Shown here one piece after another: positions 1-64,000 of a stretch of DNA of 64,000 nucleotides. Origin of the DNA: an uncultured Opitutia bacterium (GTDB lineage: Bacteria; Verrucomicrobiota; Verrucomicrobiia; Opitutales; Opitutaceae); contig CAIUWA010000016.1 of the NCBI GenBank assembly GCA_903902745.1, positions 62,001-126,000 on the forward strand, read 5' to 3'. A program made the position numbers and the translations under genes. Positions within the stretch are counted from its first letter, which is position 1. Every line of letters begins with the position of its first letter. Under the pieces are notes generated by a model, which did not search any database, had not been told where the DNA came from, and saw only the letters and a list, made by a program, of their open reading frames with translations.

Positions 1-635
1 ACCCGCCGCACATCGTCCTCCTCCCCGAGATCGCGTTCAACCCGGAGAAGTTCGCCGCCGACGTGAAGCGCGTGCTCACCCGCGAGAAATTCTGCTCCGT
101 CGTCGTCGGCGAGGGCCTCGTCGATGCCGATGGCAACTACGTCACTGCTGACGCCACGACCGACGCCTTCGGCCACGCCCGCCTCGGCGGCGTCGGCGAA
201 TACCTGCGCGAAATCCTCGAGACCCACGCCCCCGGCGTGAAGACCCGCGTCGCCAGCCTCGGCATCGCGCAGCGCGCCGCCGTCCATTGCTCCTCGAAGA
301 CGGACAACGACGAGGCCTACCTCGCCGGCCAGGCCGCCGTGAAGGCCGCCGTCAACGGCGAGACCGACAAGATGGTCACGCTCCTCCGCGGCGAAGCCGA
401 GCACTACACCTGCGAGACCGGCCTTTCGCCCCTGGGCGAGATCGCCAACACCGTGAAAAAGCTTCCCCGCGAATGGATCAACGAGGACGGCATCAGCATG
501 AACTTCCAGTTCCTGCGCTACGCCCAGCCACTGATCCAGGGCGAGGTCGCAGTCCCCTACGACACCGGCCTGCCCGCCTTCGTCACCCTCCAGAAGGATC
601 GCGTCGACAAGCAGCTCGGCGCTTACGAGGCGTAA
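1..635 (+). CDS. 6-phosphofructokinase (large PPi-type family), C-terminal part
   Basis: Phosphorylates fructose 6-phosphate in cytoplasmic glycolysis; members of this clade often use pyrophosphate rather than ATP. The frame (codons from base 3) is open to the left edge, so only the last ~210 residues are present and no start can be assigned. Visible family features are the block VVVGEGLVDADGNYV, the GGVGEYLREILE segment, and SLGIAQRA followed by DNDEAYLAGQAAVKAAV, which corresponds to the LG-x-x-QR motif and the following helix near the sugar-phosphate site. The catalytic N-terminal half, which would tell ATP from PPi use, lies outside the window. A strong hairpin-plus-T-tract terminator follows ~70 bases after the stop. 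Family assignment is confident; phosphoryl donor is not. Confidence 0.82.
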   Translation, partial: PPHIVLLPEIAFNPEKFAADVKRVLTREKFCSVVVGEGLVDADGNYVTADATTDAFGHARLGGVGEYLREILETHAPGVKTRVASLGIAQRAAVHCSSKTDNDEAYLAGQAAVKAAVNGETDKMVTLLRGEAEHYTCETGLSPLGEIANTVKKLPREWINEDGISMNFQFLRYAQPLIQGEVAVPYDTGLPAFVTLQKDRVDKQLGAYEA

Positions 636-703
636 GCTTCGGAAGCCAGAGGCCAGAAGCCAGAGGCCGGACGCCCGTCTGAATCCGGTCTGAAAGCTCC
701 CTT

Positions 704-733
704 AAAAAAGCCGGTCTCGCGACCGGCTTTTTT
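704..733 (+). terminator. Rho-independent terminator after the phosphofructokinase gene
   Basis: A perfect stem AAAAAAGCCGGTC / GACCGGCTTTTTT with a TCGC loop, ending in a T tract. The A tract on the 5' side means it could also stop transcription coming from cstA on the other strand. Confidence 0.85.
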
Positions 734-760
734 GTGCCTGCACTTCCAAGCCCGGAATTG

Positions 761-854
761 ATTTCGCGCAGAGACGCAGGGACACGAGGAAAAGCCAGAG
801 GGCCGGATGCTCCGAGGATCCGACCCTTCGCGCCCCCGCGCCTCTGCGCGAAAC
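761..854. repeat. CGCAGAGGCG-type inverted arms (family B, copy 1)
   Basis: Left arm 761-790 (TTTCGCGCAGAGACGCAGGG) and right arm 826-854 (CGCGCCTCTGCGCGAAAC) are imperfect inverted copies with a ~35-base loop. The same arms recur at 44,811, 53,671, 60,258 and 63,193. Confidence 0.8.
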
Positions 855-934
855 CAGGTTCGGAATTTGACCGCCTCTTCCGTCCTCCGCCTTCCGCCTT
901 CCGTCCTCCGTCCTCCGGCTTCCGGCGTCCGGCC

Positions 935-3016
<2,082 letters not shown>

Positions 3017-3068
3017 ACCCAAATAACGCCGGGGTTTCCTCTGAAAATCAAGCCGCTGCGCGTGCAAA

Positions 3069-3146
3069 CGCTGAAAAGCTGACAAGCTGAAACGGATTCA
3101 GCGTTTCCCATTTCAGCTTTTCAGCTTTTCAGCTTTTCAGCGTTTC
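3069..3146. repeat. CTGAAA-type inverted arms (family A, copy 1)
   Basis: Left arm 3069-3093 (units GCTGAAAA, GCTGACAA, GCTGAAAC) and right arm 3097-3146 (TTTCAGCT units repeated four to five times). They lie between the cstA start and the small ORF at 3129, whose stop codon is inside the right arm. Confidence 0.85.
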
Positions 3147-3341
3147 GGCAGTCCGCAATCGCCGCGACTCCACCAGCACGACCGCTCCATCGAGCCAGGC
3201 GAGGCGTTCCGCGGGCGACATCCGGGCAAACTCGGTATGCCCATCATAATCCTCCGGCCGGCTCCGGGCGATAATCGCCCGGGTCGCCGCGGTGTTGCGC
3301 GGGGACGCGGATGCTGGGCGAGGCTTAGCCTTAGTCGACAT
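3129..3341 (-). CDS. Small hypothetical protein (70 aa)
   Basis: Not a family I can name with confidence. From the ATG giving MSTKAKPRPA it has a basic, Pro/Ala-rich N-terminus, then a short conserved-looking segment FARMSPAERLAWLDGAVVLV, a shape common in small hypothetical proteins found near toxin-antitoxin genes. The last residues (AETLKS) and the TGA stop are encoded by the CTGAAA repeat arm, so the native C-terminus may have been overwritten. It reads in the same direction as the downstream-lying cstA and the upstream toxin-antitoxin pair and sits between two family A elements. A longer start 10 codons upstream is possible. Confidence 0.5.
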   Translation of the reverse strand: MSTKAKPRPASASPRNTAATRAIIARSRPEDYDGHTEFARMSPAERLAWLDGAVVLVESRRLRTAETLKS

Positions 3342-3383
3342 GCTGGCGGAGAAAATCGATGTCCAAGGCATCCTCGGAGAAAA

Positions 3384-3475
3384 GGCTGAAATACTGAAAA
3401 GCTGACACGCTGAAATTGGCTTTAAATTTCAGCATTTCAGTTTCCAGCGTTTCAGCTTTCAGCGTCTCAGCGTTT
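3384..3475. repeat. CTGAAA-type inverted arms (family A, copy 2)
   Basis: Left arm 3384-3417 and right arm 3427-3475, both made of 8-10 base iterations of GCTGAAA or its complement. It separates the 70-aa ORF from the toxin gene. The toxin-side edge reads GCTGAGGCGGA, also seen at the edge of the copy next to 10,972. Confidence 0.85.
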
Positions 3476-3486
3476 TAAACTCCGCC

Positions 3487-3762
3487 TCAGCCGAGGTAGT
3501 CATGGAGGTGGGCGGCCAGGTATTCGTAAACGATGGCGCGCGGCGCGGCGAAAAAAACTTCAATCCGGCCGGCGTGGTGCCGGAAGACCATCCGGTGAGC
3601 GCCGACGCGCAGGCGGTGAAAGCCTTCCAGCTCCTCATAGAGGGGCTGGGTGTCGCCGGCGGGCAGCGCGGCCAGGGCCAGCTTGATCCGCCGGCGAGGC
3701 TCGGGGGCGAGGCGGCCAAGATAGTCGCGGACCTGCGGGGCGACGATGACCTTAGGCTTCAA
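3487..3762 (-). CDS. RelE/ParE-superfamily toxin
   Basis: A 91-residue basic protein with the RelE/ParE toxin layout: N-terminal helix pair (VRDYLGRLAPEPRRRIKLAL), a central GFHRLRVGAHRMVFRH strand block, and the C-terminal IEVFFAAPRAIVYEYL strand with the family's Tyr. Relatives either cut mRNA on the ribosome (RelE) or block gyrase (ParE); the sequence does not decide between them. It overlaps the antitoxin gene by 11 bases, the usual arrangement for translational coupling in a type II toxin-antitoxin operon. The stop (in GGCTGAGGCGGA) lies just outside a CTGAAA repeat arm. Confidence 0.8.
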   Translation of the reverse strand: MKPKVIVAPQVRDYLGRLAPEPRRRIKLALAALPAGDTQPLYEELEGFHRLRVGAHRMVFRHHAGRIEVFFAAPRAIVYEYLAAHLHDYLG

Positions 3763-4000
3763 TGGCGGAGAGCGGATGAAACTTGAGCTTGCCGGCTTTG
3801 AGCTTGCGGAGCTGCGCCATGAAGACGGGATCCGCGAGCAGTTCCATCGTCTCGATCATGCCACCCAGACGCTCGGCCGAGATGACATGAACCACCGGGC
3901 GCTCATGACGGGTGATGGTGACAAGGGCGCCGGACTCGGCCGTCCGCACGGCCGCGGCCGTGGCGCGCTGGAGTTCCTTGACGCTGTATGTATTCTTCAC
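3752..4000 (-). CDS. Phd/YefM-family antitoxin
   Basis: An 82-residue protein from a GTG start (VKNTYSVKELQ). The N-terminal pattern YSVKELQRATAAAVRTAES followed by GALVTITRHERPVVHVISAE is the Phd/YefM DNA-binding fold; the C-terminal tail (residues ~50-82) should wrap the toxin. The frame runs 17 codons further up, but that extension does not look like the family, and a TATACA box lies only 10 bases before the GTG. It is first in the operon, before the toxin, and by analogy with the family would repress its own promoter, with the toxin as co-repressor. Confidence 0.8.
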   Translation of the reverse strand: MKNTYSVKELQRATAAAVRTAESGALVTITRHERPVVHVISAERLGGMIETMELLADPVFMAQLRKLKAGKLKFHPLSAIEA

Positions 4001-4010
4001 GCCGAAAAGG

Positions 4011-4035
4011 TGTATATCGGCCGAGGCCCTGTCAA
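4011..4035 (-). promoter_or_regulatory. Weak candidate promoter of the toxin-antitoxin pair
   Basis: On the minus strand, TTGACA (4030-4035) is followed 13 bases later by TATACA (4011-4016). The spacing is short for a sigma-70 promoter. The TATACA box ends 10 bases before the GTG of the antitoxin gene, so the transcript would be nearly leaderless. Confidence 0.3.
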
Positions 4036-4050
4036 CCCGGCGCAGGGACA

Positions 4051-4145
4051 AAGCTGAAACCGGAAAGTTAAACGCTGAAAACTGAAACGCTGAAAATCTG
4101 AAATTTAGAGTCTGATTTCAGCGTTTCAGTTTTTCAGCTTTTCCA
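4051..4145. repeat. CTGAAA-type inverted arms (family A, copy 3)
   Basis: Left arm 4051-4106 and right arm 4115-4145. The right arm runs into the O-antigen ligase-like gene and encodes its last residues and stop codon. Confidence 0.85.
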
Positions 4146-5631
4146 TTTCCAGACTCCGCAGCACCAGCGTCAGCAGCAGGCACCACGTCACCAGGATCGC
4201 GGGACACTGGAAGGGAAAATCCATCCACGCGTGGAGCAGCGTCGCCATGCAGCCAAAGAGCACGGGCACCATCGCGGAATACCACAGCGCCCGGCGGCGG
4301 ATCAGCAGCGCCAACCCGTAGCCCGCCCCCGCCAGCAGGATGGCCACGCCTACCGCGCCGAGTTCGATCGGGATCTCCAACCAGTCGTTATGCACGTGCT
4401 CCCAGAATAATTGCCCACCTTGGTAAATATCGGGATAGCGGCTGACGTAGGCGGGAAAAAGATGCCGGAAGCTACCCGCACCGACTCCGCGCCATCCGAG
4501 GTCCTCGAGCATGGTCACCCCGGCGGCCCGGGCCTCCAGCCGCGATGAGACGCTCGCTTCCTTAACCCCATTTTCGATCATGACGCCGAAGCCTCGGTTG
4601 ATCTCAGAGAAATCCAAGCTGCGGAAAGTGTATAAAACAAATCCGGCAAAGATCATAATGACCATGAGGGTCACACGGGAATCCGTGCCGGTGACAACCG
4701 GCCGGAGCTTGCGGCGCAGCAGAAACCATCCCGAGAAAAACGCCAGGGTCACGCCCAGAGTCAGGCTGGCGCTGCGCGATCCCGTGAACAACACGGCGCT
4801 CGCGAGAAAGAGCGTCACGAGGACCAAGGCGGCGGCTGGCGTGGATTTTTTCAGGGTACGCGCGCCTTGGTCATAACCCCATGTGGCCAGGGCAATCGCG
4901 GTGAACGTCATCAGCGCCAGATAGGCGCCGGCGTGGTTCTTGTAGATAAAACTGGCGTTGAGGTTAAGCCTCTCCGTGAACACGTCCAGCGGCCAAGGCG
5001 GGTGCAGATCGTTCCTCACGCGCTGGAACGCCAGCAGGGCCCCAAGCGCCACGGCATTGCCCATGAGCACGCCGAGCAGGATGCGGCACGAGCGGCGGCG
5101 GGTGATCCCAATCCACACCGAGCAGATCACCAGCCAGGCCGCGGCGTAGATGATCAACTGGTGCCAGGGATCGGATAACGACCAGGGTGTTTCCACGCTC
5201 GTCGGCAGCCATGACACATTTCCCACCGGCACCAGCCACCACGAAGGTCCATTTGTCGCGTAGCGACTTGAGGGATTGAATCCCTGCACCGTCACGTAGA
5301 GCAGCAGCGCCAGCCCGATCCAGAAAATCGGGAAGCGCACCAGCCGGGGCCACATGATCACCCGGAACGGTCCGGCGGACCAACCGGATTCCGATTCATG
5401 CGCGCGCGACTGCAGCGCCAGCGCAAAACCGAGGAGCGCGAGGACGAGACTGACCCACTGGCTCCACGGATGCATCGTCCCCAGCGCCCACGGCAGAAAA
5501 CAGAGATGCACGCCCAGAACCGCGAGCAACCAGCGCTCGGCGGGATGCAGTGGCTCACGCGACCGTTGACCGCGAAACTGCTCGACCCGGCGCGTGCCAG
5601 ACGGCGGCAAGGGTTGAGGGTCGGAAGTCAA
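4126..5631 (-). CDS. O-antigen ligase family (Wzy_C) membrane protein
   Basis: A 501-residue polytopic inner-membrane protein, probably joining polysaccharide chains to lipid or polymerising them. About ten hydrophobic segments are visible. The Wzy_C/WaaL core is recognisable: KNHAGAYLALM, then LFTGSRSASLTL, then the long periplasmic loop containing GVGAGSFRHLFPAYVSRYPD and the HVHNDWLEIPIELGAVG block with its conserved His. The final residues (EMEKLKN) and the TGA come from a CTGAAA repeat arm. Its neighbours on the left-to-right map, a nucleotide-sugar dehydratase fragment and a Wzc-like kinase, support a role in capsule or exopolysaccharide assembly. Ligase versus polymerase cannot be decided. 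Confidence 0.85.
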   Translation of the reverse strand: MTSDPQPLPPSGTRRVEQFRGQRSREPLHPAERWLLAVLGVHLCFLPWALGTMHPWSQWVSLVLALLGFALALQSRAHESESGWSAGPFRVIMWPRLVRFPIFWIGLALLLYVTVQGFNPSSRYATNGPSWWLVPVGNVSWLPTSVETPWSLSDPWHQLIIYAAAWLVICSVWIGITRRRSCRILLGVLMGNAVALGALLAFQRVRNDLHPPWPLDVFTERLNLNASFIYKNHAGAYLALMTFTAIALATWGYDQGARTLKKSTPAAALVLVTLFLASAVLFTGSRSASLTLGVTLAFFSGWFLLRRKLRPVVTGTDSRVTLMVIMIFAGFVLYTFRSLDFSEINRGFGVMIENGVKEASVSSRLEARAAGVTMLEDLGWRGVGAGSFRHLFPAYVSRYPDIYQGGQLFWEHVHNDWLEIPIELGAVGVAILLAGAGYGLALLIRRRALWYSAMVPVLFGCMATLLHAWMDFPFQCPAILVTWCLLLTLVLRSLEMEKLKN

Positions 5632-5649
5632 TCAAGCGATTCGGTCAGA

Positions 5650-5903
5650 GAAGCTGAAATTTTGAAACGCTGAAATCTCCGAGCTTTGCGTTTTCCGAGG
5701 GAAATCGGAAATATTGACCCGCCTTCGCTCTAACGAGCTTTGGCGCCGCACGGAAAGCTGACGCGCTGCTGCGCAGGAAAGCTGAAATGCTGAAAATCTG
5801 ACACGCTGAAATCGGAGCCAACACAGACCCAAATTTCAGCTTTTCAGCGTTTCAGATTTTCAGCGTTTCACCTTCCAAGGTTTCAGCGTTTCAGTTTTCA
5901 GCT
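5650..5903. repeat. CTGAAA-type inverted arms (family A, copy 4, composite)
   Basis: Two left arms (5650-5676 and 5778-5812) and one long right arm (5832-5903). A CTTCGCC-type unit (family D) at 5719-5756 lies between the left arms. It fills the spacer between the ligase-like gene and the dehydratase fragment. Confidence 0.8.
5719..5756. repeat. CTTCGCCAAGGCT-type unit (family D)
   Basis: CCGCCTTCGCTCTAACGAGC followed by TTTGGCGCCGCACGG. A diverged copy of the unit also seen at 10,754, 13,453, 46,779, 49,558 and 60,269. It sits inside a family A element. Confidence 0.6.
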
Positions 5904-5913
5904 GTCACCAAAA

Positions 5914-6435
5914 TCAGTCCAAAAACGGCGTGTACTCCGGCACCAGCCGCTGGAGTCTTTTCTTCAGCTCGTTTGTCTCCATCTCGTGCAGCTGATGCTC
6001 GAGCTCCTCCACCGCGGATTCGCTGAACATTACCTCCGCGGTGAAACGCATGATGCGCGGGTGAGCGGTGGACTGGTGCGTCTCGGTGCTGTGCCGCAGC
6101 TCCTCGTAGAGTTTCTCTCCCGGCTTCAGGCCCGTGAAGGAAATCTCGATGTCATCGCCCACCTTGAAACCGCTCAGCTGGATCATCTGCCGGGCCAGGT
6201 CCACGATCTTGACGGGTTGCCCCATATCCAGGACGAAAATCTCACCACCCTTGCCCAGGACCGAGCTCTGCAGGACGAGTCCCACCGCCTCGGGGATGGT
6301 CATGAAATACCGGGTGACGTCGGGATGTGTGACCGTCACCGGCCCACCATTGGCAATCTGGCGCTTGAAAATCGGGATCACGCTGCCCGACGACCCCAGC
6401 ACATTGCCGAAGCGGACCGCCATGAATTTCGTCCG
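5914..6435 (-). pseudogene. Nucleoside-diphosphate-sugar epimerase/dehydratase (CapD/WbpM-like), 5'-truncated
   Basis: C-terminal ~173 residues of a polysaccharide-biosynthesis SDR of the UDP-GlcNAc 4,6-dehydratase type. Homology begins at [20 protein letters not shown] and continues through [45 protein letters not shown] and [14 protein letters not shown], all standard for the C-terminal half. The NAD-binding Rossmann motif and the catalytic Ser/Thr-Met/Tyr-Lys residues are missing. Upstream of TKF the frame runs on to 6597, but it reads a 12-bp palindrome, a family E repeat and then the antisense of the Wzc-like gene. Full-length relatives have ~600 residues, or ~330 without the membrane domain. 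This is a real truncation or an assembly join; the product is unlikely to be active. Confidence 0.75.
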
Positions 6436-6452
6436 TCGCGCGGACGAAATTC
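6424..6452. repeat. 12-bp palindrome at the truncation junction
   Basis: GAATTTCGTCCG, a 5-base loop TCGCG, then CGGACGAAATTC: a perfect inverted copy. The left half is native dehydratase coding sequence (RTKF); the right half is its mirror image and is followed directly by family E repeat. Confidence 0.85.
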
Positions 6453-6518
6453 CTGACGCCGGAGGACTGAGGCCGGAGGACGGCAGACCGGCTTCGGGCG
6501 TCAGGCTTCCGGCATCCA
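6452..6518. repeat. GGAGGCCGGA-type inverted arms (family E) between two truncated genes
   Basis: Left half from 6452 (CCTGACGCCGGAGGACTGAG) and right half to ~6518 (CCGGCTTCGGGCGTCAGGCT) are inverted relative to each other. Wzc-like coding homology resumes right after the right half. Confidence 0.75.
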
Positions 6519-7753
6519 CCGAGACCCGCGCCGCCCTCGCCGCGCAGGAATCGAGCTCCCTCTCCGTCGACCGCCTCGGCGTCGAGTATACCAACATGGA
6601 GCGCGACTACAGCGTGAATGAAAAAATCCTGCAAACCATCCTGGCACGGATGCAGGAGACTTCGATGAGCAGCAGCACGGTGGAAACGCAAAACGCCAGA
6701 CTACTCGACCGGGCAAAACCTGGCGTACGGCCCGTGGATCCGAATTATGCGCTAAACCTAGGCCTCGGTTTGGTCGGCGGTCTCGCCTTCGGATTGGTTC
6801 TCGCCTTCTTGACGGCCTATCTCGACGACCGGGTAAAGAGTGCCTACGACATCGAAGCCGTCGTGGGGCTGCCGCTGCTGAGCATCATCCCAAAGTTCAA
6901 GAAGCCAACCACGGGAGACGAAACCCTGGGCGCGGCGTTCGTGCCACCGAGCGAGCCCGAGGTCAGCGAGGCCTTCTCTACGCTTTATTCCAGCCTGCGT
7001 CTGAAGGATGAGAGCAAGAAGGCACAGTGCATTGTCATCACCAGCACCGTGCCCGGCGAGGGCAAGTCCTTCATCGCCCGCAATCTCGCCCTTACCTTCG
7101 CCTCGCATGGTGAACGCGTTCTGTTGCTGGACTGCGACCTGCGGCGGCCCGTGGTGCACCGCGCGTTCCACGTCGAGAACCTCAAGGGTGTGATCGACGT
7201 CTGCACGACCGACATCGCGCTCGATGACGTCATCATCAAGGGCATCCAGCCCAACCTCGACGTGCTGCCCTCGGGTGGCCGCTCGAAGAACCCGGCACAA
7301 AACCTGACGAGCAAGAACTTCGAGGTGCTGCTCATTGAGCTGCGCAAACGCTACGATCGCATCTTCATCGACACCCCGCCGGTCGCACTGGTGAGCGATG
7401 CGTTCGTGATCCTGCCGCTGGTGGATGGGTCGATCTATTCGATCTATTTCAACAAGGTCCGCCGCAAGGCCGCGCAGTTCTGCGTGCAGCGCCTGATGGA
7501 GATCAGTGTCCCGCATTTCGGCGCGGTGCTCAACGGCCTCGACCAAAACATCGGCGGTTACTACTACCACCATTACTACGACAAGTCGTACAAGCAGTAC
7601 TACGTGAGCACCGCGAACGACCAGCCCGGCGATGCGCCCCGGCGCGAATCGCCGACGCGGACCGCGAGCGGCCCGAAGGCCGCCCGGCGGGCGCGGAGGG
7701 CGGAGTCCGGAGGACAGAAGCCGGACGCCGGAGGCCAGACGCCGGAGGCGTGA
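6518..7753 (+). pseudogene. Wzc-like polysaccharide co-polymerase/BY-kinase, 5'-truncated
   Basis: C-terminal ~411 residues of a Wzc/CpsD-type inner-membrane protein that controls exopolysaccharide chain length through tyrosine autophosphorylation. Visible parts, in order: the end of the periplasmic coiled coil, a transmembrane segment (LGLGLVGGLAFGLVLAFL), the BY-kinase domain with Walker A (STVPGEGKSF), Walker A' (LLLDCDLRRP) and Walker B (RIFIDTPPVALVSD), and a tyrosine cluster (GGYYYHHYYDKSYKQYYVS). The N-terminal Wzz domain and first membrane segment are missing and there is no convincing start; the first ATG in the homologous part is at 6596. The last ~17 residues (SGGQKPDAGGQTPEA) and the stop are repeat-derived. 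Kinase domain intact, protein truncated. Confidence 0.8.
7694..7750. repeat. GGAGGCCGGA-type arm (family E) read as a protein tail
   Basis: Repeated units such as CCGGAGGACAGAAGCCGGAC in one orientation only. They lie in frame at the end of the Wzc-like gene and run up to its TGA stop. No matching inverted arm was seen nearby. Confidence 0.7.
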
Positions 7754-7755
7754 TC

Positions 7756-7850
7756 CGCCTTCGCTAAAGCTTCGGCGTGACAGGTCCGCTTTTCGCCTGG
7801 GGCTTCGGCCGATGCATAAAGCTATGGCGTGACGAGACGGCGTGACAAGG
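7756..7850. repeat. CTTCGCC/GCTATGGCGTGAC units (family D) before tRNA-Glu
   Basis: Two tandem diverged units: CCGCCTTCGCTAAAGCTTCG followed by GCGTGACAGGTCCG (7756-7790), and AAAGCTATGGCGTGACGAGA followed by CGGCGTGACAAGG (7818-7850). The second recurs almost exactly at 8642-8672. The rest of the spacer up to the tRNA (7851-8013) shows nothing I can name. Confidence 0.6.
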
Positions 7851-8013
7851 GGCGGCTTTAGGGCGCGAGGACTTGCGCAGCAGATCCAATCATCGGCGCC
7901 TTCAGATGCTCCTGCATCTAGGCTTGGACAAGCGGGTTCAGCCCCGTTTTTCCCATTTCAGAAATGCCTTGCGCGGGTAATGCCGCATCGTAGGGTGCCC
8001 GGCTCCGCGGTTA

Positions 8014-8090
8014 GTCCCCATCGTCTAGCCCGGTCAGGACGCCTCCCTTTCACGGAGAGAACCGGGGTTCGAATCCCCGTGGGGACGCCA
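8014..8090 (+). tRNA. tRNA-Glu (anticodon UUC)
   Basis: Complete cloverleaf of 77 bases including an encoded CCA end. The acceptor stem GTCCCCA pairs with TGGGGAC (8080-8086), G8087 is the discriminator, and the T arm has GGTTCGAATCC. The anticodon loop CTTTCAC (8047-8053) places TTC at 8049-8051. The anticodon stem CCTCC/GGAGA has one mismatch, C8042 against A8058, at its outer pair. Family D repeat units flank the gene on both sides. Confidence 0.93.
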
Positions 8091-8232
8091 GCCTTCGCTT
8101 TTTGATTCAAAAAGCTACGGCTTGGCAGGCCAGCGGCCGATGCCCATTACGCCGTAGCTTTAGCGCAGGCGAAAGCCTTGGCGAAGGCAACCACGACGAC
8201 TCGTCACGCTATAGCCTTGGCGAAGGCGGACT
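8091..8232. repeat. CTTCGCC-type units (family D), both orientations, after tRNA-Glu
   Basis: Starting right after the CCA end: a plus-strand unit with an internal hairpin (GCTTTTT, GATTC, AAAAAGC at 8098-8116), then two minus-strand units (near 8150-8190 and 8205-8232, CGCTATAGCCTTGGCGAAGG). The tRNA is thus embedded in this repeat family. Confidence 0.6.
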
Positions 8233-8276
8233 GGATTTCCCTGAAAAAACTGGGGGAGTCGCTCCGTTTCATCTGC

Positions 8277-8525
8277 ATGAACGGCTTTTATTACGTCTAC
8301 ATGCTGCAATCGATCTCGGCCCCCGCCTCGCACTACGTCGGATTCACTGAAGATCTGGCCTCGCGCCTGAACGCCCACAATGCGGGCTCGGTGCCGGCGA
8401 CAACAGCCGAACGCCCTTTGCGGATAAAAACCGCCGTCACGTTCACCGACCTCACGCGTGCCCGGGCATTTGAACGTTACTTGAAATCCGGCTCCGGTCG
8501 GGCCTTTGCCCGGAAACATTTCTAG
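8277..8525 (+). CDS. Stand-alone GIY-YIG domain protein
   Basis: An 82-residue single-domain member of the GIY-YIG nuclease superfamily. The GIY-YIG pair appears as FYYVYMLQS (residues 3-11) and HYVGFTEDLASRLNAHNAG, with the conserved Arg in that helix; the later FTDLTRARAFERYLKSGSGR carries the Glu region. The frame is open for 33 more codons upstream, but they encode family D repeat, so the ATG of MNGFYYVYM is chosen. Proteins of this size are common in bacteria and their function is generally unknown; nuclease activity is not assured. It lies between the tRNA-Glu repeat zone and the GDSL gene. Confidence 0.78.
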   Translation: MNGFYYVYMLQSISAPASHYVGFTEDLASRLNAHNAGSVPATTAERPLRIKTAVTFTDLTRARAFERYLKSGSGRAFARKHF

Positions 8526-8610
8526 CTGTCTTGTGATCTGAACGTCTGCAGCTGAAGGTGACAGGCCCGTTCATTCCCTTGGCCTGGCTTCCGCCGTCGC
8601 AAAAAGTTTA

Positions 8611-8727
8611 CCCGCCTTTGGCGGCGCCGGAGGCGACCAGGGCTATGGCGTGACGAGACGGCGTGACAGGTCCGTTCAACAGACCTCAGGATTTCAGCTT
8701 TTCAGTTTTCAGCGTTTCAGCTTTTCT
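8611..8727. repeat. Family D unit followed by a CTGAAA right arm (family A, copy 5)
   Basis: 8611-8672 holds GCTATGGCGTGACGAGACGG as at 7822; 8691-8727 is a right arm only (TTTCAGCTTTTCAGTTTTCA). It ends 8 bases before the GDSL start codon. A weak left-arm relic may lie at 8535-8565. The spacer holds no gene. Confidence 0.65.
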
Positions 8728-8734
8728 GCCCGCC

Positions 8735-9589
8735 ATGCCTTTCCCCAAGCGCTTGCTTTCCCTGGCCGTTCTTTTGACCGCCGCCTGCTTTGCCCAGGCG
8801 GCAGCCGCCCCGACTCCTTTCAGCCGGCTCTATGTTTTTGGGGACAGCTACTCGGACTTTGGCGCGGGCTATGTCGACTGCGATGGACCGACGGCGGTGG
8901 CTTATCTGGCTTGGAACATGGGCCTCGAGTTCACCCATGCCAAGGCGCCAAAGGCCGCCGACAAGAGCATCGATTTCGCCGTCAGCGGCGCCCAGACCGG
9001 CGAGGGCGAGGGCCGGCATGTGAAGGACGCGCTCCTGGGCTACGGGATGGCGAACCAGGTGCGGGACTTTGCCGCGCGCGTGAAGGCCGGGGAGATCAAG
9101 TTCGACCCCGAGACCACCCTGTTCTTCATCGCCGGCGGGCTCAACGACCGGATGCTCGCAACCGAGGTGACCATCGCGAACCTCCGGCAGGAGATCGAAA
9201 CGCTGAAGGCGCTGGGCGGAAAACATTTCACGGTGGCGCTGCTGCCGACGAAGATCCCCAACTACAGCGCGGTGGGGAACCGGCTGAACCCGGCGTTCGA
9301 GCAGCTGGCGAAGGACTCACGCGAGCAACTGGGCATCGACATCTGGATCAACCATTGGGGCGGGGGCTACGACGAGGTGATGGACCATCCCGCCACCTAC
9401 GGGATCACCAACACGACCTCGAAGTGCTCCGGCCGCGGCATTTATGACGAGGACACCACGCCGGTCGGCGACCCCGCCACTTTCTTCTTCTATCACAACA
9501 ATCATCCCTCGACAGCGGTGCACCGGGTCGTGGGAAAGAGGCTCGCCGAGGAAGTGGCCGCGCGGTTGGCGCCGGCGGCCAAGCCGTGA
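8735..9589 (+). CDS. Secreted SGNH/GDSL-family hydrolase
   Basis: A 284-residue esterase/lipase-like protein with a signal peptide (LLSLAVLLTAACFAQA). SGNH blocks: block I LYVFGDSYSDFG with the catalytic Ser; an Asn-containing block III GGLNDRM; and block V with the catalytic His in NNHPSTAVH near the C-terminus. Probably exported and acting on ester bonds of lipids or polysaccharide acetyl groups. The open frame begins 24 codons earlier, but those codons translate the CTGAAA repeat (FSFSVFSVSAF), so the ATG at MPFPKRLL is taken as the start. Substrate is unknown. Confidence 0.83.
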   Translation: MPFPKRLLSLAVLLTAACFAQAAAAPTPFSRLYVFGDSYSDFGAGYVDCDGPTAVAYLAWNMGLEFTHAKAPKAADKSIDFAVSGAQTGEGEGRHVKDALLGYGMANQVRDFAARVKAGEIKFDPETTLFFIAGGLNDRMLATEVTIANLRQEIETLKALGGKHFTVALLPTKIPNYSAVGNRLNPAFEQLAKDSREQLGIDIWINHWGGGYDEVMDHPATYGITNTTSKCSGRGIYDEDTTPVGDPATFFFYHNNHPSTAVHRVVGKRLAEEVAARLAPAAKP

Positions 9590-9611
9590 AGGTGCCGGCA
9601 CTGGTACAGAA

Positions 9612-9638
9612 ATTGTAGCGGCGGTCTATGACCGCCGG
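9612..9638 (+). repeat. TGTAGCGGCGGTCTATG hairpin unit (family L)
   Basis: TTGTAGCGGCGGTCTATGAC followed by CGCCG; it contains a perfect 8-bp hairpin CGGCGGTC-TAT-GACCGCCG. The same unit occurs as an inverted pair at 40,179-40,240. Confidence 0.7.
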
Positions 9639-9806
9639 CCGGGCGAGATCGGCGCATTCCGGGTTGCGGTCGGTGGAACATGGAATGAGTCGCAGGGCGC
9701 CGACCAAGGTCGGGCCCTACAAGGGGCGGCGGTCAGGCCGACAACTTTGAGGAGGCTGGCCCGTCAAACCTTGACGCTCACCGGTGCCACGGCGACAACC
9801 CCCCCT

Positions 9807-10739
9807 ATGCTTACCCCAATGAATGCATGGCGATTCCCCACGTTCAGACTGTTGGCGTTGATGGCCATGGCCGCGCTGAGTACCACGGCCACGCCGGCGG
9901 CGGATACCGGCTATCCGTATCAATTAGTGGAGAACTGGGCCCAGCTGCCGGCAGGCACGAAGTGGGAGATGATGACCGGTGTGGACATCGATTCCCACGG
10001 CACCATCTATGTGTTTCAACGCGGCATGCCGGCCAAGGTCATGGCCTTCAGTCCCGCCGGAAAACTGCTGCGCTCCTGGGATTACGGGGCCTTCCCCTCG
10101 GCCCACGGGCTGCGGGTCGACCGGCAGGACAATGTCTGGGTCACCGACCGCGTCTGGCATCAGGTCCTCAAGTTCAGCCCGGAGGGCAAGCTGCTGCTCG
10201 CCCTTGGCCGGAAGGAAGTCGCGGGCGACAATAATTCGACGGACGCCCTGAACGGGCCAAGCGACGTGACCTTCGGGCCGAATGGGGACATTTTTGTTTC
10301 CGACGGCGAGAGTCCCAACTCCCGCGTCGTGAGATTTTCCGCGGACGGAAAGCTGATCAAGTTCTGGGGCACCAAAGGATCAGGGCCGGGCCAGCTGGAC
10401 ACCCCCCACTCCATCGCGATGGATTCCAAGGGACGCCTGTATGTGGCCAACCGGGCGAACAACCGCATCGAGATCTTCGACCAGGACGGCAAATATCTCG
10501 GCGTGATGACAAACACCGGCACGCCCTATGGCCTGTTCATCACGAAGGATGACATCCTCTATTGCTGCGACGGCACGCCGGCAAAAAGCTTCGTGACCAT
10601 CGTCGACTTGAAAACCCAGGCGATCCTGGCGCATTTCGAAGGGCTGACCGGCCCGCACATGCTCACGGTGGATCCCGCCGGCACGATTTACGTGGCGGAA
10701 ACCACCGGAGCCTCGGTGAAGAAGTTCGTCCGGAAGTGA
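9807..10739 (+). CDS. Secreted NHL-repeat six-bladed propeller (peptidyl-hydroxyglycine lyase-like)
   Basis: A 310-residue exported beta-propeller. After a signal peptide (RLLALMAMAALSTTATPAA) come regularly spaced NHL blades: TGVDIDSHGTIYVFQRG, PSAHGLRVDRQDNVWVTDR, GPSDVTFGPNGDIFVSDG, DTPHSIAMDSKGRLYVANR, then PYGLFITKDDILYCCDG and PHMLTVDPAGTIYVAET. The blade pattern and the terms HGLRVD and PHSIAMD resemble the lyase half of peptide-amidating enzymes, where such His residues bind metal; whether the activity is kept is not known. ATGs at 9807 and 9819 are both possible; the second gives a more standard signal peptide. It stands alone on the plus strand after the GDSL gene. Confidence 0.75.
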   Translation: MLTPMNAWRFPTFRLLALMAMAALSTTATPAADTGYPYQLVENWAQLPAGTKWEMMTGVDIDSHGTIYVFQRGMPAKVMAFSPAGKLLRSWDYGAFPSAHGLRVDRQDNVWVTDRVWHQVLKFSPEGKLLLALGRKEVAGDNNSTDALNGPSDVTFGPNGDIFVSDGESPNSRVVRFSADGKLIKFWGTKGSGPGQLDTPHSIAMDSKGRLYVANRANNRIEIFDQDGKYLGVMTNTGTPYGLFITKDDILYCCDGTPAKSFVTIVDLKTQAILAHFEGLTGPHMLTVDPAGTIYVAETTGASVKKFVRK

Positions 10740-10753
10740 GGCGGAAGGCGGAC

Positions 10754-10788
10754 CCGGCGTCGCTCTACCGAGCTATGGCGTGGCATGG
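10754..10788. repeat. CTTCGCC-type unit (family D)
   Basis: CGGCGTCGCTCTACCGAGCT followed by ATGGCGTGGCATGG, joined directly to a CTGAAA left arm, the same order as at 5719 and 13,453. Confidence 0.6.
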
Positions 10789-10965
10789 AAAGCTGAAACG
10801 CTGACAAGCTGAAACTGAGACGCTGAAAACTGAGATACTGAAAGCTGAAATTTAGAAATGCCGACGGCTTTCAGCCTGTCAGCGTTTCAGTTTCCCCCCG
10901 CATCGAGCGGGACTCGGAAATTTCAGCTTTTCAGCTTTTCAGTTTTCAGCGTTTTGATTTTCAGT
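10789..10965. repeat. CTGAAA-type inverted arms (family A, copy 6)
   Basis: Left arm 10,789-10,855; two right arms 10,868-10,893 and 10,919-10,965. It fills the gap between two convergent genes. The right edge meets the downstream gene's stop codon at CTGAGGCGGA. Confidence 0.85.
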
Positions 10966-10971
10966 TCCGCC

Positions 10972-13206
10972 TCAGCGGTGCAGCCAGACGGGCTGCACGA
11001 AGGCGCCGTTGACGGCCGAGTCCCAGACGGCGAACCGCACCCACTTCTTGCCGGTCGCGTCGAAGGGGATGGAGTAATGCTTGGTCCCCATGGGCGCCAG
11101 CTCGGTGGCGCGGATAATCTGGCGGTCGATCTTCTTCCCGTCGCCCCACACGACCTCCACGAACTCCAGCGGGAAGGTGTAGTCGACGTCCGCAACGATC
11201 GTCCGCTTGTTGCCCGTGCCCTGGACGGCGTAATTGCGGATGTAGATTTCCCCGGTGGTCCCGAAGAAATTGCCGTCGCTCAACGCCTTCATGATCGGGC
11301 CCCAGTTCTCATCCGGGCCGGGCACCTTATCCATCTTCAGGTAATTGACCGGGATGCCGGGAAACAGGTCGTCGTGCGGCCATTTTTGATAGGTGTCGAC
11401 GTCGGCGATCAGCACCTTCGGGCGCAGGTTCGTGTCGGCGAACATATTGTTCATCGTGTCGATCGCGTCGAAGGTCCGCCATTCCGCGAGGCGGATCTCC
11501 GAGAGGTCCATGCCCATGCCGGGCTTGAAGGCCAGGCCGAGGTAATGGTCGTTCTGCACGAAGGGCTTGTCCCAGTAAAAGTCCGGGTAGCCAGCTGAGC
11601 TTTTCGTCCGCGGATGCGCCGTGTACCAGTAGGTATTTTCGGCATCGAGCATCTGCTGCACCTCCTCGGCGGTGCGGGTGTGATAGACCTTCCCAAACGT
11701 GGGATCCTGCTCCACGACCTTCTGACCCTCGGTCCGCACCTTGGAATAGAACAACGGGCGCGGGTACATGATATTGTAGTGGCCGCCGAAGGCGATGCTG
11801 GGCTCCTCCCAGGGCGTGATGAGGAAGTCCTTGTCCGAGGCGCGGCGCGTGCCCTCGAAATAATCCTTCTGGTCGGCGAACCGGCCGCCGGGGCCCGAAT
11901 CGTTCAGATGCAGCTTGTCGGCGTGAAAATCGCTCAGGCCGATGATGTTGATCCCGAGCGCCCGCATCGCCGCGAGATCGGGCGTCTCCGTGTTCATCGA
12001 GCCCGAGGCCCGCAACCGGTCGGTGAACTCAAGGTGGAAGTGGTTCACCATCGTCTTGTAGCCGGGGATCGGCATGAACGTGTCGTTGTGCGTGTAGGCC
12101 ATCACCGCCGCACGGGTGCTCGTCGCATCGGTCGGGCTGAGATAGAAATAGGTGGCCATGCGCTGCAGGGTGCCGGGGGGCGCGTTGTAGAGCGCGAAGT
12201 TCTGCAGGTACTTCGGCACCTCCTCATGGTCGGCCTGCTTGACGCCCATCGCGTACTGCGTGTCGGAGTCTTTGCGGTACCAGACGTAGCCGAGATTGGT
12301 GTCCACCTCGCGGGTGGGGAAGAAGACCGTCGGCGGGGGAAACACCGCGATCGAGCCGGCGGGCCCCTCGGACACCATCACGCGGTTCTTCGCCCGCACG
12401 GTCACCGGGTCGTCATGGATCCCGCCGCCAAACTGGTATTGCTGGGCGTTGCCGCCCGTGTCCACCCAGCGCACGCGGGGCATCGTGGCGGTCGTCAGGC
12501 CCTTGAGGCCGAGGTCGTATTTGTAGGCGACGAGGTTCTTCTCGGTCTTCGCGATCGCCTCGATGCGATACAGGCCGGCGCCGCGGTAGTGCGTGAAGCG
12601 AATGCCGCCACTGAAGATGCCCATCGTCAGGCTGCCGGGAAACTCGACCTCGAGCCGCGCCCCGTCGGTTTTCACCGTGCAGGAGGTGGCGTTGTACATG
12701 CCCTTGGCGGTCGCAATCTCGCTGGGGAGACGCGGCAGGTCGGGATTGCGGGTGGGCTCGCCGGGAACGACAAAAGGCGCGTCCCAGAAGGAGTACCACG
12801 CCTCGCGGTCCTTCACCTCGCGCGAGGTGATGTCCTGGCCGAAGCGGGCGAAGTTGCCCAAGCCGACAAAATCGATCCGGCGGTGGCCGGTCTTCACGGA
12901 GAACTCCGCGGTCAGATTCTGGCCCAGCACGGCCCAGGCGCCGCCGGCCTTGCGGACCGCCAGCTCGCGGATGACCGGCTGCCCTTTATCAATCGCGTAA
13001 CGGACCCGGAATTCACCGCGGGCCGCATCGGCCCAGGTGACCGTCAGCAGGTCGTTCTCCACCGCGGCGGTCAGCCCGGTGGCGGCGGTGTAGGCCGACA
13101 AGTCGCATTTGAGGGGATCGGCCAGTGCGCTCGTGATGCCCGCGAGGCAGAGGCACAGGACGGATCGAAAATTGAATTTCCAGAGGGCGAGTTTGGTGGG
13201 GATCAT
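10972..13206 (-). CDS. Secreted protein with a PHP-like metal-dependent hydrolase region
   Basis: A 744-residue exported protein that I cannot assign to a named family. The start at MIPTKLALWK gives a signal peptide ending near TSALADP. The first ~400 residues look like beta-rich domains. After that come motifs in PHP-phosphoesterase order: NHFHLEF (H-x-H), IGLSDFHADK, PWEEPSIAFGGHYN (E...GH) and YTAHPRTK (AHP). These would supply the His/Asp/Glu ligands of a metal centre. The C-terminal ~120 residues again look beta-rich and may bind carbohydrate. The frame stays open upstream to 13,437 through repeat sequence. Its neighbour across a divergent spacer is another putative metal hydrolase. The metal-hydrolase idea is inference from motif spacing. 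Confidence 0.55.
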   Translation of the reverse strand: MIPTKLALWKFNFRSVLCLCLAGITSALADPLKCDLSAYTAATGLTAAVENDLLTVTWADAARGEFRVRYAIDKGQPVIRELAVRKAGGAWAVLGQNLTAEFSVKTGHRRIDFVGLGNFARFGQDITSREVKDREAWYSFWDAPFVVPGEPTRNPDLPRLPSEIATAKGMYNATSCTVKTDGARLEVEFPGSLTMGIFSGGIRFTHYRGAGLYRIEAIAKTEKNLVAYKYDLGLKGLTTATMPRVRWVDTGGNAQQYQFGGGIHDDPVTVRAKNRVMVSEGPAGSIAVFPPPTVFFPTREVDTNLGYVWYRKDSDTQYAMGVKQADHEEVPKYLQNFALYNAPPGTLQRMATYFYLSPTDATSTRAAVMAYTHNDTFMPIPGYKTMVNHFHLEFTDRLRASGSMNTETPDLAAMRALGINIIGLSDFHADKLHLNDSGPGGRFADQKDYFEGTRRASDKDFLITPWEEPSIAFGGHYNIMYPRPLFYSKVRTEGQKVVEQDPTFGKVYHTRTAEEVQQMLDAENTYWYTAHPRTKSSAGYPDFYWDKPFVQNDHYLGLAFKPGMGMDLSEIRLAEWRTFDAIDTMNNMFADTNLRPKVLIADVDTYQKWPHDDLFPGIPVNYLKMDKVPGPDENWGPIMKALSDGNFFGTTGEIYIRNYAVQGTGNKRTIVADVDYTFPLEFVEVVWGDGKKIDRQIIRATELAPMGTKHYSIPFDATGKKWVRFAVWDSAVNGAFVQPVWLHR

Positions 13207-13635
13207 GTTGGACGGATGGTGAATGGTTGTGCTGGCCGGATGGCGAGGAAGACCGCGAGTGGCGGCAAGCCAAGGCGGAGCTTCGGGGGGTACCGGGGGT
13301 ACGGCGAGACTGACGATTGGCAACGGGATTTGGTGACCTGCTTTCTGGCCGAGGGCGGCCAGCAGGAATCGGGGTAACACGTGAAAAGCTGAAACTCTGA
13401 AATGCTGACAAGCTGAAATTTGTCGCTCCGCTTGCAAAAGCTGAAATTTTGACCCGCCGTCGCTCTCGCGAGCTATGGCACGGCACAGAAAGCTGACACG
13501 CTGAAATGCTGAGATTCAGAGTTCGATTTCAGCGTTTCAGCGTGTCAGCTTTTCGGCTTCTCGGACGTGCAAAAGCCACTTGCGCCCGGCTTGCGCCGGG
13601 GCTCACCCTCGGCGCGGAGAATGGAGAACCCCCTT
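13207..13635. other. Spacer of ~430 bases dominated by repeats
   Basis: Divergent intergenic region. 13,207-13,380 shows no gene or clear promoter; 13,381-13,555 is a composite CTGAAA element with a family D unit; the remainder is the leader of the next gene. Nothing else is evident. Confidence 0.7.
13381..13555. repeat. CTGAAA-type inverted arms (family A, copy 7, composite)
   Basis: Left arm 13,381-13,421, a second left arm 13,490-13,520 preceded by a family D unit (13,453-13,488, GTCGCTCTCGCGAGCTATGG), and right arm 13,526-13,555. The layout copies that at 5650-5903. Confidence 0.8.
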
Positions 13636-14559
13636 ATGATGATGAAACCCCCGCAGCCATTTTGGATCATTGCCACGAGCCTCGTTTTTTTCGGCCTGCT
13701 CAGCTCGGCGGGCGCCCAGACCCCGGCGGTTTCGCTCGAAGGCGTGATTGATTTTCACGCGCACTCCGCGCCGGACGTGACCAAGCGCCTGATCAACGGC
13801 TTCGAGGTGGTCCGCCAGGCGAAGGCGGCCGGCATGCGGGCCGTGGTGCTCAAGAACCATTATATTACCACCGCACCCCTCGCCCAGCTGGCCATGCAGG
13901 AGGTGGGCGGCATCGAGGTCTACGGCGGGATTGTCCTGAACCGCTCGGCCGGCGGCATCAACCCCGAGGCCGTCCGGCGGATGGTGGAGGTCGAGGGCCA
14001 TCGCGGCAAAATCGTCTGGTGCCCGACCTTCGACGCGGAGAACCAGATCCGCAGCACGAACTCGAACCTGCCGTTTGTCCCGGTGGTCAAGGACGGCAAG
14101 CCGGTCCCGGCCATGGCCGAGATTTTCCAGCTGGTGGCGCAGAACAACCTCATTTTTGCGACCGGCCATTCCTCGCCCGCGGAATCCCTGATCCTGCTGG
14201 CGGCCGCGCGGCAGGCAGGCGTGAAACATCTCCTCGTGACCCATGTGCTGAGCGAAACGACCCGGGCGACGATCGAGCAGATGAAGCTCATGGCCGGGCT
14301 CGGCGCGACCATGGAGGTCGTGTGGCTCGCCCACCTCGGGGCCAAGCCGCTGCCCGTGTCGGTTTGCGCCGAGGCGATCAAAGCCGTGGGGGCGGAACAC
14401 TTTTTAATGTCGTCGGATCTCGGTCAGCCCGGCAATCCGGTGCACACCCAAGGGCTCCGGGACTTTATCACGGCGCTCAAGGCCGGCGGGATCACCGACC
14501 GCGAAATCGACCTGATCACGCGGAAAAACCCCGCGCGTCTGCTGGAGCTCGAGCCATAA
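13636..14559 (+). CDS. DUF6282-like secreted amidohydrolase-type protein
   Basis: A 307-residue exported protein resembling DUF6282 proteins, distant relatives of the amidohydrolase TIM barrels. After the signal peptide (ends near LLSSAGAQ) come candidate metal ligands in barrel order: VIDFHAHSAPD, then VLKNHY, FATGHSSPAES, LLVTHVLSE and MSSDLGQ. GGAGAA at 13,623 lies 8 bases before ATG 13,636, so this start is preferred over the ATG at 13,621. The reaction is unknown. It follows the PHP-like gene divergently and precedes the DUF1592 gene by ~75 bases on the same strand, so it may share a transcript with the next two genes. Confidence 0.7.
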   Translation: MMMKPPQPFWIIATSLVFFGLLSSAGAQTPAVSLEGVIDFHAHSAPDVTKRLINGFEVVRQAKAAGMRAVVLKNHYITTAPLAQLAMQEVGGIEVYGGIVLNRSAGGINPEAVRRMVEVEGHRGKIVWCPTFDAENQIRSTNSNLPFVPVVKDGKPVPAMAEIFQLVAQNNLIFATGHSSPAESLILLAAARQAGVKHLLVTHVLSETTRATIEQMKLMAGLGATMEVVWLAHLGAKPLPVSVCAEAIKAVGAEHFLMSSDLGQPGNPVHTQGLRDFITALKAGGITDREIDLITRKNPARLLELEP

Positions 14560-14635
14560 GGAAAATGCCGGGGCGACTCCCGGCCAAAGATGATCCGCAA
14601 CTACCGGACGTCCGATGCGTCAGGATTATTCTACC

Positions 14636-17437
14636 ATGCCGGGATTCCCCCCTCCCTCCTTGCCGGCGACGAAAAAGACCGGGTTTATTCCCCTGATTGG
14701 CGCCTGCCTGTCTGCGTCCGGCCTGTGCCTGGTCCTGAGCGCCTGCATGCAGGCGACGACCGGCACGCAGAATCCTGCGCCGAAACTTGCGGCCGCGGGC
14801 AAGCCGGCGACGAAATGGGATGAGTTTCACCGGACCGTGCAGCCGTTTTTGGCCAAGCACTGCTTTGAATGTCATGGCGATGAGAACGCCGAGAACGGCT
14901 TCCGCCTCGACGGGATTCGCGACGAGGCCTCGCTGGAGAAGAGTTCCGGCGCGCTCGACAAGGCGCTCGAGAAGCTCGCGAGCCACAAGATGCCGCCGCG
15001 GGATGAGCCCCAGCCGGCGGCGGCGGAAGTCGCACCCGTGATTGATTGGCTGAAGGTGCATCTGGCGGGCGATCCCAACGGGCCGATCAATCCCGGCCGC
15101 GTCACCTTGCGCCGGCTCAATCGCGCCGAGTACAACAACACGATTCGCGACCTGTTGGCCATCGACCTGCGCCCGGCCGACACTTTTCCCGCGGACGACA
15201 CCGGCTACGGCTTCGACAACAACGGCGACGTCCTTACGCTGGCGCCGGTGTTGATGGAGAAATACCTCTCGGCGGCGACGCTGGCGCTCGACAAGGCGAT
15301 TTTCTCGGATCCGGTCCTGCCGCCACCCGTGAAAAGCTGGGATGCCGCCGTGGCGGAGGGAACCTTCCCCAAGAGCGATCCCAATGCCGTGTCGGGCCGG
15401 GCGCCCTACACCGTGCACATCGGCCGGCTCTACAAGTTCGCGAGCGAAATTTATGCGGACTATGATGTCCCGGTGGACGGCGAGTACATCCTCCGGATGC
15501 GCGGCTACGGCACGCAGGGCTCGGTGACCAAACAACGGCCGCAGGCGGCTTTCCTCGTTGATGGGAAAATGATCCAGAAACCCTTCACCGTGGCGGAGGA
15601 TCTGCGCAACCCGGCTTCCGATTCCCTGGAAAAGACCCCGCTGACGGCGGGCCGGCACCGCATCAGCCTCGCATTCGTCAATGGCGCCACCCCCGAGGAG
15701 TATGCCATCGCCCAGGCCAAGGCCGACCTGGAAGGCCCCGGACAGGGATCGCTGGGTGCAGCGGATCCCAATGCGGATGACGATGTAGACGACAAACCCA
15801 AGCCGGCGGCGGGCGCGCGGGCGGGACGCCGTGGGGGCGGACCCGGACGGGCGGGCCAGAAGCCGGCGGCCGCCAAGGCCGACGATGCCACGGCCACAGC
15901 CGTCGTCGCTGACAATGTTCCCACCACGGGAGCCGCGCCGGCGAATGCCCCCGGTCGAGACGGAGCCGTGGCCGGCCGGGCGAATGGCGCCCCCGGCATG
16001 GCCGCACCCATCGCGGGATCGGTCGACGGCCGCCGGCCGCCGGCGCTTTCCCCCACGGGGAAACCGACCCTCGGCGTGATCTCCTTTGATCTTGAAGGGC
16101 CGATGGCGCCCACCCCCGACCGGATGCCCGAGAGCTACCGCCGGGTGATGATCGCCCATCCTTCCGCCACCGTGACCAAGCCGGAAGCGGCGGAGAAAAT
16201 CATCCGCCATTTCGCCACCCGCGCCTACCGCCGGCCCGCGCAGGACAACGAAGTCAGCCGGCTGATGGCCGTCTGGGCGAAGGCCGACAGCGACGGGCGG
16301 TCCTTTGAGCAGAGCATCGACCACGTGCTGAAAGCCGTGCTGGTATCACCGGCGTTTCTTTTCCGCATGGAGCTCGACCCGCAGCCGGGCGAGACGGGCA
16401 ACATTCACACCTTGAACGAATACGAGCTGGCCAGCCGCCTGTCGTACTTCCTCTGGGCCAGCATGCCGGACGACGAGCTGTTTGCCTTGGCGGAGCAGGG
16501 CAAGTTGCGCGCGAACCTCGACGCGCAGGTCCGCCGCATGCTCAAGGACCCCAAGGCTTCGGCGCTCGTGGAGAATTTCGCCGGCCAGTGGCTGCAGTTG
16601 CGCTCGATGGCCACCATCACGCCTGATGCGAAGCACTTTCCCGAGTTCGACGAGGCGCTGCGCGACGCGATGACCAAGGAGACGCAGCTGTACTTCAACG
16701 CCATCGTCCAGGAAGACCGCAACGTGATGGATTTCGTCGACTCCGACTTCACCTATGTGAACGAGCGGCTGGCGAAGCACTACGGCCTGGCTGGTGTGAC
16801 CGGCAATGAATTCCGGCGCGTCTCGCTCCCGAAGGACCAGCGCGGCGGCATCCTGACCCAGGCCAGCATCCTGACCATTACGTCCTATCCCGCCCGCACC
16901 TCCCCCGTCCAACGCGGCAAATGGGTCCTGGAAAACCTGCTCGACGCCGCACCACCCCCGCCACCGCCGAATGTCCCGGCGCTGGTGGAAGGCGAGAAGG
17001 CCGAGCTGACCGGCACGCTCCGGCAGCGCATGGAGCGGCACCGCGCGGACCCAAAGTGTGCGACCTGCCACGAGCAGATGGACGGCATCGGCTTCGCGCT
17101 CGAGAATTTTGACGCGATCGGCGCCTGGCGCACCCAGGACGGCAATGACGCGATCGATGCCAAGGGCACCCTGCCCGGGGGAAAATCGTTCAACGGCCCG
17201 GCCGAGTTGCGGGCGATAATCAAGTCGCAAAGCAATGAGTTCTGCCGCTGCATGGCCAACAAGATGCTGACCTTCGCGCTCGGCCGCGGCCTGCAGGCCT
17301 ACGACCGCCGCACCAGCGAGGCCATTGTCGAGGCGATGAAAAAGAACGGCAACAAGTTCTCCACCATGATCGAGGAGATCGTGCGGAGCGATGCTTTCCA
17401 GAAACGTAACGGTAAACCAGAAAGAGGTGATTCATGA
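14636..17437 (+). CDS. DUF1592/PSCyt-type lipoprotein with a c-type haem motif
   Basis: A 933-residue exported protein of the planctomycete/verrucomicrobial PSCyt class. The N-terminus has a lipobox (VLSAC). A CFECH haem-attachment motif sits at residues 76-80, then DUF1587 (RLNRAEYNNTIRDLLAIDL), DUF1595 (FATRAYRRPAQDNEVSRLM), DUF1592 (YELASRLSYFLWASMPDD), DUF1588 (HRADPKCATCHEQMDG) and DUF1585 (FCRCMANKMLTFALGRGL). A second CxxCH (CATCH) lies in DUF1588. Residues ~370-478 are a low-complexity Ala/Gly/Pro/Arg linker splitting the usual order. Start chosen at ATG 14,636, with AGGA 10 bases before; 14,615 is the alternative. The stop overlaps the DUF1552 start by 4 bases. The family is thought to be redox-linked; no substrate is known. 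Confidence 0.88.
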   Translation: MPGFPPPSLPATKKTGFIPLIGACLSASGLCLVLSACMQATTGTQNPAPKLAAAGKPATKWDEFHRTVQPFLAKHCFECHGDENAENGFRLDGIRDEASLEKSSGALDKALEKLASHKMPPRDEPQPAAAEVAPVIDWLKVHLAGDPNGPINPGRVTLRRLNRAEYNNTIRDLLAIDLRPADTFPADDTGYGFDNNGDVLTLAPVLMEKYLSAATLALDKAIFSDPVLPPPVKSWDAAVAEGTFPKSDPNAVSGRAPYTVHIGRLYKFASEIYADYDVPVDGEYILRMRGYGTQGSVTKQRPQAAFLVDGKMIQKPFTVAEDLRNPASDSLEKTPLTAGRHRISLAFVNGATPEEYAIAQAKADLEGPGQGSLGAADPNADDDVDDKPKPAAGARAGRRGGGPGRAGQKPAAAKADDATATAVVADNVPTTGAAPANAPGRDGAVAGRANGAPGMAAPIAGSVDGRRPPALSPTGKPTLGVISFDLEGPMAPTPDRMPESYRRVMIAHPSATVTKPEAAEKIIRHFATRAYRRPAQDNEVSRLMAVWAKADSDGRSFEQSIDHVLKAVLVSPAFLFRMELDPQPGETGNIHTLNEYELASRLSYFLWASMPDDELFALAEQGKLRANLDAQVRRMLKDPKASALVENFAGQWLQLRSMATITPDAKHFPEFDEALRDAMTKETQLYFNAIVQEDRNVMDFVDSDFTYVNERLAKHYGLAGVTGNEFRRVSLPKDQRGGILTQASILTITSYPARTSPVQRGKWVLENLLDAAPPPPPPNVPALVEGEKAELTGTLRQRMERHRADPKCATCHEQMDGIGFALENFDAIGAWRTQDGNDAIDAKGTLPGGKSFNGPAELRAIIKSQSNEFCRCMANKMLTFALGRGLQAYDRRTSEAIVEAMKKNGNKFSTMIEEIVRSDAFQKRNGKPERGDS

Positions 17438-18810
17438 GCCAGCTAATTATGTCCCGTCGGACGATGTTGCGGGGTCTGGGCACGGCGATAGCGCTGCCCG
17501 TCCTCGACTCGATGATTCCCAGCCGGCTGATCGGCGCCGACGCCAAGGCTGCGGCCAAGGCCGCCCTCGCGCCCAAGCGCGCGGCTTGGATCTACGTGCC
17601 CAACGGCATCGACATGCAGAACTGGACGCCCGCCGCCACCGGTTCCGCCTACCAGCTCACGCCCATCCTTCAGCCGGTCGCCGAATTCAAGGACCGGTTC
17701 AATGTGATCAGCGGCCTCGTGTGCGCCACGGCCAATCCCAACGGCGACGGTGGCGGTGACCACGGGCGGGCTGGCGCCTGCTATCTCACCGGCGCTCCCG
17801 CGCGCAAGACCGAGGGAGCGAACCTCAAGTGCGGCATTTCCGTCGACCAGGCCGCGGCGGCCAGGATCGGCCATCTGACCAAGTTTCCATCCCTCGAGCT
17901 CGGCATCGAGGAAGGCAAACAGGGCGGACGCTGTGACAACGGCTACAGCTGCGCCTATTACCATTCCATGTCCTGGCGCTCGGAAACCACGCCGGTGACC
18001 AAGGACTGCGATCCCCAGTCCGTTTTCGACCGCCTGTTCTCCAACGGCGACCCGCACGAGACCGCCGAGAGCCGGGCCCGCCGCGAGAACGACCACAAGA
18101 GCATCCTCGACTTCGTGCTCGATGACGCCGGCAGCTTCGAAAAGAAGCTCACCTACGCCGACCGGCAGAAAATGGACGAGTATCTCACCTCCGTCCGCGA
18201 GATCGAAGTCCGGCTCGAAAAAGCCGCCCTCGAGCCGGCCGGCGCCCCGCCGGCCGGTGCGGTTCGTCCGGATTTTGACGCCCATGCTCCCTCGAAGGGC
18301 GACAAGTACGCCCTCTGTCTGCCGCTGATGATCGACATGATGGTCCTCGCCTTCCAGACCGACCGAACCCGCATCATCACCTTCCAGTTTGCGGACGAAA
18401 AGAGCAACCAGACCTACGGCTGGGCGGGCGCCAACGTGCCCCACCATCTCACGTCGCATCACATGGGTGACGAGGCCAAGAAGGCCCTGGTGGCAAAGAT
18501 CAACAAGTACCACGTCGAACAACTCGCCTCCCTGCTGAAGAAACTCGATGCCATCAAGGAGGGCAACGGCGGCTCGATCCTGGACAATTCGCTTATCAGC
18601 TACGGCAGCAACATCAGTGACGGCGACCTGCACAACCATGACAACCTGCCGCAGTTGCTCATCGGAAAGAGCAGCGGCACGGTGGCCACTGGCCGCCATC
18701 TCCGCTACGATGGCGTCCCGCTGAACAACCTCTGGATGTCGATGCTGGACCGCGTGGGCGCTCCGATGGACCGTCTGGGCGACAGCACCGGCCGAATCGC
18801 ACTGGCTTAA
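17434..18810 (+). CDS. DUF1552 Tat-exported protein
   Basis: A 458-residue protein of the DUF1552 family, the constant partner of DUF1592-type cytochromes. The N-terminus has a twin-arginine signal (SRRTMLRGLGTAIALPVLDS), so it is exported folded. Family blocks follow: AAWIYVPNGIDMQNWTP, GGDHGRAGACYLTGA, GYSCAYYHSMSWRS, and the C-terminal ISYGSNISDGDLHNHDNLP with a His/Asp cluster as in the alkaline-phosphatase-like fold. Translation is probably coupled to the DUF1592 gene through the ATGA overlap. Biochemical function is unknown. About 280 bases follow before the receptor gene, with no gene and no clear terminator. Confidence 0.9.
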   Translation: MSQLIMSRRTMLRGLGTAIALPVLDSMIPSRLIGADAKAAAKAALAPKRAAWIYVPNGIDMQNWTPAATGSAYQLTPILQPVAEFKDRFNVISGLVCATANPNGDGGGDHGRAGACYLTGAPARKTEGANLKCGISVDQAAAARIGHLTKFPSLELGIEEGKQGGRCDNGYSCAYYHSMSWRSETTPVTKDCDPQSVFDRLFSNGDPHETAESRARRENDHKSILDFVLDDAGSFEKKLTYADRQKMDEYLTSVREIEVRLEKAALEPAGAPPAGAVRPDFDAHAPSKGDKYALCLPLMIDMMVLAFQTDRTRIITFQFADEKSNQTYGWAGANVPHHLTSHHMGDEAKKALVAKINKYHVEQLASLLKKLDAIKEGNGGSILDNSLISYGSNISDGDLHNHDNLPQLLIGKSSGTVATGRHLRYDGVPLNNLWMSMLDRVGAPMDRLGDSTGRIALA

Positions 18811-19089
18811 AGGGCCAGGAGCTTATCTCCGGGCTCAGCTTGGCCGCACCCCCGGCTGAAAGCCTCATCGTCTCGCGTACCGGCGCCCAAGGGGCAATTG
18901 GCTGGCCGTGTATGATTTAAAAAATGTCACAAATTCTTGTCCCGAGCGTTTGGCCCCTGTAACCAAGAGCCGGGCAGGCAGAAATGTCGCCCGGCTCCCT
19001 ACCCCACCGTAATCTGCTTTAACACCGTGTGCTTCCCATGCCCTGACCCAAGGGTTCCGGGCGCACTGTCTGTTCGTTTTACCTATCAC

Positions 19090-22000
19090 ATGAAAGCATC
19101 CCCGATAACTACCTCGTTGGATTCCGCGGCGCGTCTGTTGACGTCCGCGTTTTTGACCCTCGCCCTGCTCAGCCCCACCTTGGCGCGGGCGCAAGCGGCG
19201 CCGAGCGCGCAAACGCTCGCCAAGTACGACAAGAACAACAACGGCCGGCTCGACGCGGATGAAATCGCCGCGATGCAGGCCGACAATGCCCGGGCCGCGC
19301 AAACGCCGGTCGCGTCCTCTTCAAGTTCCTCCGGCGATGTCGTCACGCTGAACCCCTTCGAGGTCGATGCGAGCAAGGACATCGGCTACTATGCGGAAAA
19401 CACCCTCGCGGGCAGCCGCCTGCGGACGAATGTCGGCGACCTCGCCAGCTCCATCACGGTGGTGACCAAGCAGCAGCTCGAGGACACCGGGGCGCTCAAC
19501 ATCAACGACGTGTTCCTTTATGAGGCTAACACCGAGGGCGCCGGCACCTACACGCCCCTGTTCTTCGGGCCCTCCGGCGCGACGGACATGATCTCGGGCT
19601 ACAGTACGAACAACGGCCCGACCTTCGGCATCGCGCAGGCCAACCGCGTGCGCGGCCTGGGCTCGGCCGACACGGCCGAGAACAATTATCCGACACTCGC
19701 CCGCCTGCCGTTCGACTCCTACAACACCAACTCGGTCGAGATCAACCGCGGTCCGAACGCCCTGCTCTTCGGCGCCGCGGCTCCGTCGGGCGTCGTCAAC
19801 CAGACGACCGCCGAGGCTGTCCTGAACCAGCAGAAAGCCTCGGTCAGCTTCCGTTTCGGCAGCTTCGGCGCCCATCGGGAAAGCATCAACACGAACATCC
19901 CCGTCGGCAAAAAGGTCGCCGTGTTCCTGGCCGCCCTGTATGACGACAAGGAATTCGAGCGGAAGCCCTCGAAGGAGGTCACGCGCCGCCAGTTCGCCGC
20001 GATCACCTACCAGCCGTTCGCCAAGACCAAGATCACGGGCAGCTTCGAGAACTACGACAACTTCAATGCCCGGCCCAACTACCTCGAGCCGTATGACGGC
20101 ATCAGCACCTGGAGAAGTTCCGGCATGCCGGGCTGGGATCCGACCACACAGACGATCACCCTGGCCAATGGCACGGTGTCCGGCCCGTATCTGACCTCCA
20201 CGCTGGATCCCCGCTGGATCGCGAACAAGAACCTCACGGTCACCGGCAACGCCGCCTTCAGCAGCTCCACTTCGGCGGGTTACATTCCCGGCATCACGAA
20301 CGCGGCCGCCCAGGACACGATCTTCGCCAGCGGCGGCAAATTCCAGAGCTTCTGGGTTAGCGCGGCCACCGAAGGCGCAGGCGTGAATGGCTCCACCGCG
20401 CTCCCGGCCGTGACGGCCCGGAGCGCCCAGCAATGGGTCAATGCGCTCATCGCCCGGACGCAGTCGGCGCCGGCCCCCACCCCCTTGCCGGCGGCATCAA
20501 CCGGTGCGACGGGCTACGCGGTTTACTACAATCGCGGCATCACCGACCAGTCTCTCTATGACTGGACAAAGTACAATTACGCCGGCGCGAGCTATGGCAC
20601 CCAGACCAACAAGAGCTACAAGATCGAGCTCAACCAGCAGCTCTTGCCCGGCCTCGACCTCCAGCTCGGCTGGTTCCGCCAGGAGCTGACTGAGTGGGAC
20701 CATTATGATGCGGGCGAAGGCAACGACATCCCGATCATCCTGGTTGATACCAACACCAAGCTGATGGACGGAAGGCCCAATCCCTTCTACGGCTCCCCGT
20801 ATGCCGCCGGCACCCGGACGGATACGTTCTCCAGCCCGGAGTGGAACAACAATCTCCGTGCCACCCTGGCCTATCAGCATGACTTCACCAAGGCCCAGGG
20901 CTGGGGTCGGTACCTGAGCTTTCTGGGCTCGGCCCGCCTGATGGCCCTCGCGAGCCAGCAGAAGGATGTCATCAACCGCGGCCGCTGGCGCTTCACGATG
21001 GACGGCGGCGATCCCCGCTTCCTCATCAACCAGAATACGCCGATCAAGGATAACTTCATTTTCGCCAACAACAAAAACATGCAGCGCAACTACTACATGG
21101 GCCTCGCGGGCAACGGCGCGGTCACCCAGGGAGCGCAGCGCATTGGCGAGCCCAACTTCGGCGGACCCAACAAGCTCCCGCTCAATTATTTTGACTGGAA
21201 TTCCACCAATACCTGGCAGCAGACCGACATGAGCATGGATGACAACCTGTTCATCGCCGGCAACGGCCAGGGCGTGACCAACAAGACGCTCAATTCGACG
21301 AGCTTTGCCTACCAGGGCAGCCTCTGGAACAACCGCATCGTCCCGACCCTGGGCATGCGCTATGACAAGACGCGCGTCTACACGGCGTCACTCTCGGGTC
21401 TTACCCTGCCCAATTACTCGGTCGCAGGCTTCTCCAAGTACGAGGCGCTGAGCATCATGAGCCCCATCCCGTACGATGTGGGTGGCGCCACCAACACCAA
21501 GGGCGTGGTCGTCCGGCCGTTCAGCGGCTGGCGCTCCATTGATGCCGCGGCGGAACGCGGCAGCATGCTGGCGGATTTGGTGCGCGGCTTGAGCTTCCAC
21601 TACAACCATTCCGACAACTTCCAACCCCCCCAGACCCTCCAGACCGACTTCTTTGCCAAGCCCCTCCCGAAGCCCTCGGGCAAGGGCGATGACTACGGCG
21701 TCGGCGGCAGCATGTTCAACAACAAGCTGTCCTGGACCCTCAACTGGTACAAGTCCACGGCCGAGAACGCGATCTCCGACGCAGCCAATCTCGCGATCGG
21801 TCGCGCGCAGCGCATCGACAACAGCAGCATGTACACCTGGGCGGAATATGTGGTGCGCATCCGCAATGGCGAGGATCCGACCGGTCAGTTCTTCGGCAAC
21901 AACACCCAGACGCCTTTGTCCGACAACGAACAGAGGCAGATCAACGCGCTGGTCGCCGGCCCCGAACTCGCCGCCGATGGATTGCCGGTGGTGCGGGCGT

Positions 22001-22857
22001 ATAATCCCGACCTGAATCCGAACCGGACCTTCAATGTCCAGGGCACCAACTCGCAGCTCTCCAAGGGCACGGAGGCCACCCTGATCTACAATCCGGTGCG
22101 CAACTGGAACATCAAGCTGACGTTCGGCAAGCAGTTCTCCACGTTCAACAAGGCCTCGGGTGAGATCACAGCCTGGCTGTATGGCACCGGTGACGCCAAG
22201 AAGGGCGACGGGCGCCTGAACTTCTGGCAGAACGCGGTCGCGGCCGACCTGCCGGCGGTTTACACGCGGTTTAACGGCAACAAGCTCTACTTGGGGAACT
22301 TCTTTGCCAGCTACGGCTACACTGGTGACGCCAACTCGAATTCCACCGGGGCCACGAGCACGCCCGGCACCACCTACAACAGCATCGTGAACTCGCAGTT
22401 GTACACGCTGTTTGGGCTGCAGGGCCAGCGTTCGCCGAGCCAGCGCGAATACTCCTCCTCGCTGATCACCAACTATTCCTTCCAGGAAGGACGCATCAAG
22501 GGTCTGGCCGTCGGCGGCGGTCTGCGCTGGGCCTCCAATGCCATCGCGGGTTATTACGCCAATCTCGATCCCGCCACGTTCTCGCAGCCCTCGACGACGC
22601 AGAACCTCATCTCGTTCCCCGACCTGAACAAGCCCCAGTACATCCCGGCGACCACCAACCTCGATGTGTGGGCTTCGTACACGACCCGGCTGCCGGTGTT
22701 CGGGCGCAGCGTGCGGACGAAGTTCCAGCTGAACGTCCAATCCCTGACTGAAAAAGGCGGCTTGGTGCCGATCGCCTACAACTCCGATGGTGTGGCGGCC
22801 AACTACCGCATCATGGATCCCCGGACGTTCTTCCTGACCACCACGTTCGACTTTTAA
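19090..22857 (+). CDS. Large TonB-dependent receptor with an N-terminal EF-hand
   Basis: A 1255-residue outer-membrane transporter. The ATG of MKASPITTS is chosen because it begins a signal peptide ending near TLARAQA; the frame is open 51 codons further up without signal character. Residues 47-58 (DKNNNGRLDADE) are a canonical EF-hand calcium loop. From residue ~82 comes the Opitutaceae-type signature GDVVTLNPFEV, then the plug (ENTLAGSRLRTN, ASSITVVTKQQLEDTGALNI, VEINRGPNALLFGAAAPSG), then a long barrel ending in aromatic TTFDF. It would import a large substrate, probably a glycan fragment, powered by TonB/ExbBD, which are not in the window. It follows the DUF1592/DUF1552 pair on the same strand and ends in a clear terminator. 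Confidence 0.93.
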   Translation: MKASPITTSLDSAARLLTSAFLTLALLSPTLARAQAAPSAQTLAKYDKNNNGRLDADEIAAMQADNARAAQTPVASSSSSSGDVVTLNPFEVDASKDIGYYAENTLAGSRLRTNVGDLASSITVVTKQQLEDTGALNINDVFLYEANTEGAGTYTPLFFGPSGATDMISGYSTNNGPTFGIAQANRVRGLGSADTAENNYPTLARLPFDSYNTNSVEINRGPNALLFGAAAPSGVVNQTTAEAVLNQQKASVSFRFGSFGAHRESINTNIPVGKKVAVFLAALYDDKEFERKPSKEVTRRQFAAITYQPFAKTKITGSFENYDNFNARPNYLEPYDGISTWRSSGMPGWDPTTQTITLANGTVSGPYLTSTLDPRWIANKNLTVTGNAAFSSSTSAGYIPGITNAAAQDTIFASGGKFQSFWVSAATEGAGVNGSTALPAVTARSAQQWVNALIARTQSAPAPTPLPAASTGATGYAVYYNRGITDQSLYDWTKYNYAGASYGTQTNKSYKIELNQQLLPGLDLQLGWFRQELTEWDHYDAGEGNDIPIILVDTNTKLMDGRPNPFYGSPYAAGTRTDTFSSPEWNNNLRATLAYQHDFTKAQGWGRYLSFLGSARLMALASQQKDVINRGRWRFTMDGGDPRFLINQNTPIKDNFIFANNKNMQRNYYMGLAGNGAVTQGAQRIGEPNFGGPNKLPLNYFDWNSTNTWQQTDMSMDDNLFIAGNGQGVTNKTLNSTSFAYQGSLWNNRIVPTLGMRYDKTRVYTASLSGLTLPNYSVAGFSKYEALSIMSPIPYDVGGATNTKGVVVRPFSGWRSIDAAAERGSMLADLVRGLSFHYNHSDNFQPPQTLQTDFFAKPLPKPSGKGDDYGVGGSMFNNKLSWTLNWYKSTAENAISDAANLAIGRAQRIDNSSMYTWAEYVVRIRNGEDPTGQFFGNNTQTPLSDNEQRQINALVAGPELAADGLPVVRAYNPDLNPNRTFNVQGTNSQLSKGTEATLIYNPVRNWNIKLTFGKQFSTFNKASGEITAWLYGTGDAKKGDGRLNFWQNAVAADLPAVYTRFNGNKLYLGNFFASYGYTGDANSNSTGATSTPGTTYNSIVNSQLYTLFGLQGQRSPSQREYSSSLITNYSFQEGRIKGLAVGGGLRWASNAIAGYYANLDPATFSQPSTTQNLISFPDLNKPQYIPATTNLDVWASYTTRLPVFGRSVRTKFQLNVQSLTEKGGLVPIAYNSDGVAANYRIMDPRTFFLTTTFDF

Positions 22858-22886
22858 TCCCAGTCAACGCCTGCAGTGCTTTACCC

Positions 22887-22922
22887 AAGCTCCCCCGCCC
22901 TTCCGGCGGGGGAGCTTTTTTT
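22887..22922 (+). terminator. Rho-independent terminator after the TonB receptor gene
   Basis: A 13-bp GC-rich stem AAGCTCCCCCGCC / GGCGGGGGAGCTT with a 5-base loop CTTCC and a T tract. Confidence 0.92.
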
Positions 22923-23045
22923 ATGCCGAGCCGTCATCGACCAGGCATCGGAATTTTTAGCCGCAAAAATGTGCAAGAAAGGGATGAAGGGACGGGAGGG
23001 GGAACGGATGTGAACGGGGAATCTTTCACTGCGGGATGATTTTTC

Positions 23046-23568
23046 GGATTATTGGCCGCAAAGAGGCGCAAAAAGCGCAAAAGGGAGTGGATGAATTCCG
23101 ATGCTGATATTTTTAAACTTTGTGATCACATCCGCCAAACCAGTTTCAAGCTGCAGTCCTATTTTCGCCATGGGCACCTCGAAAAGGTATACGAGAACGG
23201 ACTGGCTCATCGGCTGCGCAAGGCAGGCACAACCGTAATTCAGCAGCATCCGCTCAATGTCCTCGATGAAGATGGCACCGTTCTGGGCGAGTACCTGGCT
23301 GATCTTTTTGTCGAGGGGCGGCTGATCGTGGAATTAAAGGCCTGCAAAACCTTGCTCGATGAGCACGTCGCCCAGTTGCTCGGCTACCTCCGCTCCGCGC
23401 GGGTAGAACATGGATTGCTCATTAATTTTGGGTCCCCCAGGCTCCAAATCCGGAAGTATGTCCTGTCCGACACCATGCCGGCTCCGGCATCCGAGGCCCT
23501 CAATGAATGAGTCGATCAACCGTGGATCGCTTTTTGTGCTTTCTGCGCCTTTTTGCGGCCAATAATCC
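23046..23568. repeat. GCCGCAAAGAGGCGC inverted arms (family J) enclosing a gene
   Basis: Left arm 23,046-23,084 starts GGATTATTGGCCGCAAAGAG; right arm 23,528-23,568 ends CTTTTTGCGGCCAATAATCC. They are inverted copies of ~38 bp with only a few mismatches. The space between holds exactly one gene, the GxxExxY gene. A further degenerate unit lies at ~22,957-22,985. Confidence 0.88.
23091..23510 (+). CDS. GxxExxY protein
   Basis: A 139-residue member of the GxxExxY family, small proteins of unknown function common and multi-copy in Verrucomicrobia, Planctomycetes and Chloroflexi. The name-giving motif is GHLEKVYENGLAHRL near residue 29. Later come the block LADLFVEGRLIVELKACKTL, with the D...E-x-K pattern of PD-(D/E)xK nucleases, and LLINFGSPRLQIRKYV, both typical. 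ATG 23,091 has GGGAG just upstream; the 13 earlier in-frame codons (KRRKKRKRE) read through a repeat arm. The gene is the only content between the family J arms, which suggests the arms and gene move or are copied as a unit. The nuclease idea rests on motif shape only. Confidence 0.85.
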   Translation: MNSDADIFKLCDHIRQTSFKLQSYFRHGHLEKVYENGLAHRLRKAGTTVIQQHPLNVLDEDGTVLGEYLADLFVEGRLIVELKACKTLLDEHVAQLLGYLRSARVEHGLLINFGSPRLQIRKYVLSDTMPAPASEALNE

Positions 23569-23751
23569 GATCCGGATTTCGGTCGTGGGTCCGTTTGAAA
23601 CTGGTGAAGCCGCTCCTCCAATCGGGTATCGGCAAAAGGACACACCGCCCGGATTTTGGACAACTTGGCCGGGTCCAGCGCGTCTGGCTGGTCGGCATCA
23701 CTCCCCCTGTTGGCTCGCCACCCTGCGCGCCCGCGGAATAGAAAGGTTCTT

Positions 23752-25326
23752 ATGAAAAACCCCGATCATGACCCGAACTCGATATCCCGGAGAGACTTTG
23801 TCCGCACCGCCACCCTCGCGGCGACCGCCGTTTCCTCCGGCCTTGGCTTGTCCACCACTGCCCGGGGCCAAGCCGCCAGTCCCGCGGCTCCCATCGCGCC
23901 GATTCCAGGCGGATTCAAGCCCATGGTGGGCTTCCAAGCCGAGGTGCCCTACCTGCTTGAGTACGGCATCACCCGCTTTCTCGACGACGTCCAGAACCGC
24001 GCGAGCGTCAATACGCTCTTCCTGCACGCCGAGCTGTTCCATCCCTCGAGGAATCCCGCCGGCCACTTTGCGACCGCGCACCCGGAATACTATCGCGACA
24101 TTTCCATGCAGCCCGAGCGCATTTCCGCTGGAGACTTCAACCTGCCCGACGCGATGGACCAGATCACCGCCGAGACGAGGAAGCGCGGCATGAAGGTCTA
24201 CGCCTGGGTGGTGGAGGACAACCGCGCGCCCCCGAAGATCGATGGCATGGACAAACTCTATGAGATCGATCTCCAAGGACAGCGCACCGGCGGCCATCCC
24301 GGCGGCCCGTGTCTCAACAACCCCTACTTCCGCAACCTCATCTCGAGCCAGGTCGAGGACCTGATCCGCGGTTACCAGGTCGACGGCCTGCAGCGCGGGT
24401 CGGAGCGCCAGGGCCCGCTGGGCAACGCCCTCGGCGCCTGGCACCACGGCTCGGTCAGTGATCCGAGCCACACCTCTTGCTTCTGCGAATACTGCACCGC
24501 CAAGGCGCAGAAACAGGGCATCGACGTCGCCCGAGTGAGGAAGGCCTTCGAGGCGCTCGTACCCTACGTGAAGAACGGCCGCGCCGGCCTCCGCCCGCGC
24601 GATGGCTACTACGTGGAGTTCTGGCGCCTGCTGCTGCGCTATCCCGAGCTGCTGACCTGGGAGAATTTCTGGGCGGACAGCATGCGGGAAATGCAGCGGG
24701 AGTTTTACGCCAAGGCAAAATCGATCCGGCCTGAAGTCCAGATCGGCTTCCATGTCTGGCACAACGCCTCCTTCAACCCGATCTACCGCGCGGAGCAGGA
24801 TTACCAGCCATACACGGAATACTCCGACTTCGTGAAGCCGGTCCTCTACGACAATCCGGCGGCGGAACGCATGGCGTCCTATGTCTACAGCGTTGGCCAG
24901 AACATCTACGGCGACCTCACCCGGCAGCAACTGCTCGACTTTGAGTACAGCGTCATGGGCTTCAGCAAGGAAAAGAGCTACGCCCAGATCATCAACCAGC
25001 CGCAGGAGGCTTACGAATCACAACTGCGGAAACTCCCGATCAACGGGACGCCGCAGGGATCCTTCGCGACCTTCTCCAGCGACTACGTCTATCAGGAGAC
25101 GAAGCGCGCCATGGCAGGCGTCGCCGGCTCCAAGACGAAGATCTGGCCCGGCGTCGGCATCGACGTCGTGACGAAAAACAGCACGCCCGAGAGCGTCCGC
25201 AGCGTGGTCAACGCCGTCTTCCAAGCCGGCGGCACCGGCCTCATCCTTTCCACGAGCCATGCCGCGATGCAGCCGCAAAACCTCAGCGCCGTCGGCGCAA
25301 CCTTGCGCGAGCTGAAACTGGCCTGA
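23752..25326 (+). CDS. Tat-exported TIM-barrel glycoside-hydrolase-like protein
   Basis: A 524-residue protein with a twin-arginine signal (SRRDFVRTATLAATAVSSG) after the ATG of MKNPDHDPN, which has AAAGG upstream. The body reads like a glycoside-hydrolase-type TIM barrel: GITRFLDDVQNRASVNTLFL, KRGMKVYAWVVEDNRAP, DLIRGYQVDGLQRGSE and IRPEVQIGFHVWHNAS match the strand-loop rhythm of such barrels. A CFCEYC cluster (residues ~242-247) resembles Cys-rich motifs in putative hydrolases of this fold and may bind zinc. No catalytic acid pair could be assigned with certainty; the Glu in WVVEDN is a candidate. It probably works on plant or algal glycans in the periplasm. Family name uncertain. Confidence 0.6.
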   Translation: MKNPDHDPNSISRRDFVRTATLAATAVSSGLGLSTTARGQAASPAAPIAPIPGGFKPMVGFQAEVPYLLEYGITRFLDDVQNRASVNTLFLHAELFHPSRNPAGHFATAHPEYYRDISMQPERISAGDFNLPDAMDQITAETRKRGMKVYAWVVEDNRAPPKIDGMDKLYEIDLQGQRTGGHPGGPCLNNPYFRNLISSQVEDLIRGYQVDGLQRGSERQGPLGNALGAWHHGSVSDPSHTSCFCEYCTAKAQKQGIDVARVRKAFEALVPYVKNGRAGLRPRDGYYVEFWRLLLRYPELLTWENFWADSMREMQREFYAKAKSIRPEVQIGFHVWHNASFNPIYRAEQDYQPYTEYSDFVKPVLYDNPAAERMASYVYSVGQNIYGDLTRQQLLDFEYSVMGFSKEKSYAQIINQPQEAYESQLRKLPINGTPQGSFATFSSDYVYQETKRAMAGVAGSKTKIWPGVGIDVVTKNSTPESVRSVVNAVFQAGGTGLILSTSHAAMQPQNLSAVGATLRELKLA

Positions 25327-25465
25327 TTCCTGGCATGGGCGGGGAAGGCCACCGCCCAGGCCTCCGCCCGTTCGCAGCCGGCCGCCCGGTTCCAACGGTC
25401 GGCCCTGGTTTTCCTGGCTTCTTAATTCTTCCTTCTTCCTTTTTCCTTGGTTTGCATTGGGGACG

Positions 25466-26380
25466 ATGACCTACGCTGAGATTGCGGCCGCCCTCCCCCA
25501 GAACGCCGTGACTGCGATCGACGGCCTGCCCTTCCCGCGCATCGCCTCGGGCAAGGTCCGCGAAATCTTCGACCTCGGCGACGCACTCCTGCTCATCGCC
25601 ACCGACCGTCTCTCGGCCTTCGACGTGATCCTGCCCGACGGCATCCCCGGCAAGGGCGCCATCCTCACGCAGATGAGCAACTGGTGGTTTGCCCAGACCA
25701 GCAGCCTGATCCCCGGCCACCTGCTGCCGGATCAGGCTGGTGAATTCGCCCGCCGCGGCATCAAGGGCCGCGACCTCCAGCTGCGCAGCATGGTCGTGCG
25801 AAAACTGCAGCCCCTCACCATCGAGTGCGTCGTGCGCGGCTACCTGGTCGGCAGCGGCTGGAGTTCCTACCAGAAGACCGGCGAGGTCTGCGGGATCAAG
25901 CTGCCCGCCGGCCTGCGCCAGGCCGACCGCCTCCCCGAGCCGATCTTCACCCCCACCACCAAGGCGCCCAAGGGTCAGCACGACGCCCCGATCAACGACG
26001 CCCAGGGTGCCGCCGCCATCGGCGTCGCGCTCTTCGCGCAGGTGAAGGCCGCGAGCCTCGCGCTCTACCGCTTCGGGCACGACCGCGCCCAACAGGCTGG
26101 CATGATCCTGGCCGACACGAAATTCGAGTTCGGCACTGATGCCGCCGGGACCCTCTTCCTGATCGACGAGGTGCTCACGCCCGATTCCTCACGCTACTGG
26201 CCGGCAGACCGCTACGCGCCCAACCAGTCGCCGCCCAGCTACGACAAGCAATTCGTCCGCGACCACCTGCTCGGGCTGCAGTGGAATCAGCAGCCCCCCG
26301 CCCCGCGCCTGCCCGCCGAAGTCATCGCGCGCACGCAGGAAAAATACCTGGCCGCGCTGAAGAACCTGCTGGGGGCATAG
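25466..26380 (+). CDS. purC: Phosphoribosylaminoimidazole-succinocarboxamide (SAICAR) synthase
   Basis: Joins aspartate to CAIR with ATP in de novo purine synthesis (cytoplasm). The 304-residue length matches the longer, yeast-type form. Family motifs: GKVREIFDLGDALLLIATDRLSAFD (split here as GKVREIFDLGD and LIATDRLSAFDV), the region ECVVRGYLVGSGWSSYQ, and LADTKFEFGTD with the nucleotide/metal-binding Asp, then LIDEVLTPDSSRYW. ATG 25,466 is chosen; an in-frame TTG three codons upstream is possible. The 140-base upstream spacer ends in a pyrimidine-rich stretch (TTCTTCCTTTTTCC) with no other signal seen. No other purine gene is adjacent. Confidence 0.95.
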   Translation: MTYAEIAAALPQNAVTAIDGLPFPRIASGKVREIFDLGDALLLIATDRLSAFDVILPDGIPGKGAILTQMSNWWFAQTSSLIPGHLLPDQAGEFARRGIKGRDLQLRSMVVRKLQPLTIECVVRGYLVGSGWSSYQKTGEVCGIKLPAGLRQADRLPEPIFTPTTKAPKGQHDAPINDAQGAAAIGVALFAQVKAASLALYRFGHDRAQQAGMILADTKFEFGTDAAGTLFLIDEVLTPDSSRYWPADRYAPNQSPPSYDKQFVRDHLLGLQWNQQPPAPRLPAEVIARTQEKYLAALKNLLGA

Positions 26381-26387
26381 GGGAAAA

Positions 26388-26514
26388 GTTCCAAATTCCA
26401 GGCTCCAAACTTCAGAGAAGCTTCAATTTTAAAATCCCAGACAACCGCCGGTGAATTGTTTGAGGCTTGGAGTTTGAAAGTTCATTGGCGCTTGCTGGTT
26501 GGAATTTGGAGCTT
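26388..26514. repeat. TCCAAATTCCAGGCTCCAAA inverted arms (family G)
   Basis: Left arm 26,388-26,412 (TTCCAAATTCCAGGCTCCAA) and right arm 26,465-26,514 (GCTTGGAGTTTGAAAG and GGTTGGAATTTGGAGC). They lie between the convergent purC and cinA genes. Confidence 0.7.
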
Positions 26515-26531
26515 CCGCCGCCTCGCGGCGG

Positions 26532-27869
26532 TCATTGCATCGCGCCCGTGCGGGGCAGGGATATCGCCGCGCCGCTTTGGGCGCGATAGAGCTCGCGGCG
26601 GAGCCAGTCGAGCGCCGCGTTCACAGCGCGCGATTTCACGGCCTGGCGCGGGCCGGGATAACTGAGCTTCTTGGACCACACGCCATGCGGCGCATGGAGC
26701 GCGATGAACATGGTGCCGACCGGGTTGGCGCCGGCGCCTTCCATCGCGCCCGCACCCGCAAAGCCGGTCACCGCAAGCGCGTAATCCGCCCCGAGCCTTT
26801 CCGCCGCGCCCGTCGCGATCGCCACCGCGCCCTCGGCGCTCACCGCCCCGTGCTGCAGGAGCAGGCACTCCGGGACATCCAGCAACTCCATCTTCGCGTC
26901 GTTGGAACAGCACACGACGCCGCCCGCGAAAAACTTGCAGGCCCCGCCGACCTCCGTGAACGCGTTGGCCAGCAGGCCGCCGGTCGCCGTCTCGACCACG
27001 GCGAGTTTCTTGTCCTGCAGCCGCAGGAGGTCGGCGCAGACTTTCGCCATCGAGTCGTGCCCGTAGCACAGAAAATCCTCCCCCAGCAGCTGCGCACACT
27101 CGGCGGCCACGGCCTCGATCTGCGCGTGGGAATATTTTTCCTGCGGTGAGCTTACCCGGCAGTCCACCTGCCCCTGGTGGGCGCAGAAGGCGATGCTGAG
27201 GGCATCGCCATGGCGGTCAAAGACCGGCTGGAGCTTCGTCTCGAGCAGCGATTCGCCAATCCCCGCGGAGCGGATCTGCACATAGGCCTCGCGCCCGAGG
27301 AGGAGGCCGCGCGCCGCGAGTCGCGGGATCACCTGCTCGATGAACATCGGCTGCAGCTCGTTCGGCGGCCCGGGCAGCATGCAGAGGATCTTGCCGTCCT
27401 GCTCGACCCAGAGTCCGGGAGCGGTGCCGTTGGCATTCGGCAGCACTTCGCCCCGTTCAAACCGGTAGGCCTGCTTGAGATTGTTCGCCGTGGGCACGCG
27501 GCCAAATTGCGCGAAACGCTCGGTGATCGCCTTCTCCGTCGCCGGATCGAACACCAGCTTCTGCCCCAGCACCGCCGCCAGCACCTCCCGCGTGCGGTCG
27601 TCACACGTCGGGCCCAGCCCGCCGGTGGTGATCACCACGTCCGCCGCGGCCCAGCTCTCGCGAAATTGCCGCTCGATGGCCTCGGCCTCGTCGGTGATGG
27701 TCACGTTGCGCCCGAGCATCACGCCGCGGCGGCCGAGCTGCGCCCCGATGAACGTGAGGTGGCCGTTCGCCGTCAGCCCCAGCAGCAGTTCGTCCCCGAG
27801 CGTAAGCAGCTCGTAACGGATGGGATGAAGAGATGCGGGCGGGGTGCCGCTGGTGCCGGGTGAAGCCAT
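26532..27869 (-). CDS. cinA: CinA-family protein (nicotinamide-nucleotide amidase, MoCF + CinA domains)
   Basis: A 445-residue two-domain protein. The N-terminal COG1058 domain shows LTLGDELLLG, ADVVITTGGLGPTCDDRT and MLPGPPNELQPMF, as in MoaB/Mog-like folds, and acts as an ADP-ribose/pyrophosphatase module in studied relatives. The C-terminal COG1546 domain (from ~residue 290: VVETATGGLLANAFTEVGG, SAEGAVAIATGAAERLGADY, ALAVTGFAGAGAM) is the NMN deamidase module, with the TATGG segment holding the catalytic Ser/Thr region (Thr-Gly-Gly here in place of the more usual Ser-Gly). It recycles NMN in NAD metabolism. It is convergent with purC and divergent from uvrC. Confidence 0.9.
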   Translation of the reverse strand: MASPGTSGTPPASLHPIRYELLTLGDELLLGLTANGHLTFIGAQLGRRGVMLGRNVTITDEAEAIERQFRESWAAADVVITTGGLGPTCDDRTREVLAAVLGQKLVFDPATEKAITERFAQFGRVPTANNLKQAYRFERGEVLPNANGTAPGLWVEQDGKILCMLPGPPNELQPMFIEQVIPRLAARGLLLGREAYVQIRSAGIGESLLETKLQPVFDRHGDALSIAFCAHQGQVDCRVSSPQEKYSHAQIEAVAAECAQLLGEDFLCYGHDSMAKVCADLLRLQDKKLAVVETATGGLLANAFTEVGGACKFFAGGVVCCSNDAKMELLDVPECLLLQHGAVSAEGAVAIATGAAERLGADYALAVTGFAGAGAMEGAGANPVGTMFIALHAPHGVWSKKLSYPGPRQAVKSRAVNAALDWLRRELYRAQSGAAISLPRTGAMQ

Positions 27870-27923
27870 ACTTGCGAGCCGGGAGAATAGGCGGATTCCG
27901 GGGAAATGCCAGCCGGAGGACGG

Positions 27924-28089
27924 ATGAAAGGCTGAAAAACTGAAACGCTGAAAGCTGAAAGCTGAAACCCGAAGCCGGACTGTGGAACTGAAGAGGAAAG
28001 CTGAAAGGCTGACATGATGAAATTTGCGGGAAGGCGACAGGGACCGCTGCGGATTTCAGCGTTTCAGCTTTTCAGTTTTTCAGCTTTTA
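27924..28089. repeat. CTGAAA-type inverted arms (family A, copy 8)
   Basis: Left arms 27,924-27,968 and 27,996-28,023; right arm 28,053-28,089, which ends two bases before the uvrC ribosome binding site. It occupies the whole divergent spacer between cinA and uvrC, so any promoters must overlap it. Confidence 0.85.
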
Positions 28090-28098
28090 TGGGAGAAC

Positions 28099-29568
28099 AT
28101 GAGCGAATCTCCCTCCCTCAAGGAAAAGGTCCGCCACCTGCCCGACCGGCCGGGGGTCTACCTGATGAAGGACCGGCTGGGGCGCATCATCTACGTCGGC
28201 AAGGCCAAGAGCCTGAAGCGGCGGGTCTCGTCCTATTTCCAGCCTTCGCGCGCCTTCACGCGGCAGCAGCCGAAAATCCGGGCACTGATTGAGATGATCG
28301 CCAGCTTCGACACCATCGAGGTCAAGTCCGAGCCCGAGGCCCTGCTCCTCGAGGGCAAGCTCATCAAGCAATGGCGGCCGCGCTACAACACCGACTTCAC
28401 CGACGACAAGCGCTTCCTGCTGGTGCGGGTGGACCCCGGCGAGGAACTGCCGCGGTTCCGGCTTACGCGCATCAAGAAGGACGACCGCTCGCGCTACTTC
28501 GGTCCGTTCGCGCACAGCGGACTGCTGCGCAAGACCCTGGCCCGGATGCGGCAGCAATTCGGCGTCCTGCTCGCGGACGCCACGCCGCGGAAGCTCCCCG
28601 ATGGCACGTGGCAGCTCTATGACGACGTGCGGCAGGAGCTCTACAGCTTTCCCCACGCGGTCGGAGCGGAGGAATACCGCCGCCGCGTGGACAACGCCTG
28701 CGCCTTCCTGGAGGGCAAGTCGCGCGAGTGGCTGGAGACCCTGCGAGCCGAGATGTCGGCCGCGGCGGCGCGGCAGGCCTTCGAGAAGGCGGCCGAGCTG
28801 CGCGACGTGGTGTTCGCCCTCGAGGAAACACTCGCCAAGACCCGACGCTTCGAACGCACCGACCCGACGCGGCCCGACGGAACCGCGGCGGCGCTCCATG
28901 CGCTGCAGCAGGCGCTCGGCCTCGACGGCCCGCCGCGGACGATGGAGTGCTTCGACATCTCGCACATCTCGGGGACGTTTGTCGTCGCGTCGATGGTGCA
29001 CTTCGCGGACGGGCGGCCCGACAAGGACCAGTACCGGCGCTTCCAGATCAAGAGCTTCATCGGCAACGACGACTTCCGCGCGATGGAGGAAGTCGTGGGC
29101 CGCCGCTACCGCCGGCTCGTGGCCGAGCGGAAGCAATTTCCCGACCTCGTGGTGATCGACGGCGGGCGCGGCCAGGTCGGCGCGGCGCTGAAAGCCTTCG
29201 TGGGCCTGGAGTGCATGCCGCCCGCGCTTATCGGCCTGGCGAAGAAGGAGGAGACAATCATTTTTCCCGATGGGCGTGCTCCCCTCCGGCTGCCGCTCGC
29301 GCACCCCGGCCTGCAGCTCCTGCAGCGCCTGCGCGACGAGGCGCACCGTTTTGCCAACACCTACAATGCGGACCTGCGCTCCCGGAAAATCCGCGAGAGT
29401 GTGCTCGACGACCTGCCCGGCCTCGGCCCGGTGCGCCGCGCCGCGCTGCTCGCGCATTTCGGCGGCATTGAGCGCCTGCGCGCCGCGAACGCCGTGGCCC
29501 TCCGGGAAGTTCCCGGCTTCGGCCCGAAGCTCGCGGCGGAACTGCACGCGTTCCTCGCGAAGTCGTAG
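28099..29568 (+). CDS. uvrC: Excinuclease ABC subunit C, compact form
   Basis: Makes the two incisions in nucleotide excision repair together with UvrA and UvrB (cytoplasm). Domains in order: GIY-YIG nuclease (PGVYLMKDRLGRIIYVGKAK, residues ~18-37), a UVR motif (RQAFEKAAELRDVVFALEE), the RNase H-like 3'-side nuclease (ECFDISHISGTFVVASMVHF, LVVIDGGRGQVGAAL, with the metal-binding Asp residues), and a tandem helix-hairpin-helix end (LPGLGPVRRAALLAHFGG, VPGFGPKLAAEL). ATG 28,099 is fixed by GGGAG at 28,091; 25 upstream codons read repeat. At 489 residues it is ~120 shorter than E. coli UvrC, with the loss in the linkers between domains rather than in catalytic parts. Confidence 0.93.
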   Translation: MSESPSLKEKVRHLPDRPGVYLMKDRLGRIIYVGKAKSLKRRVSSYFQPSRAFTRQQPKIRALIEMIASFDTIEVKSEPEALLLEGKLIKQWRPRYNTDFTDDKRFLLVRVDPGEELPRFRLTRIKKDDRSRYFGPFAHSGLLRKTLARMRQQFGVLLADATPRKLPDGTWQLYDDVRQELYSFPHAVGAEEYRRRVDNACAFLEGKSREWLETLRAEMSAAAARQAFEKAAELRDVVFALEETLAKTRRFERTDPTRPDGTAAALHALQQALGLDGPPRTMECFDISHISGTFVVASMVHFADGRPDKDQYRRFQIKSFIGNDDFRAMEEVVGRRYRRLVAERKQFPDLVVIDGGRGQVGAALKAFVGLECMPPALIGLAKKEETIIFPDGRAPLRLPLAHPGLQLLQRLRDEAHRFANTYNADLRSRKIRESVLDDLPGLGPVRRAALLAHFGGIERLRAANAVALREVPGFGPKLAAELHAFLAKS

Positions 29569-29572
29569 TGCA

Positions 29573-29655
29573 AAAACTGACACGCTGAAATTTGAACCCC
29601 GGCCGTCGCCGCTTCGGGATTTCAGTTTGTCAGCTTGTCAGTTTTTCACCTTTTC
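29573..29655. repeat. CTGAAA-type inverted arms (family A, copy 9)
   Basis: Left arm 29,573-29,592 and right arm 29,618-29,655 (TTTCAGTTTGTCAGCTTGTC). It fills the gap between the convergent uvrC and SDR genes, a place where a bidirectional terminator would be expected. Confidence 0.85.
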
Positions 29656-29659
29656 GCCC

Positions 29660-30529
29660 TCACGCCTTCCGCAAGCGCACCAGATAATCGATGGCGCGCA
29701 CGGGCAGCAGCCACTTGAGCAGCAGAAATAGTTTGGCATGAGCCGGGGCCGCGTAGTGCGAGCGCGGGCGCGCTGCCGTGAGCGCGCGCTCCACCAGTCG
29801 CGCGATGTCATCGCCCGTGCCAATGAACGGTTCCAGACGACCGAAGCCGCGATGGTAGTTTTCAAAGTACGGCGCGTAGGGCCCGGTGCCGGCCATGACG
29901 GTTTCCGAGGCGTGGTCGGCCGACTGGACGAACTCGGTCGAAATGAGCCCCGGCCGGATCAGCACCACGTCGAGGCCAAAGACCTTAAGTTCACCGCGCA
30001 ACCCGTCGGTGATGGCCTCCAGCGCGTGCTTGGTGGAATCATAAACCGACGACAGCGGCCGGGAAATGCGACCGGCCACCGAGCCAATGTTGATGATCCG
30101 GCCCCGGTTTCCTCGCCGGGCCGGATCGGGTCGCTGATCGCGCATCACGGGAATCACCAGCTGGGTAAGCGCAATGAGCGAAAACAGATTGGTCTCAAAA
30201 TTCCGGCGGATGAGCTCGACCGGTACCCGTTCCACCGGCCCGCGCGTGCCGTAGCCGGCATTGTTCACGAGCGCATCGATCCGCCCGAACTTTTCCTGCG
30301 CCGTCCCGACCAGTTTCTGGCGGTCCGCTTCGCTCGTCACATCGCCGGCCACTGCCAGCACCCGGGCACCCGACGGGTCAAGTTCGCGGGCCAGGGCTTC
30401 GAGCCGGTCGCCCCGCCGCGCGGAAAGGACCAGCCTTGCCCCGCCCCGCGCGAGCCGCCGGGCCGCCGCCTCGCCGATGCCGGACGAGGCCCCGGTGATG
30501 ATGACAACCTGGTCGGTGAGCGAGGGCAT
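29660..30529 (-). CDS. SDR-family oxidoreductase
   Basis: A 289-residue classical short-chain dehydrogenase. Rossmann motif VVIITGASSGIGEAAARRLA at residues 9-28, LVLSARRGDRL (an Arg after the second strand favours NADP), the NNAG motif in IDALVNNAGYG, Ser in INIGSVAG and the catalytic YDSTKHA (Y-x-x-x-K), then IRPGLISTEF. The C-terminal ~80 residues (FENYHRGFGRLEPFIG, ARLVERAL) resemble short-chain reductases acting on lipids or retinol-like alcohols. Substrate cannot be inferred. It reads toward uvrC, with its start next to a repeat pair and the large surface-protein gene beyond. Confidence 0.88.
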   Translation of the reverse strand: MPSLTDQVVIITGASSGIGEAAARRLARGGARLVLSARRGDRLEALARELDPSGARVLAVAGDVTSEADRQKLVGTAQEKFGRIDALVNNAGYGTRGPVERVPVELIRRNFETNLFSLIALTQLVIPVMRDQRPDPARRGNRGRIINIGSVAGRISRPLSSVYDSTKHALEAITDGLRGELKVFGLDVVLIRPGLISTEFVQSADHASETVMAGTGPYAPYFENYHRGFGRLEPFIGTGDDIARLVERALTAARPRSHYAAPAHAKLFLLLKWLLPVRAIDYLVRLRKA

Positions 30530-30540
30530 GGGCGAGAGTC

Positions 30541-30624
30541 AGATGATCAGATGGGCGGATGATCCGAGAATCGGAAGATCTGGCCTGCTGCCATTCTGAT
30601 CATCCGGCCATCCGATCATCCGGT
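30541..30624. repeat. GATGATCCG-type inverted arms (family H)
   Basis: Left arm 30,541-30,563 (AGATGATCAGATGGGCGGAT) and right arm 30,595-30,624 (GATCATCCGGCCATCCGATC). They lie between the SDR start and the end of the delta-60 gene. Confidence 0.75.
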
Positions 30625-30640
30625 CCTCCCGTCCCGCGCA

Positions 30641-33600
30641 TCAGGGCAATTCGTAAAGCTCGATGAGGCCCGAACCCGTGGTGTTGTTCACCCCGTTGAC
30701 CTGCACCGTGTAAAGTCCCGGCGAGAGCGTGACGATCACGACGGCATCCTTGCCATTGGCATCAAGCGCGAAGGCGCCGACCGACGCCGAGAGCGCGGCG
30801 ATTGTGCTGCCATCCGCCGCCGGCTGGCTGGCATCCACGGTCAGCGGTGTCGTCCAGTTGTCGTTCTGCGCGATCAGCCGGCCCGTGGCATCGTAAACGC
30901 CCACCACGGAGTCGCGCAGGGCGTCCGTGACCGCGTAGCCCAGCAAGCCCGGACCAATGCCGCGCACGAGGAGACGCTTCGGCGTCGTGCCGTTGATGAC
31001 AAAACCGGCGATGAGCGGGTTGTCTCCCCCGGAGGAAGGACCGCGGGCGGACATGTTGCCAAACCGCGCCGTCTCGGTGGACTGGCTGCTGCCCGCATCA
31101 TAAACCTCCGCCAAGGCCACCCCACTGGCCCCGGGGCTGGCGACCACCTGGACCGTATAGGCGCCGGGCACGAGGGTCGCCACGATGGCGGCATCCGCAC
31201 TGCCGGAAGCAAAGGGGAACGCGCCGGTGCGCTCAAACGCCGCCGCGAGGCTGCTGTTGTTGGCCCAGCCGTCGTTGGCGAGCAGCAGCTGCCCGGCCGC
31301 GTTGAAGAGCCGGAGATGGGGCGCCGCGAGCACGTTTGCCACCTGATAGGCGCTCAAACCGGGCCCCACCGCGCGCAGAAGAACCGTCTTGGCTTCCGTG
31401 CCGGTGACCACAAAGCCGACGAAGATCGGGTGGCCGTCGCTGACCAGGGCCCGAATGGATGTATTGACCGGGCGGGTGCGCGCCGCGTCCGCCGCCGCTC
31501 CATAGACCAGAGTCTGCGTGGTTGCAGTGGTACCCGAGGCACTGAGGGCGTTGACCGTGACGCTATAGGTGCCAGACGACGCCGCGCCGTAAATCATCCC
31601 GGTGACCGGATCGATGCTCAAGCCCGCCGGCAGGCCGACGGCGCTGTATTGCACCGACCCGCTGGGGCTGGAGGGCACGCCGCTGTCGGTCGCCGCGCCG
31701 GTCAGGCCCAGCGGCGAGAAAAATTTCTGCACTGCCTCAATCAGACCGGATGAACTGTATTGCGAGGAAGTTAAGGCCGCGCGGGCGCGGACGAAAAATG
31801 CCGTTGTCTTGGGCAGGGCACTGGAGCCGAGCTGCCATGTGCCCGTGGATCCAACGCGGCCGGCCTGGCCCACTGCGGTCCAGGTGTCTCCGTCCGACGA
31901 TTGCTCAAAGGTCACCCAGGCGAGCTCGGGTGAACTGCCGCCACGGGTCCAGGTCAGGGTCGCGCGATCACTCGACAGCGTGAGGGCTTGCGTGGCGGGC
32001 GCCGTGGCGGAAAGCCGGGCGAAGCGATAGCGCGCCTGGCCGCCCACCCGGGCAAAGGCGCCGCCAATCAATGGCTTGCCATCCGGCTGCACCAGCAGTG
32101 CCGACACCTCGGCATCGGCCGCGGGGTCAAAGGCGGCATCGACGGCGCCGCTCGACCCGGTCACTCGGGCCAGATAGTTGCGCGCGGTGCCACCCATCGT
32201 GGTGAACGCACCCGCCGCGATGACCTGTCCATCCGCCTGCAACGCCAGGCCGTTGACCGTGCCATTGGCATTGGGATTGAAGGAGCCATCCACGGCGCCA
32301 CTGGCGCTGAGGCGGGCCACGCGGTTGCGGGACGTCCCGTTGATGCTGGTGAAGGCACCGGCCGCCACGACGCTGCCGTCCGGCTGCACGAGCAGGGCGT
32401 AGACGGAATCGCTCGCGCTGGGATTAAAGGTGCTGTCCAGCGTGCCATCGGCATTGATCCGCGCGAGGCGGCTGCGCGCCGTTCCCCCCATGGACGTGAA
32501 CGCACCGCCGACCACGATCTTGCCGTCCGCCTGCAGGGCCAGGGCATAGACCTGATCGCTGGCATTCGGATTGAAGGTGGTATCGAGCGAACCGTCCGTG
32601 TTGAAGCGGGCGAGGCGGTTGCGCGTGGTTCCGGCCATGGTGGTGAAGGCACCGCCGACCAGCACCTTGCCGTCCGGCTGCACCGCGATGGCATTGACCA
32701 CGCCGTTCGGATTCGGCTGGAAAGCGCCGTTCGCGTTGCCGTCCTCATTGAGCAGGGCCAGGTTGGCGACGACCGAGCCACTCACGTGGCTGAACGTGCC
32801 ACCGACCATGATCACGCCGTAAGGCTTCAGGCCGGAGAAAACTCCGCCCACCAGGATCGAGCCGTCGGTTTGCACGGCGACGGTGTCGATCTGGCCGTCA
32901 AAGTTCGGATCGAAGGTGGTGTCGAGCGTGGCGTTGCTGTTGAGCCGCGCGAGATTGTTGCGGGTGACCCCCGCGACACTTGAAAAGCCGCCGGCAATCA
33001 GGAACTGCCCGCTGGGGAGCACCACGATGCTGTTGATCCCGCCATTGACGCTCACATCAAAACCGGGGTCGTTCCCCCCGCCGGGGAGAACCCGGTTGAC
33101 GCCGAGGCGGTTCCAGCCGCCGACCAAGCTGAAAGAGCCGCCCATGAGAATGTTGCCGTCGGCCTGCACCTTGATCGTCAGCACGGGGCCGTTGGCGTTG
33201 GGATCGAACCCGGCATCGATGGTGCCGTCGGTATTCAGTCGGCCGATGTGGTTGCGGGTGACGCCCTGCAAAAGGGTGAACAAGCCGCCAACCAGGAGCT
33301 TGCCGTCCGCTTGCGCCACCAGGGTGACGACGTGATCGTTCGCCGTGGCGGTGTAGGTCGTGTCGATCGTGCCGTCCGCATTCAAACGAGACAGGCGGGA
33401 AGCAGGGGTCACTGCGGCGGCCCCGTTGGGCTGCAGGGTGACAAACGATCCGCCCACGATGATCTTGCCGTCGGACTGGAGCACCATCGCATTGACCTGG
33501 TCGTTGGCATTGGGATCGAAACTGGCGTCGACCGTGGCATCGGCGTTGAGCCGGGCAAGGTGGTTGCGGACGGTCGGCGAACCATCCCCATTGGGCTGCA

Positions 33601-36487
33601 GCGCGGTAAAAACCCCGCCGATGAGAATCTTGCCGTCCGGCTGCACCAGGATGGTATTCACCTGGCCGTTGGGATTGGGATTAAAACTGGTATCGAGGGT
33701 GCCATCCGCCTTGACGCGGATCAGGTTGCCATTCGTCGCCCCGCTCAGATTCGTGAACGACCCGCCGAGCAAAACGCTGCCATCCGACTGGGTCGCGACC
33801 ACATTGACCTGTCCGACAAGCTGGAGATTGGCGCTGGGCTTGAAACTGCTGCGGGGCAGTCCATCGCTGCCGAGCCAGGCGAAGGCGTTGCCCTGGGTGA
33901 CCACGGCGCCCCTGTTGGTCTGCACCCCGATGGCGTTGATCTGTCCGTCCGCGCCCGGGTTGAACGTGGTATCGAGCGAACCGTCGGACTTGAAGCGAAC
34001 CAGATTGTCGCCCATCGAACCGGCGATTTTGCCAAAGAGGCCGCCGAGAATGATTTTGCCGTCGGTCTGCAGCGCCAGGGCCTTGACCAGGCTGCCCGCC
34101 GCATTCGCGAAGGTCGGATCATAGCTGCTGTCGAGCGAGCCGTCGACATTCAAGCGCGCCAGATGCGTGCGCGCGACCACGTTCGTGGAGCCAATCGGCT
34201 GCAGGAAGTTGAAAGCCCCGCCAATGAGAACCTTGCCGTCCGCCTGCACCGAGATGACATTCACGGCTCCGCCGGTCTGGGCGTTGAACCCGGTGTCCAC
34301 GGTGCCGTCGGTATTCACCCGGGCGAAATAGGTGCGGGCCACCGTGTCGGCCGCCCCGTTGGGATTCAGGGTGAGGAATCCGCCACCGAAGAGAATCTTG
34401 CCATCCGGCTGTATCCCGACCGCGCGCACTTCGCCGCCAGCCGTCGGATAGAAGGCCGTGTCGACGGAACCGTTCGTGTTCAAACGGGCGATGCGGCTGC
34501 GCAGGACGGGGGCGACCAGGGGATTCGGCTCCAGCTGGGTGAAAATCCCGCCGATCACGATCTTGCCGTCGGCCTGGACCGCGATGGCCTCGATCTTGTT
34601 GTCCGGACCGGCGCTGAAAGTGGTGTCAACCACGCCGGCGGCGGAGAGCCGGATGATGAAACTCTGCGCGGTCGCAAAGAGGGCGCCGTTGGATTGCAAC
34701 GCGATGAAGTTGCCGGCGACGATCATCTTGCCGTCCGACAGGATTTTCAGCGCCAGAACCTCACCGTTGAAGAGCGGGGTGAAGGTGGTGTCGAGCGTGC
34801 CGTCCACATTCAACCGCGCGAGACTGCCTCGCGCCGTCACCGTGGCCGCCCCGTTGGGCTGCAAACCGGCGAAATAGCCGCCGATGATAATTTTGCCATC
34901 GGACTGGATCCCGATCGTGGCCACCGCGCCGTTGGGACTGGGATCAAAGCTGGTGTCGACGGAACCGTCGGCGTTGAGCCGGGCGAAGCTGTTGCGCGTC
35001 AGTCCGCCGACCGTGTTGAAGGCTCCTCCCACGAGAATCTTGCCATCCGACTGCACCGCCAGCGCGGAAACCGCGCCGTTGATGTTGGGGTTGAAACTGC
35101 CGTCAATGGTCCCGTCGGCGTTGCTGCGCGCGATGTTGTTGCGCGCGAGTCCACCGACACTCGAAAACGCCCCGCCGAAAACAACTTTGCCGTCGGACTG
35201 GGTCGCGATGGCCCCAATCCGGCCGCTGATGTTGGGGTCGAAATTGGAGTCGGGCGTGCCGTCGCTCTGCAACCGCGCGAGATGGTTGCGCGTGGAGGGA
35301 TTCGCCCCGAAGGGACGCAGCTGGATGAAGTTGCCGCCAATCACAATCTTGCCGTCGGGCTGCGTCGCAATGGCGTTGACCACGTAATTGACCCCGGAGT
35401 CGAACGTCCCGTCGAGCAGGCCGTTGCCATCGAGGCGGGCGAGGTAGCTGCGACCGCCGCCGCCGATGCTGGAAAACAGGCCGCCCACCAGCACGCCACC
35501 GTCTGCCTGGAGGGCGAGCGCCGTGATGTTGGCGGTGGCCCGCGGGTTGAAAGTCGTGTCCACCGAACCATCCAGGTTGAGCCGGGCCAGGTTGCTGCGG
35601 GAAAGCGCGGGATCGAGGCCGTTGGGCGCGATGGTTGAGAAAAATCCGCCCATCAGGATTTCGCCATCGGGCTGGATCGCCAGGACCATCACGCTGGCGT
35701 TGGTGTTCGGGTCGAAGCCGGCATCAATCGAACCGTTGGCATTCAGCCGGGCGATATGGTTGCGCGTGGTTGCGTCGCCCGAGGGTTGCAGGGTCGTGAA
35801 CTGGCCGCCGACCACGATTTTCGTGTCGGCCTGCACCGCGAGCGAGTAGACCGTGGAGTTGGCATTCGGGTTGAAGCCGGTGTCCAGCGAGCCGTCGGCA
35901 TTGAACCGGGCCAGGCGGTTGCGGACGGTCGCGGTGGACGCACCGGCCGGCACCACCGCCGTGAAGGCGCCGCCCACCACAATTTTCCCGTCGGCCTGCA
36001 GCGCCACGGCATTGATGGCCGGGGACGGCGTGTTGGCGAAGGTGTGGCTCAGGCTGGAATCGAGCGAGCCATCGGCATTGAGCCGGGCGAGGCAGGAGCG
36101 CGATGCTCCCCCCACGGACGTGAACACGCCGCCGATCACGATCTTGCCGTCCGGCTGCAACACCAGGGCGTTGATCTGGTTGTTCACGTTCGGGTTGAAG
36201 CTGGCGTCGAGCGAGCCGTCGGTATTGAGGCGCGCCAAGTTGTTGCGCGTGACGGCCGTGCCCGAGCCATTGGGCTGCAAAGTGGTGAATTTCCCGGCCA
36301 CCAGCACCTTGCCATCGGGCTGCACCACGAGGGCATAGACGATGCCGTTGACGTTCGGGTCGAAGCCGTCAGCGGCGGAGGGGGAAAAGCTTTGGGCCTG
36401 AATTGCCCGGGGCGCGATGGCCAGCAGGGCGGCGAGGACAAAAGTGAGACGGCACAGGCCCGAACGGAGCAGGGGAACAATTGACAT
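30641..36487 (-). CDS. Giant delta-60 repeat surface or secreted protein
   Basis: A 1948-residue exported protein; signal peptide from the ATG of MSIVPLLRSG, ending near RAIQAQ. Residues ~45-1500 are a tandem array of 28 recognisable delta-60 (TIGR02608) units with the core ALQPDGKILVGGAFT, then RNNLARLNADGSLDTTFNPN, mostly 45-55 residues each; such arrays are predicted propellers. One unit lacks its middle (GGVFSGLKPYG joined to VIMVGGTFSHVSG) and one is eroded (VQTNRGAVVTQGNAF). Then come an Ig-like putative domain (VGLPAGLSIDPVTGMIYGAA) and two C-terminal modules (FVVTGTEAKTVLLRAVGPGL, FVINGTTPKRLLVRGIGPGL) typical of Opitutus surface proteins. Probably extracellular; function unknown, possibly adhesion or matrix. 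Confidence 0.88.
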   Translation of the reverse strand: MSIVPLLRSGLCRLTFVLAALLAIAPRAIQAQSFSPSAADGFDPNVNGIVYALVVQPDGKVLVAGKFTTLQPNGSGTAVTRNNLARLNTDGSLDASFNPNVNNQINALVLQPDGKIVIGGVFTSVGGASRSCLARLNADGSLDSSLSHTFANTPSPAINAVALQADGKIVVGGAFTAVVPAGASTATVRNRLARFNADGSLDTGFNPNANSTVYSLAVQADTKIVVGGQFTTLQPSGDATTRNHIARLNANGSIDAGFDPNTNASVMVLAIQPDGEILMGGFFSTIAPNGLDPALSRSNLARLNLDGSVDTTFNPRATANITALALQADGGVLVGGLFSSIGGGGRSYLARLDGNGLLDGTFDSGVNYVVNAIATQPDGKIVIGGNFIQLRPFGANPSTRNHLARLQSDGTPDSNFDPNISGRIGAIATQSDGKVVFGGAFSSVGGLARNNIARSNADGTIDGSFNPNINGAVSALAVQSDGKILVGGAFNTVGGLTRNSFARLNADGSVDTSFDPSPNGAVATIGIQSDGKIIIGGYFAGLQPNGAATVTARGSLARLNVDGTLDTTFTPLFNGEVLALKILSDGKMIVAGNFIALQSNGALFATAQSFIIRLSAAGVVDTTFSAGPDNKIEAIAVQADGKIVIGGIFTQLEPNPLVAPVLRSRIARLNTNGSVDTAFYPTAGGEVRAVGIQPDGKILFGGGFLTLNPNGAADTVARTYFARVNTDGTVDTGFNAQTGGAVNVISVQADGKVLIGGAFNFLQPIGSTNVVARTHLARLNVDGSLDSSYDPTFANAAGSLVKALALQTDGKIILGGLFGKIAGSMGDNLVRFKSDGSLDTTFNPGADGQINAIGVQTNRGAVVTQGNAFAWLGSDGLPRSSFKPSANLQLVGQVNVVATQSDGSVLLGGSFTNLSGATNGNLIRVKADGTLDTSFNPNPNGQVNTILVQPDGKILIGGVFTALQPNGDGSPTVRNHLARLNADATVDASFDPNANDQVNAMVLQSDGKIIVGGSFVTLQPNGAAAVTPASRLSRLNADGTIDTTYTATANDHVVTLVAQADGKLLVGGLFTLLQGVTRNHIGRLNTDGTIDAGFDPNANGPVLTIKVQADGNILMGGSFSLVGGWNRLGVNRVLPGGGNDPGFDVSVNGGINSIVVLPSGQFLIAGGFSSVAGVTRNNLARLNSNATLDTTFDPNFDGQIDTVAVQTDGSILVGGVFSGLKPYGVIMVGGTFSHVSGSVVANLALLNEDGNANGAFQPNPNGVVNAIAVQPDGKVLVGGAFTTMAGTTRNRLARFNTDGSLDTTFNPNASDQVYALALQADGKIVVGGAFTSMGGTARSRLARINADGTLDSTFNPSASDSVYALLVQPDGSVVAAGAFTSINGTSRNRVARLSASGAVDGSFNPNANGTVNGLALQADGQVIAAGAFTTMGGTARNYLARVTGSSGAVDAAFDPAADAEVSALLVQPDGKPLIGGAFARVGGQARYRFARLSATAPATQALTLSSDRATLTWTRGGSSPELAWVTFEQSSDGDTWTAVGQAGRVGSTGTWQLGSSALPKTTAFFVRARAALTSSQYSSSGLIEAVQKFFSPLGLTGAATDSGVPSSPSGSVQYSAVGLPAGLSIDPVTGMIYGAASSGTYSVTVNALSASGTTATTQTLVYGAAADAARTRPVNTSIRALVSDGHPIFVGFVVTGTEAKTVLLRAVGPGLSAYQVANVLAAPHLRLFNAAGQLLLANDGWANNSSLAAAFERTGAFPFASGSADAAIVATLVPGAYTVQVVASPGASGVALAEVYDAGSSQSTETARFGNMSARGPSSGGDNPLIAGFVINGTTPKRLLVRGIGPGLLGYAVTDALRDSVVGVYDATGRLIAQNDNWTTPLTVDASQPAADGSTIAALSASVGAFALDANGKDAVVIVTLSPGLYTVQVNGVNNTTGSGLIELYELP

Positions 36488-36825
36488 GGCTATAAGCTGG
36501 TTGGAGGAAACGCGGCCAGAGCGCAAGCTGGCACAACGGACCGGGGAGAATTATCCTGCGCCCATTGGGCGGGAGGGAGAAGCACGAACACCGCCGGCAA
36601 CGTAACAAGCGCCCGCCCCGGTCATTGCATGAGCACTCAAATTCGGGGAAAGGGGGTTTGCCACGGTCTTTTCTTAGAGTCCCCCGGCCTCGGCAAGTTC
36701 CGGAAAAATCCCGGGGTGGAAACGGGGCCAAAGCCGCCTGAATCCGCGTCCGCCCGACCTTCCGCGACGCAATCTAATAAACCCGGAGCTGATTCGTCAT
36801 CCGTGCATCTCCTCCCCGCCCCATC
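36488..36825. other. Divergent spacer, no feature seen
   Basis: Spacer of 338 bases between the divergently transcribed delta-60 and DUF4139 genes. It should contain both promoters, but I see no convincing -35/-10 pairs, no riboswitch-like fold and no repeat arms, unlike most other spacers here. Confidence 0.5.
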
Positions 36826-38571
36826 ATGAAAAAAATCCCCCTGCTCCTTGCCGCTTTGGCCTTCGTCAGAATGGCGCACGCCGCCGCCAGTGATGTTTCC
36901 GGTCGCGGTGTCTCGTCCGCTATTTCCGCCGTCACCGTTTACCTCGACCGCGCCGTCGTCACGCGCACCGCCGCACTCGACCTCGCGGTCGGCACGCAGG
37001 AAATCGTTTTTGCCAACCTGCCCGCTGGGCTCGTTGACCAATCGCTGCAGGTCTCCGGCCGCGGCACCGCCGCCGCCACCATCCTCGATGTCAGCGCCCG
37101 CCAGACCTACGTCAACTTTACGCCCAACGAACGCGTCAAGGCCCTCGAGGACGAGTTGCGCGGCCTGCAAAAGCAGTTTCGCGTGCTCGACGACCGCGCC
37201 GCCACGCTCAACGAACAGCGCGATTTCGTGAAGCGCATGCTCGCCGCTTCCACCGGCCAGATCATCTACCCCCTTGGCGCCGCCGCCGGGGCCGGTGGCG
37301 GCACCGCCGCGCGTCCCACCCTCGACGAATGGCAGAAGCTCTACGCCTATTCCGAGGAGACCTTCGGCAAGGTCGCCGCGGAACTGCAGTCGATCGACAC
37401 CCAGCGCGAGGAACTCAACGCGCAGAAGGCTGCGCGCGAAAAGCAGCTCAACGAGCTGCGTGGCGCGGGCGGCCGCGGCTACAAGACGGTCGTGGTGCGC
37501 GTCGCCGCGTCCAGCGCCGGCAGCCTCGAGCTGTCGCTCGCCTATACCGTCCCCGGCGCGTCATGGACACCCGCCTACGATGCCCGGCTGCGCAGCGCGG
37601 AACGCGTGGTCGAGCTCACCTATTTCGGCATCGTGCGCCAGAACACCGGCGAAGACTGGAAGGACATCGCCCTGACTCTTTCGACCGCCCGCCCTGCGCT
37701 CGGCGGCGGCGCGCCGGAATTGCCGCCGTGGATCGTGAATGTGCTGCGGGCACAAAAGGATCGAGGCGATGTTGTCGAACTTTCCCCCTTTGAAGTCAGT
37801 AAAAGCACCGAACGGCGCCAGGCGTTCAATCAGGTCGCGCCCGCTGCCGCACTTACCTTGGCTGGGAGCCGTCTGAACTCCGAGATCACGGACGCAGCCT
37901 CCGCCGTCACCGTGGTCCAAACCGGCGTGACGAGCGCCACGTTCAAGATTTCCACCGCCTCCTCCATCCCGAGCAACAACTCCACCCAAAAGGTGGCCAT
38001 CGCCACGGCCAAGCTGCCGGCCTCCCTGCAATACCAGGCCACGCCCAAGCTGCTCGATGCCGCGTTCCTCAGCGCCTACACGGTCAACTCGACCGACTAC
38101 CCGTTCCTCGGCGGCGCCATGAACACGTTCCTCGACGAGGTCTTCGTCGCCGCGAGCAGCCTCAAGACCGTCATGCCCGGGGAAAAGTTCGAGCTCGCGC
38201 TCGGTGCCGACGAGGGCATCGCGGTCCAGCGCCGCATCGTGCAGCGCTTCACCGAGGACACCGGCCTGACCAACAGCGGCAAGCGCATCACCTACGAGTT
38301 CCTCGTGACCCTCACGAACCACAAGAAGACCGCCGAGCGCGTCGTCTTCAAGGAGCCTCTCCCGGTTTCCCGCGACGAGAAGATCGTCGTCAAGCTGCTC
38401 ACTCCCGCCGAGCGCGATGTCGGCACCACCGACAAGCCGCGCGAAATCACCCGCGAGGCCGACGGCAAGCTGGTGTGGCGCCTCGACCTCAAGCCCGGCG
38501 AAAAGCGCGAGGTGGCGCTGAAGTTCAGCGTCGAATATCCGAACGAGCTGGCCGTCGCCGGCCTCGAATAA
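36826..38571 (+). CDS. DUF4139 (mucoidy inhibitor MuiA-like) protein with a TonB-receptor-like segment
   Basis: A 581-residue exported protein (signal MKKIPLLLAALAFVRMAHA). The N-terminal DUF4140 part shows VTVYLDRAVVTRTAAL and then a coiled coil (LEDELRGLQKQFRVLDDR). The DUF4139 part includes ELSLAYTVPGASWTPAYDAR, NTGEDWKDIALTLSTARP and, near the end, KRITYEFLVTLTNHKK and LVWRLDLKPGEKREVALKF. Residues ~315-365 are unusual: DVVELSPFEVSK and later TLAGSRLNSE plus AASAVTVV match the signature that begins plug domains of Opitutaceae TonB receptors (compare DVVTLNPFEV and TLAGSRLRTN in the receptor at 19,090). MuiA-type proteins are linked to envelope or polysaccharide control, but their mechanism is unknown. 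A terminator follows. Confidence 0.85.
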   Translation: MKKIPLLLAALAFVRMAHAAASDVSGRGVSSAISAVTVYLDRAVVTRTAALDLAVGTQEIVFANLPAGLVDQSLQVSGRGTAAATILDVSARQTYVNFTPNERVKALEDELRGLQKQFRVLDDRAATLNEQRDFVKRMLAASTGQIIYPLGAAAGAGGGTAARPTLDEWQKLYAYSEETFGKVAAELQSIDTQREELNAQKAAREKQLNELRGAGGRGYKTVVVRVAASSAGSLELSLAYTVPGASWTPAYDARLRSAERVVELTYFGIVRQNTGEDWKDIALTLSTARPALGGGAPELPPWIVNVLRAQKDRGDVVELSPFEVSKSTERRQAFNQVAPAAALTLAGSRLNSEITDAASAVTVVQTGVTSATFKISTASSIPSNNSTQKVAIATAKLPASLQYQATPKLLDAAFLSAYTVNSTDYPFLGGAMNTFLDEVFVAASSLKTVMPGEKFELALGADEGIAVQRRIVQRFTEDTGLTNSGKRITYEFLVTLTNHKKTAERVVFKEPLPVSRDEKIVVKLLTPAERDVGTTDKPREITREADGKLVWRLDLKPGEKREVALKFSVEYPNELAVAGLE

Positions 38572-38580
38572 CCTGCGCAC

Positions 38581-38618
38581 AAAAATGGCCGCGACGCTGA
38601 CAGCGCCGCGGCCTTTTT
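38581..38618 (+). terminator. Rho-independent terminator after the DUF4139 gene
   Basis: Stem AAAAATGGCCGCG ... CGCGGCCTTTTT with an inner CGCT-GAC-AGCG helix, A tract and T tract. It is probably bidirectional, since a minus-strand gene ends at 38,686. Confidence 0.85.
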
Positions 38619-38685
38619 GTGATCTTGTAGCAGATGAGGTGACGAGGCTGGGCTCGCCCAAGCCTTCGTACGCCCCGCTTCAGAT

Positions 38686-39360
38686 TCAGAAGTACCAGTT
38701 CAGACCGGCCGTGTACCCGAGGTTGCGTTCCTCGTCGATCTGGGCCCCGAGGCTGCCACTCCACTCCCGCGTAAACCGGTACGTCGCCTTGGCGCCGTAA
38801 TTCGTCACGTAGTCGTGCAGGCGGGAGGCCTCGTGATAGTTCACGTAGGGCGTCACCACCAGCGTGGAGCACACTTGGAACTCAAAACCGGCGCCGACCA
38901 GGAAGGCGAACGAGTCCTTCGATGCGCCGCCCGCCTTCTGCCACACCCAGCCAGCGTCGCCCTCGATGAAGGGCCGGCCCCAGCCGTTGTAGAGATAGGC
39001 CGTCAGCGGCACGCTGACCTCCTGTTGGCGGGTGCTGCGCCCGGAAGCGCTGCCCGTGAGCCAATTGTATTTCAGACCGACATCAAAGCCCGGAGCGAAC
39101 GGCTTGTTGGCCACAAAGCCATAACGGTGGAGCACACGGGGCGGGCCGTCGACGTGGTGAATGTAGGTGAAATCGAAGCCATAGTAATCCTGTCCGATCA
39201 GGCCGTAATTCATCCCTCCGGACGGATTTGAGGCCATGGCCGACTGCGGTGTCGGCACTTGGGTGGGCGACGTTTGGGCCCGGGCCGCCCCGGCGAGCCC
39301 GAAGGCCGCCAAGATGATGAGGGCGGGGAGTTTAAATCTGACGTGGTTTTTCTGTTTCAT
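38686..39360 (-). CDS. Outer-membrane beta-barrel protein
   Basis: A 224-residue protein with a signal peptide (LPALIILAAFGLAGAARA) and alternating amphipathic strands rich in Tyr, Trp and Gly: DYYGFDFTYIHHV, GFDVGLKYNWLTGS, EVSVPLTAYLYNGWGRPFIEG, KDSFAFLVGAGFEF, LVVTPYVNYHEAS, TNYGAKATYRFTREWSGSLG and a final aromatic residue (LNWYF), the mark of an OMP ending. Strand number suggests an 8-10-stranded barrel. Function, whether pore or structural, is unknown. The ATG of MKQKNHVRF is chosen; the frame is open 40 codons more without signal character. It is divergent from the peroxiredoxin gene. Confidence 0.8.
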   Translation of the reverse strand: MKQKNHVRFKLPALIILAAFGLAGAARAQTSPTQVPTPQSAMASNPSGGMNYGLIGQDYYGFDFTYIHHVDGPPRVLHRYGFVANKPFAPGFDVGLKYNWLTGSASGRSTRQQEVSVPLTAYLYNGWGRPFIEGDAGWVWQKAGGASKDSFAFLVGAGFEFQVCSTLVVTPYVNYHEASRLHDYVTNYGAKATYRFTREWSGSLGAQIDEERNLGYTAGLNWYF

Positions 39361-39509
39361 GGTTTGGTTGGGTTGGGTGATGGACCCGGCTTGGATCAGG
39401 CCCGGAAGTGCCATTGACCGCCGAAGGGGGGAGAGTTCCCCGGGTTTCCTTACTGGTTTCCGCACGGAGGACTTGCGCAACGCGGGCCGGGGCTACAATG
39501 TGACCGGCC

Positions 39510-40022
39510 ATGAAATTCCGACCCCTCCTCACCCTCAGCGTCTTCCTCGCCATGCTGTTCTCCACCGCCAAAGCCGAGCCGCTCAAAGTCGGCGACACCG
39601 CCCCCTCCGTTGGCGGCATCACGGATGAAGGCACCACGATCAACCTCGGTGATGTCTATAAAAAGAACACCTACACGGTCGTGTGGTTCTACCCGAAGGC
39701 GCTCACCGGCGGCTGCACCAAGCAGGGCTGCTCGCTCCGCGACGGCGCCACCGAGCTCACCGCGAAGGGCGCGACCATCGTGGGCGTGAGCGTCGACCCG
39801 ATTGAAAAGCAGAAGGAATTCAAGGAAGTGAACCACTTCCCGTTCCCCCTGATTGCTGACACCGACAAGGTCGTGGTGAAGGCCTTCGGCCAGGCCGGCA
39901 CCGGCACCGCGTCGCGCGAGTGCTACGTCATCAACAAGGCGGGCAAGATCGTCTACAAGGACACCGGCGTCACCGACAAGCAGGCCGAGAACGTCCTCGC
40001 CTTCCTCAATTCGCAGAAATAA
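39510..40022 (+). CDS. Exported peroxiredoxin (AhpC/TSA, BCP type)
   Basis: Thiol peroxidase of 170 residues that reduces hydrogen peroxide or organic peroxides. Signal peptide LLTLSVFLAMLFSTAKA, so it acts in the periplasm. The thioredoxin-fold peroxiredoxin core is clear: LKVGDTAPSVGGITDEG, VVWFYPKALTGGCTKQGCSLRD with the peroxidatic Cys in the G-G-C-T context and a second Cys four residues on, in the position used as resolving Cys by many BCP-type enzymes, and VGVSVDPIEKQKEF. In most BCP enzymes the sequence is F-Y-P-x-x-x-T-x-x-C; here T-G-G-C fits. Reductant unknown. A GC-rich terminator follows. Confidence 0.9.
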   Translation: MKFRPLLTLSVFLAMLFSTAKAEPLKVGDTAPSVGGITDEGTTINLGDVYKKNTYTVVWFYPKALTGGCTKQGCSLRDGATELTAKGATIVGVSVDPIEKQKEFKEVNHFPFPLIADTDKVVVKAFGQAGTGTASRECYVINKAGKIVYKDTGVTDKQAENVLAFLNSQK

Positions 40023-40057
40023 CCGGAAGCCGCGGTCGCGGCCCATTCCTCTTTCAA

Positions 40058-40087
40058 CGCCGCCCGGTTCGCCGGCCGGCGTTTTTC
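40058..40087 (+). terminator. Rho-independent terminator after the peroxiredoxin gene
   Basis: ACGCCG-C-CCGG, loop TTCG, CCGG-C-CGGCGT followed by TTTT: a hairpin with one internal mismatch and a UUCG-type tetraloop. Confidence 0.75.
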
Positions 40088-40101
40088 GTTTCCCGGGGAT
40101 T

Positions 40102-40311
40102 TCATCGCGGAAGCGCGGAAGAAGGGAAACGCAGAATTCCGGCATCGCCCGCTGATTTCTTGATCGCGGATCAGTTTGTTGTAGCGGCGCTCTATGAGCG
40201 CCGATCTTCCCTAGCCGGCGGCCATAGACCGCCGCTACAATTTTTCAAACTTGGCCACGACTGAATCTCGGGCTTCCCGGTTTTTTCCGCTCCTTCGCGT
40301 TTCCGCGATAC
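40102..40311. repeat. CGCGGAAACGCG inverted arms (family I) enclosing a family L pair
   Basis: Outer arms 40,102-40,130 (ATCGCGGAAGCGCGGAAGAA) and 40,285-40,311 (TCCTTCGCGTTTCCGCGATA). Inside lies an inverted pair of family L units: 40,179-40,203 (TTGTAGCGGCGCTCTATGAG) and 40,215-40,240 (CATAGACCGCCGCTACAA). This is a second example of nesting of two families; the ~300-base spacer has no gene. Confidence 0.8.
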
Positions 40312-40320
40312 TCCCCGTCT

Positions 40321-41244
40321 TTAAAGTTCGTCATCCAGCGAGCCCGGCAGCGCCGGGGCGTGCGGATCGGCGCGCTTCCGCTCGAGCCATGCGGCAATTT
40401 CGCCCGCGTCCGCCTCCGGCCACGGCGCCGCCACGAGATCGATGACGTGCAGCCTGCCGTCCCCGCCGCGCACAAAATTGCGCGCATGCAGGTCGGCCAC
40501 GAGGAACGGCTGCCCGCGCAGGAAAAACAGCCGCGGGTGGTCGCGGTTGGCGCGCAGGAAGCGGGACGGGATCTCGATCAGGCCCGCCGGCAGCAGCCGC
40601 GACATGTCGTCGCCCTGCGGCAACGGGTCACCCAACACCTGCTTCACGACGAGGATGCCTTCAGGCGTCACCGCCACGACTTCCGTCGCCATGCCGCCGA
40701 GGGCGTGGATGAGCAGCAATTTTTCGAGCAACGCACGATAGTCCCCCAGCTGCGCCTCGGCCTGCAGGCGCGTTTCGTCGCCGCGCCGGAAACCGAAAGC
40801 GCTGCCAATGCGCTTTTCCTCACGCGGCAGGTAGAACTTGTAGACCGAGCCATCCCCCGGCGCGGCGAAGGCCCACGCCTCCACCCCGCCCCCGATGCGC
40901 CTCAGCCGCGGGTTCGCTTCCTCCAGCGGGTTCTCCGCCGCCGCGAAAAACCCAAAGTCATCGAGCGGCCGCAACGGCAGGCTGGCACGCAGGGCGCGGA
41001 TGGCATCGCCCAGCGCCGGCCACGGGCCGCCCGCGGCTTCCAGCAGAATTACTTCGTCTTCCGCGAGGAGGACGAGATCGCGGTCCGAATCTGCGCGGAG
41101 ACCGCATTCGGCTGCCGCCGCGCCGAGGCGAGCGAGCGTTTCCAGTCGGCACTCGTGATCGTGTTGAAGAGCGCTCCGTCCGGCGGCGTCCGGGAGGACC
41201 CGGCCGCGGAGGCGGGTCGGTTGGCCGGTGAAGGGGTCTTGCAT
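40321..41244 (-). CDS. Protein-kinase-like fold protein of unknown function
   Basis: A 307-residue soluble protein without a family name I can give. The C-terminal half has a kinase-type catalytic loop, FLVADLHARNFVRGGDGRLH (D-x-H-x-x-N), followed by VIDLVAAPWPEADAGEI in the place of the metal-binding D-x-G/D. Upstream, SVYKFYLP could hold the ATP-binding Lys, and TEVVAVTPEGILVVKQVLGD the hinge. Similar kinase-like domains occur in polyvalent phage and plasmid proteins and in aminoglycoside/small-molecule kinases. The first ~100 residues are Asp/Glu-rich with no recognised domain. The gene ends right beside a family I repeat. Kinase-fold assignment is moderate; the substrate is unknown. Confidence 0.55.
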   Translation of the reverse strand: MQDPFTGQPTRLRGRVLPDAAGRSALQHDHECRLETLARLGAAAAECGLRADSDRDLVLLAEDEVILLEAAGGPWPALGDAIRALRASLPLRPLDDFGFFAAAENPLEEANPRLRRIGGGVEAWAFAAPGDGSVYKFYLPREEKRIGSAFGFRRGDETRLQAEAQLGDYRALLEKLLLIHALGGMATEVVAVTPEGILVVKQVLGDPLPQGDDMSRLLPAGLIEIPSRFLRANRDHPRLFFLRGQPFLVADLHARNFVRGGDGRLHVIDLVAAPWPEADAGEIAAWLERKRADPHAPALPGSLDDEL

Positions 41245-41365
41245 GACGGGTCCGAAGACATGCCTGCACCGTCAGCACCGCAACGCGGATTGGCAAAGGG
41301 TTTTTGCCGACATTTTATTCGCAAGGACCGGCCGCCGGCTCGCGCAGGAAAAGCTCCCGGGGCCC

Positions 41366-42700
41366 TTAGGACGCCGCTTTCTCGGCGGCGGCTGCCGCTG
41401 GCGCTTTCCCCACCAGCACCTTGTCCACGCGGTGGCGATCCATGTCGACCACCTCGAAGCGCCAGCCGGCCCAGTCGAAATGATCACCCGCCGCCGGGAT
41501 GCGGCCGAATTGCGTGACGACGTAGCCGCCCAGGGTCTGGAATTCCGCCTCGTCCTCGTGCGGCAGCGGCGCCGTGAGGCCGAGCAGGGTCTTCAGCTCG
41601 CTCGTGGCAAGCGTGGCGTCGATCAGCCATGAGCCGTCGTCGCGGCGCTTCGCCTCGGGTTGGTGGCGCTGGCCGGGCTGGGGCAGGTCGCCAACAATCG
41701 CCTCGAGCACGTCGATCAGCGTCACCAGCCCCTGCACCGCGCCAAACTCGTCGGTCACGATCGCGATGTGCTTGCCGGATTTCTTGAACTGCTCGAGGAG
41801 CTGGATCGTGTTCAGCTTTTCCGTCACGACCAGCGGCGGCACCAGCAGGTTCTTGAGCGTGGTCGGCAGGCCGATGGCCGAATGGGCCCACAACGCCTTC
41901 ACCGCGACCATGCCGGCCACCTGGTCGCGGTTCGTCTGGTAGACGGGAAAATGCGAGTGGCCGCTCGTGACAATCTTGCGCCAGTTCACCTCGTCGGAGT
42001 CGTCGAGGTTGAGAAAAATAATTTTCGGCCGCGGCGTCATCAGCGCCGTCACCGGCAGCTGGTCAAGCCCGAGCACGCCCTCGACCATTTCCTTTTCGGC
42101 GCGCTGGAACACGCCGGCGTGCAGGCCCTGCTCGATCAGCGCGCGCACCTCGTCCTCCCCGACACTTTCCGCCACCGGGCGGGTGCGGAGGCGGATGAGT
42201 TTCACCAGCCCGTTGGTGCAAAGCTCAAACCCGCGCAGCAGCGGCGCCGCCAGCCAGGCCAGTCCGCGCATGGTGCCGGCCAGCAGCGCGGCGGTTTTTT
42301 CCGGATGCGCCAGGCCGATGCGCTTCGGCACCAGTTCGCCGAACAACAGCATGAAGAACGTCAGCCCGAGCGTGACCGTCACGACTCCAAGCGCACCGGC
42401 GTAGGGTTCCACCGGGGGAAACTGCGCCAGCCACCCGGCAAACTGTGACGCCAAGCCGGCCCCCGCGAGCACGCCCGCGATCAGACTGCTGAGCGTGAGC
42501 CAGAATTCCACCAGCGCGAGGAAACGCGCCGGCTGCTCGGCCAGCGCCAGCGCCTGGCCTGCCCCGACATCACCGGCGTCCGCGAGCTCACGGAGCCGGG
42601 CCTTCCGCGCCGACACCACCGCGGTCTCCGCCATGGCGAGCAGGCCATTGGCCAGCACCAGCAGGCCCAGGATCAAAAGTTCGACGGAAATACTCAGCAT
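41366..42700 (-). CDS. CNNM/CorC-type membrane protein (DUF21, CBS pair, CorC_HlyC)
   Basis: A 444-residue inner-membrane protein of the CNNM/HlyC-CorC family, linked to magnesium efflux or sodium-driven divalent metal transport. Residues 1-190 are the DUF21 domain with three to four membrane helices, starting ELLILGLLVLANGLLAMAET and including the LTFFMLLFGELVPKRIGLAH motif. Residues ~205-330 are a CBS pair (VTALMTPRPKIIFLNLDD, HIAIVTDEFGAVQGLVTLID). The C-terminal CorC_HlyC domain shows LGGYVVTQFGRIPAAGDHF and RFEVVDMDRHRVDKVLV. All parts are full length. Family names mention haemolysin only for historical reasons. No partner gene is adjacent. Confidence 0.92.
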   Translation of the reverse strand: MLSISVELLILGLLVLANGLLAMAETAVVSARKARLRELADAGDVGAGQALALAEQPARFLALVEFWLTLSSLIAGVLAGAGLASQFAGWLAQFPPVEPYAGALGVVTVTLGLTFFMLLFGELVPKRIGLAHPEKTAALLAGTMRGLAWLAAPLLRGFELCTNGLVKLIRLRTRPVAESVGEDEVRALIEQGLHAGVFQRAEKEMVEGVLGLDQLPVTALMTPRPKIIFLNLDDSDEVNWRKIVTSGHSHFPVYQTNRDQVAGMVAVKALWAHSAIGLPTTLKNLLVPPLVVTEKLNTIQLLEQFKKSGKHIAIVTDEFGAVQGLVTLIDVLEAIVGDLPQPGQRHQPEAKRRDDGSWLIDATLATSELKTLLGLTAPLPHEDEAEFQTLGGYVVTQFGRIPAAGDHFDWAGWRFEVVDMDRHRVDKVLVGKAPAAAAAEKAAS

Positions 42701-42755
42701 GGCACGAATTCGGAGGCTATCCGGCGGCTCCCGCGAGGCAACTTATCTGTGGGCG

Positions 42756-42867
42756 GGAATTCGGAGTTTGGAATTGGGAATTGGTAAACCGGAACCGCGA
42801 GGGGAAAAATCGTCACCGCCCGCTCGTCTCAGCACTTCCGACCCCAATTCCCAATTCCTAATTCCCC
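42756..42867. repeat. GGAATTGGGAATTGG inverted arms (family F)
   Basis: Left arm 42,756-42,785 (AGTTTGGAATTGGGAATTGG) and right arm 42,838-42,867 (CCCCAATTCCCAATTCCTAA). The right arm overlaps the end of the PIG-L gene and provides its TAG stop. Confidence 0.85.
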
Positions 42868-43718
42868 GCTGTTTCAAAACGCTTCAATCGCGCTGCAATG
42901 TCAGCTTTCAAGCGCTCCACATGCGCGAGCGTGAAATCGCGCACCGACAGCGTCTCATCCGCCACCAGCGGCGTCAGATCCATCGCCCAGGTGATCGCCT
43001 TGAACCGGTCGGTTTCGTGCGAGGTGTGAAAGGTGGCGTTCGCGGCGCGGCGGCCGAGCGCGGCCAGATCGTAGCGTTTGCCTCCGCTGATCTGCGAGTC
43101 AAAGACCTCCAGCAGGGCCGCGGCCAGGCCGGGATTCTGCCCGGCGTCGAGCGCCACCTTGTCCGCATCAGCGAGCCAGTCGAGGTCGCGCCAGACCTCG
43201 CAGCCAAGCACACGCCGCGGCCGCTGGTCGCGCGGCAGCGCGCGCATGGCCTCCAGGCAGCGCAGCAGCACGGCCACGTGGGTGTCGTGCTTGTCGGCGG
43301 GATTGTGCAGATACACGGTGCCGGCCGGGCAGCCGCGGAAAATCGCCGCGAAGTCGGCCCGCACGCCGACGTGGCCCGGCGCCTTCACGTCGGAACTGGG
43401 ATGCGCCAGCTGGAGCTGCAGGTTGTATTTCCCGAGCTCAGCCGCTCGGCGTTGCTCGTCCCGGCGCACGGCCTGCATGCCGGCTTCGCTCATCGCCGCG
43501 TACCGCCCCGTCCGCGGCGAGCCCGTGCCGTCCGTCACCACCACGCCGGTGAAAAATTTGTCCGTTCGCCCGTGACATTCCGCGATGCCCGCCTGCGCCA
43601 TGATCTCGATGTCATCCTGATGCGCGCCGATGCAGAGATGCGTGGTGCGCGCCAGCGCCTGCGCCGGCGGCGTGCCGTCGGGCGCAAATACATCGGCATC
43701 GGGGCGGGAAAATTTCAT
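42858..43718 (-). CDS. PIG-L family deacetylase
   Basis: A 286-residue zinc-dependent N-acetylglucosamine-type deacetylase. The metal motif AHQDDIEIM (A-H-x-D-D) is at residues ~31-39, an HPSSDV segment is in the middle and the third ligand in NPADKHDTHVAV (H-x-x-H type). Relatives remove acetyl groups from GlcNAc-inositol, mycothiol or bacillithiol precursors, or sugar antibiotics; the substrate here is unknown. The ATG of MKFSRPDAD is preferred; 13 earlier codons read a repeat arm (CLFVAKP). The TAG stop falls in a GGAATT repeat. A nucleotidyltransferase gene lies upstream on the same strand, separated by a repeat pair. Confidence 0.85.
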   Translation of the reverse strand: MKFSRPDADVFAPDGTPPAQALARTTHLCIGAHQDDIEIMAQAGIAECHGRTDKFFTGVVVTDGTGSPRTGRYAAMSEAGMQAVRRDEQRRAAELGKYNLQLQLAHPSSDVKAPGHVGVRADFAAIFRGCPAGTVYLHNPADKHDTHVAVLLRCLEAMRALPRDQRPRRVLGCEVWRDLDWLADADKVALDAGQNPGLAAALLEVFDSQISGGKRYDLAALGRRAANATFHTSHETDRFKAITWAMDLTPLVADETLSVRDFTLAHVERLKADIAARLKRFETAGN

Positions 43719-43737
43719 CCGGCAAATCCAATCCGGT

Positions 43738-43856
43738 TTGGCCACGAAAAGGCACAAAAAATTCCCACGCCCTGGTTGGGCTCTCCATCGCCCTTATCAG
43801 GGCGCGGGTGAGGCGAGTCGCAGCCCCGGGACTTTTCGTGCCTTTTCGTGGCCAAA
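43738..43856. repeat. GGCCACGAAAAGGCAC inverted arms (family K)
   Basis: Left arm 43,738-43,763 (TTGGCCACGAAAAGGCACAA) and right arm 43,831-43,856 (CGTGCCTTTTCGTGGCCAA) are near-perfect inverted copies with a ~67-base loop that itself holds a GCCCT-TAT-CAGGGC hairpin. Confidence 0.85.
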
Positions 43857-43872
43857 CTCCGGTTCATCCGCT

Positions 43873-44745
43873 TCAGAAAAGTTTTTTGGGATAGGCGCCG
43901 TCGCGCACCAGGGCGGCCAGCGCGGCCTGCACCCGCGGTTTGTCCTCGCGATAGGTCACGCCGAACCAGGTGCCGGCGGCCGGCAGCACGCGCACCGCCG
44001 CCTCGCGGCGGGCGACCATCGCCGAGACCGCCGCCGGCAGGTAGAATTCCGCCCGCGCGTCGGTGCCGTGGGCGCGGAGGAAGGCGCGGAGCTGACCGTC
44101 GAGGAGCGGAAACAGCGCGGCGGTGAAGCCCCAGCAGTTCATCGAGACGGTCTCGTCGCCGGAAAATTTCCTCCCCGCCCCCACTTCGGCCGGAGTGATG
44201 CCGGTCTCTTCCGTGACCGAGGCGAGAAAACCCGCGCCATCGGTCCGGCAGACTCCGCGCGATACCGCACCATGCTCGGATAGCGTCCGGGCCAGCCCGA
44301 ATCCGGCCAGCGCAAACTGCGCCGCCCGCGCCTGCGCCAGGAAGTCCGCCAGCTGACGGAAAGAGTCCGCCCCATAAAAATCGTCCGCATTGATGACCGC
44401 GAAGTTCTCCCGCAGCGCGTCATGCGCGCACCAGACGGCGTGCCCGGTGCCCCAGGGTTTTTCCCGGCCGGGCGGCGCGGTGAAACCTTCCGGCAACGCC
44501 GCCGGCGATTGGTACACGTAGTCCACCGCGATTTGTCCGGCATAGCGTGCCCCGATCTTGGCGCGGAACACGCCCTCGAAGTCCTCGCGGATGATGAACA
44601 CCACGCGGCGAAATCCGGCCTGGCGCGCGTCGTACACCGCGTAATCGAGCATCAGCTCGCCCGACGGGCCGACCGGATCGATTTGCTTCAGCCCGCCGTA
44701 ACGCGAGCCCATGCCGGCGGCGAGGACAAGGAGCGTGGGAGCCAT
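43873..44745 (-). CDS. Sugar-phosphate nucleotidyltransferase-like protein
   Basis: A 290-residue NTP-transferase-fold protein. N-terminal nucleotide-binding signature LLVLAAGMGSRYGGLKQIDP (G-x-G-x-R-x-x-x-x-K variant), then GRE KPWGTGHAVWCAHDAL-type substrate loop (GTGHAVW) and NADDFYGADSF with the metal-binding Asp. It probably transfers a nucleotide to a sugar or other phosphate to make an activated precursor, as in mannose-1-phosphate guanylyl- or glucose-1-phosphate thymidylyltransferases. The catalytic part is complete; specificity is unclear. ATG at MAPTLLVL; upstream codons read a CGCAGAGG repeat (LRLCAKLSP). Confidence 0.78.
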   Translation of the reverse strand: MAPTLLVLAAGMGSRYGGLKQIDPVGPSGELMLDYAVYDARQAGFRRVVFIIREDFEGVFRAKIGARYAGQIAVDYVYQSPAALPEGFTAPPGREKPWGTGHAVWCAHDALRENFAVINADDFYGADSFRQLADFLAQARAAQFALAGFGLARTLSEHGAVSRGVCRTDGAGFLASVTEETGITPAEVGAGRKFSGDETVSMNCWGFTAALFPLLDGQLRAFLRAHGTDARAEFYLPAAVSAMVARREAAVRVLPAAGTWFGVTYREDKPRVQAALAALVRDGAYPKKLF

Positions 44746-44810
44746 GGACCCCGAGCAGAAAGCCCCTCGCGCCCCGGCGCAAGACACGAGACCGGATCGG
44801 ATCGGAGAGA

Positions 44811-44934
44811 GTTTCGCGCAGAGGCGCAGGGGCGCGGAAAATGCGAGTGAGGCCGTGATGCCAACCATTCGCCTGGTGGTGGACTACCCCATGGCTTCTT
44901 CCCCGCTCCGCGTCTTTGCGCCTCTGCGCGAAAC
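44811..44934. repeat. CGCAGAGGCG-type inverted arms (family B, copy 2)
   Basis: Left arm 44,811-44,840 (TTTCGCGCAGAGGCGCAGGG) and right arm 44,901-44,934 (TTTGCGCCTCTGCGCGAAAC), in the divergent spacer between the nucleotidyltransferase and GH28 genes. The rest of the spacer shows nothing else clear. Confidence 0.85.
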
Positions 44935-45033
44935 AGGATTGGGTAACCATTTGACGATTCATCCGTTTACTCCCGGTAGTATCCCCTGCTTCCTGTCGCC
45001 TGTCCCCTGACCCCAGTTCCCCTCCTCCTCCCC

Positions 45034-46722
45034 ATGTCCTCCGTCCTGCTGCCCCGCTTCCGCCTTCTTTGTTTCATCGCCACTTGCGCCGCCCTACCGC
45101 TCGCCGCCGCGCCCACCGGCAGTTTCGACGTGCGCGCTTTCGGCGCCACCGGCGACGGCAAGACGATCGACAGCATCGCCATCAACAAGGCGATCGACGC
45201 CGCGGTCGCCGCGGGCGGCGGCACGGTTTATTTTCCCGCCGGTACCTATGCGAGTTATTCGGTGCGCCTGAAAAGCAACATCGCCCTCTACCTCGACCAG
45301 GGCGCCACGCTGCTCGCCGCGGACCCGCCGCCGGAAGGCACGCCCGGCGGTTATGACGAGGCCGAGCCGAACGTCTGGGAAAAGTACCAGGACTACGGCC
45401 ACACCCACTGGCACAACAGCCTCATCTGGGGCGAGAACCTGGAAAACGTTTCGATCCTCGGGCCGGGCCGCATCTTCGGCAAGGGCCTGAGCCGCGGCCT
45501 GGGCCGCAGCCGCAAGGACCCGCTCCCCGGCGAACCGGCGATCCCGCGCGCCGGCGGTCCTCCCGGCGGCGCGGGTCGGGCCAATGCCCCGCAGGCGCCG
45601 GGCGCCGCGGCTGCCGCGCCTTTCGGTTATCCCAGTGTCGGTGACTCCCTGCCCCCGGGCGTCGGCAACAAGGCCATTGCGCTCAAGAACTGCCACAATG
45701 TCATCTTCCGCGACTTCACAATCTTCCACGGCGGCCACTTCGGCATCCTCGTGACCGGCGTCGACAACTTCACGATCGACAACCTCAAGATCGACACGAA
45801 CCGCGACGGCATGGACATCGACTGCTGCCAGAATGTCCGCCTGTCCAACTGCACCGTCAATTCGCCCAACGACGACGGCATCTGCCTCAAGAGTTCCTTC
45901 GGCCTCGGCGTGGTCCGCGCCTCCGAGAACATCACCATCACCAACTGCCAGGTCAGCGGCTATGCGGAGGGCTCCCTGCTCGACGGCACCTACAAGCACG
46001 CGGAGCGCGACCGCGGCGGGCCGACGGGCCGGATCAAGTTCGGGACCGAGGGCAACGGCGGGTTCAGGAATATCTCCATTTCCAATTGCGTCTTCGAATT
46101 CTGCCGTGGGATCGCGCTCGAGGAGGTCGATGGCGGCCTCATGGAGGATGTCAGCATCACCAACATCACGATGCGCAACATCGTGAACGCCCCGATCTTC
46201 ATCCGCCTCGGCGCCCGCCTGCGCGGCCCGGACAACCCGCCGGTCGGCACGGCCCGCCGCATCAACATCTCCAACATCGTCGCTCAAAACGTGGCGCCCG
46301 ACTACGGCATCCTCATCGTCGGCCTGCCCGGCCACGCCATCGAGGACGTGCGGATCAGCAACATCCTCATCAACTACCAGGGTGGCGGCACCGCCGAGCA
46401 GGCCGTCCGCGAGGTGCCGGAAGGCGAGCAGGAATATCCCGAGCCCTCGCGGTTCGGCTTCATCCCCGCATATGGCATCTTCGCCCGCCACGTGAAGGGC
46501 CTGTCGTTCGACCATATCGACCTGCGTTATGCCAAGACCGAGCAGCGGCCCGCGGTCATGCTGACCGATGTCACCGGCGCCGATTTCGACCATGTGAAAC
46601 TCCAGCATGAGGTCAGCGTGCCGCTGTTCGTCCTCAAGGGCGTCACCGGCTTCGACGTGCACAACAGCCCCGGCCTCCCCGAGACCCATCGCGAGACCCG
46701 GATCGAAAACGACAAGCTCTGA
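45034..46722 (+). CDS. Secreted GH28-type polygalacturonase-like protein
   Basis: A 562-residue exported right-handed beta-helix protein; signal FRLLCFIATCAALPLAAA. The N-terminal segment (FDVRAFGATGDGKTIDSIAI) is the pectate-lyase-superfamily start. GH28 catalytic motifs: N256 in TNRDGMDID, D280-D281 in NDDGICLKS, and R333-I-K335 in GRIKFG. The usual G-H-G motif is replaced by GYAEGS, so one catalytic-site His is missing. A ~40-residue Pro/Gly/Ala-rich loop (KDPLPGEPAIPRAGGPPGG and on) interrupts the helix near residue 170. It probably cleaves galacturonide or related uronide bonds in pectin (exo-acting or modified). It is followed by an SGNH esterase gene. Confidence 0.85.
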   Translation: MSSVLLPRFRLLCFIATCAALPLAAAPTGSFDVRAFGATGDGKTIDSIAINKAIDAAVAAGGGTVYFPAGTYASYSVRLKSNIALYLDQGATLLAADPPPEGTPGGYDEAEPNVWEKYQDYGHTHWHNSLIWGENLENVSILGPGRIFGKGLSRGLGRSRKDPLPGEPAIPRAGGPPGGAGRANAPQAPGAAAAAPFGYPSVGDSLPPGVGNKAIALKNCHNVIFRDFTIFHGGHFGILVTGVDNFTIDNLKIDTNRDGMDIDCCQNVRLSNCTVNSPNDDGICLKSSFGLGVVRASENITITNCQVSGYAEGSLLDGTYKHAERDRGGPTGRIKFGTEGNGGFRNISISNCVFEFCRGIALEEVDGGLMEDVSITNITMRNIVNAPIFIRLGARLRGPDNPPVGTARRINISNIVAQNVAPDYGILIVGLPGHAIEDVRISNILINYQGGGTAEQAVREVPEGEQEYPEPSRFGFIPAYGIFARHVKGLSFDHIDLRYAKTEQRPAVMLTDVTGADFDHVKLQHEVSVPLFVLKGVTGFDVHNSPGLPETHRETRIENDKL

Positions 46723-46740
46723 GTTAGATCGGGCATCCCC

Positions 46741-46851
46741 GGTAGGGCGAGGCGTCCCTGCCGACTTGTCAGCCGTAGCCTTGGCGAAGGTGGAGCCGCG
46801 GTCTTGGACCGTGAGCTTGTCGAACGGCTCACCGGGACGGTTCGCCCTACC
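46741..46851. repeat. GGTAGGGCG-bounded 111-bp element (family C, copy 1)
   Basis: Starts GGTAGGGCGA and ends TCGCCCTACC (10-bp terminal inverted repeats). By direct comparison it matches 99 of 111 positions of the element at 49,500-49,610 read on the opposite strand. It contains a family D unit (46,779-46,800) and GAGCTTGTCGAACGG. No target-site duplication was seen. Confidence 0.88.
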
Positions 46852-46999
46852 TCGAACCATTTTCAAATCAGGACACCACCAACGGGCAGATAGAATTGGC
46901 CGTCCCTGCTTTCCACGGCAAAGAGGATTGGCGGCGGCAGGAAAAGCCACCAGTGTCCGCCCTGTCGCCACCGGCCGTGAGCCGCGCTTCATTACCCCC

Positions 47000-48427
47000 A
47001 TGAAAATCCGTCTCCCCCGCTTTTCGTTGCTGCTGGCTGTGCTCGCCTGGCTGCCCTGCCCACTTCTCTCCGCCGCCGATGCGACGCCGGCTCCCTCCGC
47101 CACCGCCGCGCCGTCCGCGGGCTTTCGCAACCAGGACCGCTGGTGCGCGATCGGTGACAGCATCACGCACAGCGGCACCTACCACGAATGGATTGAACTC
47201 TACTATCTCACGCGGCTGCCCACGGCCGTGATTGATACGTTCAACTGCGGCATCTCCGGGGATCGCGCCGCCGGCGGCCTCCAGCGTCTGAACTGGGACA
47301 TCCTCCCCCATCAACCCACCGTCGCCTCGGTCATGTTCGGCATGAACGATGTCGAGCGCGTGCTTTACTCCGATGCTCCCGCCACGCCGGAGATTCTCGA
47401 GAAGCGCCACGCCGCGCTCGAAAGCTACCAGCAAAACCAGCGCGCGCTCGTGGCGGCGCTGCAAAAGGCGGGAGCCCGCGTGATCCTCATCACGCCTTCG
47501 ATTTTCGACGAGACCGCCGAGATGGCCGCGCCCAAGCAGACCGGCGTGAACAGGGCGCTCGGCGATTGCGCGGCGTTTGTATTGAAGCTCGCGGCCGAGA
47601 CCGGATGCGCCGTGGTCGACTTTTATCGCCCGATGAACGCCTTCACCCAGGCCCGGCAGGCGAAGGATCCGAAATTTACGATGGTCGGGCCCGACCGCAT
47701 CCATCCGGGTCCCGCCGGCCACCTCGCCCTGGCCTATCTTTTTCTGAAGGCGCAGGGCGCACCGGGGGATGTCGCCCGCCTCTCTGTCGATGCCAGTACC
47801 GCCAAGGTCACCGGCACCCCCGTGCGTGGCAGCGCGACCAACCTCCGGGCCCAAGGCACCGGCCTCGCCTTCACCTGGTCGGAGCGTTCCCTGCCGTTTC
47901 CCATCGACCCGGCCTGCGAACCCGCGCTCGAGTGGGTGCCGTTCAACCGTGAACTGAACCAGGAGGTGCTGCAGGTCACCGCGCTGAAGCCGGGCCGCTA
48001 CGCGCTCCGGATTGATGGTGTCGAGATCCGCACCTACTCCGCCGACGAGCTGGCCGCCGGCGTGAACCTTGCCGGAGAAACCAAGACCCCGCAGTACCAG
48101 CAGGCAGTCGAGGTGCTGCACCTCCTCAATACCCGCACCAAGCTCGTCTCGAGCACGCTCCGCAGCCTCGCGCACGTCGAGCACCAGTCCGCGCCCGACA
48201 TCGCGCACCCGGTGACGCTCGAGCAGATGAAGCCCTACCTGGAAAGTCGTCTCGAGCGCTTCAAGACCAACCCGCCCGCGGCCAGCACCGCGCTGGGCGT
48301 CAAAAATTATCCGGTGATCAAGGCCCGCGAGGCCGAGTCGCTCGCGGAATCCATTCGCCTCGCCGAGCAGGCCCGCCGGGTCGCGACGCCCCGCCCGCAC
48401 GAGTTCGTGCTGACGGCGGCGGAGTAA
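47000..48427 (+). CDS. Secreted SGNH hydrolase (possible pectin/rhamnogalacturonan acetylesterase)
   Basis: A 475-residue exported esterase. Signal SLLLAVLAWLPCPLLSAAD; SGNH blocks: WCAIGDSITHSGTYHEW (catalytic Ser), FNCGISGDRAAGGLQRL (Gly), SVMFGMNDVERVLY (Asn) and VGPDRIHPGPAGHLAL (D-x-x-H). This makes a complete catalytic set in the first ~260 residues. The C-terminal ~200 residues are an accessory region, partly beta-rich, ending in helices (KAREAESLAESIRLAEQAR). Placed right after the GH28 gene, it may remove acetyl groups from pectin, but SGNH proteins have many substrates. The ATG of MKIRLPRF starts the signal peptide; the long upstream open frame reads the family C element (FAKATADK-like peptide on the other strand). 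Confidence 0.83.
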   Translation: MKIRLPRFSLLLAVLAWLPCPLLSAADATPAPSATAAPSAGFRNQDRWCAIGDSITHSGTYHEWIELYYLTRLPTAVIDTFNCGISGDRAAGGLQRLNWDILPHQPTVASVMFGMNDVERVLYSDAPATPEILEKRHAALESYQQNQRALVAALQKAGARVILITPSIFDETAEMAAPKQTGVNRALGDCAAFVLKLAAETGCAVVDFYRPMNAFTQARQAKDPKFTMVGPDRIHPGPAGHLALAYLFLKAQGAPGDVARLSVDASTAKVTGTPVRGSATNLRAQGTGLAFTWSERSLPFPIDPACEPALEWVPFNRELNQEVLQVTALKPGRYALRIDGVEIRTYSADELAAGVNLAGETKTPQYQQAVEVLHLLNTRTKLVSSTLRSLAHVEHQSAPDIAHPVTLEQMKPYLESRLERFKTNPPAASTALGVKNYPVIKAREAESLAESIRLAEQARRVATPRPHEFVLTAAE

Positions 48428-48457
48428 TTCCGGGCGCGCACCCCGCGGCAGGCTCGG

Positions 48458-48495
48458 GCCCTGAGCTTGTCGAACGGGCGAGGCGCTCCCCTACC
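48458..48495. repeat. Partial GGTAGGGCG-family fragment
   Basis: GAGCTTGTCGAACGGGCGAG followed by GCGCTCCCCTACC: it matches inner and end parts of the family C elements but lacks the other end. A short hairpin (GGGCGTGG-CTCGT-CCACGCCC) follows. Confidence 0.55.
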
Positions 48496-48549
48496 AAGAC
48501 TGGGCAGGGGCGTGGCTCGTCCACGCCCGAATCGCCTGCTCTAAAATAT

Positions 48550-48664
48550 GGTAGGGCGCGGACTCCGCTCCGCGCCGGGCATAAGAACAGAGCGATTACG
48601 GAGCCAGCGGCTCCGGCTGGGCTACGAGGATTTTCCCGGCGCGGAGCGGAGTCCGCGCCCTACC
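48550..48664. repeat. GGTAGGGCG-bounded 115-bp element with 27-bp perfect termini (family C relative)
   Basis: Begins GGTAGGGCGCGGACTCCGCT and ends with its exact complement; the terminal inverted repeats are 27 bp and perfect. It shares the first nine bases with the 111-bp elements but has a different interior (includes GGAGCCAGCGGCTCCGGCTG). It lies between the SGNH and yebC genes. Confidence 0.88.
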
Positions 48665-48686
48665 ACGCTGGCGGACGCACCACCCC

Positions 48687-49418
48687 TCACTTCACCGCCG
48701 CCCACACGCGCTGGACGTCGTCGTGGTCCTCCAGCGCCTGGAGAAATTCACCAACCTCGGCGCGGGCCGTGTCATCCAGCTCGGGAAACGTCTTCGCGAT
48801 GTAGCCGAGTTCACTGGTCACCACCGCCCAGCCGTGCGCCTTGAGCCAGGTCGAGACGGCGTGCACCTGCGTGCGCTCGGTGATGAACCGCGCCCCGGCG
48901 TGGCCCTCGGGAATGTCGTCGTTCTGCTGGTGGGTCAGCTTTTCAAAATCATTCGCCCCCGCCTCGATCGCCGCCGCCTCCAGGTCCGAAGCCGCGTCGG
49001 CATGGTGCGCCTCGACGAGGCCGACATGCTCGAACAGAAACTTGTTGCTGCCGGCGCCGCCGAGATGCCCCGACTTGAACAGCACGCGCATCTCCGGCGC
49101 GGTGCGCTGGTGGTTGTCGGTGTAAACCTCCACAATCACGGCCACCTTGTGCGGGGCGTAGCCTTCGAAAACCACGTGCTCGAGCGAGCTCTTGTCCCCG
49201 CCCGTGCCCGCGCCCTTCGCGATGGCCCGCTCGATCGCATCGCGCGTCACGCTGGCCTTGCGGGCCTTCTCCAGCACGGCGAAGAGCCGCGCGTTGCCGG
49301 CCGGGTCGCCGCCGCCCAGCTTCGCGGCGACGGTGATTTCCTTGACGATTTTGCCAACCGTCTGGCCCTTCTTCAGGTTGACGATTGCGCGCTTCGCGTG
49401 GAGCCATTGACGTCCCAT
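48687..49418 (-). CDS. YebC/PmpR family protein
   Basis: A 243-residue cytoplasmic member of the YebC/TACO1 family, reported as transcription regulators and more recently as ribosome-associated factors that relieve stalling. The family start MGRQWLHAKRAIVNLKKGQT is close to the usual M-x-G-H-S-K-W form. Later blocks: KLGGGDPAGNARLFAVLEKA, EHVVFEGYAPHKVAVIVEVY, TDNHQRTAPEMRVLFKSGHL and GSNKFLFEHVG are all standard. Length is normal and no domain is missing. It stands alone; the flanking spacers both hold family C elements. Confidence 0.93.
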   Translation of the reverse strand: MGRQWLHAKRAIVNLKKGQTVGKIVKEITVAAKLGGGDPAGNARLFAVLEKARKASVTRDAIERAIAKGAGTGGDKSSLEHVVFEGYAPHKVAVIVEVYTDNHQRTAPEMRVLFKSGHLGGAGSNKFLFEHVGLVEAHHADAASDLEAAAIEAGANDFEKLTHQQNDDIPEGHAGARFITERTQVHAVSTWLKAHGWAVVTSELGYIAKTFPELDDTARAEVGEFLQALEDHDDVQRVWAAVK

Positions 49419-49499
49419 AAGGGAGCCAAGATTGCAACCGACCCCGCCGCGGGCAATGCCGAAGAACGGCCGCCATTCAGGGTGCAGAAGTTTTCTTTA

Positions 49500-49610
49500 G
49501 GTAGGGCGAACCGTCCCGGTGAGCGGTTCGACAAGCGCACGATCCGGGATCGCGGCTCCGCCTTCGCCCAAGCTATGGCGGACAAGTCGGCGGGGACGCC
49601 TCGCCCTACC
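49500..49610. repeat. GGTAGGGCG-bounded 111-bp element (family C, copy 2, inverted)
   Basis: Same length and ~89% identical to the reverse complement of 46,741-46,851; termini GGTAGGGCGA/TCGCCCTACC orientation-swapped. It lies between yebC and the 49-aa gene. Flanking bases do not form an obvious duplication. Confidence 0.88.
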
Positions 49611-49627
49611 CGTTTGGGCTCGCCCGC

Positions 49628-49777
49628 TCAGGGCTTGGACCGGCCAAAGCGCTCAACGAGCAACAGGATGCCGGCGATCAACGCCAGTGCACCCATCACC
49701 ACCATGGGAATCCCGAGCGGCATGATGATGTTCAGGCCGAAAAGAATGAGGAAAATCGCGAGGATGATGTGCGCCAT
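49628..49777 (-). CDS. Small two-helix membrane protein (49 aa)
   Basis: From the ATG of MAHIILAIFLILFGLNIIM the product is two hydrophobic helices with a short turn (MPLGIP) and a charged end (VERFGRSKP). Two-helix proteins of this size and look are widespread in bacteria, with no known role. The frame is open 68 codons further upstream, but that part has no hydrophobic or conserved character and includes ordinary spacer, so the short form is preferred. A family C element sits just past its stop. Confidence 0.6.
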   Translation of the reverse strand: MAHIILAIFLILFGLNIIMPLGIPMVVMGALALIAGILLLVERFGRSKP

Positions 49778-50090
49778 GAGGGGGAGGAGTTGGAGTGGGA
49801 ATGATTGCACGCTGGAACTGATCCAGTGTGGGGTGGACTCAGGATGCGGCCGGTCCTGCCGACTGACCGTGATTCCGGCCGATGGTTCGCCCTCAGGGAT
49901 TCCGATCGCGCGGCCAGTTCGGAATCGCGTTGAGCGCGAACAGGAAAACGATGACGAGAAACATTTCCATGGGATGAGCATATTCCAGATGAAGGCCCGC
50001 AGCCATGGGGTATTGTCCCACCGGCCGCCTGCCTGCGCCGCACTCGGCGCTCGTCACCCCCCGGTGATTGATTTCAACCTTGCCCACCCT
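49778..50090. other. Spacer of ~310 bases, no feature seen
   Basis: Divergent region between the 49-aa gene and the cupin gene. No promoter pair, RNA gene or repeat arms could be recognised; the open frames across it have no family-like content. Confidence 0.5.
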
Positions 50091-50546
50091 ATGAAATCAC
50101 TCGCCTGCCTCCTCCCGTTCGTTGTCATTGCCACCATGTCCGCCCAAACTCCCGCCCCCACCCCCGCCCCCACCCCCGCCCCGGCCACCAAGATGCTCTC
50201 GCAGGTCATCGACTGGCAGAAGCTGGTGTTCACCCCCACGAAGACCGGACAGCGCTGCGCCGTCTTCGAGGCCCCCACCCCGACGCTGGACAAGTTCCAC
50301 TGCCACATTTCCACCCTCAATCCCGGCGAAAACACCGGCGCGCTGCACCGCCACCCTCAGGAGGAGCTGGTCATCATCAAGGAGGGCACGCTCGAGATAA
50401 ACATCGACGGCAAGATCCAGACCGCCACGGCCGGCTCGATGATCTTTTACTCCGCCAACGAAAACGAGAACATGCGCAACATCGGCAAGATCCCGGCGAC
50501 ATATTACGTGATCCAGTTCTACACCGCCCTCACGCCGAAGCAGTAG
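50091..50546 (+). CDS. Exported cupin-domain protein
   Basis: A 151-residue protein: signal peptide (LACLLPFVVIATMSAQ), a short Pro-Thr-Ala-Pro linker (PTPAPTPAPAP type), then a single cupin barrel. Cupin motif 1 is present as STLNPGENTGALHRHPQEEL with H-x-H...E metal ligands; motif 2 (GSMIFYSANENENMRNIG) has Asn where the usual ligand His lies. Function unknown; similar proteins in this phylum are annotated as sugar-related or regulatory cupins. ATG 50,091 gives the signal peptide directly. It stands alone between spacers with repeats. Confidence 0.8.
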   Translation: MKSLACLLPFVVIATMSAQTPAPTPAPTPAPATKMLSQVIDWQKLVFTPTKTGQRCAVFEAPTPTLDKFHCHISTLNPGENTGALHRHPQEELVIIKEGTLEINIDGKIQTATAGSMIFYSANENENMRNIGKIPATYYVIQFYTALTPKQ

Positions 50547-50567
50547 CCGCGGATTCCGGGCGGGAAC

Positions 50568-50731
50568 AATCGCGGAAACGCGAAAGTGCGGAAAGACGGA
50601 ATTCGAGCGGTCGAGCGTGTGTTCCTCGCCCGCCGAAAAGCTCTATCTGTTCCGCAGGAGAAAAATCGTGCCCGAATCCCAATCTGACCGATCCGATCCC
50701 CCGTTTTTCGCCCCTCCGCGCTTCCGCGATT
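50568..50731. repeat. CGCGGAAACGCG inverted arms (family I, copy 2)
   Basis: Left arm 50,568-50,601 (ATCGCGGAAACGCGAAAGTG) and right arm 50,709-50,731 (CCTCCGCGCTTCCGCGATT). It fills most of the spacer before the DUF3300 gene. Confidence 0.8.
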
Positions 50732-50808
50732 CAAGTCCGGTGCAAATAGCCGGGCACCGTTGGTTGCGGTTGGAGTCGATGAGGTTTATCCTTCGGAGCT
50801 CCCCGACC

Positions 50809-52083
50809 ATGAAAACCCGCCTCATGCTTTTCCTCGGCCTTGGCCTGATCACGGGCACCGCCCCGCTGCCGGCCCAGCAGCCCGCACCGGCCGTTGAAGC
50901 CCGGTTCACCGCTGATCAGCTCGACGACCTCCTCGGCCCCATCGCCCTTTATCCGGATGCCCTCATCGCCCTGATCCTGCCAGCGGCCACCATGCCGTCT
51001 GACATCGTGCTGGCGGCGCGCTACCTGCAGGGCGGCGGCGATCCGGCCAGAGTCGAGGACCAGTCGTGGGACGACAGCGTCGAGGCGCTCGCCCATTATC
51101 CCGATGTCATCCAATGGATGGATCAAAACCTCGCCTGGACCAAGCAGCTCGGCGAGGTCTTCGCCGCCCAGCCGGTCGACGTCATGCAGGCCATCCAGCG
51201 CCTGCGCGCCCGGGCCCGCGAGTCGGGCGCACTCGCTGACACTCCGCAGCAACAGGTCGTGATGGAGGGCGCGGACATCAGCATCGTGCCCGCACAGCCC
51301 GATGTGATCTACGTGCCGCGCTATGATCCCGAAGTCGTCTACTACGCACAACGGCCCGGCTACTACCCCGGCCCTTTCCTGACCTTTGGTGTCGGATTTT
51401 CGACCGGCCTCTGGCTGAGCAATGATGTGGATTGGGGCCAGCGCAGGATCTGGGTCGTCGACCGGCACGATCAGCGCTATGACGGGCGCGACCATCGCGA
51501 CTGGCGGCATCCGGTTTTCCCCGGCCAGCCCGGCTATGTCAGCAATCCGTACCGGACCCCATGGCATCCGCCCTCCAACGTGTCCGCGCTGCGCCCGCCC
51601 GTCGTGCGCCGGGGTCCGCCGCAAATCGTCCAGCCCGCCTTCCTCCCCGGCACGCCGCCGCGTCCGCCCGGCTGGAACCGCGACGACCGCCCGGATCGCC
51701 GCCCGGATAATTCGCGCCCGCTGCTCTCAACCACCCCCGGTCACTCCCCGCCCGGACAGTTTCAAGGCCCGATCGTCCAGCCCTTGCAAGGCCCCTTGGT
51801 CCAACCGTTCCAGCAACCCCTGGTCCAGCCGCTGCGGCCCCCGCAAGCCACGCCCCCGCCCACCGACCGTCGTCGCAGTCCCGAGCCGCCGCTGCGGGAG
51901 CGCAACCGCGATGATCGCACCAGCCGCGGCAGTGAACCCAAGGGCACGGACGGCACCCGGACCAGCCCGCCTCCCCCCAGCTCCATCAACAACGGGGTCC
52001 GTTCGACCAACTCGCAATTACCTCCGCCACGCACGCAACCTTCCGACGACGACAAAAGAAAAGAGCAGGACAAACGCGATTAG
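50809..52083 (+). CDS. DUF3300 exported protein
   Basis: A 424-residue envelope protein. Signal peptide MKTRLMLFLGLGLITGTAPL. The DUF3300 domain (residues ~35-200) has FTADQLDDLLGPIALYPDAL, LAARYLQGGGDP, LAHYPDVIQWMDQN and later QPDVIYVPRYDPEVVYY, all standard. The rest is a Pro/Arg/Gln-rich, low-complexity tail with repeated PLVQP and RPPxxV phrases, ending in a charged stretch (DDDKRKEQDKRD). No enzymatic role is known. The ATG at 50,809 is taken for the signal peptide; the frame is open upstream through the repeat. A 7-bp hairpin lies ~15 bases past the stop without a T tract. Confidence 0.85.
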   Translation: MKTRLMLFLGLGLITGTAPLPAQQPAPAVEARFTADQLDDLLGPIALYPDALIALILPAATMPSDIVLAARYLQGGGDPARVEDQSWDDSVEALAHYPDVIQWMDQNLAWTKQLGEVFAAQPVDVMQAIQRLRARARESGALADTPQQQVVMEGADISIVPAQPDVIYVPRYDPEVVYYAQRPGYYPGPFLTFGVGFSTGLWLSNDVDWGQRRIWVVDRHDQRYDGRDHRDWRHPVFPGQPGYVSNPYRTPWHPPSNVSALRPPVVRRGPPQIVQPAFLPGTPPRPPGWNRDDRPDRRPDNSRPLLSTTPGHSPPGQFQGPIVQPLQGPLVQPFQQPLVQPLRPPQATPPPTDRRRSPEPPLRERNRDDRTSRGSEPKGTDGTRTSPPPPSSINNGVRSTNSQLPPPRTQPSDDDKRKEQDKRD

Positions 52084-52190
52084 GCCGGGCTTGGGTGGGG
52101 CGTTCCTTGCGGACGCCCCAGGGCGTCGTCAAGCGACGCTCCTCCTTGGATTGACTGCGGGGCCGCGAATGCATCCAACCTTGCAACCCC

Positions 52191-53666
52191 ATGATTGAAC
52201 CCAATGGCCGTGAACAACGCGTCCTGCTGCGCGACATCGCGTGGCGTGTGATGGCCGAGCGCGGCCTCGCCCCGGAATTTTCCCGCGCGGCCACCGCCGA
52301 ACTCGAAGCCATCCACGCGCCCGCCGCCGCGCCCGCCGCGGGGACACGCGACCTGCGGGCCCTGCTCTGGTGCTCGATCGACAACGACGACTCCCGCGAC
52401 TTGGACCAGCTCTCCGTGGCAGAAGCACTGCCCGGCGGCGCGGTGCGGCTCTGCGTGGCCGTCGCCGACGTGGCCGCCCTGGTCAAGAAGGGCTCCGCCA
52501 TCGACGCCCACGCCCGGCAGAATACAACCTCGGTGTACACTGCCGCGGAAATTTTCCCGATGCTGCCGGAGAAGCTCTCGACCGACCTCACCTCGCTGAA
52601 CCCCCACGTCGACCGGCTGGCCATGGTTGTCGACATGGTGTTCTCCGTAGGCGGAGAGCTGCAGAAATCGGACGTCTATCCGGCGCTGGTGCACAATCGC
52701 GCGAAGCTGGCCTATCCCAGCGTCGCGGCCTGGCTCGAGGGCACGGGGCCGATGCCGGCGCCGATCGGCGCGGTCCCGGGCCTCGAGGAAAACCTCCGGC
52801 TGCAGGACCGCATGACCCAGCTGCTGCGCGACCGCCGGCAGGAAAACGGGGCGCTTTCGCTTGAGACAATCCAGACCAATCCCGTTTATGCCGGCTCGAT
52901 CCTCAAGGATCTCGTGGCGGACAAGCCGAACCGGGCCAAACAGCTGATCGAGGACCTGATGGTCGCGGCCAATGGTGTGGTCGCGCGCTTTTTCGCGGCA
53001 AAGAAAATCCCGTCGCTTCGCCGCATCGTCCGCACGCCGACCCATTGGGACCTGATCATGGAAATCGCCGCGGCACGGGGTACGACGCTGCCCGCCGAGC
53101 CGGACGCGCCCGCGCTGGAAAAATTCCTCTGCGCCCAGCGGGCGGCGGACTCGCTGCGCTTTCCCGACCTGTCGCTGACGATCATCAAGCTGATGGGCGC
53201 GGGCGAATACGTCGTGGAGCTGCCGGGCCAGGCCCCGACCGGGCATTTCGGCCTCGCGGTGCGGGACTACACCCACTCCACCGCGCCGAACCGCCGGTAT
53301 CCCGATTTGATTTCCCAGCGCATGCTGAAGGCCGCCATTTCCGGCGGTCCCTTGGCCTACCAGCCGGCCGAGCTCGAAGCCCTCGCCGTGCACTGTACCG
53401 ATCAGGAAGATGCCGCGAAAAAAGTGGAGCGACAGGTCTCAAAATCCGCCGCTGCCCTGCTGCTCACCGGCCGCACCGGCGAGCGGTTCGACGCCCTGGT
53501 CACCGGCGCCTCCAGCAAGGGCACCTGGGTGCGCCTGCTGCACCCACCCGTGGAAGGCCGTCTCATCGGCGGCGAGGAAGGCCGCAAGGTCGGCCAGACG
53601 CTCAAGGTCCAGCTCGTGTCCACGGACGTGCAGCGCGGGTTTATCGACTTGAAGGCGGTCAGCTAA
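52191..53666 (+). CDS. RNB-domain exoribonuclease (RNase II/R type), compact
   Basis: Processive 3'-5' exoribonuclease of 491 residues. The RNB signature is present as LLWCSIDNDDSRDLDQLSVA, where the spaced Asp residues bind catalytic Mg. Further on: YTAAEIFPMLPEKLSTDLTS, LPGQAPTGHFGLAVRDYTHS and APNRRYPDLISQRML (the R-Y-x-D-L block that closes the active site). The N-terminal cold-shock domains of RNase II/R are absent, and an S1-like region follows at the end (GTWVRLLHPPVEGRLIGGEE). Compact forms of this kind are known in several phyla. It may act in RNA turnover or repair-type processing; exact role unknown. Confidence 0.87.
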   Translation: MIEPNGREQRVLLRDIAWRVMAERGLAPEFSRAATAELEAIHAPAAAPAAGTRDLRALLWCSIDNDDSRDLDQLSVAEALPGGAVRLCVAVADVAALVKKGSAIDAHARQNTTSVYTAAEIFPMLPEKLSTDLTSLNPHVDRLAMVVDMVFSVGGELQKSDVYPALVHNRAKLAYPSVAAWLEGTGPMPAPIGAVPGLEENLRLQDRMTQLLRDRRQENGALSLETIQTNPVYAGSILKDLVADKPNRAKQLIEDLMVAANGVVARFFAAKKIPSLRRIVRTPTHWDLIMEIAAARGTTLPAEPDAPALEKFLCAQRAADSLRFPDLSLTIIKLMGAGEYVVELPGQAPTGHFGLAVRDYTHSTAPNRRYPDLISQRMLKAAISGGPLAYQPAELEALAVHCTDQEDAAKKVERQVSKSAAALLLTGRTGERFDALVTGASSKGTWVRLLHPPVEGRLIGGEEGRKVGQTLKVQLVSTDVQRGFIDLKAVS

Positions 53667-53670
53667 TCCA

Positions 53671-53764
53671 TTTCACGCAGAGGCGCAGAGCACGCAGAGA
53701 CTGAGTGGATCAATGGTTGGATCCAGTGCGTTTTCTCTGCGTCCACTGCGCCTCTGCGTGAAAC
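53671..53764. repeat. CGCAGAGGCG-type inverted arms (family B, copy 3)
   Basis: Left arm 53,671-53,700 (TTTCACGCAGAGGCGCAGAG) and right arm 53,731-53,764 (TCCACTGCGCCTCTGCGTGA). The loop itself folds (TGGATC...GATCCA), so the whole could form one long hairpin between two convergent genes. Confidence 0.87.
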
Positions 53765-53807
53765 CCGCCTTGGTTCGATAATCCGCGGAATCCGCGGCGG
53801 CTTAATC

Positions 53808-55025
53808 TCACGCCGCCGGCGAAACCATGCCCATCCAGAACAGCTGCTCGTTGCCCACCTCGAGATCGTATTTGCGGACGAACTCCAGCCGGCCGTCGCC
53901 GCCGATGCGGAAGACCGAAAAGCCCGCCGACACGGTGCGCACGGCGGCGCCTTCGGTTACGCTGAGCGTCCGGACATGCGCGGTCACGAGCAGGCGGCCG
54001 CTGGGATCGATGTGAAAGGTGCGGTCATGGATGCCACCCGTCTCGATGTGCTGGATGGCCGTCGGCTCGCCGGTCGCCTGGTCGACGGCAAAGACCGCCA
54101 CCGAATTTTCGCCCATGGCGGCGAGCGGTTTCCCCGGCTGAGTTCCAGACGAGTCGAACCGGTTGACGGCATACACAAAACGCCCGCTGGGATGGATGTG
54201 AATGGTGCCCGCCAGTTGCCGGGTCGCGCCCGGCACCGTCAGCGTGCTCTTGGTGAAAGCCGGCTCCGGCTGCAGCTGGTCGCCCTCCATGCGGAACAGC
54301 GAGACCACATTCTCCCGCTCGCGGGACACGTACACCCACGGCTTCGTCGGATGGAAATCGAGGTGACGGGGGCCAAAGCCAAACCCGCCGCGCGGCGCAA
54401 TCGAGACTTCGCCGGCCAGCATGCCCCGCTCGTAGCGGAACACCTTGAGCGCCCCCGGATCCTCGGGATGGCCGGCCGCGGCGTCGTTGCCTCGCGTCAC
54501 GAGGATCACCATGCGGTTGTTCGGCGCTACCCGCACCTGGTGGGCGTAAATGCCGGCATCCACGGGAGTCTTCTGCTCCACCTCGGCCCCGAGCGTTCCG
54601 TCAGGTTTGATCGCGTAGATCCGCAAGGCGCTGGGGATATTGAACGCGACCAGCACATGCTCGGACGGAATATCCGTGCAGCAATGAATCGGCCGCGACG
54701 GCAGGATGATCCCGGGACCGTGCGGCGTGAGGGCGCCGGAGGCGTCGATGCGAAAGGCATTCAGGTGGTGGCCGCCCGCATCACTCGACGCGACATAGAG
54801 AAAACGCCGGGAGGCGTGCGGCCAGACATACTGGACGCTGGCCGGCAGCGTCACCTCACCCCGCTTGGTGAGCGCCGCTCCCGCCGCCTCCACGTCATAT
54901 TGGAAGAGCGTGCGGCCCACGCTCGCATAGAGAACGACCCCGCCCGGTTTCGTCTGCGCCCGCAGCATCCGCGGCGCCACCGCCGCGGTCCCGAGCAGTG
55001 AAAGAAAAGTCCGGCGGCTAAGCAT
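53808..55025 (-). CDS. Tat-exported lactonase-family propeller protein
   Basis: A 405-residue seven-bladed propeller of the YbhE/6-phosphogluconolactonase superfamily. A twin-arginine signal (LSRRTFLSLLGTAAVAP) shows periplasmic location, unlike cytoplasmic YbhE, so a carbohydrate lactone or oxidised sugar is more likely than 6-phosphogluconolactone. Blade patterns: LYASVGRTLFQYDVEAAG, SRRFLYVASSDAGGHHLNAF, YAHQVRVAPNNRMVILVTRG, GPRHLDFHPTKPWVYVSRER, IHIHPSGRFVYAVNRFDSSG and RTFHIDPSGRLLVTAHV. The internal HPSGR and HPTKP phrases recur as in the family. It faces the RNB gene across a repeat hairpin. Confidence 0.82.
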   Translation of the reverse strand: MLSRRTFLSLLGTAAVAPRMLRAQTKPGGVVLYASVGRTLFQYDVEAAGAALTKRGEVTLPASVQYVWPHASRRFLYVASSDAGGHHLNAFRIDASGALTPHGPGIILPSRPIHCCTDIPSEHVLVAFNIPSALRIYAIKPDGTLGAEVEQKTPVDAGIYAHQVRVAPNNRMVILVTRGNDAAAGHPEDPGALKVFRYERGMLAGEVSIAPRGGFGFGPRHLDFHPTKPWVYVSRERENVVSLFRMEGDQLQPEPAFTKSTLTVPGATRQLAGTIHIHPSGRFVYAVNRFDSSGTQPGKPLAAMGENSVAVFAVDQATGEPTAIQHIETGGIHDRTFHIDPSGRLLVTAHVRTLSVTEGAAVRTVSAGFSVFRIGGDGRLEFVRKYDLEVGNEQLFWMGMVSPAA

Positions 55026-55145
55026 GGTGGTTTTGGGGTGGGGATTCTCTGATCTCGGGTTCGGCTCTTATCTCAAGGATTCGCGTCGCACGGCGAGGCA
55101 GGAGTCAAGGCCTCGGCTCGACGTCTTCAGATCCGCCATGGTGAA

Positions 55146-55793
55146 TCATTTTCTCTTTGTGATCTCGTCGAGGTTCGGCGGAGGACCTGGGATTATGCGG
55201 ATGTTTGCTTGTTCTATTTCGGAGATCTTCCGTTTGAGTTCCTCATCATTTGGATGCTGCTTTGCATATTCCTTAAAGTGCAGCAGAGCCTTCGCCTTGT
55301 CGCCCTGAACAAGATAGGCGAACCCCAACGTGTAGTGCGCTTCAGGCACGCCCAGTGCCAAAGCCTTCTCCAAGTATTTGATGCCATCCTTCTGCCGTGC
55401 AGCTGTGGTAACAAGGAAGGCGCCGTAATTGTAATTTGCTTTCTTGTCATCGGACTTGAGCTCAAGCAACCGATCGAAGGCCTTGAAATACTTAACGGCA
55501 CAGCCCTCGAAATCCAGGTTGTGGCCCATCGCATTTGCGAAGCCATCACGAAAGAGAAGTTCTGGATCATCTGGATATTGCTCTACGGCCGCATCAAGCG
55601 TGTTAAGCAACTTCCTCAAGTCGGCCTCGACTTGTTTTCGTTCATCGGCCGATGAAAACCGAGGGGGAAATTCTTGAGCATGATGGGCGATGCTGCCGAG
55701 AGCCGTATCGATTGAGTTGAGGCTGATGGTCACTTGATCGGCAAAGGCGATCGGACCGGCCAGCGCGATGACGGCTGCAAGGAATCGATGCAT
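55146..55793 (-). CDS. Exported TPR-like protein
   Basis: A 215-residue protein; weak signal peptide (FLAAVIALAGPIAFA). Residues ~70-195 contain TPR/SEL1-like helix pairs: EQYPDDPELLFRDGFANA, DDKKANYNYGAFLVTTAARQ, LALGVPEAHYTLGFAYLVQG, DKAKALLHFKEYAKQHPND. Such repeats usually mediate protein binding. Sequence composition changes here: a sample 60-base line (55,441-55,500) has 28 G/C, compared with 41 in a sample from the GH28 gene. Codon use is correspondingly less GC-rich. It begins a four-gene minus-strand block (to 57,309) with this different composition. Function unknown. Confidence 0.7.
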   Translation of the reverse strand: MHRFLAAVIALAGPIAFADQVTISLNSIDTALGSIAHHAQEFPPRFSSADERKQVEADLRKLLNTLDAAVEQYPDDPELLFRDGFANAMGHNLDFEGCAVKYFKAFDRLLELKSDDKKANYNYGAFLVTTAARQKDGIKYLEKALALGVPEAHYTLGFAYLVQGDKAKALLHFKEYAKQHPNDEELKRKISEIEQANIRIIPGPPPNLDEITKRK

Positions 55794-55818
55794 AATTTCG
55801 CGACGTCCGTCTGGCTTC

Positions 55819-56148
55819 CTAGGGCCGGCCGTGCGCCTTCAGCAGCTCGGAAACCAGGACGCCGCGGATTTTCATCCCCGCGATATTGCAATCGTCGATC
55901 TCGACGTTGGAGAGGTTGACGTCGCTGAATATTGCGCCGCTCAAGTTGATGTTCGTGAATTTTGCCTGGGAAAGATTCACGTCATCGAACCGCGCCCCCT
56001 CCAGTTTTACGTCCGAGAAACTGGCCCCGGCCAGATCGGCGTTCGTGGCGACCAGCGTTTCCTTGGTATCGCGAATATTCATGAGCAGCAGATCCGGGAT
56101 TAAGGTCTCGATGCTTGACGCAAGGATTTGCGCCGCCCCGCCAGTCAA
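55819..56148 (-). CDS. Pentapeptide-repeat protein
   Basis: A 109-residue protein built mainly of pentapeptide repeats: ATNADLAGASFSDVKLEGAR, FDDVNLSQAKFTNINLSGAI, FSDVNLSNVEIDDCN, each five-residue step centred on L/F (A-D/N-L-x-x pattern). This makes a short right-handed quadrilateral beta-helix of about three coils. Longer relatives mimic DNA and bind gyrase, but this one is too short for that claim. A later ATG (MNIRDTKETL, at 56,082) is a possible start. No signal peptide is evident. It lies in the lower-GC block, ~25 bases from the TPR gene and likely co-transcribed with it. Confidence 0.75.
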   Translation of the reverse strand: MTGGAAQILASSIETLIPDLLLMNIRDTKETLVATNADLAGASFSDVKLEGARFDDVNLSQAKFTNINLSGAIFSDVNLSNVEIDDCNIAGMKIRGVLVSELLKAHGRP

Positions 56149-56178
56149 TAGTCAAGGCCCGAGGTGCTCGCAGGCTCC

Positions 56179-56727
56179 CTAAACGCGATCCAGAGGAACG
56201 TGCGGTTCAGAAGGAAGCTCGGCATGGATCAGATCGCCGGGCTCAACAACCCCGCCTTTCAGAACGATGCCCATGACTCCGGCTTTTCGGATAAGCTTTC
56301 CGCTCTCATCACGAGACAGCACGGCTGACATCAACCCCGGCAGAAAATGGTCAAGCTGCGCGCAAGGATTCCGGAGTCCTTTCACTTCGACAATCGCTTC
56401 GGCGCCGAGATGTAGGCGCGCTCCAGTCGGAAGGCCCAGTAAATCCAGGCCACGGGTCGTAATATTCTCGCCCATCTCGCCAGGGAGAACCCTGAAGCCG
56501 GCAGCCAGTAATTCCTCGTGAAGCTCAGCGTGGATCAGATGCACCTGCCGCAGATTCGGCTGAGTCGGATCAACCGCCACCCGCGAGCGGTGCTTAACGG
56601 TCTCGCCGGCGTGGGCATCACCTTCCACCCCGATCCCGGCGAGAAGACGGATCCGCTCATCCTTCTTCTTGCTGAAGCTGTGCGTGCCGCTCCGACTAAC
56701 AGCGACTACAACGCCGGTGGCTTTCAT
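56179..56727 (-). CDS. MOSC-domain protein
   Basis: A 182-residue single-domain MOSC protein, related to the C-terminus of molybdenum-cofactor sulfurase and to YiiM/YuaD. Features: GIGVEGDAHAGETVKHRSRV near residue 32, GFRVLPGEMGENITTRGLDL, ARLHLGAEAIVEVKGLRNPC with the conserved Cys proposed to carry sulfur, then DHFLPGLMSAVL and a C-terminal KAGVMGIVLKGGVVEPGDLI. Relatives detoxify N-hydroxylated bases or modify the molybdenum cofactor; the role here is not known. Normal length, complete domain. It is ~30 bases from the pentapeptide gene and may share its transcript. Confidence 0.87.
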   Translation of the reverse strand: MKATGVVVAVSRSGTHSFSKKKDERIRLLAGIGVEGDAHAGETVKHRSRVAVDPTQPNLRQVHLIHAELHEELLAAGFRVLPGEMGENITTRGLDLLGLPTGARLHLGAEAIVEVKGLRNPCAQLDHFLPGLMSAVLSRDESGKLIRKAGVMGIVLKGGVVEPGDLIHAELPSEPHVPLDRV

Positions 56728-56760
56728 CTGTCTTTGCCCAACGTTTAAGCTGAGCCACGG

Positions 56761-57309
56761 CTACGGCTGGCGCGTCGGCTGCTCCGCAGCCGGCGTGACA
56801 GCTGTGGCCGTTGACCCAGGCGCCTTGTTCGGCGCCTTAAGATCTTTTTTTAATTCTGCGATACGCTTAATGAACTCCTCTGGAATCACCGCGACTTTGA
56901 TCTTCTCCCGTCGATCCCTCTTTTTATTTAGCGTGGACATGAACGCCCACTTCTTTGAATCCATTTCCAAGATCTCAGTTCTGGCAGTCGGTTTAGCCTT
57001 CGGATCCGTGGACAGTAGAGTCACTGTATTCCAAGCGCCCTTCTCAATGCTCCATGTCCCCTCTTCATACATCCATTGAGTCCTGCCGAGTGCACTGGCT
57101 TTCATGGTATTCTTATAGGTTCCGTCTGCGCATACTTGCGTGTAACTGGTCACTGTGGCCACTCCCAGCCCGATGCTTAACTTGAGCGACCAGATGCCGA
57201 CGGCCATCTGTCGCAGTGACTCGTCGTTTTGCAGAGCTGGAGGAGCCGAAGTCGCTTCAGCCACGGTGAAAGAGGCAAGGAGCAAGGCGATGGTGATGGT
57301 GATTTTCAT
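56761..57309 (-). CDS. Exported hypothetical protein (182 aa)
   Basis: Not recognised. A signal peptide is clear from the ATG of MKITITIALLLASFTVAEA. The mature part begins with a possible lipocalin-like beta pattern (MAVGIWSLKLSIG, CADGTYKNTMKAS, WMYEEGTWSIEKGAWNTV), then a basic stretch (TLNKKRDRREKIKV) and ends in a Pro/Thr/Ala-rich tail. Start choice: ATG at 57,309 rather than the one three codons upstream, as it begins the signal peptide directly. It is the first gene of the lower-GC block, 16 bases from the GH106 gene's stop, so it may be transcribed with it. Confidence 0.55.
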   Translation of the reverse strand: MKITITIALLLASFTVAEATSAPPALQNDESLRQMAVGIWSLKLSIGLGVATVTSYTQVCADGTYKNTMKASALGRTQWMYEEGTWSIEKGAWNTVTLLSTDPKAKPTARTEILEMDSKKWAFMSTLNKKRDRREKIKVAVIPEEFIKRIAELKKDLKAPNKAPGSTATAVTPAAEQPTRQP

Positions 57310-57325
57310 GGGAGGCATCCGCCCA

Positions 57326-60196
57326 TCAGGGCCTCAGCACCGCGAGCGGCGCGAGCGTCACCGGGCCAAGCAGGCCGGAGGGGCGCGGGGGCCACTTCGC
57401 GGCGCTGAAGAGGCCGTCGGGTCCGCGGTTCGTCGCGATGCGGGCCGGGATGTTCGTGTTGTAGAATTTCTTCCACGAGGGGTCGCGGCGGTCGAGGTCT
57501 GCGATGCGGTTCGCCGAGAGGTTAGTCACGAGGACTTCGAGGGTGTTCTGGTCCTTGAGCTGGGTGGCCGGGATCGCGACGCGGAAGGGCGCCTTCATGA
57601 ACGCGGCGATTTCCACGCCGTTCAGCTTCACCCGCGCGCTTTCCGCGACGTGGCCGAGGTCGAGTTGGTACGCCGGGGCTCCGCCCGCCGGACGCGCGAG
57701 GCTCAGGGTGTAGGTCGCGGTACCGGAAAAGGCCTTCACGGTCTCGCCACCGAAGTCGGTCCAGGACTTGAGTTCCACAACCTCCGTCGCCGCCGGCAGC
57801 GCAGGGCCGCCGCTGGTGAATCGCACCGCCCACGTGCCACCGAGCGGACGGGCCTCGCCGGGTGTCCAGTAGGCGTAGGCCGGGCCGGCTGTCGCGGTCG
57901 TGAAGGTCTTCAGCATCGTGGAGTCGCCGGGGGCGAGCTCCACGTAGGCTTCGACCGCGCCTTGCGGCGTGTTGCGCAGGGCGGCGATGCCGTGCTGTAA
58001 GGTCATCGGCTCGAACAGCGCGGCGGTCTTCGTGTCGGGCGCGAGCGGGATCCAGCCGGCGATGGGCGCGGTGCCGCGATTGATGAGGAAATAAACGTAG
58101 CCGCCATCATGCGCGCGGCGCTCGAACGACAGGCCGCGGTCCACCAGCGCCTCGCGGCGCACACCGGCGTGGGCGAGCATCTGGTCCGGGTTGCCGAGGA
58201 GATAAAGGCGGCCCCGCCCCACTTCCGCCCAGGTGGTCTCATTGTCGTCGGTCTTCGTCGCGCCGAGCTTGGCCTTGAGCTGCTGCAGGCTGGCGCGGCG
58301 ATCCTCGAGGTTGCCAAAGCCCGGGACATCGGCAGGCAGTCCCTTCTGGAAGATGATGTTCGCACCGGCCTGCGCCAGGGCCACGAGTTTTTCGAGGGTG
58401 GGCAGCGGCATCAGCTTCACCGGCGGCACGACGATGGTCTTGTAGGTATTGCCACCGGCCTGCAGCGCGCCGTGCAGCACCTGCACGTCGTTCAGCAGGC
58501 GGTCGGAGATGAAGTCAAAGGTGTAGCCGCGGTTGAGCAGCTCCTGGCCGGCCTCCTGCGCCGTGGTGCCCGTCGGGCCGCCGAAGTGCGGCATGGCGCC
58601 GTCGCCGCGCTGGGCCCAGCGGTCATGGATCGGATAATAGAGCAGCACGTCGTTCGCCGGCTTCGTGGACTGCAGGAACGACTGCACGTGCGCGACGTAG
58701 CCGTTGAGGATGGAGAAGTCGGGCCAGAAGGCGTTCGACGGGTCAAACTCCGCCGAGGCGTAAAAATGGAAGCCGGGCCACGGTTCGCCGGGAGGAGAGA
58801 ACGCGGTGCCGTGGTAGAACACATGGTTGATGCCGCCGAGGAACGCGGCGTCGACGCGCAGCTTCGCGTCGTTGAGCGTCGAGGAGTAATGCTCGCCCAG
58901 CCAGGTGCAGGTCTCGGCGGACGCGAGGAGCTTGCCGGTGACGTGCGCGGCCGACGACGCGAACTTCATGCGCAGCGGATCGGCCCCCTCGGTCTCGGGG
59001 ATGCCGCTCGCGGCGTAGAGGTCGAGGACGTTGGCCGGCGAGCCGTGGGCCTGGTTGCGGATGAGCGCGCCGCGGCCGGCCGCCCACTTGCGCCATGACG
59101 CCATGTACTCGTCGTACATCAGGTCGGAGATCGTCTCACGGTGGTCGGAGATGACGCGCGCGTTCAGCTCCGGGGTGTCCTGACCGAAAAAGGCCGGGAG
59201 CTGCCGGCGAAGGTCGTAGCCGCGGCGGCGCTGGAATTCATCGAGGAAATGGTCGGTCCAGTCGGACTCGCCCTGTGAATCGTCGACCTCGTAGGAGTCG
59301 GAGAAGTACGCGCGCAGGCGGTTCACATTGTGGCCGGCAAAGGCCTGGTCGAAGCGGGCGATATAGTGGCCGAAGGCGGCGGCGGAGAAATGGTCGATGG
59401 CGTTGCCCTCGGCGCCCGGGCCGGCGCGCTCGACCTGCTTGCCGTGCCAACCCTGAAAGAGGGCATAGAGCGTCCAGTTCGCGTTGGCCGGCGCGGTCCA
59501 GTCGAGGGTGCCGTCGGCGCGAACCCGGCTGGTGAGATCGAGCTTCTGGCCGCGGTCCGAGTAGGCCATGAGCACCTGGAGCGGCAGTTTTTTCTCGAAG
59601 CGCACCTGGTCGAGCGCGAGGTCCTGCAGGTTGGCGTTGGAAGAGAGGGGCTCCTTCAGCTCGCCGATCGTGACCTGCCGCGGGCCGGCGACGCGCACGA
59701 TGGGCTGCTGGACGAAGGCGACCGGCTCGGAGAGATGGCCGCCGCCGAGGATGAGCCAGGATTTGCGCGCGACGTATTTCGCGGCGTCCTCAGGGCCGAC
59801 GTTCGGGCCGCCGAAGGGCCAGCCGTTGCCGGTGGCCATGTCGAGGCCGAGATTGAGGCGCTGGCCCTCGTCGAGCACGTACTCCAGGCGCTTCACCCAC
59901 TGCGGCGAAAGGTAACTGACAAACCGGCTCTCCTCACCGCGCACGCCGTAGATCGGCGTGATCTCGAGGCCGCCGAGGCCAGCCTGGGCGTATTTTTGCA
60001 TCTCGGAGGTGAAGTCGGCATCGGTGCCGATGTTGCCGAGCCACCACCAGCGGGACCATGGCTTCGTCTGGCTGGTGATCGCGGGCCAGTCGAGGGGGCC
60101 GGCCGCCGCCGCGGCGGCGGCGCAGGAGGACGGAGGGACGGAGGCGAGTAAGGCAAAGAGGGACAGAAGACAGAGGACGGAGGGACGGAAGTTCAT
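57326..60196 (-). CDS. GH106-type alpha-L-rhamnosidase
   Basis: A 956-residue exported enzyme (signal VLCLLSLFALLASVPPSSCA) that removes alpha-linked rhamnose, as found in rhamnogalacturonan I and II. The GH106 hallmark N-terminus is present: WSRWWWLGNIGTDADFTSEM, AQAGLGGLEITPIYGVRGEE, LDMATGNGWPFGGP. Next comes the TIM-barrel part with YFSDSYEVDDSQGESDWTDH and RRRGYDLRRQLPAFFGQDTP, and an acidic residue candidate in IPETEGADPLRMKFA. The C-terminal part is beta-sandwich-like (VAESARVKLNGVEIAAFMKA), as in the family. It lies downstream of the PL26-like gene on the same strand, with a CGCAGAGG repeat in between. Confidence 0.88.
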   Translation of the reverse strand: MNFRPSVLCLLSLFALLASVPPSSCAAAAAAAGPLDWPAITSQTKPWSRWWWLGNIGTDADFTSEMQKYAQAGLGGLEITPIYGVRGEESRFVSYLSPQWVKRLEYVLDEGQRLNLGLDMATGNGWPFGGPNVGPEDAAKYVARKSWLILGGGHLSEPVAFVQQPIVRVAGPRQVTIGELKEPLSSNANLQDLALDQVRFEKKLPLQVLMAYSDRGQKLDLTSRVRADGTLDWTAPANANWTLYALFQGWHGKQVERAGPGAEGNAIDHFSAAAFGHYIARFDQAFAGHNVNRLRAYFSDSYEVDDSQGESDWTDHFLDEFQRRRGYDLRRQLPAFFGQDTPELNARVISDHRETISDLMYDEYMASWRKWAAGRGALIRNQAHGSPANVLDLYAASGIPETEGADPLRMKFASSAAHVTGKLLASAETCTWLGEHYSSTLNDAKLRVDAAFLGGINHVFYHGTAFSPPGEPWPGFHFYASAEFDPSNAFWPDFSILNGYVAHVQSFLQSTKPANDVLLYYPIHDRWAQRGDGAMPHFGGPTGTTAQEAGQELLNRGYTFDFISDRLLNDVQVLHGALQAGGNTYKTIVVPPVKLMPLPTLEKLVALAQAGANIIFQKGLPADVPGFGNLEDRRASLQQLKAKLGATKTDDNETTWAEVGRGRLYLLGNPDQMLAHAGVRREALVDRGLSFERRAHDGGYVYFLINRGTAPIAGWIPLAPDTKTAALFEPMTLQHGIAALRNTPQGAVEAYVELAPGDSTMLKTFTTATAGPAYAYWTPGEARPLGGTWAVRFTSGGPALPAATEVVELKSWTDFGGETVKAFSGTATYTLSLARPAGGAPAYQLDLGHVAESARVKLNGVEIAAFMKAPFRVAIPATQLKDQNTLEVLVTNLSANRIADLDRRDPSWKKFYNTNIPARIATNRGPDGLFSAAKWPPRPSGLLGPVTLAPLAVLRP

Positions 60197-60257
60197 GGGG
60201 TATGGGGTGAGATGTTTTGGCGAGGACAGCAGCGGGGTGCAATCCCGGGCCCGGATA

Positions 60258-60389
60258 AGTTTCGCGCATCCTCCTTCGCCAAGGCTGCGGCGGACAAGGA
60301 GACGCAGGGACGCAGAGCGGAATCGGAAAGTTGAATCACCTTATGTCCGAAGGGTTGCCCTCTGCGTCCCTGCGCCTCTGCGCGAAATT
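60258..60389. repeat. CGCAGAGGCG-type inverted arms (family B, copy 4) with a 30-base insertion
   Basis: Right arm 60,359-60,389 (CCCTGCGCCTCTGCGCGAAA). The left arm is split: CGCGCA (60,263-60,268), then 30 inserted bases (60,269-60,298), then GAGACGCAGGG. Removing the insert restores CGCGCAGAGACGCAGGG, exactly as in copy 1 at 765-781. The insert is a family D unit. Confidence 0.88.
60269..60298. repeat. CTTCGCCAAGGCT unit (family D) inserted in a repeat arm
   Basis: TCCTCCTTCGCCAAGGCTGC then GGCGGACAAG. The same unit is at 49,558-49,588 and, inverted, at 46,770-46,800; with these three copies the unit is well defined (CTCCxCCTTCGCCAAGGCTA then CGGCGGACAAG). Confidence 0.85.
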
Positions 60390-60402
60390 AATGGATCGTA
60401 AT

Positions 60403-63141
60403 TTACCCTTCCTTCCACGGGCCGTCCAGCGGCGGGAGGTGGTCGCCGATGAACTCGAGGTTTTCGATAAGGTTGAGTGACCACTGCGAGGCATGGTTGG
60501 TCTCGAGCCAGGCTAGCTCGTCCACCGGATTGAGCACGGCCGGGCCTTCCACGCGCTTTGGCGCGATGGGCATGCGGCGGATGTCGATGCGGTTGATGCC
60601 GTGCAGCAGTTCGTTCCACGCCCGGCGGGCCAGCGCGGCGTCGCCCTTGCGCCAAGCGGCGTAGGCGGTGAAGCGCGAGTACCACTGGGGATAGATCCCC
60701 GTCGCAAATTTCCGCCCCACCACTTTGGCCCGCGCGTCCTCGGTGTCGTTCCAGAGCTCGCACATCTGCAGCCAGGCTTTTTCCCACGCGGGGTGGTCGA
60801 CCAGCTGCAACAACTCGAACACCGTCTCCGATCCGCCAAAGACACCCATCATGAGCCAGTTGGCTTTCTCGATATCATTGATGTCGAAGAATTTTCCAGT
60901 GGCAGGATCGTACGCGAAATTCGGGCCCGAGAACATGCCGTGCGGCATCGCCGCCAGGCTGTCCATGCCGGCGATGATCTTGTCGCGCCACTTCGTGTTG
61001 CCGGTGCGCTCCCACTCAGTCATCCAGTTGCTCGCGAAGGCGAACCAGTCCGGGCCGCTCCGCGCGTGCGTCGGATGCGAATTCGGCGGCAGGCCCAGCT
61101 TGCGCAGGGGATCGATGTCCACGGTCTTGAAGTCCGCGTTGACCGTCATCCGCATGAGGTCGCCCGTGCGCTCGTCCGCGGTGAGGTAATAATAGAAGCG
61201 CTTCAGGCCGGCCATGCTGATGCGCGCCTCCTTGGCGCCGCAGCCCCAGTGGTTGACATTGTGGCGCGACCCGAGCGGCGCGAACGGCCCGAGTTTGTAC
61301 ATGTCCACCTCGCTGGTGTGGCGTGTCATCGCCTCCGCCATCCGGAAGATGTCCGCGCGGCCGGTGCGCAGGAAGCTGTACCAGAGCCACATGTCCGGGA
61401 CCATTTCCGAGTTCGCCCAGGCGTAGCCGCCGACGTCGTAGCGCCAGGTGTGGCGGTGGGCATCGTACGTGTGCATGATGTCGCCGAAATTCCAGAAACC
61501 GTACCACTGCTGCTGCTCGACCTCCTTCTGATAAAAGCCGACGACCTTCAGGAGTTCGTCCTCCAGGCGTGCCCGGTCCAGCGTCGAGCGGTTGGGCAGA
61601 CTCCAGCGGCCGAAGACGCCGGCCGCGTGGTAATGCTCCGGCGGGCAGACGATCTGCGGCGTCGTGCGCAGCGCGCCGACCAGCTCCAGCAATCGCGCCC
61701 GCGGCGGCGTGGCCGGCAGCGCCCAGAGCATGAGTTCATTGGTACGGCTGACCCCGAGCGGAGTGCTGTGGCCTTCCTCCCAGTCCTCGTAATTGATTTC
61801 GAGGCCCTGCGCGTGGTCGCTGTAATGACGCAGGTCCATCGGCGGCGCATCTGGCGACCAGAGCCAGAGCGTGAGGCCGGCGACATCCGTGGCCGCATCG
61901 GTCACGTCGATCTGCGTGGGATGCATCTCCCAGAAATGCCGCCGCCCGAGCGCGAGCCCGCCGGAAACGCCACCGAGGTAGGCGAGGCCGGAGGAGCGGT
62001 GGCCGTGGCCCGACTTGACCCAACTGCTGTTGGCCTTGGTGCGCTTGCGCACGTCGAAGTGGTCGGCCGACGACTGGAACAGCGTGAAGTCATTCCAGAC
62101 CGCGACGGTCTCGAACTGGCCGCGGCTCTTCTCGTCCATTTCCGCGACCGCCGGCATGCGCTGGCCGTCCAGCTGGCCGGTGAACATGTCCGCATAGGCA
62201 AAACCGAAGCGGCCGGCCCAGCCGGGGATGTTGTGGACCGACTCGCCCCACATCCCCTGCCCCTCGCCGGCGAAGCGCACGTGGCGGTTGTGCAGTTCAT
62301 CGCGCAGCGGCACCTCGAAGCGCACGCCGAGGCCCTGGATGAAATCCTGCGACTGCTCGCCGTCGAAGATGAACGTGTGCACCATCCGCACCGCGTCGCC
62401 GCCGGCGTGGAAATAAAGCCGCACGGTGAAAGGCAGCCAGGCGCGGCCGCCGGGGCCCTCGTGCTTGCCGTCGAGCTTCACGACGGTGCGGACCGGGCCG
62501 GACTGCTCGACGATCGCACTGCTGATCATGCCGGTGAACGTCTCGCGCCGCGTCACGCCCTGCGTGGCAAATTCCGTGCGGTCCTGCCGCAGGCAGACCA
62601 GCCGGCCCGACCGCGCGATCTCGCGGCCGTCGCGCATGATCGACTCGATGATCGCCGGGCCGCTGCGCGCGACGCGGCAGATGATGACGCCCGTATCGAT
62701 GGTGAATGCCGCCGGCAATTCGCTGACCTTGATCGCCTGGGCTGGCGCCGCCGGCGTGCCGGGGGCAATGGAGAGATGCTCCGCCCGGCCGGTGTTGGCG
62801 GCAAGGGAGTGGCCGCTCCACTTGAGCGAGCCGTCTGGCCAAGTGGCCAGCGGCCAGCTCTGTACCGGCACCGCCTCGCCCGCCGCGGTGCGGACCGCAA
62901 AGGAAGATTCCTTCGGCACCTGGCCGCGCGGCCAGGGCATGCCCCACGTTGCGCCGGGCAATTCGGCCGGCGTTCCGCCCTCGAGCCAGTGCAGATCAAC
63001 GGGGCCCGCCCCCGGCGCCGTAGCGGCCGCAGGGGCAGCGGGCGCGGTGGCTGCACCCATGACCGCCGGGAACTGCAGGGCGGCGGCGGCGAGGGCGGAG
63101 TTCTTCACAAAATCGCGGCGGGTGAGCGGAGGGGTATTCAT
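60403..63141 (-). CDS. Tat-exported PL26-like exo-rhamnogalacturonan lyase
   Basis: A 912-residue secreted enzyme; twin-arginine signal after MNTPPL (TRRDFVKNSALAAAALQFP). The N-terminal RIFT-like domain (VDLHWLEGGTPAELPGATWG, MPWPRGQVPKESSFAVRT, WPLATWPDGSLKWSGHSLAA) is that of the PcRGLX family, exo-acting rhamnogalacturonan lyases of PL26. The middle holds the catalytic (alpha/alpha) barrel with DLRHYSDHAQGLEINYEDWE and AGVFGRWSLPNRSTLDRARL; WSRFTAYAAWRKGDAALA belongs to the end helices. It is predicted to release unsaturated disaccharides from rhamnogalacturonan I by beta-elimination. It lies between GH51 and GH106 genes on the same strand. Upstream codons to 63,231 read repeat. Confidence 0.82.
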   Translation of the reverse strand: MNTPPLTRRDFVKNSALAAAALQFPAVMGAATAPAAPAAATAPGAGPVDLHWLEGGTPAELPGATWGMPWPRGQVPKESSFAVRTAAGEAVPVQSWPLATWPDGSLKWSGHSLAANTGRAEHLSIAPGTPAAPAQAIKVSELPAAFTIDTGVIICRVARSGPAIIESIMRDGREIARSGRLVCLRQDRTEFATQGVTRRETFTGMISSAIVEQSGPVRTVVKLDGKHEGPGGRAWLPFTVRLYFHAGGDAVRMVHTFIFDGEQSQDFIQGLGVRFEVPLRDELHNRHVRFAGEGQGMWGESVHNIPGWAGRFGFAYADMFTGQLDGQRMPAVAEMDEKSRGQFETVAVWNDFTLFQSSADHFDVRKRTKANSSWVKSGHGHRSSGLAYLGGVSGGLALGRRHFWEMHPTQIDVTDAATDVAGLTLWLWSPDAPPMDLRHYSDHAQGLEINYEDWEEGHSTPLGVSRTNELMLWALPATPPRARLLELVGALRTTPQIVCPPEHYHAAGVFGRWSLPNRSTLDRARLEDELLKVVGFYQKEVEQQQWYGFWNFGDIMHTYDAHRHTWRYDVGGYAWANSEMVPDMWLWYSFLRTGRADIFRMAEAMTRHTSEVDMYKLGPFAPLGSRHNVNHWGCGAKEARISMAGLKRFYYYLTADERTGDLMRMTVNADFKTVDIDPLRKLGLPPNSHPTHARSGPDWFAFASNWMTEWERTGNTKWRDKIIAGMDSLAAMPHGMFSGPNFAYDPATGKFFDINDIEKANWLMMGVFGGSETVFELLQLVDHPAWEKAWLQMCELWNDTEDARAKVVGRKFATGIYPQWYSRFTAYAAWRKGDAALARRAWNELLHGINRIDIRRMPIAPKRVEGPAVLNPVDELAWLETNHASQWSLNLIENLEFIGDHLPPLDGPWKEG

Positions 63142-63192
63142 GGAAGTGATTGGGGCTAAAAAACCATTCGTATTGCTCGTTCTCGTCAGAAT

Positions 63193-63288
63193 GATTTCAC
63201 GCAGAGGCGCAGTGACGCAAAGAAAACCCAAGCGAGCCGAGGATATTCCGGTTCTTTGCCCCGCGGCTCTGCGCCTCTGCGCGAAAAC
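63193..63288. repeat. CGCAGAGGCG-type inverted arms (family B, copy 5)
   Basis: Left arm 63,193-63,226 (ATTTCACGCAGAGGCGCAGT) and right arm 63,251-63,288 (TCTGCGCCTCTGCGCGAAAA), in the gap between the PL26-like and GH51-like genes, so the gene run is punctuated by this family. Confidence 0.85.
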
Positions 63289-63303
63289 GATTGAAAAGAT
63301 CGC

Positions 63304-64000
63304 TCAGCCGCCGGTCTTCAGGCGGATGATCGTGAGCGAGTTGGCGGGGAAGCTGCGCGGGAAGGCCGGGCCGGGGATTTTCACGGTTTCCTCGCGCGGC
63401 GCGACCTGATTGGGCGCGTCGAAGGAGTTTTCATCATCGGCGCTGGCCGAGGTGAGCACGGTGGCGCGGGCCTCCGCGACGACGCTGGCCGCGCCGCGCA
63501 GCTCGATGTCCGCCGCGACCTCGCGGTCGGTCGCGTTGACGACGTCGAGGATCGTCTCGCCGGTCTTTTGATCGAGGCCGGCGACAACGTAGAGCGAGGG
63601 TCTGGCGGGAGCACTGGCGGCGGGCGGAGCCGGTTCGAGCGTCACGGGCAGCACGACATCCGGCCGGTTGCGGGCGAAGAGCGCCTGCACGTGATACGAC
63701 GGCGAGCCGTACACGCGGGTGTTGTCGAACCAGATGAGGTCGGGATTCCACTGCCACGCGCCGGCCTTGGCGAAAAGCGGGGCGTAGGAGGTCATGGTGA
63801 CGACATCGCTGTTCCGCACGAAGCCGGTCATGATGGCCGCCTCGGCGATCGCGGCGCGCAGGTTGTTGCGCTTGGCCGGGCCGTCGTGCGCGGCGAATTC
63901 ACCCGCGAAGATCTTCGGGCCGTTGCGGTCCTGCGCGTCGTAGCGGTTCACGTTGTCGAGGAACCACTGCGGCGAACGGTAGAAATGCTCGTCCACGATG
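63304..64000 (-). CDS. GH51-type alpha-L-arabinofuranosidase, C-terminal part
   Basis: The frame runs off the right edge, so only ~231 residues of the C-terminus are seen and the start is missing. IVDEHFYRSPQWFLDNVNRY with KIFAGEFAAHDGP is the GH51 region carrying one catalytic Glu (in AGEFA). After it come AAIAEAAIMTGFVRNSDVV and LFAKAGAWQWNPDLIWFDN, typical of the end of the TIM barrel, then a beta-sandwich (TLYVV-type strands, TGETILDVVNATDREVAADI). It removes arabinose side chains from pectic arabinan or arabinoxylan. Tail residues IIRLKTGG follow. It heads the minus-strand run GH51, PL26-like, GH106. Confidence 0.82.
   Translation of the reverse strand, partial: IVDEHFYRSPQWFLDNVNRYDAQDRNGPKIFAGEFAAHDGPAKRNNLRAAIAEAAIMTGFVRNSDVVTMTSYAPLFAKAGAWQWNPDLIWFDNTRVYGSPSYHVQALFARNRPDVVLPVTLEPAPPAASAPARPSLYVVAGLDQKTGETILDVVNATDREVAADIELRGAASVVAEARATVLTSASADDENSFDAPNQVAPREETVKIPGPAFPRSFPANSLTIIRLKTGG

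Follow-up and report, generated by a model that had tools for sequence, protein, structure and literature searches.

Many environmental bacteria have a small gene of the GxxExxY family that codes for a nuclease-like protein. It is usually enclosed by two inverted repeats, and the short heptamers that compose these arms follow the protein, not the genome in which it resides. We interpret the gene and its arms as a minimal mobile hairpin element: the encoded nuclease would read its own heptamers and mobilise the element, and dispersed gene-less hairpins would be its non-autonomous derivatives. We assign this reading a probability of about 0.6. The evidence comes from a 64,000-nucleotide stretch of DNA (the window; G000:C16:62001-126000, G000 being the source genome), from 194 genomes of the source phylum and from other sequence records.

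Anatomy of the element in the window

The initial annotation of this DNA described the GxxExxY gene as the sole cargo between two inverted arms, and the description holds. The arms are 39 nt long and 92% complementary, the 449 nt between them contain a single open reading frame and a few bases, and with both arms the element spans 527 bp. In the left arm the three heptamers are separated by AGG and then by AG. The arms exceed chance: the inverted-repeat score of the locus is 63, and 0 of 86 control positions scored above 28 in the first arm scoring. The parts of the element and its surroundings are as follows.

22953-22975, + strand: degenerate extra outer arm that could pair with part of the right arm (83% complementary)
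23003-23043, + strand: leader outside the left arm, common to the relative in G195:C2 (blastn, alignment)
23044-23082, + strand: left arm, 39 nt; outer TCGGATTATTGGC, then heptamers CGCAAAG, CGCAAAA and CGCAAAA
23057-23082 and 23532-23557: heptamer chains, three heptamers per arm (motif scan)
23083-23087, + strand: candidate Shine-Dalgarno-like GGGAG immediately after the left arm, read from the sequence
23091-23510, + strand: GxxExxY gene, ATG at 23091, stop codon ending at 23510; 139 aa
23532-23570, - strand: right arm, an inverted copy of 39 nt; heptamers CGCAAAA, CGCAGAA and CACAAAA read inward

The degenerate outer arm at 22953-22975 is a detail overlooked in the initial annotation. In an Rfam scan of the window only tRNA attained the gathering score, and the element is intergenic and lies outside rRNA.

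Hairpins of this layout with nothing but a loop between the arms occur at other places, as had also been claimed. Three such hairpins and two weaker pairs lie in the window, none of them assigned a strand.

40106-40307: weak gene-less pair, score 25; CGCGGAA heptamers as at the resident gene L011/L350
43743-43850: gene-less hairpin, score 41; outer TTGGCC as in the window arms, heptamers CACGAAA and CACAAAA
44811-44934: gene-less hairpin; CGCAGAG-type arms of 28 nt with 68 nt between them
50571-50728: weak gene-less pair, score 26; CGCGGAA heptamers
63195-63286: gene-less hairpin; CGCAGAG-type arms of 24 nt with 44 nt between them

Window-like arms surround short loops at 10 further places in the source genome. 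Within the genus, the CGCAAAA family numbers 10 gene-less places in G000, which has the gene, at least 31 in G195, which has a relative of the window gene, and one in G194, which has no close relative of it; these hand counts agree with the link between repeats and gene described below.

Several of these repeats are compound. At L291 (G000:C11:62100-63200) three CGCAAAG hairpins lie about 230 bp apart with similar intervening DNA, which is probably a tandem duplication. On two G195 contigs (L299:1547-1734 and L309:165-356) the loop of a CACAGAG hairpin contains a CGCAAAG hairpin, the same composite in both places, which counts in favour of mobility. At G163:C43:35550-36170 about 0.5 kb is flanked on either side by outer CACAGAG and inner CGCAAAG arms, which look nested around a single insert. 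Other repeats are present as well. One that is abundant in the genus and unlike the heptamer arms (L340:5229-5390) has dozens of matches in G195 and G194, and a palindrome adjoining a heptamer hairpin at L304:126-210, GTAGGGACGGGCGGCC...GGCCGCCCGTCCCTAC, possibly belongs to another repeat family.

Arms around GxxExxY genes in other genomes

The arrangement is general, and the expectation that arms would be commoner at GxxExxY genes than at other genes was borne out. In a pooled and de-duplicated set, inverted arms scoring at least 30 flank 130 of 193 GxxExxY genes (66/112 in phylum genomes and 64/81 elsewhere) versus 7 of 331 control open reading frames, with a control maximum of 52; the other 63 of the 193 genes have no arms at that score. 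Eight of 201 genes had been dropped from this test for too little flank, and none of the 193 came from loci fetched for their arrays. Taken separately, 29 of 34 phylum loci reached a score of 30 versus 0 of the 86 control positions, these loci being the best-scoring family matches and biased towards typical members. Among other records, 52 of 74 GxxExxY loci reached 30 (6 of 80 were too near a contig end) versus 10 of 230 control open reading frames, with a control maximum of 64; two of the top four controls are, by translation, GxxExxY genes themselves. The genes from other records were chosen by a peptide pattern and by likeness to the window's alignment, and are likewise biased towards typical members.

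The arms are made up of tandem CRCNRAN heptamers with spacers of 1-3 nt. Counted without alignment, at least two spaced CRCNRAN heptamers are present on both sides of 112 of 194 GxxExxY genes (65/112 in phylum genomes, 47/82 elsewhere) versus 1 of 339 control open reading frames. Armed genes also occur in records titled Acidobacteria, Bacteroidetes, Chloroflexi, Planctomycetota and Proteobacteria, among others.

A second family is bracketed by arms of another kind. Genes of the four-helix-bundle family PF05635 (23S_rRNA_IVP) have inverted arms scoring at least 30 in 22 of 35 cases, and in 16 of 30 loci (L172-L201) in a separate scoring. These arms consist of a different tandem repeat of period 7, for example AGTGGATAGTGGATAGTG or GAGAACGGAGAACAG, and CRCNRAN arrays were found on both sides of 0 of 33 PF05635 genes. 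The PF05635 loci look like a second class of element with its own motif. That two protein families each have their own class of arm speaks against arms being something that small genes have in general.

Heptamer arrays and the gene occur together

The GxxExxY gene is above the cut-off in 102 of the 194 genomes of the source phylum, with up to 12 matches per genome. The array pattern CRCNRAKNNCRCNRAKNNCRCNRAK was counted in the same genomes and gave 2129 matches, against about 41 for the control pattern read backwards. This one pattern, which takes in heptamers of the CACAGAG, CGCAAAG, CACGAAT and CGCAGAT kind, matches in 112 of the 194 genomes. With gene presence defined as a match at E 0.001 or better, at least three arrays occur in 74 of 103 genomes with the gene and in 6 of 91 without it (odds ratio 36, Fisher p 4e-22, with genomes treated as independent), and 2048 of the 2129 arrays sit in gene-bearing genomes. 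PF05635 shows a weaker link: at least three arrays occur in 72 of 140 genomes with PF05635 and 8 of 54 without, and in only 3 of 46 genomes that have PF05635 and lack GxxExxY.

There are exceptions. The six genomes with at least three arrays in which the gene was not detected have as many as 29 (G142) and 17 (G115). G194 has 57 array matches and only two GxxExxY genes, and its commonest heptamers, by eye CACGAAA and CACTGAT/CACAGAT, match no arms seen at these two genes. For such arrays without a cognate gene, relics or mobilisation in trans must be assumed.

Arms follow the protein

The arms follow the protein and not the genome. Among pairs of genes from different genomes, the arms are more alike in 5-mers the higher the identity of the proteins (rho 0.217; computed on 128 of the 130 genes scoring at least 30), compared with -0.002 +/- 0.031 after permutation, and 0 of 200 permutations reached the observed value. 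From the 20-29% identity class to that of at least 80%, the arm cosine was 0.061, 0.064, 0.089, 0.149, 0.285, 0.420 and 0.579, the top two classes comprising 16 and 4 pairs. DNA of equal length taken 15 nt outside the arms gave 0.052-0.113 across the same classes. Gene pairs within one genome that are less than 35% identical have a mean arm cosine of 0.042 (n=18). Heptamers differ between loci, with CGCAAAA in the window, CGCGGAT at L235 of G122 and CACGAAT at L241 of G155.

The individual heptamer positions were placed on a protein tree of 113 of the 201 genes, namely those whose protein has 100 residues or more and whose two arms have at least two heptamers each; 48 of the 113 share their genome with another gene of the set. 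For base 7 this tree requires 8 changes, compared with a mean of 37.8 after shuffling and 20.9 (minimum 14) after shuffling within genomes. Base 5 changes 23 times (shuffled 36.3, within genomes 30.0) and base 4 changes 30 times (43.3 and 35.6), values reached in 0 of 300 within-genome shuffles in either case. Base 2, with 28 changes against 35.6 shuffled and 28.4 within genomes (153/300), shows no tracking beyond genome identity.

Lineages of the protein have their own heptamers: base 7 is G in 60 of 61 loci of T98 proteins and in 0 of 30 loci of N98 proteins. Mutual information pairs residue 98 with base 7 (z 32) and residue 12 with base 5 (z 10). As candidates for direct contact between residue and base, both pairs were rejected. 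Residue 98 (T/S versus others) changes once, at a single deep split of the 113-protein tree; changes at residue 12 and base 5 coincide no more than by chance (372/2000); and in tests restricted to 55 disjoint nearest pairs the signal was weak (residue 98 and base 7: p 0.055). The coupling is therefore claimed at the level of lineages only.

The feature conserved between the two arms of a locus is the heptamer and not the whole stem. Left and right arms of one locus are mismatched at 95 of 1540 heptamer positions and at 131 of 286 positions in the 1-3-nt spacers, or at 89 of 952 and 61 of 142 in the alignment-based set; the loci compared were 60 with equal-length arms and at least two heptamers, or 72 with at least three heptamers on both sides. 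Selection by motif accounts for part of the agreement in the heptamers; at the free positions (2, 4, 5 and 7), mismatches number 91 of 864 within a locus versus 53.6% between loci, and a left arm ranks its own right arm at a median of 1.5 among the 72 loci. Since the spacers mismatch while the heptamers agree, pairing is not the conserved thing. A constraint on base pairing would not be expected to spare the heptamers alone, and the pattern would fit recognition by a protein.

A predicted PD-(D/E)XK nuclease

The window protein matches the family models TIGR04256 GxxExxY (108.5 bits, cut-off 35) and PF13366 PDDEXK_3 (95.3 bits, cut-off 22). These were the sole matches in Pfam and NCBIfam searches, which returned no HUH/Y1 tyrosine transposase, PF05635 or DDE transposase. 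By sequence, no real relative was found in the PDB (best E 0.2). The leading PDB matches of an AlphaFold model of the protein (pLDDT 91.4) are PD-(D/E)XK nucleases, among them SSO0001 (4ic1, Foldseek E 4.4e-4), the AdnAB nuclease (E 3.4e-4), lambda exonuclease and Hjc; comparison of the model with 4ic1 (VIA) gave Z 9.4 and an rmsd of 7.1, with 110 aligned. The predicted fold is that of a PD-(D/E)XK nuclease, in keeping with the proposal, made from an E-x-K block in the protein, of a nuclease fold.

Nine residues are invariant in 34 of 34 sequences (G28, E31, Y34, D71, E81, K83, Y99, N112 and F113), and Q95 is kept in at least 90% of the 34. E31, D71, E81 and K83 supply the acidic residues and the lysine (D, E-x-K) that make up the putative catalytic site of this fold. 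Open reading frames of 284 and 271 aa at G032:C17:13393-14139 and G029:C1:424059-424805 have two GxxExxY matches in tandem and are possibly a two-domain form.

Comparison of sites between species

All comparisons of sites are between species, and the loss of a copy is not always distinguishable from an insertion. A relative of the window element lies in G195:C2 (assembly 72% complete, 4% contaminated), where a gene identical at 92 of 124 residues (74%) has arms of the same family and shares the leader; its left arm is degenerate and its right side is a complete hairpin. Between the window and G195:C2, blastn aligned 23003-23473 and 23524-23562 and nothing further in the 4 kb compared. No long DNA match to the host genes that surround the G195:C2 copy turned up in either G000 or G194, hence no reciprocal empty site was found. 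The window site itself is without the element in the congeners G194:C58 and G195:C35; the orthology of these sites is likely, with the caveat that the flanking gene families have paralogues. Base-exact ends of an insertion were not found there, the intergenic DNA of the congeners being too diverged.

Further comparisons come from genus g6. At site L240, G122 has a 464-bp insert of arms and gene between a TGA and an ATG, and both relatives are without it; their stop and start codons nearly abut, which would allow about 1 bp of duplicated target at the most, and none was observed. At L241/L234 site 1, the arms of G155 enclose the gene, and almost identical arms in G122 (AACCACGAATGGACACGAAT...) enclose a loop of 26 nt; 1.6 kb from this site G122 has arms and gene and G155 has neither. 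At L237 and L232, arms and gene in G122 correspond to a heptamer hairpin without the gene in G155, which scores 24 at either site against a cut of 30, and to an empty site in G075, and the gene-bearing and gene-less arms differ in sequence. L247 has arms and gene in G155 and other DNA in the two relatives. In G122, related copies at different sites are 71% (L235/L236), 65% (L237/L238) and 62% (L232/L233) identical.

At the L233/L246 junction, two species have genes identical at 57 of 116 residues (49%) with different arms, in flanking DNA that is 79-85% identical (226/266 and 212/269). This may be a hotspot, or gene and arms may have been replaced together.

These comparisons suggest that the gene shifts position together with its arms; that the two would form a unit, with sites lacking it in relatives, had been a prediction of the initial annotation, and L240 and, with its caveat of paralogy, the window site agree with it. 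Movement is not frequent, since 16 of 34 compared genes fall in seven syntenic groups between species, some of them across genera (L238-L207-L344, L235-L346, L242-L248-L345). With one query protein, matches were found in 6 of 72,556 plasmid records and in 0 of 50,697 phage records, and two GxxExxY loci lie in viral contigs; none of these helped to find empty sites. A search of PHROGs gave no convincing match.

Proposed mechanism and alternatives

The element has two inverted ends, in each of which a locus-specific heptamer is repeated about three times, and a lone gene between them for a small predicted PD-(D/E)XK nuclease. In the mechanism that we favour, the nuclease would recognise its own heptamers in both arms; spaced 8-10 nt apart, these would lie roughly on one face of the helix. 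It would then bring the two arms together and cut at or near them, and the element, with or without the gene, would go to another intergenic site. Gene-less copies, which outnumber gene-bearing ones, would persist as short hairpins, and the gene-bearing copy would often be sedentary and vertically inherited, moving occasionally, as RAYT genes do. Binding, cutting, synapsis and mobilisation in trans are steps that we infer from the anatomy, the specific association, the coupling of arms to protein and the changes of place described above.

Homing endonuclease genes invade their own cut sites, and the chief rival to this mechanism, though in our estimate an unlikely one, is that the gene-less hairpins are the natural target of a homing nuclease, which cuts them at the heptamers, after which repair between matching arms brings in a copy of the gene. 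The three orthologous sites at which arms and gene in one species face a gene-less hairpin in the other (L241/L234 site 1, L237 and L232) would be expected of homing, as would the nearly identical arms of the two species at the first of them and the diverged genes with different arms in conserved flanks at the L233/L246 junction. At L240 and at the window site, however, the relatives lack the arms too, which implies that arms arrive or leave with the gene, and at L237 and L232 the gene-bearing and gene-less arms differ in sequence. It is less probable again that the gene is a passenger, captured between hairpins that another enzyme, such as a tyrosine transposase, moves. Arrays without a cognate gene, in G194 and in the six genomes in which the gene was not detected, would be explained in this way, but a passenger needs no match between the heptamers and its own protein tree, which the heptamers track rather than the genome, and PF05635 genes have a different class of arm.

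The arms could instead be regulatory or RNA structures, such as an operator, an attenuator or a stem processed as in rRNA intervening sequences, around a gene that is not itself mobile. The start codon lies just behind the left arm, which could control translation, and the layout resembles that of the intervening sequences; yet pairing is not conserved (131/286 spacer mismatches versus 95/1540 in the heptamers), gene-less copies are dispersed, and gene and arms stand at different places in related species, and we regard this explanation as improbable, slightly more so than a passenger gene. Least probable, though by a small margin, is a defence or toxin nuclease whose arms mark or spare the host. 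The PD-(D/E)XK fold and the multiple divergent copies per genome would suit such a role, but a PADLOC search gave no convincing match (best E 0.0047), phage and plasmid records contain almost no matches to the one query, and gene-less hairpins would have no obvious part in it.

The mobile hairpin element is the best explanation. The broader interpretation in the initial annotation, that the GxxExxY gene moves with the arms or makes them and could be the protein missing for this class of repeats, is supported: genome-level co-occurrence and covariation of arms and protein fit it, and the protein may make or mobilise the arms. The six of 91 genomes in which the gene was not detected and the G194 arrays that match no arms at its two genes are exceptions to it. 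A stronger statement, that these elements constitute a new class of mobile DNA in which a stand-alone PD-(D/E)XK nuclease of about 120-140 aa, with no known transposase or recombinase, propagates itself and large families of gene-less hairpins in many bacterial phyla by way of a protein-specific heptamer, is tentative, and we hold it at somewhat less than even odds.

Heptamer arrays are now linked to one uncharacterised protein family, which gains a testable job, and the 113 matched pairs of protein and heptamer are a natural data set. A further possibility is that the GxxExxY protein is a small nuclease whose sequence specificity can be read.

Relation to known systems

The window gene is a member of TIGR04256 GxxExxY and PF13366 PDDEXK_3, both of which are family models. 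Those parts of the literature on GxxExxY and PF13366 that were available describe neither arms nor a function, and a literature search that covered little subscription content found no description of arms or heptamer arrays. In the available text, GxxExxY is named as a gene adjoining a reverse transcriptase, and the replication and repair genes reported for the algal virus CpV-BQ1 include one for a GxxExxY protein (PMC12085832).

A homing endonuclease gene would invade a cognate gene-less site; at the three orthologous sites where a gene-less hairpin faces arms and gene, change in either direction could have produced what is seen. Intervening sequences of rRNA have a paired-arm layout, and those of 23S rRNA resemble the GxxExxY element in having inverted arms around one small open reading frame. 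They differ in that the GxxExxY element lies outside rRNA, encodes another protein and has spaced CRCNRAN heptamers in place of a period-7 motif; the available text describes the open reading frame of 23S rRNA intervening sequences as the four-helix-bundle PF05635 (PMC11270868).

A further comparison is with TIRtrons and TIRYT, in which, according to the part of the source available, one gene lies between terminal inverted repeats and some of these repeats also make up small families, but the genes are tyrosine transposases and some share the motif GGGGWSAS (PMC3733652). The GxxExxY element shares with MITEs and DDE elements that gene-less copies have the terminal inverted repeats of the gene-bearing element, and differs from them in that no DDE transposase matched; a target duplication, for which L240 leaves room of about 1 bp at most, was not seen. 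MITEs pair with DDE insertion sequences as their non-autonomous copies. A definition of MITEs is given in the accessible part of PMC3116915.

The closest parallel is with REPIN-RAYT systems. Both have short, dispersed inverted-repeat hairpins in extragenic DNA and a dedicated gene with those repeats on its flanks, and in both the gene copies within one genome are distinct and inheritance is often vertical; in the accessible text, Bertels and Rainey (PMC3116915) describe distinct single RAYT copies in one genome that are tied to dispersed hairpins. The differences lie in the enzyme, which for GxxExxY is a predicted PD-(D/E)XK nuclease and not an HUH/Y1 transposase, and in the ends, which are formed by about three spaced direct heptamers per arm; the GTAG tag of REP repeats is absent from the window arms. 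By enzyme class and tag the GxxExxY element is not a member of the REPIN-RAYT systems, and by analogy it may work as they do. If the nuclease mobilises the arrays, the GxxExxY element would amount to a counterpart of REPINs that relies on an unrelated enzyme.
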